From Bacteroidota bacterium (GTDB taxonomy: Bacteria; Bacteroidota; Bacteroidia; NS11-12g; UBA955), in the NCBI GenBank assembly GCA_027490055.1, contig JAIXYV010000061.1:1-35118 (forward strand): a DNA stretch of 35,118 nucleotides, written 5' to 3'. The position numbers were made by a program, and so were the translations under genes. The notes beneath the pieces are model-generated. The model had not been told where the DNA came from. It saw only the letters and a list, made by a program, of their open reading frames with translations, and ran no database searches. Shown one piece after another: positions 1-35,118 of the stretch (within the stretch, counting starts at the first letter, position 1; every line of letters starts with the position of its first letter).

Positions 1-130
1 AAATGCCATTTTTTAAATTTTCAATTTTTTTCTGGTCAATGTCAATACAGATAACATTTAAACCTACTTCGGCAAAGCATGTGCCTGTTACCAGACCAAC
101 ATAACCGGTGCCTACAACTGCGATTTTCAT
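1..130 (-). CDS. UDP-glucose 6-dehydrogenase, N-terminal fragment (cut by window edge)
   Basis: Only the first 43 codons are inside the window; the gene continues beyond base 1. The product starts [19 protein letters not shown], a Rossmann dinucleotide-binding loop (GTGYVG, residues 7-12), followed by a beta strand ending in the acidic pair CIDID near residue 30 that binds the NAD ribose. This N-terminus is typical of UDP-glucose 6-dehydrogenases, which oxidise UDP-glucose to UDP-glucuronate for exopolysaccharide or capsule synthesis; the related GDP-mannose and UDP-ManNAc dehydrogenases cannot be excluded from so short a piece. The ATG overlaps the stop of a small upstream ORF in an ATGA junction, and a promoter-like element lies about 300 bp upstream. 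Confidence 0.85.
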
Positions 131-390
131 TTTTGTTTTACTATAGCTTTTGTGGTGAATGTAATAAATTCTAAGTGTGCTTTGCTCATCTCAGCGCCCA
201 TTGACCAACTTGGAAGAGTTTGACAAAGGGCTTCTGCAACAGGCAAACTAACGGGTACAAAGTACGCTAATTCTGAAGAAAAAAGCGAAACAGTAGCGCC
301 GTTGTCAAAAGATGAGGTACTTAACACCTTGCGATTAGCCATACTTACTTCTTCTCTAATCCTTTGATTATGAGAGAAGAGATTGTTCAT
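127..390 (-). CDS. hypothetical small protein upstream of the sugar-nucleotide dehydrogenase
   Basis: An open frame of 87 codons from ATG 390, or 71 residues from ATG 342, where a purine-rich stretch (AGAAGAAG) precedes the start. It matches no family I know and has no clear membrane segment or metal motif. In its favour, its TGA stop overlaps the ATG of the dehydrogenase (ATGA, 127-130), the usual sign of translational coupling, and a good TAnnTTTG element sits about 40 bp upstream of the first ATG. Against it, the frame is short and the whole stretch could simply be a 300-nt leader of the dehydrogenase mRNA. Either start is possible; I chose the first ATG downstream of the predicted transcription start. 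Confidence 0.4.
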
Positions 391-429
391 TTGTAAGGTT
401 TTTACGCTGGTGTCGGTTTTCACGGCCCG

Positions 430-437
430 CAAAGATA
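430..437 (-). promoter_or_regulatory. -7 promoter element (TATCTTTG)
   Basis: Read on the minus strand the bases are TATCTTTG followed by C, an exact match to the Bacteroidota TAnnTTTG(C) element. Predicted transcription start is near base 425, serving the small ORF and the sugar-nucleotide dehydrogenase. Confidence 0.6.
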
Positions 438-569
438 ATTCGTATTCCCCAAATGCGTTGCATGAAAGTCCATTTTTATACGCTAAGTCGTATTATTAAA
501 TAGTTAAAAACGGCCATCTGACTTATATTAAAATTGATTTTGGTGATACTGGTGAATCTTTGCATTGCC

Positions 570-577
570 TATATTTG
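570..577 (+). promoter_or_regulatory. -7 promoter element (TATATTTG) of the DUF1905 gene
   Basis: TATATTTG followed by C matches TAnnTTTG exactly. The start codon at 583 is only 5 nt beyond it, so the transcript would be leaderless or nearly so. Confidence 0.55.
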
Positions 578-582
578 CAGTG

Positions 583-1080
583 ATGTGGGAACTGGAAACA
601 CATATCGGCAAACTCGACTACCTGCTTGGGGTTAACTATATCTACATCCCTGATTCAATGGTTGAAACGCTGGGAGGTTTGAAATGCGGACGTCTGGTAT
701 GCACAGTGAACCATTCTGTGAACTTCCAATGCGGACTGGTATCTCTGGGCGATGGCGCTGCCTACATCACTCTTAATAAAGCCCGCATGAAGCAATTACA
801 ACTTCAAACTGGCGACCAGGTGCATGTGCAACTGACTAAAGACAATAGCGAATATGGCATTGATATGTGCGACGAACTTAAAGAGTTATTGCATCAGGAT
901 TTGGAAGGCAAAGATCGTTTTGACAAACTGACTCCAGGAATGCAACGCTACATCATCTATTATGTTGCACAAGTAAAATCACCTGCACTGCGCCTAGACA
1001 GAGCCATTCTTCTTATAGGAAATCTCAAACAACTTACGGAAGGCAAAGAAACCTTCAGAGCCATACTGGGCAAAGAGTAA
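583..1080 (+). CDS. DUF1905 / YdeI-OmpD-associated domain protein
   Basis: A 165-residue protein of two parts. Residues about 5-95 resemble DUF1905: a beta-rich stretch with the IPD element, a strand like GRLVCTVN, and the GD(Q)V(H)V(Q)L(T)KD ending. Residues about 115-165 match the YdeI/OmpD-associated C-terminal family, recognised by LTPGMQRYIIYYVAQVKSP. Family members have been linked to bacteriocin and peptide tolerance in enteric bacteria, but no biochemical activity is established. A longer frame from TTG 565 exists, but a -7 element at 570-577 lies inside it, so ATG 583 is the better start. The exonuclease gene follows after 3 nt, so the two probably form an operon. Confidence 0.8.
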   Translation: MWELETHIGKLDYLLGVNYIYIPDSMVETLGGLKCGRLVCTVNHSVNFQCGLVSLGDGAAYITLNKARMKQLQLQTGDQVHVQLTKDNSEYGIDMCDELKELLHQDLEGKDRFDKLTPGMQRYIIYYVAQVKSPALRLDRAILLIGNLKQLTEGKETFRAILGKE

Positions 1081-1083
1081 TAC

Positions 1084-1587
1084 ATGAGCAGATTTGTCGC
1101 CATAGATTTTGAAACAGCCTCCTACAGTAGCTTCAGCGCTTGTGCCGTCGCTATTGTTACTATGGAAAATCATATTGTGACGGACAGATACTATACCCTC
1201 ATTCAACCACCCAATAATTACTACATAGAAAAATTCTGCGAGCTGCATGGCATCTACCCTAAAGATACATTAAACGCGCCTAACTTCTACGACATCGCCA
1301 GCGACATCATCAACCGCTTACAAGACGAAGTTGTGGTGGCACATAACGAAGGCTTTGACAGACAAGTTCTGAAAGCGGCCTTAGCCTACTACGACTTAAG
1401 TGCTTCACCCTTGCGATTAGACAAAAAATGGGAATGCACTGTTAAAATATACCGAAAGAAAGGCTTTAAAAAAGCCAATCTTAAAGCGTGCTGCGAACAA
1501 CTCGATATACCACTCAACCACCACAATGCGCTCTCTGATGCAGAAGCCTGCGCAACTCTCTATGACAGGCATCTCAGAAATTTTTAG
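1084..1587 (+). CDS. DnaQ-like 3'-5' exonuclease (DEDDh family)
   Basis: A 167-residue stand-alone exonuclease domain of the size of the DNA polymerase III epsilon catalytic core. All parts of the DEDDh active site can be seen: D8 and E10 in FVAIDFETA, D92 in AHNEGFDRQ, and H147 with D152 in HHNALSDAEA. These residues bind two metal ions and remove nucleotides from 3' ends. The protein has no polymerase-clamp motif or C-terminal extension, so a repair or nucleic-acid turnover role is more likely than replicative proofreading; the natural substrate cannot be told. It starts 3 nt after the DUF1905 gene stop, implying co-transcription. Confidence 0.9.
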   Translation: MSRFVAIDFETASYSSFSACAVAIVTMENHIVTDRYYTLIQPPNNYYIEKFCELHGIYPKDTLNAPNFYDIASDIINRLQDEVVVAHNEGFDRQVLKAALAYYDLSASPLRLDKKWECTVKIYRKKGFKKANLKACCEQLDIPLNHHNALSDAEACATLYDRHLRNF

Positions 1588-1592
1588 GCTTT

Positions 1593-1606
1593 GTGACCAT
1601 TATCAC
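1593..1606. promoter_or_regulatory. Crp/Fnr-type operator GTGA-N6-TCAC (site 1)
   Basis: GTGACCATTATCAC is a perfect 4+4 inverted repeat with a 6-bp spacer, preceded by T (TGTGA half-site as in E. coli CRP). Its centre is 36.5 bp from the last base of the -7 element at 1629-1636, giving about -41 relative to the predicted start of the persulfide operon. The same geometry recurs at 14748-14761 and 21089-21102. Confidence 0.7.
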
Positions 1607-1628
1607 TTAAAATCTTTATTTTTGATCA

Positions 1629-1636
1629 TAATTTTG
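1629..1636 (+). promoter_or_regulatory. -7 promoter element (TAATTTTG) of the persulfide operon
   Basis: TAATTTTG matches TAnnTTTG exactly and lies 28 bp before the ATG of the CstB-like gene. A second exact match, TATTTTTG, lies at 1617-1624. I prefer the downstream one because its distance from the operator equals that of the two other sites. Confidence 0.6.
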
Positions 1637-1664
1637 TACCATTAAAATTAACAAAACCACTCCA

Positions 1665-3074
1665 ATGAAAGTAGAACAGATTTATACCGGATGTATTGCT
1701 CACGCAGCATACTATATTGAGAACAATGGCGAAGCTGCCATCTTCGATCCACTGAGAGAAGTACAACCGTACATCGATCGTGCCATCAAAGACAATGCTA
1801 AAATTAAATACGTTTTTGAAACGCACTTCCATGCAGATTTCGTTTCTGGTCATGTCGACCTGTCTAAAAAGACCGGTGCGCAGATCGTATACGGACCAAC
1901 AGCAAAACCAGGATACGAAGCCATAGTGGCCGAGGATAATCAGGTGTTTAAAATTGGCAACTACAGTATCAAAGTCATCCATACCCCTGGCCATACCATG
2001 GAAAGTACCTGCTACCTACTCAGCGACGAAAATGGCAAAGAACATGGCATTATCACTGGTGATACACTATTTATCGGCGATGTTGGAAGACCCGACCTGG
2101 CTCAGAAATTAGTGTCCGATTTAACCCAGGAAAAATTAGCATCTACGCTTTTTGATTCATTGAGAAATAAACTAATGCCGCTTAGCGACGACTTAATTGT
2201 ATACCCTAATCACGGAGCAGGTTCTGCTTGTGGCAAAAACATGAGCAAAGAAACCACTGATACCCTTGGTCATCAGAAAATGGTTAACTATGCTTTGAGA
2301 GCTGACATGACAAGAGAAGAGTTCATAACTGAACTGTTGGATGGCTTAAACGCTCCCCCAGCTTACTTCCCTAAAAATGTGATGATGAACATTAACGGTC
2401 CGGATGGCATTGACTCGATCATGGAAAGAGGCTTTAAATCTCTTACACCTGATGAATTCGAAGCTGTTGCCAACGAAACCGAAGCTTTAATGCTTGATAC
2501 CAGAGATGCAGAAACTTTCAGACAAGGCTTTATTCCTAACTCTATCAATATTGGTATAGATGGCAATTTTGCTCCTTGGGTTGGCGCTTTGATTCCAGAC
2601 ATTAAACAGGAAGTCCTTTTGATATGCGATGAAGGTCGCGAACAAGAAGTGATTACCCGCATGGCCAGAGTTGGCTACGATTTCGCCATTGGTTTCTTAC
2701 AAGGTGGTTTCAAAGCCTGGAAAGAAGCAGGTAAAGAAGTTGATACAGTTGATAGAATAACTGCTACAGATTTAGAAGGTAGCTATAGCGCTGATACTAT
2801 CATTATTGATGTGCGCAACAAAGGCGAATACAATGCCGAGCACCTCGAAAATGCCATCAATATACCACTGGATTATATCAATGATCATCTGGCAGAATTC
2901 CCAAAAGATAAGACTTTTACCATTCATTGCGCCGGTGGATACCGCAGTATGATTGCCGCATCGATTCTTAAATCGAGAGGATGGGATAATTTTAAAGAAG
3001 TAGCTGGTGGATTTAATGCCATTTCGAAAACAAGTTTACCAAAAACAAATTTCGTTTGCGCCTCTAAAAAATAA
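1665..3074 (+). CDS. CstB-like persulfide dioxygenase fused to two rhodanese modules
   Basis: A 469-residue three-module protein. Residues 1-240 are an ETHE1/persulfide-dioxygenase-type metallo-beta-lactamase fold with THFHADFVSGH (H54, H56, D58, H63), TPGHT (H110), GDTLFIGDVGRPD (D133) and H183 in YPNHGAGSACG, the iron-binding set. Residues about 255-355 form a rhodanese-like module whose loop is CDEGREQE (C321), atypical and perhaps a pseudo-rhodanese. Residues about 365-460 are a standard rhodanese with C422 in HCAGGYRS. This order equals Staphylococcus aureus CstB, which oxidises protein- and thiol-bound persulfides and transfers sulfur to make thiosulfate. The protein is predicted cytoplasmic. 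It heads a seven-gene operon of sulfur-relay proteins with a Crp-type site and two -7 elements just upstream. Confidence 0.9.
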   Translation: MKVEQIYTGCIAHAAYYIENNGEAAIFDPLREVQPYIDRAIKDNAKIKYVFETHFHADFVSGHVDLSKKTGAQIVYGPTAKPGYEAIVAEDNQVFKIGNYSIKVIHTPGHTMESTCYLLSDENGKEHGIITGDTLFIGDVGRPDLAQKLVSDLTQEKLASTLFDSLRNKLMPLSDDLIVYPNHGAGSACGKNMSKETTDTLGHQKMVNYALRADMTREEFITELLDGLNAPPAYFPKNVMMNINGPDGIDSIMERGFKSLTPDEFEAVANETEALMLDTRDAETFRQGFIPNSINIGIDGNFAPWVGALIPDIKQEVLLICDEGREQEVITRMARVGYDFAIGFLQGGFKAWKEAGKEVDTVDRITATDLEGSYSADTIIIDVRNKGEYNAEHLENAINIPLDYINDHLAEFPKDKTFTIHCAGGYRSMIAASILKSRGWDNFKEVAGGFNAISKTSLPKTNFVCASKK

Positions 3075-3086
3075 GGATTAATCAAT

Positions 3087-3296
3087 ATGAAAAAATCAAC
3101 AGTGCTAACACTAACAGGTGTTGCAGCAGGAGGAATATTGGGTTTCCTGTATTGGAAATTTGTAGGGTGTGCTTCCGGCGCATGCGCCATCACCTCCAAA
3201 CCACTTAACTCCAGTTTATATGGCATGTTGATGGGCGGCTTATTGTTCAGCAATTTCAACTCAACTAAAAAAATAAAAAATGACAGCACTAACTAA
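3087..3296 (+). CDS. DUF6132 small membrane protein
   Basis: A 69-residue protein with two likely membrane segments (about 6-25 and 45-60) separated by a conserved loop containing C28 and C33 (GCASGACAITS, then a small-residue YG motif). This is the signature of the DUF6132 family, which in Bacteroidota usually lies beside rhodaneses, sulfur transporters and thioredoxins. The two cysteines would lie near the membrane surface and suggest a redox or sulfur-carrying role, but no function has been shown. The gene starts 12 nt after the CstB-like gene and overlaps the HMA gene by 17 nt. Confidence 0.75.
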   Translation: MKKSTVLTLTGVAAGGILGFLYWKFVGCASGACAITSKPLNSSLYGMLMGGLLFSNFNSTKKIKNDSTN

Positions 3297-3567
3297 AGAA
3301 ACAATTCTGATAGCCAACCTTAAATGCAGTGGCTGCGCTAATACCATCAAACGCAACATCAGTGAACTTCCGGGCATCAAAACCGTTGAAGTTGATCCCG
3401 ATACTGATGCTGTTATTGTCGAGTATGACGATACACTTCAAAGAGACACTATCACTAAAAAACTTAGCTCATTAGGCTACCCTGAAGCAACAGAAGACAA
3501 CGGTTTGCTTTTGCAGTTAAAGAGCTACGCCAGTTGTATGATTGGCAGATTACATAACGACAAATAA
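3280..3567 (+). CDS. heavy-metal-associated (HMA) domain protein
   Basis: A 95-residue protein with one HMA ferredoxin-like domain. The metal-binding loop is LKCSGCANT (C16, C19), followed by a GI(K)TVEVD strand and a LGYPEA end, all as in MerP/CopZ-type carriers. No copper ATPase or other metal transporter lies next to it; it is embedded among rhodaneses, so the CxxC may carry sulfur or protect thiols rather than, or as well as, bind copper. Residues 75-95 form an unusual tail with an extra Cys (about C87). Overlap with the DUF6132 gene implies translational coupling. Confidence 0.85.
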   Translation: MTALTKETILIANLKCSGCANTIKRNISELPGIKTVEVDPDTDAVIVEYDDTLQRDTITKKLSSLGYPEATEDNGLLLQLKSYASCMIGRLHNDK

Positions 3568-3576
3568 TATCAAACA

Positions 3577-3861
3577 ATGAACATAGAAAAAATGATCAAC
3601 GAAGACGCAGCTACAATTGTAGATGTAAGAACTGTCGCCGAATTTATGGGTGGACATATTGCAGGTTCAGTAAACATCCCACTGGGTGAGTTAGCAGAAA
3701 GAACCGATGAAATTAAATCGCTACAAGGACCAATCGTTCTGTGCTGTGCATCTGGCATGAGAAGCGGACAAGCACAACGTTTCCTATCACAGTTGGGCAT
3801 CGAATGCTACAACGGTGGCGGCTGGATGGATGTTAACTATTTAAAAGGTAAAATGGCTTAA
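3577..3861 (+). CDS. single-domain rhodanese
   Basis: A 94-residue rhodanese-like domain without signal peptide. It has the N-terminal DVRTVAEFMGGHIAGSVNIP motif (about residues 16-35) and the active-site loop CASGMR with C57 preceded by another Cys (LCCASGMRSG). The six-residue loop beginning with Cys and ending with Arg is that of sulfur-transferring rhodaneses, which pass sulfane sulfur via a cysteine persulfide. It lies 9 nt after the HMA gene and 2 nt before a second rhodanese with the same CCASGMRS loop, so the pair probably arose by duplication. Confidence 0.9.
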   Translation: MNIEKMINEDAATIVDVRTVAEFMGGHIAGSVNIPLGELAERTDEIKSLQGPIVLCCASGMRSGQAQRFLSQLGIECYNGGGWMDVNYLKGKMA

Positions 3862-3863
3862 TC

Positions 3864-4178
3864 ATGTTAGCAGCACTTAAAAAATTATTCGGACTCGCCC
3901 CGGCAGTTAACTACGCCGATCTGATGAAAAATGGTGGCGTGATCATCGATGTTAGAACCAAAGGCGAATTTGCTGGTGGCCATATCAAAGGCTCAGTCAA
4001 TATTCCACTGGATCAGCTCAGCAGCAATCTTGCTAAATACAAAGATTTAAATCAGCCTATCATCACATGCTGCGCCTCTGGAATGAGAAGCGCTTCAGGT
4101 AAAAACATTCTGAAATCTAAAGGCTATAACAATGTCCACAATGGTGGTTCTTGGATGAGTCTTAGAAACAAGATATAA
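3864..4178 (+). CDS. single-domain rhodanese (second copy)
   Basis: A 104-residue rhodanese with a short hydrophobic N-terminal extension (about 15 residues) that the previous copy lacks. The motif IDVRTKGEFAGGHIKGSVN lies at about residues 28-46, and the active loop CASGMR starts at C70, again after another Cys (TCCASGMRSA). It ends with HNGGSWMSL, matching the NGGGWMDV end of its neighbour. With the two modules in the CstB-like protein the operon encodes four rhodanese units. Predicted to relay sulfane sulfur between low-molecular-weight or protein thiols. Confidence 0.9.
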   Translation: MLAALKKLFGLAPAVNYADLMKNGGVIIDVRTKGEFAGGHIKGSVNIPLDQLSSNLAKYKDLNQPIITCCASGMRSASGKNILKSKGYNNVHNGGSWMSLRNKI

Positions 4179-4196
4179 TGTGGCAATACAATTAGT

Positions 4197-4448
4197 ATGT
4201 GGACCAATTTAAAATCCATTCTATTTTCAGGCTGGAACCTCAACAGAGGTCTCCGCCTGATCATAGGTATTGCCATACTGTTTCAATATTTTGAACAAAA
4301 AGATATTTTTATCGCCATGATCAGTGGCACGCTGATTTTGCAAGCAGTTTTTAATGTTGGCTGCTGCGGCTCTAGTAACTGTGCCGTAGAACCCCGACGA
4401 ACAAAATCACAAACGATAGAAGACACCACTTTTGAAGAAATAAAATAA
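4197..4448 (+). CDS. small cysteine-rich membrane protein of the rhodanese operon
   Basis: An 83-residue protein with two likely membrane helices (about 17-32 and 36-54) followed directly by NVGCCGSSNC (C56, C57, C62) and a charged tail. I do not know a formal family name. Similar short proteins with SGWN/RGLRL at the start and GCCG after the second helix occur next to rhodaneses in Bacteroidota and resemble the membrane part of YgaP (DUF2892). The cysteine trio at the membrane edge suggests a redox or sulfur role; this is inference from context. The gene lies 18 nt after the rhodanese and 1 nt before thioredoxin. Confidence 0.65.
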   Translation: MWTNLKSILFSGWNLNRGLRLIIGIAILFQYFEQKDIFIAMISGTLILQAVFNVGCCGSSNCAVEPRRTKSQTIEDTTFEEIK

Positions 4449-4449
4449 T

Positions 4450-4752
4450 ATGTCAAACGAGAAATTTAAAGAAATCATCAACAGCGAAATACCAGTGCTG
4501 GTCGACTTTTCGGCCGAATGGTGCGGACCCTGCAAAATGATGAAACCCATTTTAAACGATCTAAAAAGTCAGATGGGCGAAAGGGTAAGAATCATTAAAA
4601 TTGATGTCGACCAAAACCCAGCCATTGCCTCAGCCTACGCGATTCAAGGTGTGCCAACCCTAATGGTATTTAAACAAGGTAAAATGGAATGGCGTCAGAG
4701 CGGTGTTCTAAGCGCCAGCGAGCTTTCTAAAATCATTGCCCGCTATGAATAA
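4450..4752 (+). CDS. thioredoxin
   Basis: A 100-residue cytosolic thioredoxin with the active site EWCGPCKMM (C25 and C28) and the cis-proline segment QGVPTLMVF near residue 76. Length is normal for Trx, without signal peptide. As the last gene of the operon it probably reduces the rhodanese persulfides or the CxxC/CC proteins encoded before it, returning them to the thiol state. It starts one base after the stop of the cysteine-rich membrane protein. A hairpin follows its stop. Confidence 0.92.
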   Translation: MSNEKFKEIINSEIPVLVDFSAEWCGPCKMMKPILNDLKSQMGERVRIIKIDVDQNPAIASAYAIQGVPTLMVFKQGKMEWRQSGVLSASELSKIIARYE

Positions 4753-4794
4753 GTTAAGGCTGAAAAGTGCCACATAATGTGACGCAGCCTTAAC
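4753..4794. terminator. hairpin after the persulfide operon
   Basis: Outer arms GTTAAGGCTG (4753-4762) and CAGCCTTAAC (4785-4794) are perfectly complementary over 10 bp. The 22-nt loop contains an inner inverted repeat CACAT-A-ATGTG. It starts at the thioredoxin stop codon, between convergent genes. There is no T-run after it, so it is either a weak bidirectional terminator or an mRNA-stabilising 3' structure. Confidence 0.45.
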
Positions 4795-4840
4795 CCTAAT
4801 ACAATCATTAGAATTAAAAGGAATGAATCATTTTAACTAT

Positions 4841-6109
4841 TTATTCTTTACAAAGATCGTATAGAATTCTGATGTCCTCGAGTTCGCTATCCGATTTATC
4901 TGAATTCAATAATTCTGAAGCCGGATACAATTTCAACTGATGATTTTCGCGGCGCATAATTAAAGGGTTTACATCTACCCTGAACTGTATTTCACCAGAA
5001 CTATCTTTCCCTATTGAAATTTTTAACCAGGCGCACAAATGGCACCAGGTGTAAATATCGTAGGCAATAAAATCGGCCAGACTATAAATAGCAAATCCTG
5101 TTTTTTGCTTACCCGTACCAGCCTCTTTATATTGGTAATAGCGCCATGGCTGCAGATTATGAGGATGCCCTCCTGCTATAACATCAATACCACAGCGTTC
5201 GAAGAGCTGAGCCACTAGATCAATAGAGCGCATCGAAGGATAAACCTGATACGCATTTCCGAAATGAAGCGAACATATAATAAACTCGGCACCAGCAGCT
5301 CTGCAAGCTTTCACATCTGCTTCTATTCTGCCGGTAGGACAGTGACTGAGATTTAAAGGCAGATAGTTAACCTTCCAGGGCTTGTCTTCAGGCGGCAATA
5401 GTTGATTTAAAGAAAACGTATAAGCCACAAATCCTATTTTGATACCATTCACTTCTCTAATCACATAATCGGGATCTGATTGCTGGTGTTTGGCCCCAAC
5501 TGCCGATATCGATTGCTGCTGCAGGTACCACAATGTAGCATCCAGGCCAGACTCACCCATATCCATGCTGTGGTTATTGGCGACACTTAATACATCATAT
5601 CCCTTGTAGCGACCAGCGCCATTGAAGATAGAAAAGGTCGTCTCATCCGTATTGAAATGCATATCACTCAACATCACTTCAGGCACAAAACTACTTTTCT
5701 GAGACACATCCAAAGGTGTTTCGAGATTGGCAAACACAAGATCAGAACCAAAGAAATCAGAACCTACAGAATCCCACAAATACTTAGTGCTTGAAGGCTT
5801 TATCATTTCATAGGGCATCAGATCTCCGCCAATTGAAATGGTGCAAGCAGTTTCAAATTCAGGAGAATGTGATGGTCGTTTCGAAAAATGGTCAACTATA
5901 TTGTCTACTATCGGAAGTTCAGGAGACTTGTAATAGTATTTATAAGCGAAATACAGGATGTCTTTAAACCTGTAAGTTCTTGGATTCTCTTCAAACTCAA
6001 GGGCGCGCTCCCATCGCTTACCATAAATAAGATGCACAGGCCAAAGCAGGCATTTCAATACCAGACACAGCATCTTGCCTTTAACCGTATATGGTCTGAC
6101 AATTTTCAA
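4841..6109 (-). CDS. CapA-family (PGA_cap) metallophosphoesterase-like protein
   Basis: A 422-residue protein with the CapA fold of calcineurin-like metallophosphoesterases: GGDLMPY (D96), FANLETPL (N128, E130), SVANNHSMDMGESGL (N179, H180), the later CSLHFGN (about H275) and GGHPHNLQP near residue 310. CapA proteins take part in poly-gamma-glutamate or capsule production, but most homologues are uncharacterised. The first 85 residues are an extra segment with hydrophobic residues 13-28 and are not part of the family domain. The start is TTG at 6109, 5 nt after a -7 element; ATG at 6073 with a purine-rich leader is an alternative. Downstream of mgtE on the same strand but with its own promoter-like element. 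Confidence 0.8.
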   Translation of the reverse strand: MKIVRPYTVKGKMLCLVLKCLLWPVHLIYGKRWERALEFEENPRTYRFKDILYFAYKYYYKSPELPIVDNIVDHFSKRPSHSPEFETACTISIGGDLMPYEMIKPSSTKYLWDSVGSDFFGSDLVFANLETPLDVSQKSSFVPEVMLSDMHFNTDETTFSIFNGAGRYKGYDVLSVANNHSMDMGESGLDATLWYLQQQSISAVGAKHQQSDPDYVIREVNGIKIGFVAYTFSLNQLLPPEDKPWKVNYLPLNLSHCPTGRIEADVKACRAAGAEFIICSLHFGNAYQVYPSMRSIDLVAQLFERCGIDVIAGGHPHNLQPWRYYQYKEAGTGKQKTGFAIYSLADFIAYDIYTWCHLCAWLKISIGKDSSGEIQFRVDVNPLIMRRENHQLKLYPASELLNSDKSDSELEDIRILYDLCKE

Positions 6110-6114
6110 TGTCT

Positions 6115-6122
6115 CAAATTTA
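6115..6122 (-). promoter_or_regulatory. -7 element (TAAATTTG) before capA
   Basis: Minus-strand TAAATTTG matches TAnnTTTG and overlaps the mgtE stop codon. It would start a transcript within a few bases of the capA TTG codon, letting capA be expressed apart from rsmA-mgtE. Confidence 0.45.
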
Positions 6123-7478
6123 GATACCTAATAATAATCTTCCAAGAGAAAAATACACCCCTAGTCCGATAACATCATTGATTGTAGTGATAAACGGACC
6201 AGTAGCAAGCGCAGGATCTATTTTAAAACGCTCAAGAATAAGCGGTGTTATGGTTCCAAGTAGTGAAGCAAAAACAATCACTGTAATAAGCGCTATACTC
6301 ACCACCATGCTGAGGTTATAACCATGACCGATAATGAGATTAAACATCAGCAAAAGTGCTGAACAGACTAATCCGTTAATCATAGCCACTGTAAACTCCT
6401 TACCGAGTTTGGGCAAGATGTTTTTACTTTTTAAAGTGTTATTGGCGAGACCTTGAACGATAATTGCTGACGACTGCACACCGGCATTGCCTCCCATAGC
6501 CGCGACAACAGGCATAAAGAACGCCATTTTAGGCAGATTTGAAATGTCTCCTTCAAAATTAGACACCAGCATAGAACTACCTAAGCCACCAATCAGACCT
6601 ACCATCAACCAGGGCAAACGTGCTCTCGACAAAATCAGTACCTTGTCTTCACTTTCTACGCTTTCACTCAAACCCGCTTGTAACTGGAAATCCTTATCAG
6701 CTTCCTCTTTGATAAAATCAACCACGTCATCGATGGTGATTCTGCCAATCAAGCGGTTCATGCTATCAACAACAGGAATAGTGATCAAATCGTATTTCGT
6801 CATTAATCGCGCTACCTCTTCGCCTGTCGCATAGGCATTTACAGCTATGTATTCAGTTTTGGTAATTTCAATCACCGAAGTGTGTGCCTTAGCCAAAACG
6901 ATGTCCTTTAAAGACACAACACCTTTCAGAATGTTGCGCTCATCCACCACATAAACAGCATGCACAGAATCTACCTCTTCAGCCTGTGTTCTTATTTCTT
7001 CGATACACTGACTAACGGTCCAGTTGTGTTTTACCTGAACCAACTCCTTTGCCATCAGACCACCAGCAATATCGTCATCATAATGCAGCATTGCTGCCAG
7101 ATTTTTGGCATACTCCTGATCATAAATAAAAGCAAGAACTTGCTCGGCTTTACGGGTTGGTAAAATATTAAGAATATCTACAGAGTCATCCGAATCCAGA
7201 TAAGAAACCACATCATCTGCTATTTCTTTTGGCTCGTAGCCTTTGAATAAGCGCTCTTGTAATTCGGGATCCAGCGAACGGATTACCTCAACAGCCTTTT
7301 GTTTTTCAATAACCTTGATGAGAAATTTGGCATCATCTAACTCAATATCCCAGAAAATTTCGGCAATATCCTCAGGGCGATAGTTCTCCAGTTCAGTGAC
7401 CAGACCCTCACTGTCCTGCCCTTCTAGAAAAGGACGCAATTTCAAAAGGAGTTCTTTCTCTGAAACCTGGGTGCTCAT
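6120..7478 (-). CDS. mgtE: magnesium transporter MgtE
   Basis: A 452-residue protein of normal MgtE length. Order: cytosolic N-domain of superhelical repeats (about 1-130, with LLPTRKAEQVLAFI-like repeats), two CBS domains (about 135-265, including VVSLKDIVLAKA and IGRITIDDVVDFI), the connecting plug helix, and five membrane helices (about 285-450) with the conserved MPVVAAMGGNAGVQSS signature of the first pore region. MgtE is a dimeric Mg2+ channel gated by Mg2+ binding to the N and CBS domains. Its ATG overlaps the rsmA stop as ATGA, so it is translated from the rsmA transcript. Confidence 0.95.
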   Translation of the reverse strand: MSTQVSEKELLLKLRPFLEGQDSEGLVTELENYRPEDIAEIFWDIELDDAKFLIKVIEKQKAVEVIRSLDPELQERLFKGYEPKEIADDVVSYLDSDDSVDILNILPTRKAEQVLAFIYDQEYAKNLAAMLHYDDDIAGGLMAKELVQVKHNWTVSQCIEEIRTQAEEVDSVHAVYVVDERNILKGVVSLKDIVLAKAHTSVIEITKTEYIAVNAYATGEEVARLMTKYDLITIPVVDSMNRLIGRITIDDVVDFIKEEADKDFQLQAGLSESVESEDKVLILSRARLPWLMVGLIGGLGSSMLVSNFEGDISNLPKMAFFMPVVAAMGGNAGVQSSAIIVQGLANNTLKSKNILPKLGKEFTVAMINGLVCSALLLMFNLIIGHGYNLSMVVSIALITVIVFASLLGTITPLILERFKIDPALATGPFITTINDVIGLGVYFSLGRLLLGI

Positions 7479-8248
7479 CGGTTATTTTCAATGTACGAAG
7501 TTAATGAAATAAAGTCTTCAACACTAAGTTGTTCGGCACGCAATTTAGCAAATTCGTGTGTATCTTTCAGATTAAATTTATGTAAAGCGTTTCTAAGCGT
7601 TTTCCGTCTCTGGTTAAATCCTGTCTTTACAACATCAAAAAAGAGGGTTTTAGAGCAAGGCAGAACAAAACCTTCTTTTCTGACACATTTTATCACCCCT
7701 GACTTTACCTTGGGTGGCGGGTTAAACACATGTGGTTCAATGGTAAACTGATAAGAAGTCGTGTAAAAGGCATTCAGCAAAACACTAAGTATGCCATAGG
7801 TCTTAGACCCTTTCCCAGCCACCAGTCGCTCTGCCACCTCTTTCTGAAACATGCCACCGAATCCAATAACAGACTCAACATGCTCCAACACTTTAAAAAC
7901 AATCTGAGAACTAATGTTATAAGGGTAATTGCCGATAACAATCATATCCTTCTCGCCGAATAAATATTCTGTATTCTTGTTAAGAATATCGCCTTCCTCC
8001 AGTTTCAATCCCTTTGGCACGAAATGCTCTTTGAGGTATACTACCGATTCGGAGTCGATTTCCAAGGCCGTAACATTCGAATAATTGGCCAGTAAGAACT
8101 GTGTAAGCACTCCAGTGCCCGGACCAATTTCAAGAACTGGCACATCTTTATAGTCGTCTTTATAAAGCAGGGCGACCTTCTCGGCAATACTTTCGTCTTT
8201 CAGAAAATGCTGCCCCAGATGTTTCTTAGGTTTTACAAAGTGATTCAC
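7475..8248 (-). CDS. rsmA: 16S rRNA (adenine1518/1519-N6) dimethyltransferase RsmA/KsgA
   Basis: A 257-residue class I SAM-dependent methyltransferase. The N-terminus VKPKKHLGQHFL is the RsmA signature; the SAM loop is LEIGPGTGVLT (residues 39-49), E63 in ALEID binds the SAM ribose, and GNYPYNISS (106-114) is the catalytic NxPY-type motif. It dimethylates two adjacent adenosines at the 3' end of 16S rRNA in late 30S assembly. The start is GTG at 8248; no ATG fits the conserved N-terminus. It overlaps mgtE by 4 nt and diverges from the first DUF1573 gene. Confidence 0.95.
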   Translation of the reverse strand: MNHFVKPKKHLGQHFLKDESIAEKVALLYKDDYKDVPVLEIGPGTGVLTQFLLANYSNVTALEIDSESVVYLKEHFVPKGLKLEEGDILNKNTEYLFGEKDMIVIGNYPYNISSQIVFKVLEHVESVIGFGGMFQKEVAERLVAGKGSKTYGILSVLLNAFYTTSYQFTIEPHVFNPPPKVKSGVIKCVRKEGFVLPCSKTLFFDVVKTGFNQRRKTLRNALHKFNLKDTHEFAKLRAEQLSVEDFISLTSYIENNR

Positions 8249-8258
8249 AATTAGGTTT

Positions 8259-8266
8259 CAAAACTA
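8259..8266 (-). promoter_or_regulatory. -7 element (TAGTTTTG) of rsmA-mgtE
   Basis: Minus-strand TAGTTTTG matches TAnnTTTG; the GTG start is 10 nt beyond it, giving a leader of only about 6 nt. Confidence 0.5.
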
Positions 8267-8356
8267 CTACCTTTTTTGGAATAACAGTTCCTGATCAGAG
8301 AAATATTAAATAATTGGTACAGTTTTTGAAACTCGTAAATAAATAACAAGTGTCAC

Positions 8357-8959
8357 ATGAAAAAAATATTACTAAGCACCTTAACCTGTCTGGCCATTCT
8401 GAGCGCTAATGCACAGGGAGACCCAAACCTGGCGCCAGGACAGATGCCACCATCGGCACCTGCTGTTTCACAAAATCCTGAGTTTGTCCAGTTCAAAGAA
8501 TTGTCATACGATTTTGGCAATATCAAACAAGGCACACCAGTTTCCCATATATTCGAATTCAAAAACGTAGGCACCAAAGACATTACTCTGGTAAATGTAG
8601 CTGCATCATGCGGTTGCACAACGCCTAACTGGAAAGGTGGCATATACAATCCACAAGCTACGGCGCAGATTACTGCTACTTACAATGCCGCCAGCGAGGG
8701 TTTCTTTAATAAAGTTATTACTGTAACCACTTCAGAAGGTGTTAACATTCTTACCATCACCGGTAATGTAATGAGCGCTGCTGCTTACGATGAATGGAAA
8801 ATCAAAAAAGACGCAGAAGACGCTGCAAAAGCAAAAGCCGAAGAAGCCAATAAAAAAGGCAAAAAAGGAACCGCTAAAAAAGATGCAGCAAAAGCTAAAG
8901 TGAAAAACAAAAAATCAGAAGTTAAAAAAGCTACTGAAGGAACAGAATCAAAATCTTAA
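8357..8959 (+). CDS. secreted DUF1573 protein 1, with Lys/Ala-rich tail
   Basis: A 200-residue exported protein. Residues 1-19 are a signal peptide ending ANAQ. A DUF1573 domain (about 40-140) follows, with YDFGNIKQG and the hallmark ASCGCTTPNW, an Ig-like/ASH-type beta sandwich with a CGC pair. The last 50 residues are almost only Lys, Ala and Glu, a charged, probably unfolded or helical tail that may bind DNA, RNA or polyanions on the cell surface. DUF1573 has no proven function. It is the first of four adjacent DUF1573 genes; the next follows after 27 nt. Confidence 0.85.
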   Translation: MKKILLSTLTCLAILSANAQGDPNLAPGQMPPSAPAVSQNPEFVQFKELSYDFGNIKQGTPVSHIFEFKNVGTKDITLVNVAASCGCTTPNWKGGIYNPQATAQITATYNAASEGFFNKVITVTTSEGVNILTITGNVMSAAAYDEWKIKKDAEDAAKAKAEEANKKGKKGTAKKDAAKAKVKNKKSEVKKATEGTESKS

Positions 8960-8986
8960 TATAACCATCATAACATAACAACAGTC

Positions 8987-9487
8987 ATGAAAAAGCTAGC
9001 CATTTTAAGCGTATCAGCCATTCTCTTCATAGGATTGGCCGCTTTCCAACAACCAAAACCTAAAAAACCAACTAAAGCAGGTGCTAAAAAAGAAGTTAAA
9101 GCTGCAAAAGTTACTTTATCTGATAAAGCCTACGATGTAAAATTTGACAAAACCTTCCACGATTTTGGCAAAGCAGCTGAAGGCGAACAGGTAGAAACCA
9201 TTTTCGTTATTACCAATGTAGGTAAAGAACCAGTATTGATCAAATCTCACGAAGTTCAATGCGGTTGCACTACACCTTCTTACTCAATGGAACCTATCAT
9301 GCCAGGCAAAAGCACTAACATTAAAGTTGGCTTTAACACCAATGGCAAAATGGGCATGAACGACAAAACCGTTAAAATCACCACTAATGGCGGTGTTCAC
9401 GAATTAAAATTCAAATGTGAAGTTACGCCAAAAGCGGCAGTTGATCCGATTGAACCAGGCAATCCTGTTAAAATCAAAACGAACTAA
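8987..9487 (+). CDS. secreted DUF1573 protein 2
   Basis: A 166-residue exported protein with signal peptide (about 1-20), a Lys-rich linker (about 23-45) and a DUF1573 domain (about 50-155) with FHDFGKAAEGE and VQCGCTTPSY. Here the basic region comes before the domain, whereas in copy 1 it comes after. Probably co-transcribed with copy 1 (27-nt gap) and ended by a strong terminator. Confidence 0.85.
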   Translation: MKKLAILSVSAILFIGLAAFQQPKPKKPTKAGAKKEVKAAKVTLSDKAYDVKFDKTFHDFGKAAEGEQVETIFVITNVGKEPVLIKSHEVQCGCTTPSYSMEPIMPGKSTNIKVGFNTNGKMGMNDKTVKITTNGGVHELKFKCEVTPKAAVDPIEPGNPVKIKTN

Positions 9488-9508
9488 TAATTTTCTATAG
9501 CGATAACG

Positions 9509-9543
9509 AAAAGCGTTGATGGTTCATCCATCAACGCTTTTTT
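9509..9543 (+). terminator. rho-independent terminator after DUF1573 copies 1-2
   Basis: Arms 9509-9522 and 9528-9541 (AAAAGCGTTGATGG / CCATCAACGCTTTT) pair perfectly over 14 bp around the loop TTCAT and end in a T-run. It separates the first two DUF1573 genes from copies 3 and 4. Confidence 0.85.
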
Positions 9544-9552
9544 AATGATATC

Positions 9553-9918
9553 ATGAAACTCAAAGTACTTTATAGCATTATCGGACTAATTTTACTGTCT
9601 TTTACCAGTAAACCAGAAATTGTATGGAGTACTATGAGCACCGACTTCGGCATCGTCACTCAGGGAGAAAAACTTAATGGCAACTTCAAATACTACAACC
9701 ACTCAAATACTGGTTTTGTTATAGAAAACATACAGGTATCTTGTGGCTGTCTGGTAGCCGAATGGAACAAAGACACCCTTGCTCCCGGCGATTCGGCAAG
9801 CTTAAGCGTCATATTTGACACCCAAGGCAAAACAAAACTGCACACAAAAACTATTGCCGTATATTCCTCCCATGGTCTGTACGAATTAACTTTAAAAGCA
9901 GATATCCGAAAAGACTAA
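9553..9918 (+). CDS. secreted DUF1573 protein 3 (short)
   Basis: A 121-residue protein with a hydrophobic export segment (about 1-18) and one DUF1573 domain containing STDFGIVTQGE and VSCGCLVAEW. The TTP after the CGC in copies 1 and 2 is replaced by LVA, so this copy is the most diverged. No basic tail. The start ATG lies 10 bp after the terminator, leaving no room for a normal promoter, so expression may rely on read-through. Confidence 0.8.
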   Translation: MKLKVLYSIIGLILLSFTSKPEIVWSTMSTDFGIVTQGEKLNGNFKYYNHSNTGFVIENIQVSCGCLVAEWNKDTLAPGDSASLSVIFDTQGKTKLHTKTIAVYSSHGLYELTLKADIRKD

Positions 9919-9970
9919 TATTTCGGCACGGTATTTGTTTAAATTTCAGAGTTATTAAACAACATCTATC

Positions 9971-10396
9971 ATGATTTCAGTATTTACTTATCTTTTTGCT
10001 ATTATGACTGCTCTGCCATCGAACAACAACACGAAGGTGATTGCAGAAGACCCTAAAGAAATTGAATGGAAAAAAACCACTCACGATTTCGGTGAGATCA
10101 TTCAAGGCACCAAAGCTAAATACACCTTTACTTTTATCAATAAAGGCACTGCCCCTATTATAATAAACAATGCTACTGCATCATGCGGTTGTACTGTACC
10201 AAACTTCAGCAAAGAACCTGTCGCTCCCGGCGCTCAAGGCTCTGTAACTGTTGTTTTCGACTCATCAGGAAAAAATGGCAACTTCTCTAAAAACATCACC
10301 GTTCTTACAAGCGTTGGTCAGTCTACACTTTTCATCAAAGGAAACGTGAAACTGGAAGTAGAGAAACCAAAATCTCCTGTTCAAATTGGCGATTAA
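9971..10396 (+). CDS. secreted DUF1573 protein 4
   Basis: A 141-residue protein with a short hydrophobic N-terminus (about 2-15) and a DUF1573 domain (about 30-130) with THDFGEIIQG and ASCGCTVPNF, ending in a VTVVFDSSGKNG strand close to that of copy 3 (VIFDTQGKT). Lies 52 bp after copy 3 and ends before a strong terminator. Confidence 0.83.
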   Translation: MISVFTYLFAIMTALPSNNNTKVIAEDPKEIEWKKTTHDFGEIIQGTKAKYTFTFINKGTAPIIINNATASCGCTVPNFSKEPVAPGAQGSVTVVFDSSGKNGNFSKNITVLTSVGQSTLFIKGNVKLEVEKPKSPVQIGD

Positions 10397-10425
10397 GCGA
10401 TACTGCAATTATTCATATTTAAGTT

Positions 10426-10459
10426 AAAAAACCTTACAGCACTTGTAAGGTTTTTTTTT
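10426..10459 (+). terminator. rho-independent terminator after DUF1573 copy 4
   Basis: Arms 10426-10438 and 10444-10456 (AAAAAACCTTACA / TGTAAGGTTTTTT) pair perfectly over 13 bp around the loop GCACT, ending in nine T. Confidence 0.88.
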
Positions 10460-10460
10460 G

Positions 10461-10468
10461 CATCTTTG
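10461..10468 (+). promoter_or_regulatory. -7-like element (CATCTTTG) before the FNR-type gene
   Basis: CATCTTTG followed by C matches TAnnTTTG at 7 of 8 positions, directly after the terminator. It would start transcription near 10472, which rules out TTG 10466 and favours TTG 10487 as start. Confidence 0.4.
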
Positions 10469-10486
10469 CATAACCATTTAACTTCC

Positions 10487-11197
10487 TTGAACAACCTGGA
10501 ATACCATAACTGCCGCATCGTTGACATCATCACTGTGACGCCTTATATAAAGCGATTTTTCATTCAGTATGATACACCTATGCCCTATCTGAGTGGCCAG
10601 TTTGTAATCATAGAATTCGGCACACTCAATCACCAGTTCTCAACCAGAAGTTATTCTATCGCCGACCGGAATGAAGGCGATGTCATAGAACTTTGTGTTG
10701 TTCTTAAAGAAGATGGCGCTGCTACACCTTTATTGTTCAACCAAAACATAGGCGATACGCTTAAAGTCAGCAACCCTCAAGGTCGTTTTATTTTACCAGA
10801 AGAATGCCGCAATGATATCAGCTATGGTTTTATCTGCACAGGCACCGGTGTTGCCCCTTTCAGGGCAATGATCAAAGACCTTTTAATCAATAAACACATC
10901 ACAGCTCCGATACACCTATACTTTGGCTGCAGAAAGCAGGCTGATATTTTGTACAAAGAGGAGTTTGAAGAATTAAGCACCCAGTTCCCAAACTTTCATT
11001 ACGTCCCGGTTTTAAGTCGCGAGCCCTGGGAAGGTCCAAGCGGCTATGTCCACAGCCATTACGATAAAGTTTTTGCCAGCAAACCTGAAGCATTGATTTA
11101 CTTATGTGGCTGGACCGAAATGATCAAACAGACCAGAGACCAGCTGAAATCTTATGGCTATTCACGCACCGAAATCAAAGTAGAATTTTACGACTAA
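10487..11197 (+). CDS. FNR-like FAD/NAD(P)H oxidoreductase
   Basis: A 236-residue flavodoxin/ferredoxin-NADP+ reductase family protein. The FAD-binding barrel (about 1-105) has RSYSIAD (RxYS, residues 54-60), and the NAD(P) domain (about 110-236) has GTGVAPFRAM (119-128), YFGCR, and the late LCGW. The C-terminal VEFYD resembles the FAD-contacting end of bacterial FNRs. No iron-sulfur cluster motif is present, so it needs a separate ferredoxin, flavodoxin or enzyme partner. No ATG fits; TTG 10487 is the first start after the predicted promoter. The radical SAM gene begins 3 nt later, and this reductase could supply its electrons. Confidence 0.85.
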   Translation: MNNLEYHNCRIVDIITVTPYIKRFFIQYDTPMPYLSGQFVIIEFGTLNHQFSTRSYSIADRNEGDVIELCVVLKEDGAATPLLFNQNIGDTLKVSNPQGRFILPEECRNDISYGFICTGTGVAPFRAMIKDLLINKHITAPIHLYFGCRKQADILYKEEFEELSTQFPNFHYVPVLSREPWEGPSGYVHSHYDKVFASKPEALIYLCGWTEMIKQTRDQLKSYGYSRTEIKVEFYD

Positions 11198-11200
11198 AAC

Positions 11201-12226
11201 TTGAACAGAAATTTAAAGGATATCTCCAATCTTCTGCGTAAAAGCGCTACACCTGGTCGCGTATCTAACGCTATTAAAGTATTGAGCTCCTACTATGTCT
11301 CAAAACTTTTGCGCAAACCTATTCAGTGGGGCAAACCAATAGCCTTTTCAATAGAACCTACTACATCCTGTAATTTAAGATGCCCTCAATGCCCTAGCGG
11401 ACTCCGAAGCTTCAGTCGACCAACGGGCATGCTATCTCCCGAAACATTTAAAAAGGCGATTGAAGGACTGCATAAAAGCACTGGCTATGTCACACTCTAT
11501 TTCCAGGGAGAACCTTACCTGAACAAAGATTTTACTGCTATGGTAAAGACGGCGAGCGACCATAATATGTATACCGCCACCAGCACCAATGCCCATTACC
11601 TCAACGCAGAAAATGCAGAAGCAACCGTAAAAAGCGGACTAGACAGATTAATTATTTCTATTGATGGCACAACTCAGGAAACCTACGGCAAATACCGCAT
11701 TGGCGGTCAGTTAGAAAAAGTTCTGGAGGGCACAAAAACCTTGATTGAGACCCGAAAGAAACTTGGCGCATCAAAACCACATATCATCTGGCAGTTTATC
11801 GTTTTTTCGCATAACGAAGGGCAACTTCAAGATATAAAATCGCTGGCAAAAACCTATCAGGTTGATGAGCTCGCAATCAAATCAGCACAGATTTATGATT
11901 ATGAAAACGGCAGCGATTTAATTCCGGAGAACGAAGCCTATAGTCGATACACCAGGAAAGACCAGCAAGCAGAATTCAAAAACGCCTTACACGACCACTG
12001 CTGGCGCCTCTGGCATAGTTGTGTAATAACCTGGGATGGCAAGGTTGTTCCGTGTTGCTTCGATAAAGACGCCACTTACAGACTAGGTAATCTCAACGAT
12101 AATAAATTTGATGATATCTGGCAGGGAGAAGCCTATCAGCGTTTCAGAGCACAGATTCTAAAAGGCAGAAAACACATTGACATTTGCAAAAATTGCAGTG
12201 AAGGCACTTCGGTCTGGAAAAACTAG
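11201..12226 (+). CDS. radical SAM / SPASM domain protein
   Basis: A 341-residue radical SAM enzyme. The cluster motif is TSCNLRCPQC (C57, C61, C64), inside the usual SIEPTTSCN context at the first strand; a glycine-rich GEP segment (QGEPYL) follows. The C-terminal SPASM-like region has CVITWDGKVVPCCFD and a final CKNC, giving enough cysteines for auxiliary iron-sulfur binding. The family includes peptide-modifying and cofactor enzymes; no precursor peptide is visible nearby, so the substrate is unknown. It begins with TTG 3 nt after the FNR-type gene. Its stop shares the CTAG palindrome with the stop of the convergent gene. Confidence 0.88.
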   Translation: MNRNLKDISNLLRKSATPGRVSNAIKVLSSYYVSKLLRKPIQWGKPIAFSIEPTTSCNLRCPQCPSGLRSFSRPTGMLSPETFKKAIEGLHKSTGYVTLYFQGEPYLNKDFTAMVKTASDHNMYTATSTNAHYLNAENAEATVKSGLDRLIISIDGTTQETYGKYRIGGQLEKVLEGTKTLIETRKKLGASKPHIIWQFIVFSHNEGQLQDIKSLAKTYQVDELAIKSAQIYDYENGSDLIPENEAYSRYTRKDQQAEFKNALHDHCWRLWHSCVITWDGKVVPCCFDKDATYRLGNLNDNKFDDIWQGEAYQRFRAQILKGRKHIDICKNCSEGTSVWKN

Positions 12227-13257
12227 CGGACGACAAAGAAAGTTCCCCTTAATTCGTACCATTTCTTATCAGTATCAAAATAGGTGATTTTGTATACATA
12301 GACATCCTGTTGGACAGGTGCGCCGTTATAATTCCCATCCCAGCCTGCGTTCATATCCACTGTTTCGAATAGCAATTCGCCCCATCTGTTATAGATAGAG
12401 AACTTATAGTCTTTAGGGGTGAAGTTCCAGACTTTTATAAACAGATCGTTCAGGCGATCAGCGTTCGGACTAACAGCATTGGGCACAAATACATAATGCG
12501 GACAAGAGTCCAGAAGTTCTATCTGGTCATTGGCCTGGCAACCATACTGATTGGTAACTGTCACCGAATACACGCCTGGTAGCGTTGCATTAACTGTGCG
12601 TGTAATTTCGTTGTTCGGCGACCAGTTGTATCGGTATCCGGCACCCTGCCCTGCATCCAGAACAATGACTTGTCCCTGACACATCGTTTTATCCTGACCA
12701 AGATAGACACTTGGTCTTGGGTACTCTGTTATTGTTATTTGCTTTCTAACGCTATCGCAAGTCAGGTTGCCTGCACGAATTACCAGATCAACCCAGTAGG
12801 TTCCCTGCGTATTGACAGAGAGACTAGAGGTTCTGGCACCAGTACTCCATTGGTATTGAATACCCGGAAAAGTGGTGGTGGTTAGCAACAGGGGCAAGGT
12901 ATTACCCTGACAATAGCCCGTATCACTGGGGAAGGGAAAAGCAGGTACAGGATGATCAAATACCACGATCATCACGTCATCGGTAGAATCTGAGTTATCC
13001 TGAAAAGTGGTGGTCACCGTCGTTTTAAAAATACCCGCTGTAGGATAACAAATATTGGGAGGATTCTGAAGTGTTGAACCTGGTGTAGAGGCGCCCTGGA
13101 AAGTCCATTGCCAGGCCACGGCTATCCCCTGCGTGGTAACATTGGTGTAGTTGATACAATACCCTTTGCAGATATACAAGGTGTCTACATTGAAAGCAGA
13201 GGCTTTCAAGGCACTTATACAAAGTATCAATAAGAGGTATAGTTTGGTTAATCTCAT
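12223..13257 (-). CDS. secreted PKD/CHU_C protein (T9SS type B sorting domain)
   Basis: A 344-residue exported protein with a signal peptide (about 1-21), a PKD-like Ig domain (about 35-110: YTNVTTQGIAVAWQWTF, then CYPTAGIF), further beta-rich Ig-like repeats with DSV and YSVTVTNQYGCQ, and a C-terminal gliding-motility-associated domain (about 255-344) with FVPNAVSPNADRLND, YNRWGELLFE and GWDGNYNG. Such CHU_C domains direct export by the type IX secretion system and attachment to the cell surface. The molecule would be an adhesin or surface-structure protein without enzymatic residues. The start overlaps the stop of the upstream gene (ATGA). Confidence 0.85.
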   Translation of the reverse strand: MRLTKLYLLLILCISALKASAFNVDTLYICKGYCINYTNVTTQGIAVAWQWTFQGASTPGSTLQNPPNICYPTAGIFKTTVTTTFQDNSDSTDDVMIVVFDHPVPAFPFPSDTGYCQGNTLPLLLTTTTFPGIQYQWSTGARTSSLSVNTQGTYWVDLVIRAGNLTCDSVRKQITITEYPRPSVYLGQDKTMCQGQVIVLDAGQGAGYRYNWSPNNEITRTVNATLPGVYSVTVTNQYGCQANDQIELLDSCPHYVFVPNAVSPNADRLNDLFIKVWNFTPKDYKFSIYNRWGELLFETVDMNAGWDGNYNGAPVQQDVYVYKITYFDTDKKWYELRGTFFVVR

Positions 13258-13916
13258 GAAGCTGATAAGCTCTTTAAGTAAGCAGTTTTCAGACTACTGC
13301 AAATTTTGTACCTTTCGTCGTGGGTATCGTTATAAAGTGCATTAAGCGTTTCGTAAACATCCTTAATTCCGATCATATCGCACCATTCGAAAGGACCATA
13401 AGGATAAGCTGTTCCGAGTTTCATACCCTTGTCAATATCCTCTTTTCCGGCAGTTCCTTCCTGAACGGTAAAGAAAGCCTCGTTAATGATCATACAAACA
13501 ATTCTCGGAGAGACCAGTCCCAATCTGGATTCAACTCTATTAGAATCTTTCCAGCCCATAGTAAGGAAAACACTGGCGTCGAATCGATCACTTAAAGTTG
13601 CAAACTCAATGGATGAACGTTTAAGAAATGAGCGCATAGCATTAATAACTACTGTATTTTGCCACAATTTTTTAGGTAAAACTGCCTCTATCTGTAGTTT
13701 AACGCCCGACAAAAAAATGAAAGTGGAATCTGGCAGCAACAAGTAGTCTTCAATACCAGCGATACAATCATCGAAATTCAGGTCAAAGACAAAATCGTAT
13801 CCACCTGTATGGATATTTTTTGTACTTTCGAGGCGTGTATAGCTCAGTTCAACTGTTGAGAGTATCGAATTTAATTCTTCCAGTTTTTCTGGTGTGCCAA
13901 TTGCTGCAATCTTCAT
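13254..13916 (-). CDS. short 3-hydroxyacyl-CoA dehydrogenase-like protein
   Basis: A 220-residue protein whose second half (about 115-210) is a 3HCDH C-terminal domain: LGLVSPRIVCMIINEA, then EDIDKGMKLGTAYPYGPFEW with the conserved G-x-P-x-G-P segment, and GIKDVYETL. Normal enzymes are about 280 residues and start with a GxGxxG Rossmann loop; here the N-terminus is a shortened MKIAAIGTPEKLEEL without that loop. NAD binding is therefore doubtful and the protein may be a non-catalytic or altered paralogue. ATG 13916 is chosen because a TATTTTTG element lies 8 bp upstream. Coupled to the CHU_C gene; divergent from ridA. Confidence 0.75.
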   Translation of the reverse strand: MKIAAIGTPEKLEELNSILSTVELSYTRLESTKNIHTGGYDFVFDLNFDDCIAGIEDYLLLPDSTFIFLSGVKLQIEAVLPKKLWQNTVVINAMRSFLKRSSIEFATLSDRFDASVFLTMGWKDSNRVESRLGLVSPRIVCMIINEAFFTVQEGTAGKEDIDKGMKLGTAYPYGPFEWCDMIGIKDVYETLNALYNDTHDERYKICSSLKTAYLKSLSAS

Positions 13917-13923
13917 GCAGTCG

Positions 13924-13931
13924 CAAAAATA
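13924..13931 (-). promoter_or_regulatory. -7 element (TATTTTTG) of the 3HCDH-CHU_C pair
   Basis: Minus-strand TATTTTTG followed by C matches TAnnTTTG; 7 nt separate it from the ATG, so the leader is about 3 nt. It lies in the 26-bp gap to the divergent ridA start. Confidence 0.55.
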
Positions 13932-13942
13932 CAAATACAATC

Positions 13943-14320
13943 ATGGAAAAAAAAATCATATTAAGCGCTGATGCTCCGGCGCCAATCGGACCGTATTCGC
14001 AGGCTGTACTGTCTGGCAACACTTTATATTGCAGTGGCCAGATTGCATTAGACAGCGAAGGCAAGATGCATACTGACAGCATAGAAGCAGAAACCCATCA
14101 GGTAATGAAAAATGTTGGTGCTGTTTTAAAGGCCGCAGGAATGGATTATTCAAACATTGTAAAAACGACCATCTTCATCACTGACATGAATGATTTCGCA
14201 AAAATCAATGGCGTTTACGCTTCGTATTTCACAGCAGATTTCCCTGCTCGTGAAACTGTGCAGGTTAGCGCATTGCCCAAAGCAGCCAACGTAGAAATTA
14301 GTGTTGTTGCAGTAAAATAA
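13943..14320 (+). CDS. ridA: RidA family reactive-intermediate deaminase
   Basis: A 125-residue YjgF/YER057c/UK114 protein of standard length. Motifs: APAPIGPYSQAV near residues 11-21, YCSGQI (29-34), and PARETVQVSALPKAANVEI with R103 and E118, the residues that hold the imine acid. RidA hydrolyses 2-aminoacrylate and related enamines from PLP enzymes, so protecting them. The frame is open upstream to 13820 but lies over the divergent 3HCDH gene; ATG 13943 gives the conserved family start. Ended by a strong terminator. Confidence 0.93.
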   Translation: MEKKIILSADAPAPIGPYSQAVLSGNTLYCSGQIALDSEGKMHTDSIEAETHQVMKNVGAVLKAAGMDYSNIVKTTIFITDMNDFAKINGVYASYFTADFPARETVQVSALPKAANVEISVVAVK

Positions 14321-14340
14321 CTATCTTTAAACATCACATA

Positions 14341-14369
14341 AAAAAGGCCGCTTAATTGCGGCCTTTTTT
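14341..14369. terminator. bidirectional terminator between ridA and the DUF2892 gene
   Basis: AAAAAGGCCGC (14341-14351) pairs with GCGGCCTTTTT (14358-14368) around the loop TTAATT. T-runs occur on both strands, so it can stop both convergent transcripts. Confidence 0.85.
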
Positions 14370-14383
14370 ATTTTAAGATCAAT

Positions 14384-14593
14384 TTAAGGTTTTTCTACCG
14401 GACAAGTTCTAATACCAAAGATGGCATAGAGCGGGCAAAAACTCACCAAAGATGTAAGTGCAAATACCGCACCTAATACCACTAAGACGATACCAACTGT
14501 ACCAGTAACTGTTCCATTAAAATAAAGGAAAGCAAAAATTGCCGCAAGTATCACTCTGATTACTCTGTCGGCGGTTCCCATGTTCTTTTTCAT
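14384..14593 (-). CDS. DUF2892 (YgaP-like) inner-membrane protein
   Basis: A 69-residue protein with the DUF2892 pattern: N-terminal MGTADRVIRVILA, two membrane helices (about 10-27 and 31-50), and the SFCPLYAIFGIRTC end with C53 and C63. In E. coli YgaP this unit anchors a rhodanese; free-standing copies in Bacteroidota occur beside rhodaneses and MBL sulfur enzymes. It is directly downstream of the Crp/Fnr regulator gene, with a GTGA-N6-TCAC site and a 16-bp palindrome between the two. Confidence 0.88.
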   Translation of the reverse strand: MKKNMGTADRVIRVILAAIFAFLYFNGTVTGTVGIVLVVLGAVFALTSLVSFCPLYAIFGIRTCPVEKP

Positions 14594-14704
14594 ATGTTTG
14601 ATTATTGTTATTGATGGTTAACTTAAAAGTAATACAATTGAAACGACAATTGAAACACAAAGCAAACAAACTAATGCCATCTTTATGATTACACGTCTTA
14701 CATC

Positions 14705-14720
14705 TTGTATCATGATACAA
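14705..14720. promoter_or_regulatory. perfect 16-bp palindrome TTGTATCATGATACAA
   Basis: TTGTATCATGATACAA equals its own reverse complement. It lies upstream of the DUF2892 gene and overlaps the predicted transcription start and the edge of the -7-like element (14718-14725). It could be a repressor operator acting with the activator site 28 bp further upstream, or a hairpin at the 5' end of the mRNA. It differs from GTGA-N6-TCAC, so a second regulator is possible. Confidence 0.5.
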
Positions 14721-14725
14721 ATTGA
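14718..14725 (-). promoter_or_regulatory. -7-like element (TCAATTTG) before DUF2892
   Basis: Matches TAnnTTTG at 7 of 8 positions on the minus strand. I rate it because its distance to the operator (36.5 bp to the centre) equals that at the other two sites. TTAGTTTG at 14667-14674 is an alternative promoter nearer the gene. Confidence 0.4.
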
Positions 14726-14747
14726 CAACAAATCACCAAACCTTGCA

Positions 14748-14761
14748 GTGACCAAAGTCAC
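14748..14761. promoter_or_regulatory. Crp/Fnr-type operator GTGA-N6-TCAC (site 2)
   Basis: GTGACCAAAGTCAC is a perfect inverted repeat (GTGAC / GTCAC, 5-bp arms). It lies 3 bp beyond the stop codon of the Crp/Fnr regulator gene and upstream of DUF2892 in the direction of transcription. Confidence 0.65.
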
Positions 14762-14764
14762 CAC

Positions 14765-15400
14765 CTATAAAATTTCTATACTATCTTGATTTTGCTTGAG
14801 TTTACCATCCTTCTCTAGCTTTTTCACCAGACGACTAACCACCTCTCTTGCAGTTCCTAGTTCATTTGCCAGTTCACGATGAGAGATTTTCACTGGATTT
14901 TTACCTGTAATTTCAGCACGCTCTTTTAAAAAATCATATATACGTTTATCCAGCTTATCAAAAAGTAAATGGTTAATCGTACCTACTAATTCAGTATATC
15001 TCAAATCAAACTGCTGATAATACAGCAAATTGAGGCGCGGATAAGTATAAATCCATTGTGAAAGCAACTCACTAGGCAAAAGCAGCAAAACACTATCCTC
15101 GATACACAAGGCATACACTTTACTTTTTTCCTGTCGAAGACCAGCAATAAATGACATGACACAGCTTTCAAATGGTTGAATGTAATACAGTAAAAGTTCT
15201 TTGTCTTCTTGTCTTGTATACACTTTTACTAACCCATTTAAAAGAATAGGAACATAATTAACATATTGCCCTTCATGAAGAATTTCTGAGCCTTCCGGAA
15301 TGTTTTTCACTACTGCCTTTTCAGTAATGATATCAATGAGTTCTTTCCCAAGAAAACCCATTTTCTTCTGAATCAGATCGTATTGTTGCGTAACTTCCAT
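14765..15400 (-). CDS. Crp/Fnr family transcriptional regulator
   Basis: A 211-residue regulator of normal Crp length. Residues about 20-125 form the cyclic-nucleotide-type beta barrel (EILHEGQYVNYVPILLNGLVKVY), then the dimer helix, then a winged helix (about 148-208) with recognition helix TAREVVSRLVKKLE (183-196). R185, E186 and R190 match E. coli CRP R180, E181 and R185, which read TGTGA. The barrel lacks the GELALL-RA cAMP phosphate signature, and no FNR four-cysteine cluster is present; C80 and C99 are the only cysteines, so a thiol/persulfide or other small-ligand signal is conceivable. Three GTGA-N6-TCAC sites occur in this window, one right after its own gene. Confidence 0.9.
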   Translation of the reverse strand: MEVTQQYDLIQKKMGFLGKELIDIITEKAVVKNIPEGSEILHEGQYVNYVPILLNGLVKVYTRQEDKELLLYYIQPFESCVMSFIAGLRQEKSKVYALCIEDSVLLLLPSELLSQWIYTYPRLNLLYYQQFDLRYTELVGTINHLLFDKLDKRIYDFLKERAEITGKNPVKISHRELANELGTAREVVSRLVKKLEKDGKLKQNQDSIEIL

Positions 15401-15460
15401 AGATGTATATTCAATAATAGACTTTTTACATTAAAATCCAAAAACCAAAAACGAAACGGA

Positions 15461-15481
15461 GGGTATACGCTAAATATACCC
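15461..15481. repeat. inverted repeat GGGTATA-N7-TATACCC
   Basis: Perfect 7-bp arms with a 7-nt spacer, in the gap between the large T9SS gene and the Crp/Fnr gene. No T-run follows on the minus strand. It could be a weak terminator of the secreted-protein gene or an operator of the regulator; I cannot decide. Confidence 0.35.
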
Positions 15482-15533
15482 CCCGAATTCAACACATCTA
15501 TTTACTAATAATTAAGAACTGTTCATTTTTAAA

Positions 15534-18500
15534 CTACCGAATTAATATGGGGCGCCAAAGTGTTTCGTCTGCTGTCTGTATCTCCATGACATATATACCT
15601 TGAACAATTGCGGAAACATCAATACTTACCTGAGCTGAACCGCCTTCGAATTCACCCACAACTCTGCCATCAAGGGTTCGGAGAATCAGTTTTCGCAATG
15701 CTTCTCCAGTATTGCTCATGACCACCAGCGATTCAAAAGCTGGCTGAGGAAAAACCTCAATAATATCTTCTGTCCGGCTCATGCCTCGCGTCCCACTGCT
15801 GCCATTATACCCTGCACAACCTGTGCATTTACCTCCGGCATAGCAAAGATTATTTACACCTTTTAATGTCCCACCACTTATATAATTTTCTTTTTTCATA
15901 CCATTTGAAACATCTGTTAGAATTCGATATAGTTTAGGGGCTGCTTTGTCAAGGCCGTTTGCCGGCGAGGGCGACCAATAATTACCGCTCCCGAGAAGCA
16001 TATAGGGACTTATGGTTTGGTGACTGCCAGAATTGTAAGGAACATTTCCAACAACAAAGCCAGCGTCTTCCGATTGACCTTCGTAAATAAAATTGTTTTG
16101 TCCGTTCTGCAGGTATAATTGAGTATAGTCAACACTAACTCCCAAACCTGAAGATTCAACAATTGTGCTATTGCCTCCGCTTAACGTGTAGTTGAATGCT
16201 TTAGTGGTTTTATCCTGACTTAAATTAATAGACCCGTACTTAAATCTTAGGGCACAGCTATTCAGAATCATTTGTGTGCATGCTAAAGTTGCTTCAGTGT
16301 TTTCAGCCTTAACACCATCCGTATTTGACGCAAAACTGCATTTATCAATCAAAAGCACTTTAGGAAACGCTGTTGAATTAAACACATTGACGCCATGCCT
16401 GTTCATAATAAAATGGGAACTGGCAGTCACCAACTGTTTACCATCCTGCAGCATCAGTATGCCATTGTCCTTTTGATTTCTGAAACTTGAATTCGTCACT
16501 GTGGTGTAAGCATGCCCCAGAACCATGCCGTTGACACCCTCTTTAAACAGGCACGCTTCTACGTTTAACTGTGCATCTTTTGTTACCTCGAAGCTTGCAA
16601 TACCTGTTTCAAAATACTGGAAGTCGCAGTTGCGAATCAATGCCTTTGAAAACTGCTTCAGATAAAGCGCTTTGGACGAATACTTTCTTGCCCAGGACAG
16701 CACATCAAAAGCCACATGATGAACCTCAGCAGAACCATTGAGCACCATACTACTCGAATCGCCATAGGCTATTCTGCCATAGACAAACTTAATTTGCCTG
16801 AAAGGATTTAGTGGTGAGAAGTCGACCTCCCCTTCAATCTGCAGCATCTGGTCATTTGCCTTTCCAGAACCACTTAATAAAAAGGAAGCCTGATGACCAA
16901 TAGCGGTAATTTTAGCAGCACCGTATCCACCACCCACATGCCTGAATCTCACCAGACCAGTTCTACCGGTTCTGCCGCCATAAACAGTAAATTCAGCCCC
17001 ATCTCCAACTATCAGATGACCGTCTATATGCAAACCTGCATTATTACCATCTAGAACTATTTTGGCCCCCTTGGCAAAACGCAATTCAGATCCGTCTTCT
17101 ATAAATAGTGTAGATCCGTTATGAATATAGACAGTCGACCCACCTTGAAGTTCAAGAACAGAACCCCTTGTAATCGTTAGTATCCCTTTATTATTACCAT
17201 CTAAAGCAGCAGACCCTATTTCTAATCTTCCTGAATCTGCTATAACAATAATAGGATGGCAGAATTTTGTCTGGGCTGAATAATAACTACCTGCTTTATT
17301 CACTTGATCAAAACGACCATTACCGAAACCATTTCTACCATTGCCATTGATGAACAAAGTACCTTTAACCGTATGGGTTCCAATCGTATTAAGAGACTCC
17401 CGCCCCATATTATAAGTAGTCGTAATAAGCTCTGGTTTATCATCCCTATTTTCTTCCAGCTGCTGAATTAGCCAGGCTATATTATCATCGGTAATCATCA
17501 TGTGTTCCTGACCCTGACCCTCGACACCATAAAAGGCATCGAAAGGTGTGTAGATTGGATTTTTGCTATCTCTAACTAGTCGACCAGCGATATCGAATCG
17601 GGAATCTTTGTTGTATAGATCTAAGGCGCTATACGTGGGAATAAAACATGTAACCTCTTTTCGGTTTAAAATATTAAACACTCCGTAAATCGCTTTGTAT
17701 TCAGCAACATCAAACCTCAGCGAACCCGGAATAAAATCATTTTGCAAAGCCTCTTGTGGCACTTCAACAACATGCTTACTTCGAAATGGGTACTGTGCTT
17801 CAAGAACGATATTCTTACCATCAATGCTTGCGTATGTCGACCATACAGTGGCGGACACTTCGAGAATATCAAAATTTAACTTACCTAGATATGGGTTCAT
17901 TTTTAGCAACTCTTCGCCAGCGGCGTGACCGAGATCGACGACATTGATACTGCCATTTAACAAAGCTATTTTGCGACATAATTGCGGGTAACTGCCGAGC
18001 TGACCCAGAGCAGCAGTAAACGCTACCCTATCGCCATGCTCTCCCCCACCATCCATTGAGAGGCAATGTGCCTGAAGTAACTGTCGGGATGCGGCTCTGT
18101 TTATTTTACGACTAAACTGATCTCTGACTTTTGGCAATTTTCCTTTGTAGTACTTTAGGAAATGTTGCAAGCCCAATGGAATATTAGCCCCTTGATTGGG
18201 CGAATCAAATGCAACAAAATTACGGACGCAATGAGGGGTTTGTAATTTCTCCATGTATGACAAAGCAAAGCGAGTTATTTGCCCACCCATACTGGCACCT
18301 ATTACTACAATCTCTTCCTTACTGCATTTAATAAAATTGACTCTACGAATGAGTTCCACCAGCAGCATGGCGTTGTTCTCCATAAAATCTGCCCCATTAT
18401 GAAAATCGAGATAGATTAAATCGTAGCCATTGTTTCTTAGTTCTGAAATCAGTTGCGGCGCTTTAACAATGGGCGCCCAATGTTCGTAAGCATCGCTGGC

Positions 18501-19526
18501 TTTTTTTTCATAAGGATTAAAAACTGAGCCTCTTAATAAATCTCGCAATCCCATTGAGCCGCATTTACCACCATAGCATCCGGTAGCGTGATCCTGGTAG
18601 CCAAAATCTATCCCTTCAACAAAAATTATAGGCTTTTTAATGCAGGTATTTGGAATACCATTGGTAAGTCCGGGTACCACCTCCACATACGCCCCAAGAG
18701 GTTCACCGGTTTCTGTTCCGCGATAAGGTGTTGTATAGATATTTCGCTTATCATCTCCTATTTTAAAATCTGTGATGATATCGTTCGCAAACGACTCTTC
18801 ACCAGCCTCAAACATCATCTCACAATTCGTATAATAAGTTTCGCCGTTACTGAGCGTATATTGAATCTGAAGTAGGTTTAATCCCTTAGAGAGAGGCAGC
18901 TGAGTTACCTGGTTATACTTTACCGGCAAAAACAACCCACCATTCAACCGCAACTGAACCTCTCTAAGCGTTAAACCACTATTGGTATAGAAAAAAGTAT
19001 CGCTAAACAACAATTTAAGATCAGGTTCATAAAACCTTTGCACAAAAGGTGCTGATAGAAAAACACTTCGTTGTTCTAGCGTACTTTCAAAATTATCTGG
19101 TCTTAACTTTCCATTGACTGTATCTATTTGGAGCAGACCACTATCAATGGCAGAGCGCTTAAACTTCTCGCCCTTTGCAAACAGAACAGGCACAGGAATA
19201 ATTCCCTGCCTGAAATAAGCCGTCCAGTATTGATTTAGTCGTTCGTACGATGGTGGTCTTGAGACAGAATCAATTATCGAAGCAGACCAATGCTGGTAGA
19301 GCTCCGACCACTTAGTATAGTCAGCCAGCCCATCAGATTCGCGACCAGCAAACTGAAGCAGGGATGTGTCCGTCATGCCATACTCCCACAGACAGGCATT
19401 CTGACCTTGTTTAAACTGAACATAGTGGTCGAACATCGACGACCATTCATCATTCTGAGCATCCAGAGGCTTAATAAAGCCAAGAGCAAGGACTAGCAGT
19501 CCGAATAAAACTTTTGTGTATCTCAT
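15534..19526 (-). CDS. large secreted T9SS protein: lipase-like domain plus parallel beta-helix
   Basis: A 1330-residue exported protein. ATG 19526 is chosen because it places a signal peptide (LFGLLVLALGFIKPLDAQ) at the N-terminus. Residues about 300-560 resemble an alpha/beta hydrolase of the lipase/PGAP1 kind: FVEGIDFG at the first strand and VVIGASMGGQITRF with nucleophile S412. Residues about 700-1220 are a repetitive beta-helix, with many TVYIHNGSTLFIEDGSELRF-type rungs rich in G, N and V. The end has a type A sorting tail: VFPQPAFESLVV, then GIYVMEIQT and a short basic finish. The cargo would be exported by the type IX system, perhaps acting on lipids or esters at a surface. The substrate is unknown. 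Confidence 0.82.
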   Translation of the reverse strand: MRYTKVLFGLLVLALGFIKPLDAQNDEWSSMFDHYVQFKQGQNACLWEYGMTDTSLLQFAGRESDGLADYTKWSELYQHWSASIIDSVSRPPSYERLNQYWTAYFRQGIIPVPVLFAKGEKFKRSAIDSGLLQIDTVNGKLRPDNFESTLEQRSVFLSAPFVQRFYEPDLKLLFSDTFFYTNSGLTLREVQLRLNGGLFLPVKYNQVTQLPLSKGLNLLQIQYTLSNGETYYTNCEMMFEAGEESFANDIITDFKIGDDKRNIYTTPYRGTETGEPLGAYVEVVPGLTNGIPNTCIKKPIIFVEGIDFGYQDHATGCYGGKCGSMGLRDLLRGSVFNPYEKKASDAYEHWAPIVKAPQLISELRNNGYDLIYLDFHNGADFMENNAMLLVELIRRVNFIKCSKEEIVVIGASMGGQITRFALSYMEKLQTPHCVRNFVAFDSPNQGANIPLGLQHFLKYYKGKLPKVRDQFSRKINRAASRQLLQAHCLSMDGGGEHGDRVAFTAALGQLGSYPQLCRKIALLNGSINVVDLGHAAGEELLKMNPYLGKLNFDILEVSATVWSTYASIDGKNIVLEAQYPFRSKHVVEVPQEALQNDFIPGSLRFDVAEYKAIYGVFNILNRKEVTCFIPTYSALDLYNKDSRFDIAGRLVRDSKNPIYTPFDAFYGVEGQGQEHMMITDDNIAWLIQQLEENRDDKPELITTTYNMGRESLNTIGTHTVKGTLFINGNGRNGFGNGRFDQVNKAGSYYSAQTKFCHPIIVIADSGRLEIGSAALDGNNKGILTITRGSVLELQGGSTVYIHNGSTLFIEDGSELRFAKGAKIVLDGNNAGLHIDGHLIVGDGAEFTVYGGRTGRTGLVRFRHVGGGYGAAKITAIGHQASFLLSGSGKANDQMLQIEGEVDFSPLNPFRQIKFVYGRIAYGDSSSMVLNGSAEVHHVAFDVLSWARKYSSKALYLKQFSKALIRNCDFQYFETGIASFEVTKDAQLNVEACLFKEGVNGMVLGHAYTTVTNSSFRNQKDNGILMLQDGKQLVTASSHFIMNRHGVNVFNSTAFPKVLLIDKCSFASNTDGVKAENTEATLACTQMILNSCALRFKYGSINLSQDKTTKAFNYTLSGGNSTIVESSGLGVSVDYTQLYLQNGQNNFIYEGQSEDAGFVVGNVPYNSGSHQTISPYMLLGSGNYWSPSPANGLDKAAPKLYRILTDVSNGMKKENYISGGTLKGVNNLCYAGGKCTGCAGYNGSSGTRGMSRTEDIIEVFPQPAFESLVVMSNTGEALRKLILRTLDGRVVGEFEGGSAQVSIDVSAIVQGIYVMEIQTADETLWRPILIR

Positions 19527-19656
19527 AATTGTCTTGTGTAAATTTTTACAAAAACAAATTTGAGACATCCCTCAGATAGTTTTAAAGTCTGTTTGATAAG
19601 TGGTGCAATCGACTTAACAAGTGGACCAAAAAATTAATAAGTGGGAAGTATAGGAC

Positions 19657-19682
19657 AAAAAAAAGACCGGACTAGCCGGTCT
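19657..19682 (-). terminator. rho-independent terminator after the zinc-ribbon gene
   Basis: On the minus strand AGACCGG and CCGGTCT pair over 7 bp around a 5-nt loop and are followed by eight T. It lies about 20 bp past the zinc-ribbon gene stop. Confidence 0.8.
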
Positions 19683-19702
19683 GAATCTATTGATAAAGAT
19701 GT

Positions 19703-20308
19703 TTATCTTTCGATATCGATGATCTCGTCTTTCTCGAGTTTCACTTTTAGATCGCTTAACAAAAAAGGTTCTGCGATATCACTGAAGGCTTCATTTCCTT
19801 TAGCGAGTATATCACTCAGGCCCGTAAGTTTATCTGATTCAAAATTACTCCATAGCAGGTAAACAGTATCCCCTTTAATGCCATTAACACGTGCAAGTGT
19901 ATACTGATGATTTGGGGTACTAAGATGGTAAATATCTCCAACTTTGGGAGCCGCTATCAATGCTTGATTTTTCTCGTCATTTTTATTGCCACTATAGATG
20001 CCAAATGCGATCAGTAAAACAACCAGTAACAACCCTGAATACATCCAGATTGGCGCTTTGTGCTCCAGTTTCATCCTCAGGTAAACTTCCTTATAGGCAT
20101 CAGGCAATTCATCCCCTTCCAAAATATGTTTACAGTGATTGCATTTACTTGTACCGTGTTTACCAAATGGAAAAAAAGGAATCCAGAAAACATGAGAATA
20201 TTTTTGTGACACCTGAATATCAATACAATTAGTAGAACCGCAGAAGGTGCAGGTATCAGGAATTGTTTCAGATGCTATAGTTTTAATTTTAGTACCGCTT
20301 ATGACCAT
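19703..20308 (-). CDS. zinc-ribbon membrane protein, function unknown
   Basis: A 201-residue protein. Residues 20-59 hold two Cys pairs (TCTFCG, C20/C23, and KCNHCK, C56/C59) separated by a hydrophobic VFWIPFFPFGK segment, the pattern of zinc-ribbon proteins of the YhfT/zf-ribbon type. One membrane helix follows (about 87-105), then a 90-residue outer domain (LSTPNHQYTLARVNGIKGDTVYL) with a beta-rich look. The first part is probably cytoplasmic and the last part extracytoplasmic. I do not recognise the C-terminal domain. It has its own terminator and about 110 bp of AT-rich sequence upstream. Confidence 0.6.
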   Translation of the reverse strand: MVISGTKIKTIASETIPDTCTFCGSTNCIDIQVSQKYSHVFWIPFFPFGKHGTSKCNHCKHILEGDELPDAYKEVYLRMKLEHKAPIWMYSGLLLVVLLIAFGIYSGNKNDEKNQALIAAPKVGDIYHLSTPNHQYTLARVNGIKGDTVYLLWSNFESDKLTGLSDILAKGNEAFSDIAEPFLLSDLKVKLEKDEIIDIER

Positions 20309-20419
20309 TGATTGAATTAATTTGGCGCAAATAAATCAAAAGACACCAAAAAAACAACAAGTCATTGATTACAAATTAGTAAAAATAATAAAAATGTATA
20401 ATTTTTTTAATTTCTCCTG

Positions 20420-20815
20420 CTATTTGAGCTTATCCAGATACTCAGGTTCAAATTTTCTAAACGGAGAAATTACATAGAGCAATAAGATTCTGGAGTATCG
20501 GTAAGAGAAAGGCACCAATAGGACAGATGTTGTTACCACTGTAATAACAATCTTATTCCACGACCAGTTATTGTTGACCGCTAAGACCCCAAAAACAATC
20601 ATAAAAAGCGTACTAAAAGCATAGCTAATGTACATAGCACCCCAGAAAAAGCCCGTTTCGTGTTCAAATTTTAACTGGCAAACGGGACAATAATCGTTTG
20701 TTTTACTGAAGCCTGTTGGATCGAAAGCTGAGCCTGTGAATACTTTACCGCTACGGCATCTTGGACATTTACATGACAGCATGCTGCCTATTTTAGATGG
20801 ATATTTACCCTGCAT
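20420..20815 (-). CDS. DUF983 membrane protein
   Basis: A 131-residue protein with the DUF983 pattern: N-terminal CKCPRCRSGKVF zinc-binding-like cysteines (about 15-20), a second YCPVCQLKFEHETGFFWGAMY motif (about 43-63), then two membrane helices (about 60-80 and 86-105). DUF983 genes commonly adjoin cytochrome oxidase genes in proteobacteria and Bacteroidota; a role in oxidase assembly is suspected but not shown. It overlaps the CPMC protein gene by 11 nt and so depends on the same promoter. Confidence 0.85.
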   Translation of the reverse strand: MQGKYPSKIGSMLSCKCPRCRSGKVFTGSAFDPTGFSKTNDYCPVCQLKFEHETGFFWGAMYISYAFSTLFMIVFGVLAVNNNWSWNKIVITVVTTSVLLVPFSYRYSRILLLYVISPFRKFEPEYLDKLK

Positions 20816-21050
20816 AATCAGTCACCTGAGTTTTTCTGTATTTTTTATACCATAAAACGCCAACGGTGATGATAATAAGATAGACAGCACCTAATAACAT
20901 TAAAATTCCAATATTAAGTCCCATTCCAACACTTTTCTTGCCGGCAGACTGACTACTTTCAACACTGGCTTTGCACATAGGGCACTGAGCGGCAGCAGAA
21001 ATTGTAGTGAGCAGAAAAACAAGCAGACTGAAAGAAATTTTCTTTAACAT
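20805..21050 (-). CDS. small exported membrane protein with CPMC motif
   Basis: An 81-residue protein with a signal peptide (residues 1-21, ending SAAAQ), immediately followed by CPMCKASVESS (C22 and C25), and one membrane helix (about 46-68) with a basic KKYRK end. The CxxC would sit on the periplasmic side right after the signal cleavage site, a plausible copper- or heme-relay or thiol-redox position. I know no named family. It lies between DUF983 and the CtaM gene in the oxidase block but has its own promoter with a GTGA-N6-TCAC site, and its ATG is only 8 nt beyond the -7 element. Confidence 0.75.
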   Translation of the reverse strand: MLKKISFSLLVFLLTTISAAAQCPMCKASVESSQSAGKKSVGMGLNIGILMLLGAVYLIIITVGVLWYKKYRKTQVTDYAG

Positions 21051-21058
21051 TTCGGATA

Positions 21059-21066
21059 CAAATTTA
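21059..21066 (-). promoter_or_regulatory. -7 promoter element (TAAATTTG) of CPMC-DUF983
   Basis: Exact TAnnTTTG match on the minus strand, 8 nt before the ATG, 36.5 bp from the centre of the operator. Confidence 0.65.
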
Positions 21067-21086
21067 GTTATATTATATGGTACTGA

Positions 21087-21104
21087 TAGTGACTAAAATC
21101 ACTA
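21087..21104. promoter_or_regulatory. Crp/Fnr-type operator GTGA-N6-TCAC (site 3)
   Basis: TAGTGACTAAAATCACTA has perfect 6-bp arms, the longest of the three sites. It lies 5 bp outside the CtaM stop codon, in the 59-bp gap before the CPMC gene. Confidence 0.75.
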
Positions 21105-21109
21105 AGAAA

Positions 21110-21646
21110 TTACTTGTAAAAAGGTGCAATCATAAAGTAAACCACAACACCTGTTACTGACACGTAGAACCACAAAGGCCAAACCCATTTAGTCAGTTTT
21201 TTATGTCTGTCGTATTCCCCTGTTAAGCCTCTGTAGACGGCGAAAAGGATAAATGGCAGAATAGTTCCAGCCAAAGCGATGTGTGAGAACAGGATAATTA
21301 AATACACGACTTTAATCGCACCAGCACCTCCATACGTTGTTTCAGGTGTAGAGATGTGATAGAGCACATAGGTAAGCAGGAATAAAATTGAGCAAACCAA
21401 AGCGGCCATCATTGCCGTTTTGTGTCTAAGGAAATTCTTTTGTTTAACGAAGTATAAACCAACAAGTAGCAATATTGCTACAAGTGAGTTTAGGAAGGCG
21501 CTCATGGCCGGGAAAATATGGGTATCGAAATCAAATTTCAAAGGCTTGTAGTTTCTCATTAATAGCACGAGAGCAAAAACTACAGTAGAAAGGGAAATAA
21601 TTAGCGCATTGGCTAATTTGTCATTTTTTTGAATGGTCTTCAACAT
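21110..21646 (-). CDS. DUF420 protein (CtaM-like oxidase assembly factor)
   Basis: A 178-residue membrane protein with about five helices and the DUF420 histidines: TLYVLYHIS-type segment near residue 97 (VLYHISTPETTYGG) and LFSHIALAG near residue 124, with H62-like residues in the FDTHIFPAM stretch. CtaM in Gram-positive bacteria is needed to make active aa3/caa3 oxidase. It overlaps the SCO gene by 26 nt, in keeping with joint assembly of the CuA and heme centres. Confidence 0.88.
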   Translation of the reverse strand: MLKTIQKNDKLANALIISLSTVVFALVLLMRNYKPLKFDFDTHIFPAMSAFLNSLVAILLLVGLYFVKQKNFLRHKTAMMAALVCSILFLLTYVLYHISTPETTYGGAGAIKVVYLIILFSHIALAGTILPFILFAVYRGLTGEYDRHKKLTKWVWPLWFYVSVTGVVVYFMIAPFYK

Positions 21647-22307
21647 GATTGATATATTCTAATTTAAGGGCGCGAACGGCATCAATGGTTGCAGATTTAT
21701 CGTTCTGAGAGCCTGTATCAAAAACACCTCTTACGCGTTTTTGTTTGTCTACCAGAACAATTTTATTACTGTGAAACAATCCTTCATGCTCATCAGCAGC
21801 ACCCGGAATTTTAAAACTATTAGCGGCAAGATCATAAATCATCGATCTTGAACCTGTAAGGAATTGCCAGTTGTTGCCGGCGTTGAGTGCTTTGGCGTAT
21901 TTCAGAAGTACTTCAGAGGAATCATTACGGGGATCGACAGAGAGACTTAAGAACACCACATTGGTATCTTTTGCAAACTCTTTGTATACGTGCTGAGCCA
22001 GGTAATTGTTCATCGCGGGACAAACAGTTTCGCAGGAAGCAAAGAAGAAACTAACTAAAAGGAGCTTATCTTTATAGGTTGAGAGAGAAACACTATCACC
22101 GAACTGGTTTTGCAGTTTGAAATCATCTATCGTATGATAGATTGTATCGCCATTGGCTGCCAGTTCTCTTTCAAAGTAGATAGGAAGTGATTTTGAGTAG
22201 TGAACTCCGGTTTTATTAATCATCACCCAGATGATAGGAGCGCCTATTAATAAAAACAATAAGCCCAAAACTTTCCATTTTGGGCTTTTTTGATTGGATT
22301 GATTCAT
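21621..22307 (-). CDS. SCO1/SenC-type copper chaperone
   Basis: A 228-residue membrane-anchored thioredoxin-fold protein. One helix (about 12-30) precedes the domain. The copper ligands are C92 and C96 in FASCETVCPAM, and H179 in EGLFHSNKIVLVDKQ. SCO proteins deliver copper to, or keep reduced, the CuA site of COX II. Followed by DUF420 with 26 nt of overlap and preceded by the COX IV gene at 7 nt. Confidence 0.94.
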   Translation of the reverse strand: MNQSNQKSPKWKVLGLLFLLIGAPIIWVMINKTGVHYSKSLPIYFERELAANGDTIYHTIDDFKLQNQFGDSVSLSTYKDKLLLVSFFFASCETVCPAMNNYLAQHVYKEFAKDTNVVFLSLSVDPRNDSSEVLLKYAKALNAGNNWQFLTGSRSMIYDLAANSFKIPGAADEHEGLFHSNKIVLVDKQKRVRGVFDTGSQNDKSATIDAVRALKLEYINHVEDHSKK

Positions 22308-22314
22308 GTTAATA

Positions 22315-22668
22315 TCAGAAGTATTTGGAAATACTTACGTAATTACCTTCCAGTAACAGTAACCACACCAGGTAGGATAGGAAAATGATAGCAGGAAGAA
22401 CAATCATATATCTTAAGAATTTAGCTTCGTAGTTCAAGTGCATGAAGATCCCTACGATAAGGACAGCCTTAACGATACCGAAAGCAACGAAAACGATGTT
22501 TCTGAACAAACTTGCATCAGCTGCGAAGTAGATAATGAAATCGACTACAGTGATTAATAATAAAATCCAGAAAGTTCTCCATAGACTTTTAGTACCATGA
22601 GATTCTGCATGTGGAATGTAGGTTTCTGGGATATACTCGCCTTGTGTATGTGAATGATTATTGCTCAT
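22315..22668 (-). CDS. cytochrome c oxidase subunit IV (caa3 type)
   Basis: A 117-residue protein with three membrane helices (about 32-52, 56-78, 86-108) typical of the prokaryotic COX4 family: WRTFWILLLITVVDFIIYF, GIVKAVLIVGIFMHL, and a last helix. The IVGIFMHLNYEAKF segment is characteristic. N-terminal 25 residues include several His (SHTQGEYIPETYIPHAESH). It completes the quinol/cytochrome oxidase with COX I-III and lies 18 nt downstream of the first COX III gene. Confidence 0.9.
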   Translation of the reverse strand: MSNNHSHTQGEYIPETYIPHAESHGTKSLWRTFWILLLITVVDFIIYFAADASLFRNIVFVAFGIVKAVLIVGIFMHLNYEAKFLRYMIVLPAIIFLSYLVWLLLLEGNYVSISKYF

Positions 22669-22686
22669 ATGATCTTATTAAACTGA

Positions 22687-23439
22687 TTAGATTAGATAGT
22701 AGAATGTGAAAACGAATACCCATACAAGGTCAACGAAGTGCCAGTATAAACCAACTTTCTCAACCATTTCGTAGTGACCTCTTTTTTCGTAGGTGCCAGC
22801 GATTACGTTTAACCAGATGATGATATTGATAACCACACCGCTTAATACGTGGAAACCGTGGAAACCTGTTACGATAAAGAACAAGGATGCAAAAGGCACA
22901 GGACCAGGGATTCTGTCTGCTGCTTCCCAATGCACATGGTCTCCGAATCCAAGATTTTTAGCTTTGGCAGCTGCTTCAGCTGTAAAACCAAACATGTTAG
23001 AATCTAAGCGACCACCTTCACCGATGAACTGAGTCCACTCCCAGGCTTGACAACCTAAGAATGCCGCACCACCGATGATGGTTAAAATCATGTATTTAGA
23101 AACTTCACTTTTTGAGTTTCTGTGACCTGCTTCAACAGCTAATACCATTGTAACAGAAGAGAAAATCAAAATGAAAGTCATCAAACTCACAAACAACAAT
23201 GGCAAGTGCATGCCGTGCATGAATGGGAAGTGATTGAAAACTGCAGCCGGATCAGGCCAAGGAGTTGAACTGCCTTCGTAGCTGAATCTGATGGCACCGT
23301 ATCCTACCAGTAAGGAAGAGAATGTGAAGGCATCAGACAATAGGAAAATCCACATCATGAGTTTTCCATAACTCACATTGAAAGGCGAGCGACCGCCAGT
23401 CCAGATGCTTGATGATGATACTGTTGTTGAATTTGACAT
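22687..23439 (-). CDS. ctaE: cytochrome c oxidase subunit III (copy with five to seven helices)
   Basis: A 250-residue heme-copper oxidase subunit III. Motifs: KLMMWIFLLSDAFTFSSLL at the first helix, FFIVTGFHGFHVLSGV near residue 185 and the final VGLYWHFVDLVWVFVFTFYYLI, all COX3 hallmarks. It carries an insertion with SNMFGFTAEAAAKAKNLGFGD between helices. A longer frame exists to 23538 but overlaps the second COX III gene; ATG 23439 gives a normal N-terminus. Adjacent to a second subunit III gene. Confidence 0.92.
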   Translation of the reverse strand: MSNSTTVSSSSIWTGGRSPFNVSYGKLMMWIFLLSDAFTFSSLLVGYGAIRFSYEGSSTPWPDPAAVFNHFPFMHGMHLPLLFVSLMTFILIFSSVTMVLAVEAGHRNSKSEVSKYMILTIIGGAAFLGCQAWEWTQFIGEGGRLDSNMFGFTAEAAAKAKNLGFGDHVHWEAADRIPGPVPFASLFFIVTGFHGFHVLSGVVINIIIWLNVIAGTYEKRGHYEMVEKVGLYWHFVDLVWVFVFTFYYLI

Positions 23440-23465
23440 TTTTATACTTGAATCTATGTTACTTT

Positions 23466-24044
23466 TTACCTTGCGAAATAAAGGAATAAAATCAAGAAAA
23501 TCCAGACAATTCCCAAAAAGTGCCAATAAGTTTTGCAAATATTTATAAACACGAGGTTTTTCTTGTGAACTTGTAAACGCGAAGCCTTAACAGTAGCAAC
23601 GGTTAGAAGCACTAAGCCCCCTAAAATATGCACCAGATGGACACCTGATATGGCATAGACAAATGATGCTGATATCTCTCCTGGGTTCCTGTTAGAGAAA
23701 AACAAACCCATATCCATTAGAGCTGAATAAGCATATATTTGTGATATACAGAAACTTATACCTAAAATTAAGGTGATAGTTAACAGTGATGGCACCTTGT
23801 AAACGTCGTCTTTTTTTGCTGCAGAATAGGCTAGCTGCATAAAGATACTTGAGACAGCAACGATAACAGCACTTACCCAGAATTGCACCGGTAAAGCGAA
23901 CTCGAACCATGCATTATTGCGAATTCCGTCAGATTTATGCACCCAGTAGGCACTTGTAAATGCTATAAATAACATTGAACTGGCCACGATAAATAACCAG
24001 ATTATGAAGGTTTTTTCGTTAAAAACACTTCTTTTGTTTGACAT
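23466..24044 (-). CDS. heme-copper oxidase subunit III family protein (second copy)
   Basis: A 192-residue COX3-fold membrane protein with five helices, ending YWHFLGIVWIFLILFLYFA, the standard last helix, and with a GVHLVHILGGLVLL helix like that of subunit III. It is shorter than its neighbour (192 against 250 residues). Bacteroidota often have two tandem subunit III genes. ATG 24044 is preferred over 24068 because AGGAGG lies 11 nt upstream of it; the longer form would add eight residues. It follows ctaB closely. Confidence 0.88.
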   Translation of the reverse strand: MSNKRSVFNEKTFIIWLFIVASSMLFIAFTSAYWVHKSDGIRNNAWFEFALPVQFWVSAVIVAVSSIFMQLAYSAAKKDDVYKVPSLLTITLILGISFCISQIYAYSALMDMGLFFSNRNPGEISASFVYAISGVHLVHILGGLVLLTVATVKASRLQVHKKNLVFINICKTYWHFLGIVWIFLILFLYFAR

Positions 24045-24055
24045 ATTGATACTTC

Positions 24056-24061
24056 CCTCCT
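24056..24061 (-). promoter_or_regulatory. strong Shine-Dalgarno AGGAGG deciding the COX III start
   Basis: A full AGGAGG, rare in this window, lies 11 nt before ATG 24044 and inside the alternative reading from ATG 24068; it supports the shorter protein. Confidence 0.6.
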
Positions 24062-24071
24062 GTTTCATCTT

Positions 24072-24977
24072 TTATAATAAATAACTTAATAATACTGCCG
24101 GCATATAAATCAGTGATGCGAACATCAATGCTCTGGCATTCTTTACTTCCAGATCTTTGTGAAGCAAATAAGCCCTGTAAAGCATATACAATCCTGCTGG
24201 TAAAATAACAAATAAGGATGTTAATGACCCAAAATCCATACTGATTGGATACATTGATACTAAAACCAGCATCACTGTATACATAACAATCTGAATGGCA
24301 TTTCGTTTTGTTCTTCCTTCGTAATTTGGCAATAAGGTGTAACCTGCTTTTCTATAATCATCTTCCAGCATCCAGGCAATGGCCCAGAAGTGAGGAAACT
24401 GCCAGAAAAACTGAATTAAAAACAGCACCATAGCAATAATATCAATATTGCCCACTGCTGCTACCCATCCGATGGCTGGCGGTAAAGCCCCCGGAATTGC
24501 ACCAACAAAAACAGCAATCGGACTTTTCTTTTTGAGAGGCGTGTAAGCCAGTGTATAGATAAAAAGAGAGACTAAACTTAGAAAAGCTGCGCGACCATTC
24601 ACCAACATGGCTAAGACCAACAAGCCTAAAACTGCACAAACAGCACTAAAGACCAATGCGTCATTAACCGACATTCTGCCATCTGCAACTGGTCGATTCT
24701 GGGTTCTGGACATCAATTTATCAGAATCTTTTTCGTAAACCTGATTAAATCCGTTTGAAGCAGCCACTACCAGCATACCTCCCAGGGTCAGACCAAATAA
24801 TTTCAGCCAGTTCATAGGCAGGTGATTCATATGCACACCAAGATAGTATGCGATAAGAGTCGTACCCACTACAGAGGTACTTAAACGAACTTTACTCAGC
24901 ATAAAGTAGTCTTTAAAAAAGGCTTTACTGAGTGGTTCTGGTTGAATATTGGTTTTGGAATCGGTCAATTCAATCAA
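24072..24977 (-). CDS. ctaB: protoheme IX farnesyltransferase (heme O synthase)
   Basis: A 301-residue UbiA-family prenyltransferase with about eight helices. The Asp-rich motif ASNGFNQVYEKDSDKLMSRT (about 73-92) and RPVADGRM bind farnesyl diphosphate and Mg2+; the second site YRKAGYTLLPNYEGR lies near residue 210. It makes heme O from protoheme, the substrate of CtaA. The start TTG 24977 lies within the ctaA stop region (8-nt overlap); no ATG is available before residue 26. Confidence 0.94.
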   Translation of the reverse strand: MIELTDSKTNIQPEPLSKAFFKDYFMLSKVRLSTSVVGTTLIAYYLGVHMNHLPMNWLKLFGLTLGGMLVVAASNGFNQVYEKDSDKLMSRTQNRPVADGRMSVNDALVFSAVCAVLGLLVLAMLVNGRAAFLSLVSLFIYTLAYTPLKKKSPIAVFVGAIPGALPPAIGWVAAVGNIDIIAMVLFLIQFFWQFPHFWAIAWMLEDDYRKAGYTLLPNYEGRTKRNAIQIVMYTVMLVLVSMYPISMDFGSLTSLFVILPAGLYMLYRAYLLHKDLEVKNARALMFASLIYMPAVLLSYLL

Positions 24978-26007
24978 TGGTTTTTGGAGATCTGAAAATT
25001 GCGATGCAAATATACAATGTAATACCGAATATTACGCCTGCAAAAAATATATGAGACACTTGTGCCAACAATGGAAATTGATAGCGAAGATTTAGCACGC
25101 CACTAATATATTGTACCAGTAAAACAACACTGATCATACTGGTCCACAAATACCATTTTCTTTTTATTTTCTTACGCAGAGTAATGACCGGAATTATACT
25201 CATTCCAATGAGCAAAACTGCTATTACCCAGTGTATCTTAAATGTTATGCCCAAAGCCTCGAAGTTCACGCCATCAGCCTTGTACAATACCCCATTGCTA
25301 ATAGCAGTATCACTTACTTCGCGCAATTGAGTACCGTATACAAGCTGCACCAGAGATACAACAAGCATCAGAACAAAATACCATTTAAATTTAAGCACAG
25401 GTAAACTATCCTCCATGATTCGCGCATGCACCAGGCTGAGCATAAACAATACGATAACCGCATAGGCTGCTAAATAGTGAATACTGATAATCACAGGGAA
25501 TAAGTTAGTGGCTACAACAATACTGCCCAGCCAGGCATTAAAGAGCATCATGATAAAGCCCAGAACACCCATCCAGAAACGGAATCTTGTAATGTACTTT
25601 CTGGCTTTTATTAAACTGAGAAAGAAAACCAAAGCAAAGAGTCCTGACAAGACACCAATAAGTCGGTTTATATACTCTGTCCAGGCTTTTCTTACATTAA
25701 ATTCTTCAGGGGTATGAAGATTGGGGTCATTGAGAATCTGTGTGGCCTGATCTTTTAGGCCGATACTACTTAGCAGTTTGGCAAATCGCTCAGCTTTCTT
25801 AATGCGTTTCTGCACATAAATATCCTGATAGTCGGATGGCAGTTCGCACACGCAAGTTGGTGGTGCCCATGCGCCGTAACACTTTGGCCAATCGGGACAA
25901 CCCATGCCGCTTCCAGTGCTTCTTACAACACCTCCGGCAATCAGCAATAAAAAAACCGAAGATATGGTAAGTATACCAGATCTTCGGTTAATATTAATAT
26001 AGTTCAT
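24970..26007 (-). CDS. ctaA: heme A synthase (COX15/CtaA)
   Basis: A 345-residue eight-helix protein. The start GGVVRSTGSGMGCPDWPKCYG (residues 25-45) is the CtaA signature, and a Cys pair follows in PPTCVC. EYINRLIGVLSG near residue 112 carries the conserved ER-type motif, and histidines in SIHYLAAY, FKIHWVIA and VSHIFFAG bind heme. It oxidises the C8 methyl of heme O to formyl to give heme A. Coupled to ctaB and 26 bp after COX I. Confidence 0.94.
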   Translation of the reverse strand: MNYININRRSGILTISSVFLLLIAGGVVRSTGSGMGCPDWPKCYGAWAPPTCVCELPSDYQDIYVQKRIKKAERFAKLLSSIGLKDQATQILNDPNLHTPEEFNVRKAWTEYINRLIGVLSGLFALVFFLSLIKARKYITRFRFWMGVLGFIMMLFNAWLGSIVVATNLFPVIISIHYLAAYAVIVLFMLSLVHARIMEDSLPVLKFKWYFVLMLVVSLVQLVYGTQLREVSDTAISNGVLYKADGVNFEALGITFKIHWVIAVLLIGMSIIPVITLRKKIKRKWYLWTSMISVVLLVQYISGVLNLRYQFPLLAQVSHIFFAGVIFGITLYICIAIFRSPKTID

Positions 26008-26033
26008 TTTGCAAACTGATTAAATCAGTGGGC

Positions 26034-27947
26034 TTATGCTCTTCTTAAAGAAAACAAATGAGCGAAAGAAGAGAAGAAAACAGTTGTAGCTTTTTCTTTT
26101 TTTCCGTCATAAGAGGTATCAGGAGCAGTAGCTGGTGCGTGGTAATGTTCAGGTTCACCATCGCCAATTTCGTACTGAGGGAAATAATCTAATTCTCTGT
26201 CAGGACGGCTATACTCGTGAGGACCGCGGTAAACTGTTGGAATATCACCTTCCCAGTTACCGTGGATATGTTTAGTTTCAGTACTCCACTCAAGTGTGTT
26301 AGACTCCCAAGGGTTCTTAGAAGCTTTCGGACCTCTGAAGATAGAGTTGAAGAAGTTATAAAGGAATAATAACTGAGCAATACCACCAAGGATAGCCGCT
26401 AAAGTGATAAATATGTTTACATCCATCCAGATATTGAACTCAGGAATTAATGAGAACTGGTAGTAACGTCTTGGAACACCAGCCAGACCCATAAAGTGCA
26501 TTGGGAAGAACACTAAGTATGCAGAGATGAAAGTCAACCAGAAGTGTAAACTTCCTAAAGTTTTGTTCATCATTCTACCATACATTTTAGGGAACCAGTG
26601 GTAAATACCAGCGAACATACCGAAGATAGATGCACTACCCATTACCAAGTGGAAGTGCGCTACTACGAAGTAACTATCGTGTAATTGAATATCCAGAGCA
26701 GCATTACCTAAGTAAATACCAGTTAAACCACCAGAGATAAACATTGAAACCAGACCAATTGCGAACAACATTGCTGGCGTGAAACGAATATTACCTTTCC
26801 ATAAAGTTGCCAAGTAGTTAAAGGTTTTTACCGCTGAAGGTACCGCGATGATCAGTGTCACATACATGAACATAGTTCCTAAGAACGGATTCATACCAGT
26901 GATGAACATATGGTGACCCCAAACGATGAATGACAAGAAAGAGATACCTAACAATGAAATAACCATTGCAGTGTATCCGAAGATTGGCTTTCTGGCGTTG
27001 GTAGAGATTACCTCAGAAGAGATACCTAATGCAGGCATCAAAATGATGTAAACCTCTGGGTGACCTAAGAACCAGAATAAGTGCTGATACAATACAGGGC
27101 TACCACCACTGTTTGATAAAGCACCTACACCATTCAGGTGAATATCGCTTAAGTAGAAACTTGTTCCAAAGCTTCTATCGAAGATTAATAACAAACCAGC
27201 ACCCAATAACACCGGGAAAGACAATAAACCTAATACAGCTGTCAGGAAAAATGCCCAGATGGTTAATGGAAGTCTGTTCATTGACATACCTTTAGTACGC
27301 ATGTTAAGAACAGTAGTAATATAGTTGATACCACCAAGAAGTGCAGAAACGATGAACAATATGATAGCAACCAACCATAAAGTGGTTCCCATACCCGAAC
27401 CAGGCATTGCTTTTTCGAGTGCACTCAGAGGAGGGTAAACAGTCCATCCAGAAGAAGCTGGACCAGTTTCAACCAGGAATGAAGACATAAGAACAACAGA
27501 AGACAAGAAGAAGAACCAGTATGACAACATGTTCATAAAAGGACTCGCCATGTCTCTTGCACCTACCTGCAACGGAATTAAGAGGTTACTGAAAGTACCA
27601 CTTAAACCAGCAGTTAGTACATAGAATACCATGATGGTACCGTGAATAGTTACTAATGCCATGTAGTAGTTAGGATCTAACTTACCACCTTTAGCCCATT
27701 TACCTAAAAGAGTTTCTAAGAATGGGAAAGTTTCGTCAGGCCATGCTAACTGTAATCTGAATAGCAATGACATACCCATACCCAAGCATCCCATGATAAT
27801 ACCCGTGATCAGGTATTGTTTAGAGATCATCTTGTGGTCAGTACTGAAAATGTACTTGGTGATGAAGCTTTGGTGATGGTGGTCGTGACCGTGAGCATCA
27901 CCGTGATGGCCTACTGCGTGAGAATCATTTATTGTTGCTGTACTCAT
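26034..27947 (-). CDS. ctaD: cytochrome c oxidase subunit I (A-family heme-copper oxidase)
   Basis: A 637-residue subunit with 12-13 helices. All metal ligands are visible: H102 (heme a), H296 of GHPEVY with the cross-linked Y300, H345 and H346 (CuB, GHHMFITGMNP), H431 (heme a3) and H433 (heme a, VVAHFHLVMGS). The proton and oxygen reduction machinery is therefore complete. The N-terminal 25 residues are unusually rich in His (HAVGHHGDAHGHDHHHQ). The last 80 residues include a hydrophilic tail with PEHYHAPATAPDTS. Follows COX II by 30 bp. Confidence 0.96.
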   Translation of the reverse strand: MSTATINDSHAVGHHGDAHGHDHHHQSFITKYIFSTDHKMISKQYLITGIIMGCLGMGMSLLFRLQLAWPDETFPFLETLLGKWAKGGKLDPNYYMALVTIHGTIMVFYVLTAGLSGTFSNLLIPLQVGARDMASPFMNMLSYWFFFLSSVVLMSSFLVETGPASSGWTVYPPLSALEKAMPGSGMGTTLWLVAIILFIVSALLGGINYITTVLNMRTKGMSMNRLPLTIWAFFLTAVLGLLSFPVLLGAGLLLIFDRSFGTSFYLSDIHLNGVGALSNSGGSPVLYQHLFWFLGHPEVYIILMPALGISSEVISTNARKPIFGYTAMVISLLGISFLSFIVWGHHMFITGMNPFLGTMFMYVTLIIAVPSAVKTFNYLATLWKGNIRFTPAMLFAIGLVSMFISGGLTGIYLGNAALDIQLHDSYFVVAHFHLVMGSASIFGMFAGIYHWFPKMYGRMMNKTLGSLHFWLTFISAYLVFFPMHFMGLAGVPRRYYQFSLIPEFNIWMDVNIFITLAAILGGIAQLLFLYNFFNSIFRGPKASKNPWESNTLEWSTETKHIHGNWEGDIPTVYRGPHEYSRPDRELDYFPQYEIGDGEPEHYHAPATAPDTSYDGKKEKATTVFFSSFAHLFSLRRA

Positions 27948-27977
27948 TTTATTTTATTCTGATTGTGACTGGATAAA

Positions 27978-29510
27978 TTATCTTACGACCATTTTCTGGA
28001 TCGTATCGGTTGATGTTTTCAAAGTATCGTTCATGATAGCTGGAGCTACCGGAGCCATTTCTCTTTTGATGAAAGCTGGTTGTTGTGATTTTAACCACTC
28101 ATTTACTTTTTCCTGAGATTCAACTACCACTTTAATTTTCATGTTGTAGTGAGATACACCACAGATTTTGTTGCAATACAAGTAGTATTCAAACTCTTCA
28201 CCACGTTCTTTCTTAGCTTCTTCAGTAGATTTAGTAGGACGGAAAGTGAATTTAGTTGGCATACCAGGAACAACGTTCATTTGTGCTCTGAAATGCGGCA
28301 ACCAGGCTGAGTGAATAATATCTTTAGAACGGAAGTTTAAAGTTACTAAAGAATCTTTAGCAAGGTGAATTTCCTGAGTGATGATATCGTCCATTGCAGC
28401 AGATGTGAAGGTAGACGCAAACAGTTTCTTATCGTTCTGGATAGCCAGGATACGCTCGATCTGCTTAGTTTTACGTTTGATAGAAGCTTTTAGTTCATCA
28501 AGTCTGTCACCGTTCTTAACAGCGTCAATTTCTTTCTGAACTGATTCCATGTTTTTATAATCTCTCAGATTCTCTGCTGCAGTGAAGTCAGCCATTAAAC
28601 CATCAAGAATAGTTGTATTTAAGTTTTTGATAGATGCTTCGTCAGCAGCGATTTGTTTTTTCAAATCTACCACCAGTGAATCTACTTCTGGTTTGTAAGC
28701 CAGACCTAGTTCGTTCTTACCAGAGATGAATTTGTAATCTACATTACCCATGATACCGTCATCACCGGCATATCTTGCTTTCCAGCCAAACTGGTAAGCG
28801 AATACTTCGATGCTATGCATTTTACCATTGTAGTTATCTTCAGCATATACAACTGACTTCCAGGTTTGGTGACCTCTTAAAACCAGAACAGTTAATACAA
28901 CCGCCGGAATGAAAGTCCAAACAACTTCTAATCTGTTATTATGTGAATAGTAAAGGGCTTTACGGCCATCCTGATGAGCATATCTGAATGAGAAGTAGAA
29001 CAATAAAGCTTGTGTAATGAAGAATACGATGGTAGTCAGCACTAAAGTGATAGTGAACATGCTGTCGTAATCAACACCGTGCGCACTGCTTGAATCATTT
29101 AACAGAATCATTGCACCATGCGTTTGGTACTCCCAGATAACAGCTGCAAAACCAGCGATCATGAAAAACAACATGATCCATTTGTTGACGTTGTTTTGAT
29201 TAACAGTTTCTCTTCCGGTAATTTTTGCAGTGTATTTGCTGATGTCAAAAGCATTGGCTAAAACCAAAACCATTAACACAACAAAAACCAAAATGGCCCA
29301 ATTAACTTTTGAAGAAAGCGTTTTCTCCGGGGTAACAGTCTGACCTGGGTCATACTGATACTCATCAGCGCCAACCCATGGCTTTTCAGCACTAAGGTGT
29401 TCTGTTGAGATACCTTGAATGTCAACCGAATCTGAAATGAGGGTAGCTGCCGAGAAAATGATGACAACCGCCAGCGTAAATTTGAGAGTGAGTTTTAAAA
29501 TTGTATTCAT
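27978..29510 (-). CDS. ctaC: cytochrome c oxidase subunit II with coiled-coil insertion
   Basis: A 510-residue subunit, much longer than the usual 250-350. Hydrophobic segments lie at about 9-27, 70-88, 111-127, 150-175 and 195-213. The CuA domain (about 230-475) has FAYQFGWKARYAGDDG (the aromatic electron-entry region), then H400 in DIIHSAWLPHFRAQM, and C446, C450, H454 and M457 in YCNKICGVSHYNM, so the CuA site is complete. Between residues about 270 and 370 an added segment, rich in Lys, Glu, Asp, Leu and Ile, looks strongly helical (DLKKQIAADEASIKNL, then RLDELKASIKRKTKQIERIL) and interrupts the CuA barrel. First gene of the oxidase run. No cytochrome c domain is fused to it. Confidence 0.94.
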   Translation of the reverse strand: MNTILKLTLKFTLAVVIIFSAATLISDSVDIQGISTEHLSAEKPWVGADEYQYDPGQTVTPEKTLSSKVNWAILVFVVLMVLVLANAFDISKYTAKITGRETVNQNNVNKWIMLFFMIAGFAAVIWEYQTHGAMILLNDSSSAHGVDYDSMFTITLVLTTIVFFITQALLFYFSFRYAHQDGRKALYYSHNNRLEVVWTFIPAVVLTVLVLRGHQTWKSVVYAEDNYNGKMHSIEVFAYQFGWKARYAGDDGIMGNVDYKFISGKNELGLAYKPEVDSLVVDLKKQIAADEASIKNLNTTILDGLMADFTAAENLRDYKNMESVQKEIDAVKNGDRLDELKASIKRKTKQIERILAIQNDKKLFASTFTSAAMDDIITQEIHLAKDSLVTLNFRSKDIIHSAWLPHFRAQMNVVPGMPTKFTFRPTKSTEEAKKERGEEFEYYLYCNKICGVSHYNMKIKVVVESQEKVNEWLKSQQPAFIKREMAPVAPAIMNDTLKTSTDTIQKMVVR

Positions 29511-29554
29511 TCGTTACTAATGTACTTGCTAAGTAGTCCTTACTTAAGTTGCGG

Positions 29555-29562
29555 CAAATTTA
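29555..29562 (-). promoter_or_regulatory. -7 promoter element (TAAATTTG) of the oxidase operon
   Basis: Exact TAnnTTTG match on the minus strand followed by C, leaving a 40-nt leader before the COX II ATG. The leader contains the inverted repeat TAAGTA-N5-TACTTA (29530-29546). No GTGA-N6-TCAC site lies at the expected distance upstream. Confidence 0.55.
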
Positions 29563-29635
29563 TTGTTATTTTTAAAATAATCTAAAAAAAATATCACCTT
29601 TTTTCCACCTTATCCTTATTTAGAATAATTCAAAG

Positions 29636-29659
29636 AAAAGTGAACAAATTTACACTTTT
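29636..29659 (-). terminator. probable terminator of the DUF4293 gene
   Basis: On the minus strand AAAAAGTG and CACTTTT pair around a 10-nt loop, followed by a CTTT run. The hairpin touches the stop codon of the DUF4293 gene. The stem is AT-rich, hence moderate confidence. Confidence 0.45.
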
Positions 29660-30168
29660 TATCTCAGTCTGTCAACTGATGCTAAAAGTTCAATATCCTT
29701 TTTTATGTGACTGATTGCTAAATAATTAAATGCAGGGAAAAGCACTAACAAGATCCTTGACCACTCAAATTTTGCGTCCGTAACTTCAGGGAATGTTTTA
29801 ATTAATTGTAGGTGAGTATAATAAACAAAGAAAAAAACAAGTACCATAACGACATAATTAAACGTCAGAAGTTTCTTCTGCAATTGCAGGTTTTTAAACT
29901 GAAAAATACTGATTAGAGTCACAACAATCATTGATAGCAATGTTATTAAAAGAGGTGTATTGACACCTTCCTGCTGAGCATTCACCGTATTCCCGGCAAC
30001 GGGTGGCATATCAGACTGAAATTCAGCCGAGACAATCCCTAATGAAACATGTGTTTTAATCCCACCTAAAGCAACATTAAAGGAACTGATTTTTAAATTA
30101 AAAGTTATAGCTAAACCTGCCAGTAATATGATCATAGCAAGGAATATTGTTTGACGTCTTTGAATCAT
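29659..30168 (-). CDS. DUF4293 membrane protein
   Basis: A 169-residue membrane protein with four helices (about 6-24, 70-90, 100-118, 130-148). The start MIQRRQTIFLAMIIL is typical of DUF4293, a Bacteroidota family; a 40-residue extracytoplasmic loop lies after the first helix. Function unknown. The ATG is only 4 nt past a TAnnTTTGC element, so the mRNA is probably leaderless. Confidence 0.85.
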   Translation of the reverse strand: MIQRRQTIFLAMIILLAGLAITFNLKISSFNVALGGIKTHVSLGIVSAEFQSDMPPVAGNTVNAQQEGVNTPLLITLLSMIVVTLISIFQFKNLQLQKKLLTFNYVVMVLVFFFVYYTHLQLIKTFPEVTDAKFEWSRILLVLFPAFNYLAISHIKKDIELLASVDRLR

Positions 30169-30172
30169 CTCG

Positions 30173-30180
30173 CAAAATTA
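30173..30180 (-). promoter_or_regulatory. -7 element (TAATTTTG) of the DUF4293 gene
   Basis: Exact TAnnTTTG match followed by C; 4 nt separate it from the ATG, the closest spacing in the window. Confidence 0.55.
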
Positions 30181-30214
30181 GAAATAAATTATTCAAATAA
30201 TGAGAAAAAATTAG

Positions 30215-30222
30215 TAGGTTTG
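30215..30222 (+). promoter_or_regulatory. -7 element (TAGGTTTG) of the 50-residue membrane protein gene
   Basis: Exact TAnnTTTG match followed by C, 23 nt before the ATG at 30246; divergent from the DUF4293 promoter in a 77-bp gap. Confidence 0.6.
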
Positions 30223-30245
30223 CACCGTTAAATTTTTACATTGCT

Positions 30246-30398
30246 ATGTCAGAAAAAAAATCAAAAGCGCCATACTGGATGCTATTCCTAGCCTCTTTAA
30301 CAGTAATCATTTTATTATTAATGTTCTTACCTGAAGCTTTCTGGTTAGCTTTACCAACCACAGTTGGTGGCTTTGCCATGGCGATGGACTGGATTTAA
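30246..30398 (+). CDS. small membrane protein, 50 residues
   Basis: A short gene easily missed by automatic callers. It reads MSEKKSKAPYWMLFLASLTV, then a hydrophobic stretch with EAFWLALPTT and the end AMAMDWI: a basic N-terminus, one strong membrane helix (about 12-28) and a second weak hydrophobic part (about 32-48). Support: a perfect TAnnTTTGC promoter 23 nt upstream, an ATG and TAA, and a strong terminator 47 bp after the stop, so the gene is a complete transcription unit. No known family. It is divergent from DUF4293 and lies near the respiratory block; a role as a small subunit of a membrane complex is only a guess. Confidence 0.72.
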   Translation: MSEKKSKAPYWMLFLASLTVIILLLMFLPEAFWLALPTTVGGFAMAMDWI

Positions 30399-30444
30399 TA
30401 CATCCTTAAAAACAGCCTTCTGCTAAAAGCAGAAAACAAGATAC

Positions 30445-30475
30445 AAAAGAGTGGTTTATGCCACTCTTTTTTTTT
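30445..30475 (+). terminator. rho-independent terminator after the small membrane protein
   Basis: AAAAGAGTGG (30445-30454) pairs with CCACTCTTTT (30461-30470) around the loop TTTATG, and nine T end the structure. Confidence 0.9.
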
Positions 30476-30525
30476 GCCCCTAAAAAGTCGTTTTAGCCCA
30501 ATTCTCCATTTTTCGATTTTAAAAA

Positions 30526-30565
30526 CATCACCCAAAAGGATGAAATTCATCACCCAAAAGGGTGA
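30526..30565. repeat. tandem palindromes TCACCC-AAAA-GGGTGA, 22 bp apart
   Basis: Two 18-bp direct copies start at 30526 and 30548 (CATCACCCAAAAGGATGA and CATCACCCAAAAGGGTGA). The second holds a perfect inverted repeat of 6-bp arms around AAAA; the first has one mismatch. A 22-bp period (two helical turns) is what is expected for two dimeric regulators bound side by side on one face of DNA. No coding sequence lies within 300 bp on the plus strand downstream. Confidence 0.6.
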
Positions 30566-30706
30566 TTTTTGCAAAAATTTATCGATTAATTGATTAATAT
30601 ATAATTAATTGCACTCGAATTAAAAATTGAAGTCATCTAAAAACAAGATAACTGAAAACACAAAACAACACAAAACTAAAGCAAGAAAGGCTAAGCTTTG
30701 ATTGCG

Positions 30707-30765
30707 CTATAGTAGTGTTTGATATTAAAAACCTAAACTTGTTTCTATATCAAAACAAACTATAG
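30707..30765. repeat. imperfect 19-bp inverted repeat
   Basis: CTATAGTAGTGTTTGATAT (30707-30725) pairs with ATATCAAAACAAACTATAG (30747-30765) at 15 of 19 positions, with the four mismatches grouped in the middle and a 21-nt loop. As RNA it forms a stem with an internal bulge. Confidence 0.5.
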
Positions 30766-30795
30766 TTAACACGAAAATCCTGAAAAGGTAAGAAT

Positions 30796-30830
30796 GGTCG
30801 GATAAGTTTCTTATCCGGCCCTTTCTTTTA
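30796..30830 (+). terminator. orphan rho-independent terminator
   Basis: GGTCGGATAAG (30796-30806) and CTTATCCGGCC (30810-30820) form an 11-bp stem with one G-U pair around TTT, followed by CTTTCTTTT. No coding gene ends here. Confidence 0.7.
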
Positions 30831-30881
30831 ATTTAGAAAGACGACCCCACAAAAAGAATACATAAGTAACCTGTTAAACGC

Positions 30882-30908
30882 AAAAAGGCCGGAAGTTCCG
30901 GCCTTTTT
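30882..30908. terminator. bidirectional terminator downstream of eno
   Basis: AAAAAGGCCGG (30882-30892) and CCGGCCTTTTT (30898-30908) pair perfectly over 11 bp around AAGTT, with T-runs on both strands, 17 bp past the eno stop. Confidence 0.88.
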
Positions 30909-30924
30909 AAATGATTGTTGGATA

Positions 30925-32223
<1,299 letters not shown>

Positions 32224-32287
32224 TTAGGAATTAGGATTTAGTAAATAAGTATAGGATATAGAGGTTAGCGAACTCTCCATTATCCTA

Positions 32288-33367
32288 TTATTTGATACTG
32301 CTGATAAAATCATCAAACAAGTATCTTGAATCGTGGGGACCCGGAGAAGACTCTGGGTGATACTGCACACTGAAGGCTTTCTTTCCTTTGATTCTTATAC
32401 CTTCGATGGTATTATCGTTTAAGTTTATGTGGGTTACTTCAATATCCGGATTAGTATTTTCTTTCAGAGCAAAACCGTGGTTCTGAGAAGTGATTTCGCA
32501 CTGTCCGGTAATGATGTTTTTAACGGGGTGGTTAAGACCGCGGTGACCGTTATGCATTTTGAAGGTCTCTAATCCCATGGCGCGACCAAGTAATTGGTTA
32601 CCCAGGCAAATACCAAACATTGGCACACCAGCATCTAATAGAGCTTTTACGGTTTCAACGGCATAATCCATGGCTGATGGATCGCCAGGACCGTTAGAGA
32701 TCAATATACCGTTTGGATTCCAGGCCATGATATCTTTTACTGAAGCATGTGCATTGAAGACGCCGCAGTATGCATCGCGTTCGTTAAGGCAACGCAAAAT
32801 ATTTTTCTTTACACCAAAATCCAGAACCGCTACTCTGTGAGCCGCCTGATCTGAACCTGTTGTGTAAAAATCTGGGGTACTAACATGAGATGACAATTCC
32901 AAACCAGCCATATCAGGCACATCTCTCAGCATTTGCTTCAATGTGTCGATATCGGTAATTTCGCTACTGATGATAGCGTTCATAGCCCCTTTATCTCTGA
33001 CATGTCTAACAACCTGACGAGTGTCGATATTCTGAATACCAACCACCTGGTTATTGATAAAATAATCGTCGATGCTGTTGACCGCCATTTTGCGGGAATG
33101 ATGATGGGCAAAGGTGCTACACACCAAACCTGAAATTTTAATGTTTTCAGATTCTACATCGTCATTGCTGACGCCATAATTTCCGATGTGAACGTTTGTC
33201 TCGACTAAAATTTGGCCAAAATAGGATGGATCGGTGAAAACTTCCTGATAACCGGTCATCCCGGTATTAAAACAAATCTCACCTGTGGTAGTTCCAATCT
33301 TGCCTACTGCCTTGCCTTTGAAGTAGGTTCCGTCTTTTAATAGCAGAACTGCTTGTGTTGAACTCAT
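32288..33367 (-). CDS. carA: carbamoyl-phosphate synthase small (glutaminase) subunit
   Basis: A 359-residue CarA. N-terminal CPSase small-chain domain (about 1-150; GYQEVFTDPSYFGQI), then a class I glutamine amidotransferase (about 178-355) with nucleophile C254 in GICLGNQLLG and H337/E339 in YHPES. It feeds ammonia from glutamine to CarB for pyrimidine and arginine synthesis; carB is not in the window. ATG 33367 is preferred over an upstream in-frame ATG at 33397, because the -7 element lies between them. Confidence 0.96.
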   Translation of the reverse strand: MSSTQAVLLLKDGTYFKGKAVGKIGTTTGEICFNTGMTGYQEVFTDPSYFGQILVETNVHIGNYGVSNDDVESENIKISGLVCSTFAHHHSRKMAVNSIDDYFINNQVVGIQNIDTRQVVRHVRDKGAMNAIISSEITDIDTLKQMLRDVPDMAGLELSSHVSTPDFYTTGSDQAAHRVAVLDFGVKKNILRCLNERDAYCGVFNAHASVKDIMAWNPNGILISNGPGDPSAMDYAVETVKALLDAGVPMFGICLGNQLLGRAMGLETFKMHNGHRGLNHPVKNIITGQCEITSQNHGFALKENTNPDIEVTHINLNDNTIEGIRIKGKKAFSVQYHPESSPGPHDSRYLFDDFISSIK

Positions 33368-33374
33368 TAAAGTG

Positions 33375-33382
33375 CAAAAGTA
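33375..33382 (-). promoter_or_regulatory. -7 element (TACTTTTG) of carA
   Basis: Exact TAnnTTTG match followed by C; 7 nt before ATG 33367 and downstream of ATG 33397, so it decides the start. Confidence 0.55.
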
Positions 33383-33467
33383 AAGTATATCGAACAATTA
33401 AAAAACACAATTTATACCCATTTATTGAGCAGCTCAATTGAGCCTGTTTTGCTCAGAAAAAGCTTTC

Positions 33468-34145
33468 TCAAGGCACAAAAATACCCGCCCTTACTGCATA
33501 AATGGCAATGCCTACCACATTGTCCGTTTCCAGTTTTTTCATAATATGGTTGCGATGGGTCTTCACCGTATTGTTCGAAAGCGACAATTTATCGGCGATT
33601 TCCTGGGAACTCATCTGTTTACAAATCATTCTGATGATCTCTTTTTCCCTCTCACTTAAATCGACTTTCTCGTTTTTGTTGTAATTGCGTTCAAACTTCG
33701 ATTTATTGCCCAAAAAGCGGGTCCACACATCGTCTACTTCTTTTGAAAGATACTGAACACCTTCTGAGACTCTTAAAATGGCTTCTGTCAATTCAAGTTC
33801 GTCGGTACTCTTTAGCACATATCCCAGTACGCCCATATCCAGTAATTCTATCATCTGTCGTTTAGAATCCGACATGGTTAGAATAATGATTTTACTTCGC
33901 GGAAAATCTTTCTTAATAAGCGCAGCCGCTTCTACGCCATCCATTTCTGGCATTTGCAAATCCAGTAAAATGATATCGTAATGCGTTTGCTTGAGCTTTT
34001 CAATACAATCTCTCCCGTTTTCTGCTTCATCGCATTTCGTAACAAAGTCGATATTATTAAGTATGCGCTTGATGCCATTGCGGTACAGCGGATGGTCGTC
34101 GACAACCAGCACACTAAGGTCTTTGGTAATATTTTCGGTTTCCAT
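33468..34145 (-). CDS. NarL/FixJ-type response regulator
   Basis: A 225-residue regulator. Receiver domain (about 10-130): D16 and D17 in VVDDHP, phospho-acceptor D62 in LLDLQMPEMDG, T90 and K112. A LuxR/NarL-type winged helix follows (about 160-222): LSEREKEIIRMICKQMSSQEIADKLSLSNN with the VKTHRNHIMKKL recognition helix. It is 1 nt after the histidine kinase gene and is certainly its partner. Its targets are unknown. Confidence 0.93.
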   Translation of the reverse strand: METENITKDLSVLVVDDHPLYRNGIKRILNNIDFVTKCDEAENGRDCIEKLKQTHYDIILLDLQMPEMDGVEAAALIKKDFPRSKIIILTMSDSKRQMIELLDMGVLGYVLKSTDELELTEAILRVSEGVQYLSKEVDDVWTRFLGNKSKFERNYNKNEKVDLSEREKEIIRMICKQMSSQEIADKLSLSNNTVKTHRNHIMKKLETDNVVGIAIYAVRAGIFVP

Positions 34146-34146
34146 G

Positions 34147-34887
34147 TTAATAGGTTAATGTTATTCTTGAATAAAATCCATCTTTCATATTGATCTCAAT
34201 ATGCCCTTTCATTAGTTCGACACGGGTACTAATATTTTTCAGACCAATTCCTGCGTCCTGACTATTGAAATTTTTGTTACCCGTTCCATTATCTTTATAA
34301 GTGTAAATTAAATAGCGTTTAGCTGGATCTATGGTAATCTCAACAGAAATCAAACTGGCTTTACTGTGTTTGTTAGAGTTATAAACCATTTCCTGAGTTA
34401 TTTTAAACAGATGAGATTTAATCATATCATCATATTCGAGTCCGCTCGAGTTACTGGTAAAACTGATTTTAATAGCGTTCTCTGACTGGCGATCTATCAT
34501 CTCTTTAATGGCTTCTACCAATCCAAATTTTATCAGTGATTGCGACATCAGATCATGGGAAATGGTTCGAATATCCTGAATGGCTTTTTTGATTTGCGTT
34601 TTTGTTTCGGCCACTATCGCTGGTATCTCTTGTACATTGTCTTTGATCCGATCGACTGTGAAAATAATATTCGACAAATGCGGGCCCATTTCATCGTGTA
34701 AATCGCGCGCCAATCGCTGCCTCTCTTCATCCTGACCATGAATAAAGTTAGTCAATGCCTCAGCCTGTTTCTTTAAAAGATTCACTCTGTACTTATTAAT
34801 TAGCACAAAAAAGAAAATGGCCATCAGTATGAGAATGATACTGAAAGAACCCACTAATACGATGACAAATTCTGCTAATTGCGACAT
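34147..34887 (-). CDS. sensor histidine kinase (HisKA_3 / NarX-DegS class)
   Basis: A 246-residue kinase with one membrane helix (about 8-30) and almost no sensing domain. The dimerisation/phosphoacceptor helix has ERQRLARDLHDEMGPHLSN (H64), and the HATPase_c domain has NSNKHSKAS (N-box), KDNGTGNK and GIGLKNISTRVELMKG. This class pairs with NarL-type regulators, as here. With only a membrane helix, the input is probably supplied by another membrane protein; the upstream membrane protein overlapping it by 13 nt is a candidate. Confidence 0.92.
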   Translation of the reverse strand: MSQLAEFVIVLVGSFSIILILMAIFFFVLINKYRVNLLKKQAEALTNFIHGQDEERQRLARDLHDEMGPHLSNIIFTVDRIKDNVQEIPAIVAETKTQIKKAIQDIRTISHDLMSQSLIKFGLVEAIKEMIDRQSENAIKISFTSNSSGLEYDDMIKSHLFKITQEMVYNSNKHSKASLISVEITIDPAKRYLIYTYKDNGTGNKNFNSQDAGIGLKNISTRVELMKGHIEINMKDGFYSRITLTY

Positions 34888-35118
34888 CTGAAACTATACA
34901 TTAATAAGGTGTTGAGGGTAATATTGGCGAGGTGGTTGATGGTAACATCTGTATATTTATATATTTCCAGTACGTTTCCCTTTAATTCATCACCAATAAA
35001 CAAATAAATATTAAATGGCAAAATGGCCATAAAATAAATTAGGCGGGCAAAGGCTATCCAGAAGATGTAGTTCTTATTAAATTCGGTATCGCTTAAATCG
35101 AAGGTTTTTAAGAGCATC
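34875..35118 (-). CDS. membrane protein upstream of the two-component system (cut by window edge)
   Basis: The visible part is about 80 residues: NKNYIFWIAFARLIYFMAILPFNIYLFIG is a hydrophobic hairpin, followed by KYTDVTINHLANITLNTLLMYSF, another weak membrane segment. The frame stays open at the window end, so the true start may lie beyond base 35118. It overlaps the kinase gene by 13 nt and may be its membrane partner. No family recognised. Confidence 0.5.
   Translation of the reverse strand, partial: MLLKTFDLSDTEFNKNYIFWIAFARLIYFMAILPFNIYLFIGDELKGNVLEIYKYTDVTINHLANITLNTLLMYSFRCRN

Follow-up and report, generated by a model that had tools for sequence, protein, structure and literature searches.

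Whether three short palindromes that stand at one and the same distance from a promoter element could be the operators of a single regulator, and what such a regulator would control, is the question raised by this locus. The window (the whole stretch of DNA analysed here, 35,118 nt) is the entire contig C7 of a 3.02-Mb genome in 121 contigs, G000, and amounts to 1.2% of it. An earlier note on this DNA had read the palindromes as sites of class II activation by a Crp/Fnr protein, and had joined persulfide oxidation, rhodaneses, DUF2892 and CPMC/DUF983 in one regulon.

Three equally spaced palindromes and the genes behind them

Exact GTGA-N6-TCAC occurs three times in the window and no more. The first copy, GTGACCATTATCAC, lies on the forward strand at 1593..1606 and is a predicted Crp/Fnr operator with its centre at a predicted -41.5. 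It is followed on the same strand by the -7 element TAATTTTG (1629..1636), which matches TAnnTTTG and, by the placement of this box at -12 to -5 in the excerpted text of PMC9723704, predicts a transcription start near 1641. The other two copies are on the reverse strand. One, GTGACTTTGGTCAC (14748..14761), is exact and begins 3 nt past the stop codon of a Crp gene, and its partner at 14718..14725, also on the reverse strand, is the -7-like element TCAATTTG; the other, GTGATTTTAGTCAC (21089..21102), is likewise an exact copy and a predicted operator, and is paired with TAAATTTG (21059..21066, reverse strand), a TAnnTTTG element. At all three sites the gap from palindrome to TTTG is 26 nt, the final G of the -7 element lies 30 nt from TCAC, and the distance from the centre of the palindrome to that G is 36.5 bp, so that the positions and the equal distance given by the earlier note are reproduced throughout. 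One correction concerns TAnnTTTG, the element of its proposed scan, which is matched exactly at two of the promoters, the element ending at 14718 having one mismatch. All three palindromes start 3-7 nt past an upstream stop codon.

Behind the first promoter is a forward-strand run that opens with a metallo-beta-lactamase and rhodanese protein of the persulfide-dioxygenase type (PDO, 1665..3074), in which Pfam recognises Lactamase_B and two Rhodanese stretches and for which the substrate is a prediction. There follow a small protein with weak likeness to DUF6132 (3087..3296; the match to Pfam PF19628, E 7e-5, narrowly misses the cut-off), a heavy-metal-associated (HMA) domain protein (3280..3567), two single-domain rhodaneses (3577..3861 and 3864..4178), a small protein with no family match (4197..4448), relatives of which come after a rhodanese gene in other predicted regulated operons, and a thioredoxin (4450..4752) that closes the run; the HMA, rhodanese and thioredoxin assignments are from Pfam. 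A search of this genome with one SQR query returned no match at 1e-20. The second promoter precedes, on the reverse strand, a YgaP-like transmembrane protein of the DUF2892 family (14384..14593; PF11127, E 1.4e-22), which lies beside the gene for a Crp/Fnr regulator (14765..15400, reverse strand; Pfam cNMP_binding, HTH_Crp_2 and Crp), the candidate activator. The third precedes a small CPMC protein without a Pfam or NCBIfam match (20805..21050) and a DUF983 protein (20420..20815; Pfam), both on the reverse strand. Between the CPMC/DUF983 pair and the Crp gene, at 15534-19568, is a gene for a 1344-aa protein with beta-helix and PGAP1-like matches and a sub-threshold Por secretion tail; a similar gene is found in the same order in G013.

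A fixed promoter layout

The spacing was examined in 80 loci, the best 80 of 589 relatives, which were collected by a scan of named genomes with 12 Crp homologues, using the recognition helix as pattern and making no use of the palindrome. The titles of these best 80 of 589 are nearly all of Bacteroidota, the exceptions being one Chlorobi, one labelled Klebsiella and one uncultured bacterium. Within them the gap between GTGAY-N4-RTCAC and TTTG is 26 nt in 31 cases and 27 nt in 10, against an average of about 1.5 over 56 gap lengths. These 26-27 nt cases are 41 distinct sequences and come from 36 loci. Of the same best 80 of 589, 37 carry an exact palindrome whose TTTG is 24-28 nt away and 43 do not. 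None of four control palindromes gave a gap peak, of which only TTGA-N6-TCAA (108 occurrences) is as frequent as the motif (110), the other three being rare (10-22 occurrences). A second, smaller TTTG peak at 31 nt (seven cases among the best 80 of 589) is unexplained.

Across the 108 genomes of the order, GTGAY-N4-RTCAC-N26-TTTG is matched 96 times, in 52 genomes, and its reversed control 9 times. Ninety-five distinct matches were found again in loci, and 85 of them lie outside open reading frames of at least 90 aa. In these 85 intergenic sites, for which palindrome and TTTG were the sole requirements, 90% have A at position 38, so that the full TAnnTTTG box emerges unasked. Between the operator and this box no -33 box is conserved in the 85 sites. 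The position -41.5 is that of a class II activator. In the 5'-end map of Flavobacterium psychrophilum, as excerpted, TAnnTTTG is located at -12 to -5 (PMC9723704), which would put the operator centre at -41.5 here, and the same -7 box is reported for Bacteroides (PMC7366714, likewise an excerpt). With 36.5 bp to the last G, no -33 box and a transcription start carried over from another species, the predicted placement is that of a class II promoter. This, together with the presence of a Crp/Fnr gene in the window, favours the class II activation that the earlier note had suggested.

A stricter pattern that includes TAnnTTTG is matched 35 times, in 26 of the 296 genomes of a phylum sample (control, 1), among them the window genome's own two, and 7 of the 35 are outside the class. 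The presence of the strict pattern in only 26 of the 296 indicates that the signal is common in parts of the Bacteroidota and not general.

Conservation ahead of orthologous genes

The earlier note had looked to orthologous promoters in relatives as a check on its proposal. PDO and CPMC loci were chosen by protein family, without use of the motif, and 30 listed loci were compared for each (38 genomes matched PDO and 34 CPMC; one PDO copy was taken per genome), related genomes being counted although they are not independent of one another. Ahead of PDO, a palindrome with at most one mismatch within 160 nt and TTTG at 24-28 nt from it are found together in 13 of the 30 loci, against about 1% of random windows, and a perfect palindrome in 11 (random windows, 1.6%); 17 of the 30 fall below the threshold for palindrome plus spacing. 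In the same genus the site and its spacing accompany PDO in five of seven loci, the window's own included, and the best PDO copies of G004 and G015 are without it. The 14-mer ahead of PDO in G013, G008, G010 and G011 is identical to that at 1593-1606. Some PDO genes with no site of their own sit within TauE-led operons that have one (G021, G099, G106). In G027 and G024 a Crp gene is directly 5' of PDO, with a palindrome in the 30-nt layout in between.

Of 15 same-genus CPMC loci, again with the window's own included, 7 have a perfect palindrome that ends 37-40 nt upstream of the start codon, and five others a two-mismatch version at the same place. Outside the genus none of 15 loci has a perfect copy, and three have a copy with one mismatch from which the spacing is absent. 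Conservation at this promoter is thus partial.

The promoter of DUF2892 was followed through the neighbouring Crp gene. In G013 the 14-mer of this promoter, its gap and its TCAATTTG recur unchanged beside a Crp gene 75% identical to that of the window. Among the best 80 of 589 relatives there are 31 window-type Crp loci (40-57% identity), of which L209 was dropped because its contig ends. In 21 of the remaining 30 a perfect palindrome overlaps or abuts the Crp stop codon (random, 0.4%), in 24 a palindrome with at most one mismatch does so (random, 1.5%), and in 19 TTTG follows at 25-27 nt from the palindrome, all three counts being within the best 80 of 589. The check on relatives therefore came out in favour of the proposal for PDO, for DUF2892 and for same-genus CPMC, but not for PDO in G004 and G015 or for CPMC outside the genus. 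In the named window-type loci TGCA, which is outside the core motif, often comes next after the palindrome (GTCACTGCAC...).

One Chitinophagales metagenome-assembled genome, at locus L208, brings together within 16.6 kb a rhodanese, a window-type Crp, SQR, and PDO and DUF2892, both of which have a site (with a 27-nt gap at DUF2892). A further gene in this stretch, similar to the AhpC-type target of L166, also has a site. The three sites, at 26-27 nt spacing, are thus set amid PDO, Crp, DUF2892, peroxiredoxin-like and SQR genes, and the locus offers a compact test case.

Targets across the order

Eighty-two of the intergenic order sites are outside the window. Fifty-nine of these precede operons with a sulfur family among the first five genes (PDO, rhodanese, SQR, TauE, SoxB-like, YgaP/DUF2892, CPMC or DUF6132-like), and in 51 that family is the first gene; the count is post hoc, with family references drawn partly from the targets themselves, and here too the related genomes do not count as independent. 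Background loci from the window's own genome, scored with the same references, lie ahead of these families in 3 of 48, where the 48 include some places more than once and near-sites on contig C76 make up two of the three matches. Representative target families were checked with Pfam and NCBIfam and the others were labelled by similarity to reference proteins; the SoxB-like target matches TIGR04486 at E 4e-82, below the cut-off of that model. The regulon drawn by the earlier note around persulfide oxidation, rhodaneses, DUF2892 and CPMC/DUF983 appears well founded in each of its links on this comparative evidence.

None of the listed sulfur families is found behind the other 23 of the 82 sites. 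Among the other targets are 2-oxoacid:ferredoxin oxidoreductase, OsmC, AhpC, PaaA, homogentisate dioxygenase, a thioredoxin-reductase-like protein and a di-haem peroxidase. In two same-genus genomes (L133, L135) a site is ahead of 2-oxoacid:ferredoxin oxidoreductase, with no evident sulfur link, and in two others of the genus (L132, L138) a site is ahead of an OsmC-like gene.

Such targets bear on the strongest alternative, namely that the sites are real Crp/Fnr operators at which the signal is NO, oxygen or redox state, as for HcpR-, FNR- or Dnr-like proteins, and that the sulfur genes are one part of a broader respiratory regulon. The oxidoreductase, the peroxidase, AhpC, the thioredoxin-reductase-like protein, OsmC and the oxygenases would all suit this alternative, and HcpR motifs are likewise of the GTGA type. 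Against it is the weight of sulfur-family operons among the 82 sites, and Pfam, run on 20 target proteins, shows no hybrid-cluster or NO-reductase family, the other targets being labelled by similarity. The window protein moreover has two cysteines and is without the N-terminal cluster of the FNR type. We regard this alternative as unlikely, though it deserves more weight than any other.

Sites are more frequent in order genomes with the Crp, 28 of 36 having them compared with 24 of 72 others (p = 1.5e-5, with a bit-score split that was chosen after the list had been viewed). Among the 39 order genomes with no, weak or fragment Crp matches, 15 have sites all the same, among them G021 and G089, both nearly complete.

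The Crp/Fnr protein

The protein encoded at 14765-15400 belongs to the Crp/Fnr superfamily, with PF00027, PF13545 and PF00325 all above cut-off. An AlphaFold model of its 211 residues (pLDDT 90.8, pTM 0.70) finds CRP (1i5z, E 1e-15) as its best PDB match. Its recognition helix, SREVISR, aligns with SRETVGR of CRP, so that R185, E186 and R190 supply the Arg-Glu-x3-Arg arrangement. In 97 homologues Arg185 is kept in 96, Glu186 in 93 and Arg190 in 96, figures that are in part circular, since that helix had itself served to find or filter the loci. Cys80, which played no part in the choice of loci, is present in 96 of the 97, the remaining one having a gap; it aligns two residues before Glu72 of CRP (CRP numbering). 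A second cysteine six residues past Cys80 is found in 44 of the 97. The window protein is without this second residue, its only cysteines being at 80 and 99.

The N-terminal [4Fe-4S] cysteines of FNR are absent from the window protein, which has no match to an Fnr model, and an identity as FNR was rejected on these cysteine positions and model scores. An identity as cAMP-CRP was also considered, in which a global Crp of the cAMP type would act at these sites in ordinary catabolite control. Fold, half-site and recognition helix are all CRP-like, but Arg82 of the cAMP pocket is seldom retained (R in 1 of 97 by the HMM alignment column, or 3 of 97 by a column chosen by eye), and the protein scores 35 with the CRP equivalog model against a cut-off of 266, with FtrB, NtcA and other named models likewise far below theirs. 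The residue and the model scores led us to reject cAMP-CRP as an identity, and exact palindromes without genome-wide enrichment (see below) do not indicate a large cAMP-Crp regulon, so that catabolite control is a very improbable explanation. Membership of the SqrR/BigR, CstR or FisR groups does not apply, as both protein family and fold are those of Crp.

The genome has three Crp homologues, among them a paralogue on contig C13 and one on C76. The last contig (L090; 6.4 kb, region 5240-6380) has a G+C content of 52.7% compared with 40.8% in the window, carries another Crp and a DUF2892 gene, and has two palindromes that show the spacing with a total of two mismatches; it may be a contaminant. 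A tree of 65 Crps combines 59 of the named loci (from the best 80 of 589) with six further ones. On the window's side are 33 rows, 26 of which have DUF2892 within 900 nt downstream, and on the other side TauE, PDO or DUF2892 follows in 30 of 32. Fourteen of the 21 named loci omitted so that the tree stayed small are titled Flavobacterium, and only three of the 21 hold a site.

Chance and genome-wide counts

The bare exact palindrome occurs 24 times in the genome and 36 times in the reversed control, and is not enriched. All 21 copies outside the window fall inside mechanical open reading frames of at least 167 aa, the three in the window being the only intergenic ones. Three of 24 is roughly what would be expected to be intergenic in a mostly coding genome, and it is therefore clustering, spacing and conservation that carry the evidence. 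Three of the 24 in this one contig has a binomial p of 0.0027; one-mismatch sites number 18 in the window against 11.2 expected, a value reached by 3 of 100 shuffles; and TTTG at exactly this gap, on either side, at all three sites has p ~3e-6. In a whole-genome scan the palindrome with N22 and TAnnTTTG is matched exactly twice, each time in the window, and one mismatch adds five more, which are the third window site and four elsewhere. The argument of the earlier note that three intergenic, equally spaced copies are hard to obtain by chance thus stands for clustering, spacing and conservation but not for the bare palindrome. Scattering of palindromes at random positions, which it had named as grounds for refutation, describes 21 of the 24, all within reading frames, but not the three of the window.

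On contig C106 of the same genome (L044), GTAACTAAAATCAC shows the 26-nt layout with two mismatches in total, ahead of DUF2490 and a PF03601 membrane protein, PF03601 being a putative sulfate-exporter family. It is possible that this site is a degenerate member of the regulon.

Chance palindromes, or short hairpins past stop codons, would agree with a genomic count below its control and with the 33 of 83 order sites that lie within 20 nt of the end of a co-directional upstream gene, but the gap peak at 26-27 nt (best 80 of 589), the order-wide excess over the reversed control and the conserved position leave this explanation with almost no probability, and the controls already refute its chance version, for which reason a chance origin of the layout was rejected.

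Relation to known systems

The predicted arrangement resembles the class II promoters of E. coli CRP in its Crp fold, its helix, its GTGA-N6-TCAC operator, which is the operator of CRP itself, and its centre at -41.5. It differs from that system in having no conserved Arg82, a score below the equivalog cut-off, a Bacteroidota TAnnTTTG promoter and sulfur genes as targets. FNR and HcpR are of the same superfamily, whereas here there is no FNR cysteine cluster and there are no nitrosative targets among those annotated. The best PDB sequence match (E 1.6e-36), and the third by fold, is a Crp/Fnr protein from the Firmicute Eubacterium rectale, 3dv8, which has a cysteine in the Cys80 column and a second one six residues on.

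The dedicated reactive-sulfur regulators named in the excerpted texts of PMC9774590 and PMC7315123 are of the ArsR, CsoR and Fis types. SqrR and BigR control sulfide and persulfide detoxification genes through cysteines (PMC9774590, in excerpt), but are ArsR-family repressors and not, as predicted here, a Crp-fold activator. FisR (Fis-family, sigma-54) and CstR (CsoR-like) also place sulfur genes under reactive-sulfur control, with other protein families and promoter types (PMC9774590, PMC7315123, both in part). Within the Crp family, Acinetobacter A1S_1182 is persulfidated under sulfide, with an effect that the source states to be unknown, and glutathione activates Vfr and PrfA (PMC7315123, in excerpt). 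By analogy with these proteins, thiol sensing by a Crp fold seems plausible; they are tied to thiols, and the same excerpt does not describe them as controlling sulfur-oxidation genes (PMC7315123). In the open-licence literature we found no report of a Crp/Fnr sulfur regulon in Bacteroidota and no account of how sulfide or persulfide oxidation is controlled in this phylum. OhrR, to go by the title of a reference, is reportedly also a reactive-sulfur regulator.

A predicted sulfur-oxidation regulon

We consider it probable that the three window sites belong to a class II (-41.5) sulfur-oxidation regulon under a Crp/Fnr-type activator, either the protein at 14765-15400 or the paralogue on C13, or both. 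In the mechanism we propose, a dimer of this activator would bind GTGAY-N4-RTCAC centred at -41.5, in the place of a -33 box, and would recruit the polymerase with the primary Bacteroidota sigma factor to the TAnnTTTG promoter. It would thereby switch on the run of PDO, rhodanese and thioredoxin genes, the YgaP-like gene (DUF2892) that neighbours the regulator, and CPMC-DUF983, and across the order the same signal would act ahead of genes for sulfide, persulfide and thiosulfate oxidation. Cys80, with a second cysteine six residues on in some homologues, may sense reactive sulfur, and the signal is perhaps persulfide. Binding, activation, the identity of the acting paralogue and sensing by Cys80 are what we infer from sequence comparison. 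More tentatively still, and with somewhat less than even confidence, we suggest that in a Crp/Fnr subfamily common among Bacteroidota the cyclic-nucleotide pocket could have been turned into a Cys80 sensor of persulfide or polysulfide, the protein being a direct activator of the oxidation of sulfide, persulfide and thiosulfate.

With its single fixed promoter layout, a Crp/Fnr regulon offers a concrete and testable answer to the question of how Bacteroidota control sulfide and persulfide oxidation, and the evidence points to a sulfur-response switch so far undescribed. It points also to candidate sulfur genes, namely DUF2892, CPMC/DUF983, the DUF6132-like gene and OsmC, and, for a phylum whose -7 box is non-standard, supplies a design that pairs activator and promoter. 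If the sensing role of Cys80 is true, this subfamily would bring a new fold class to the dedicated reactive-sulfur sensors, and one that is an activator.
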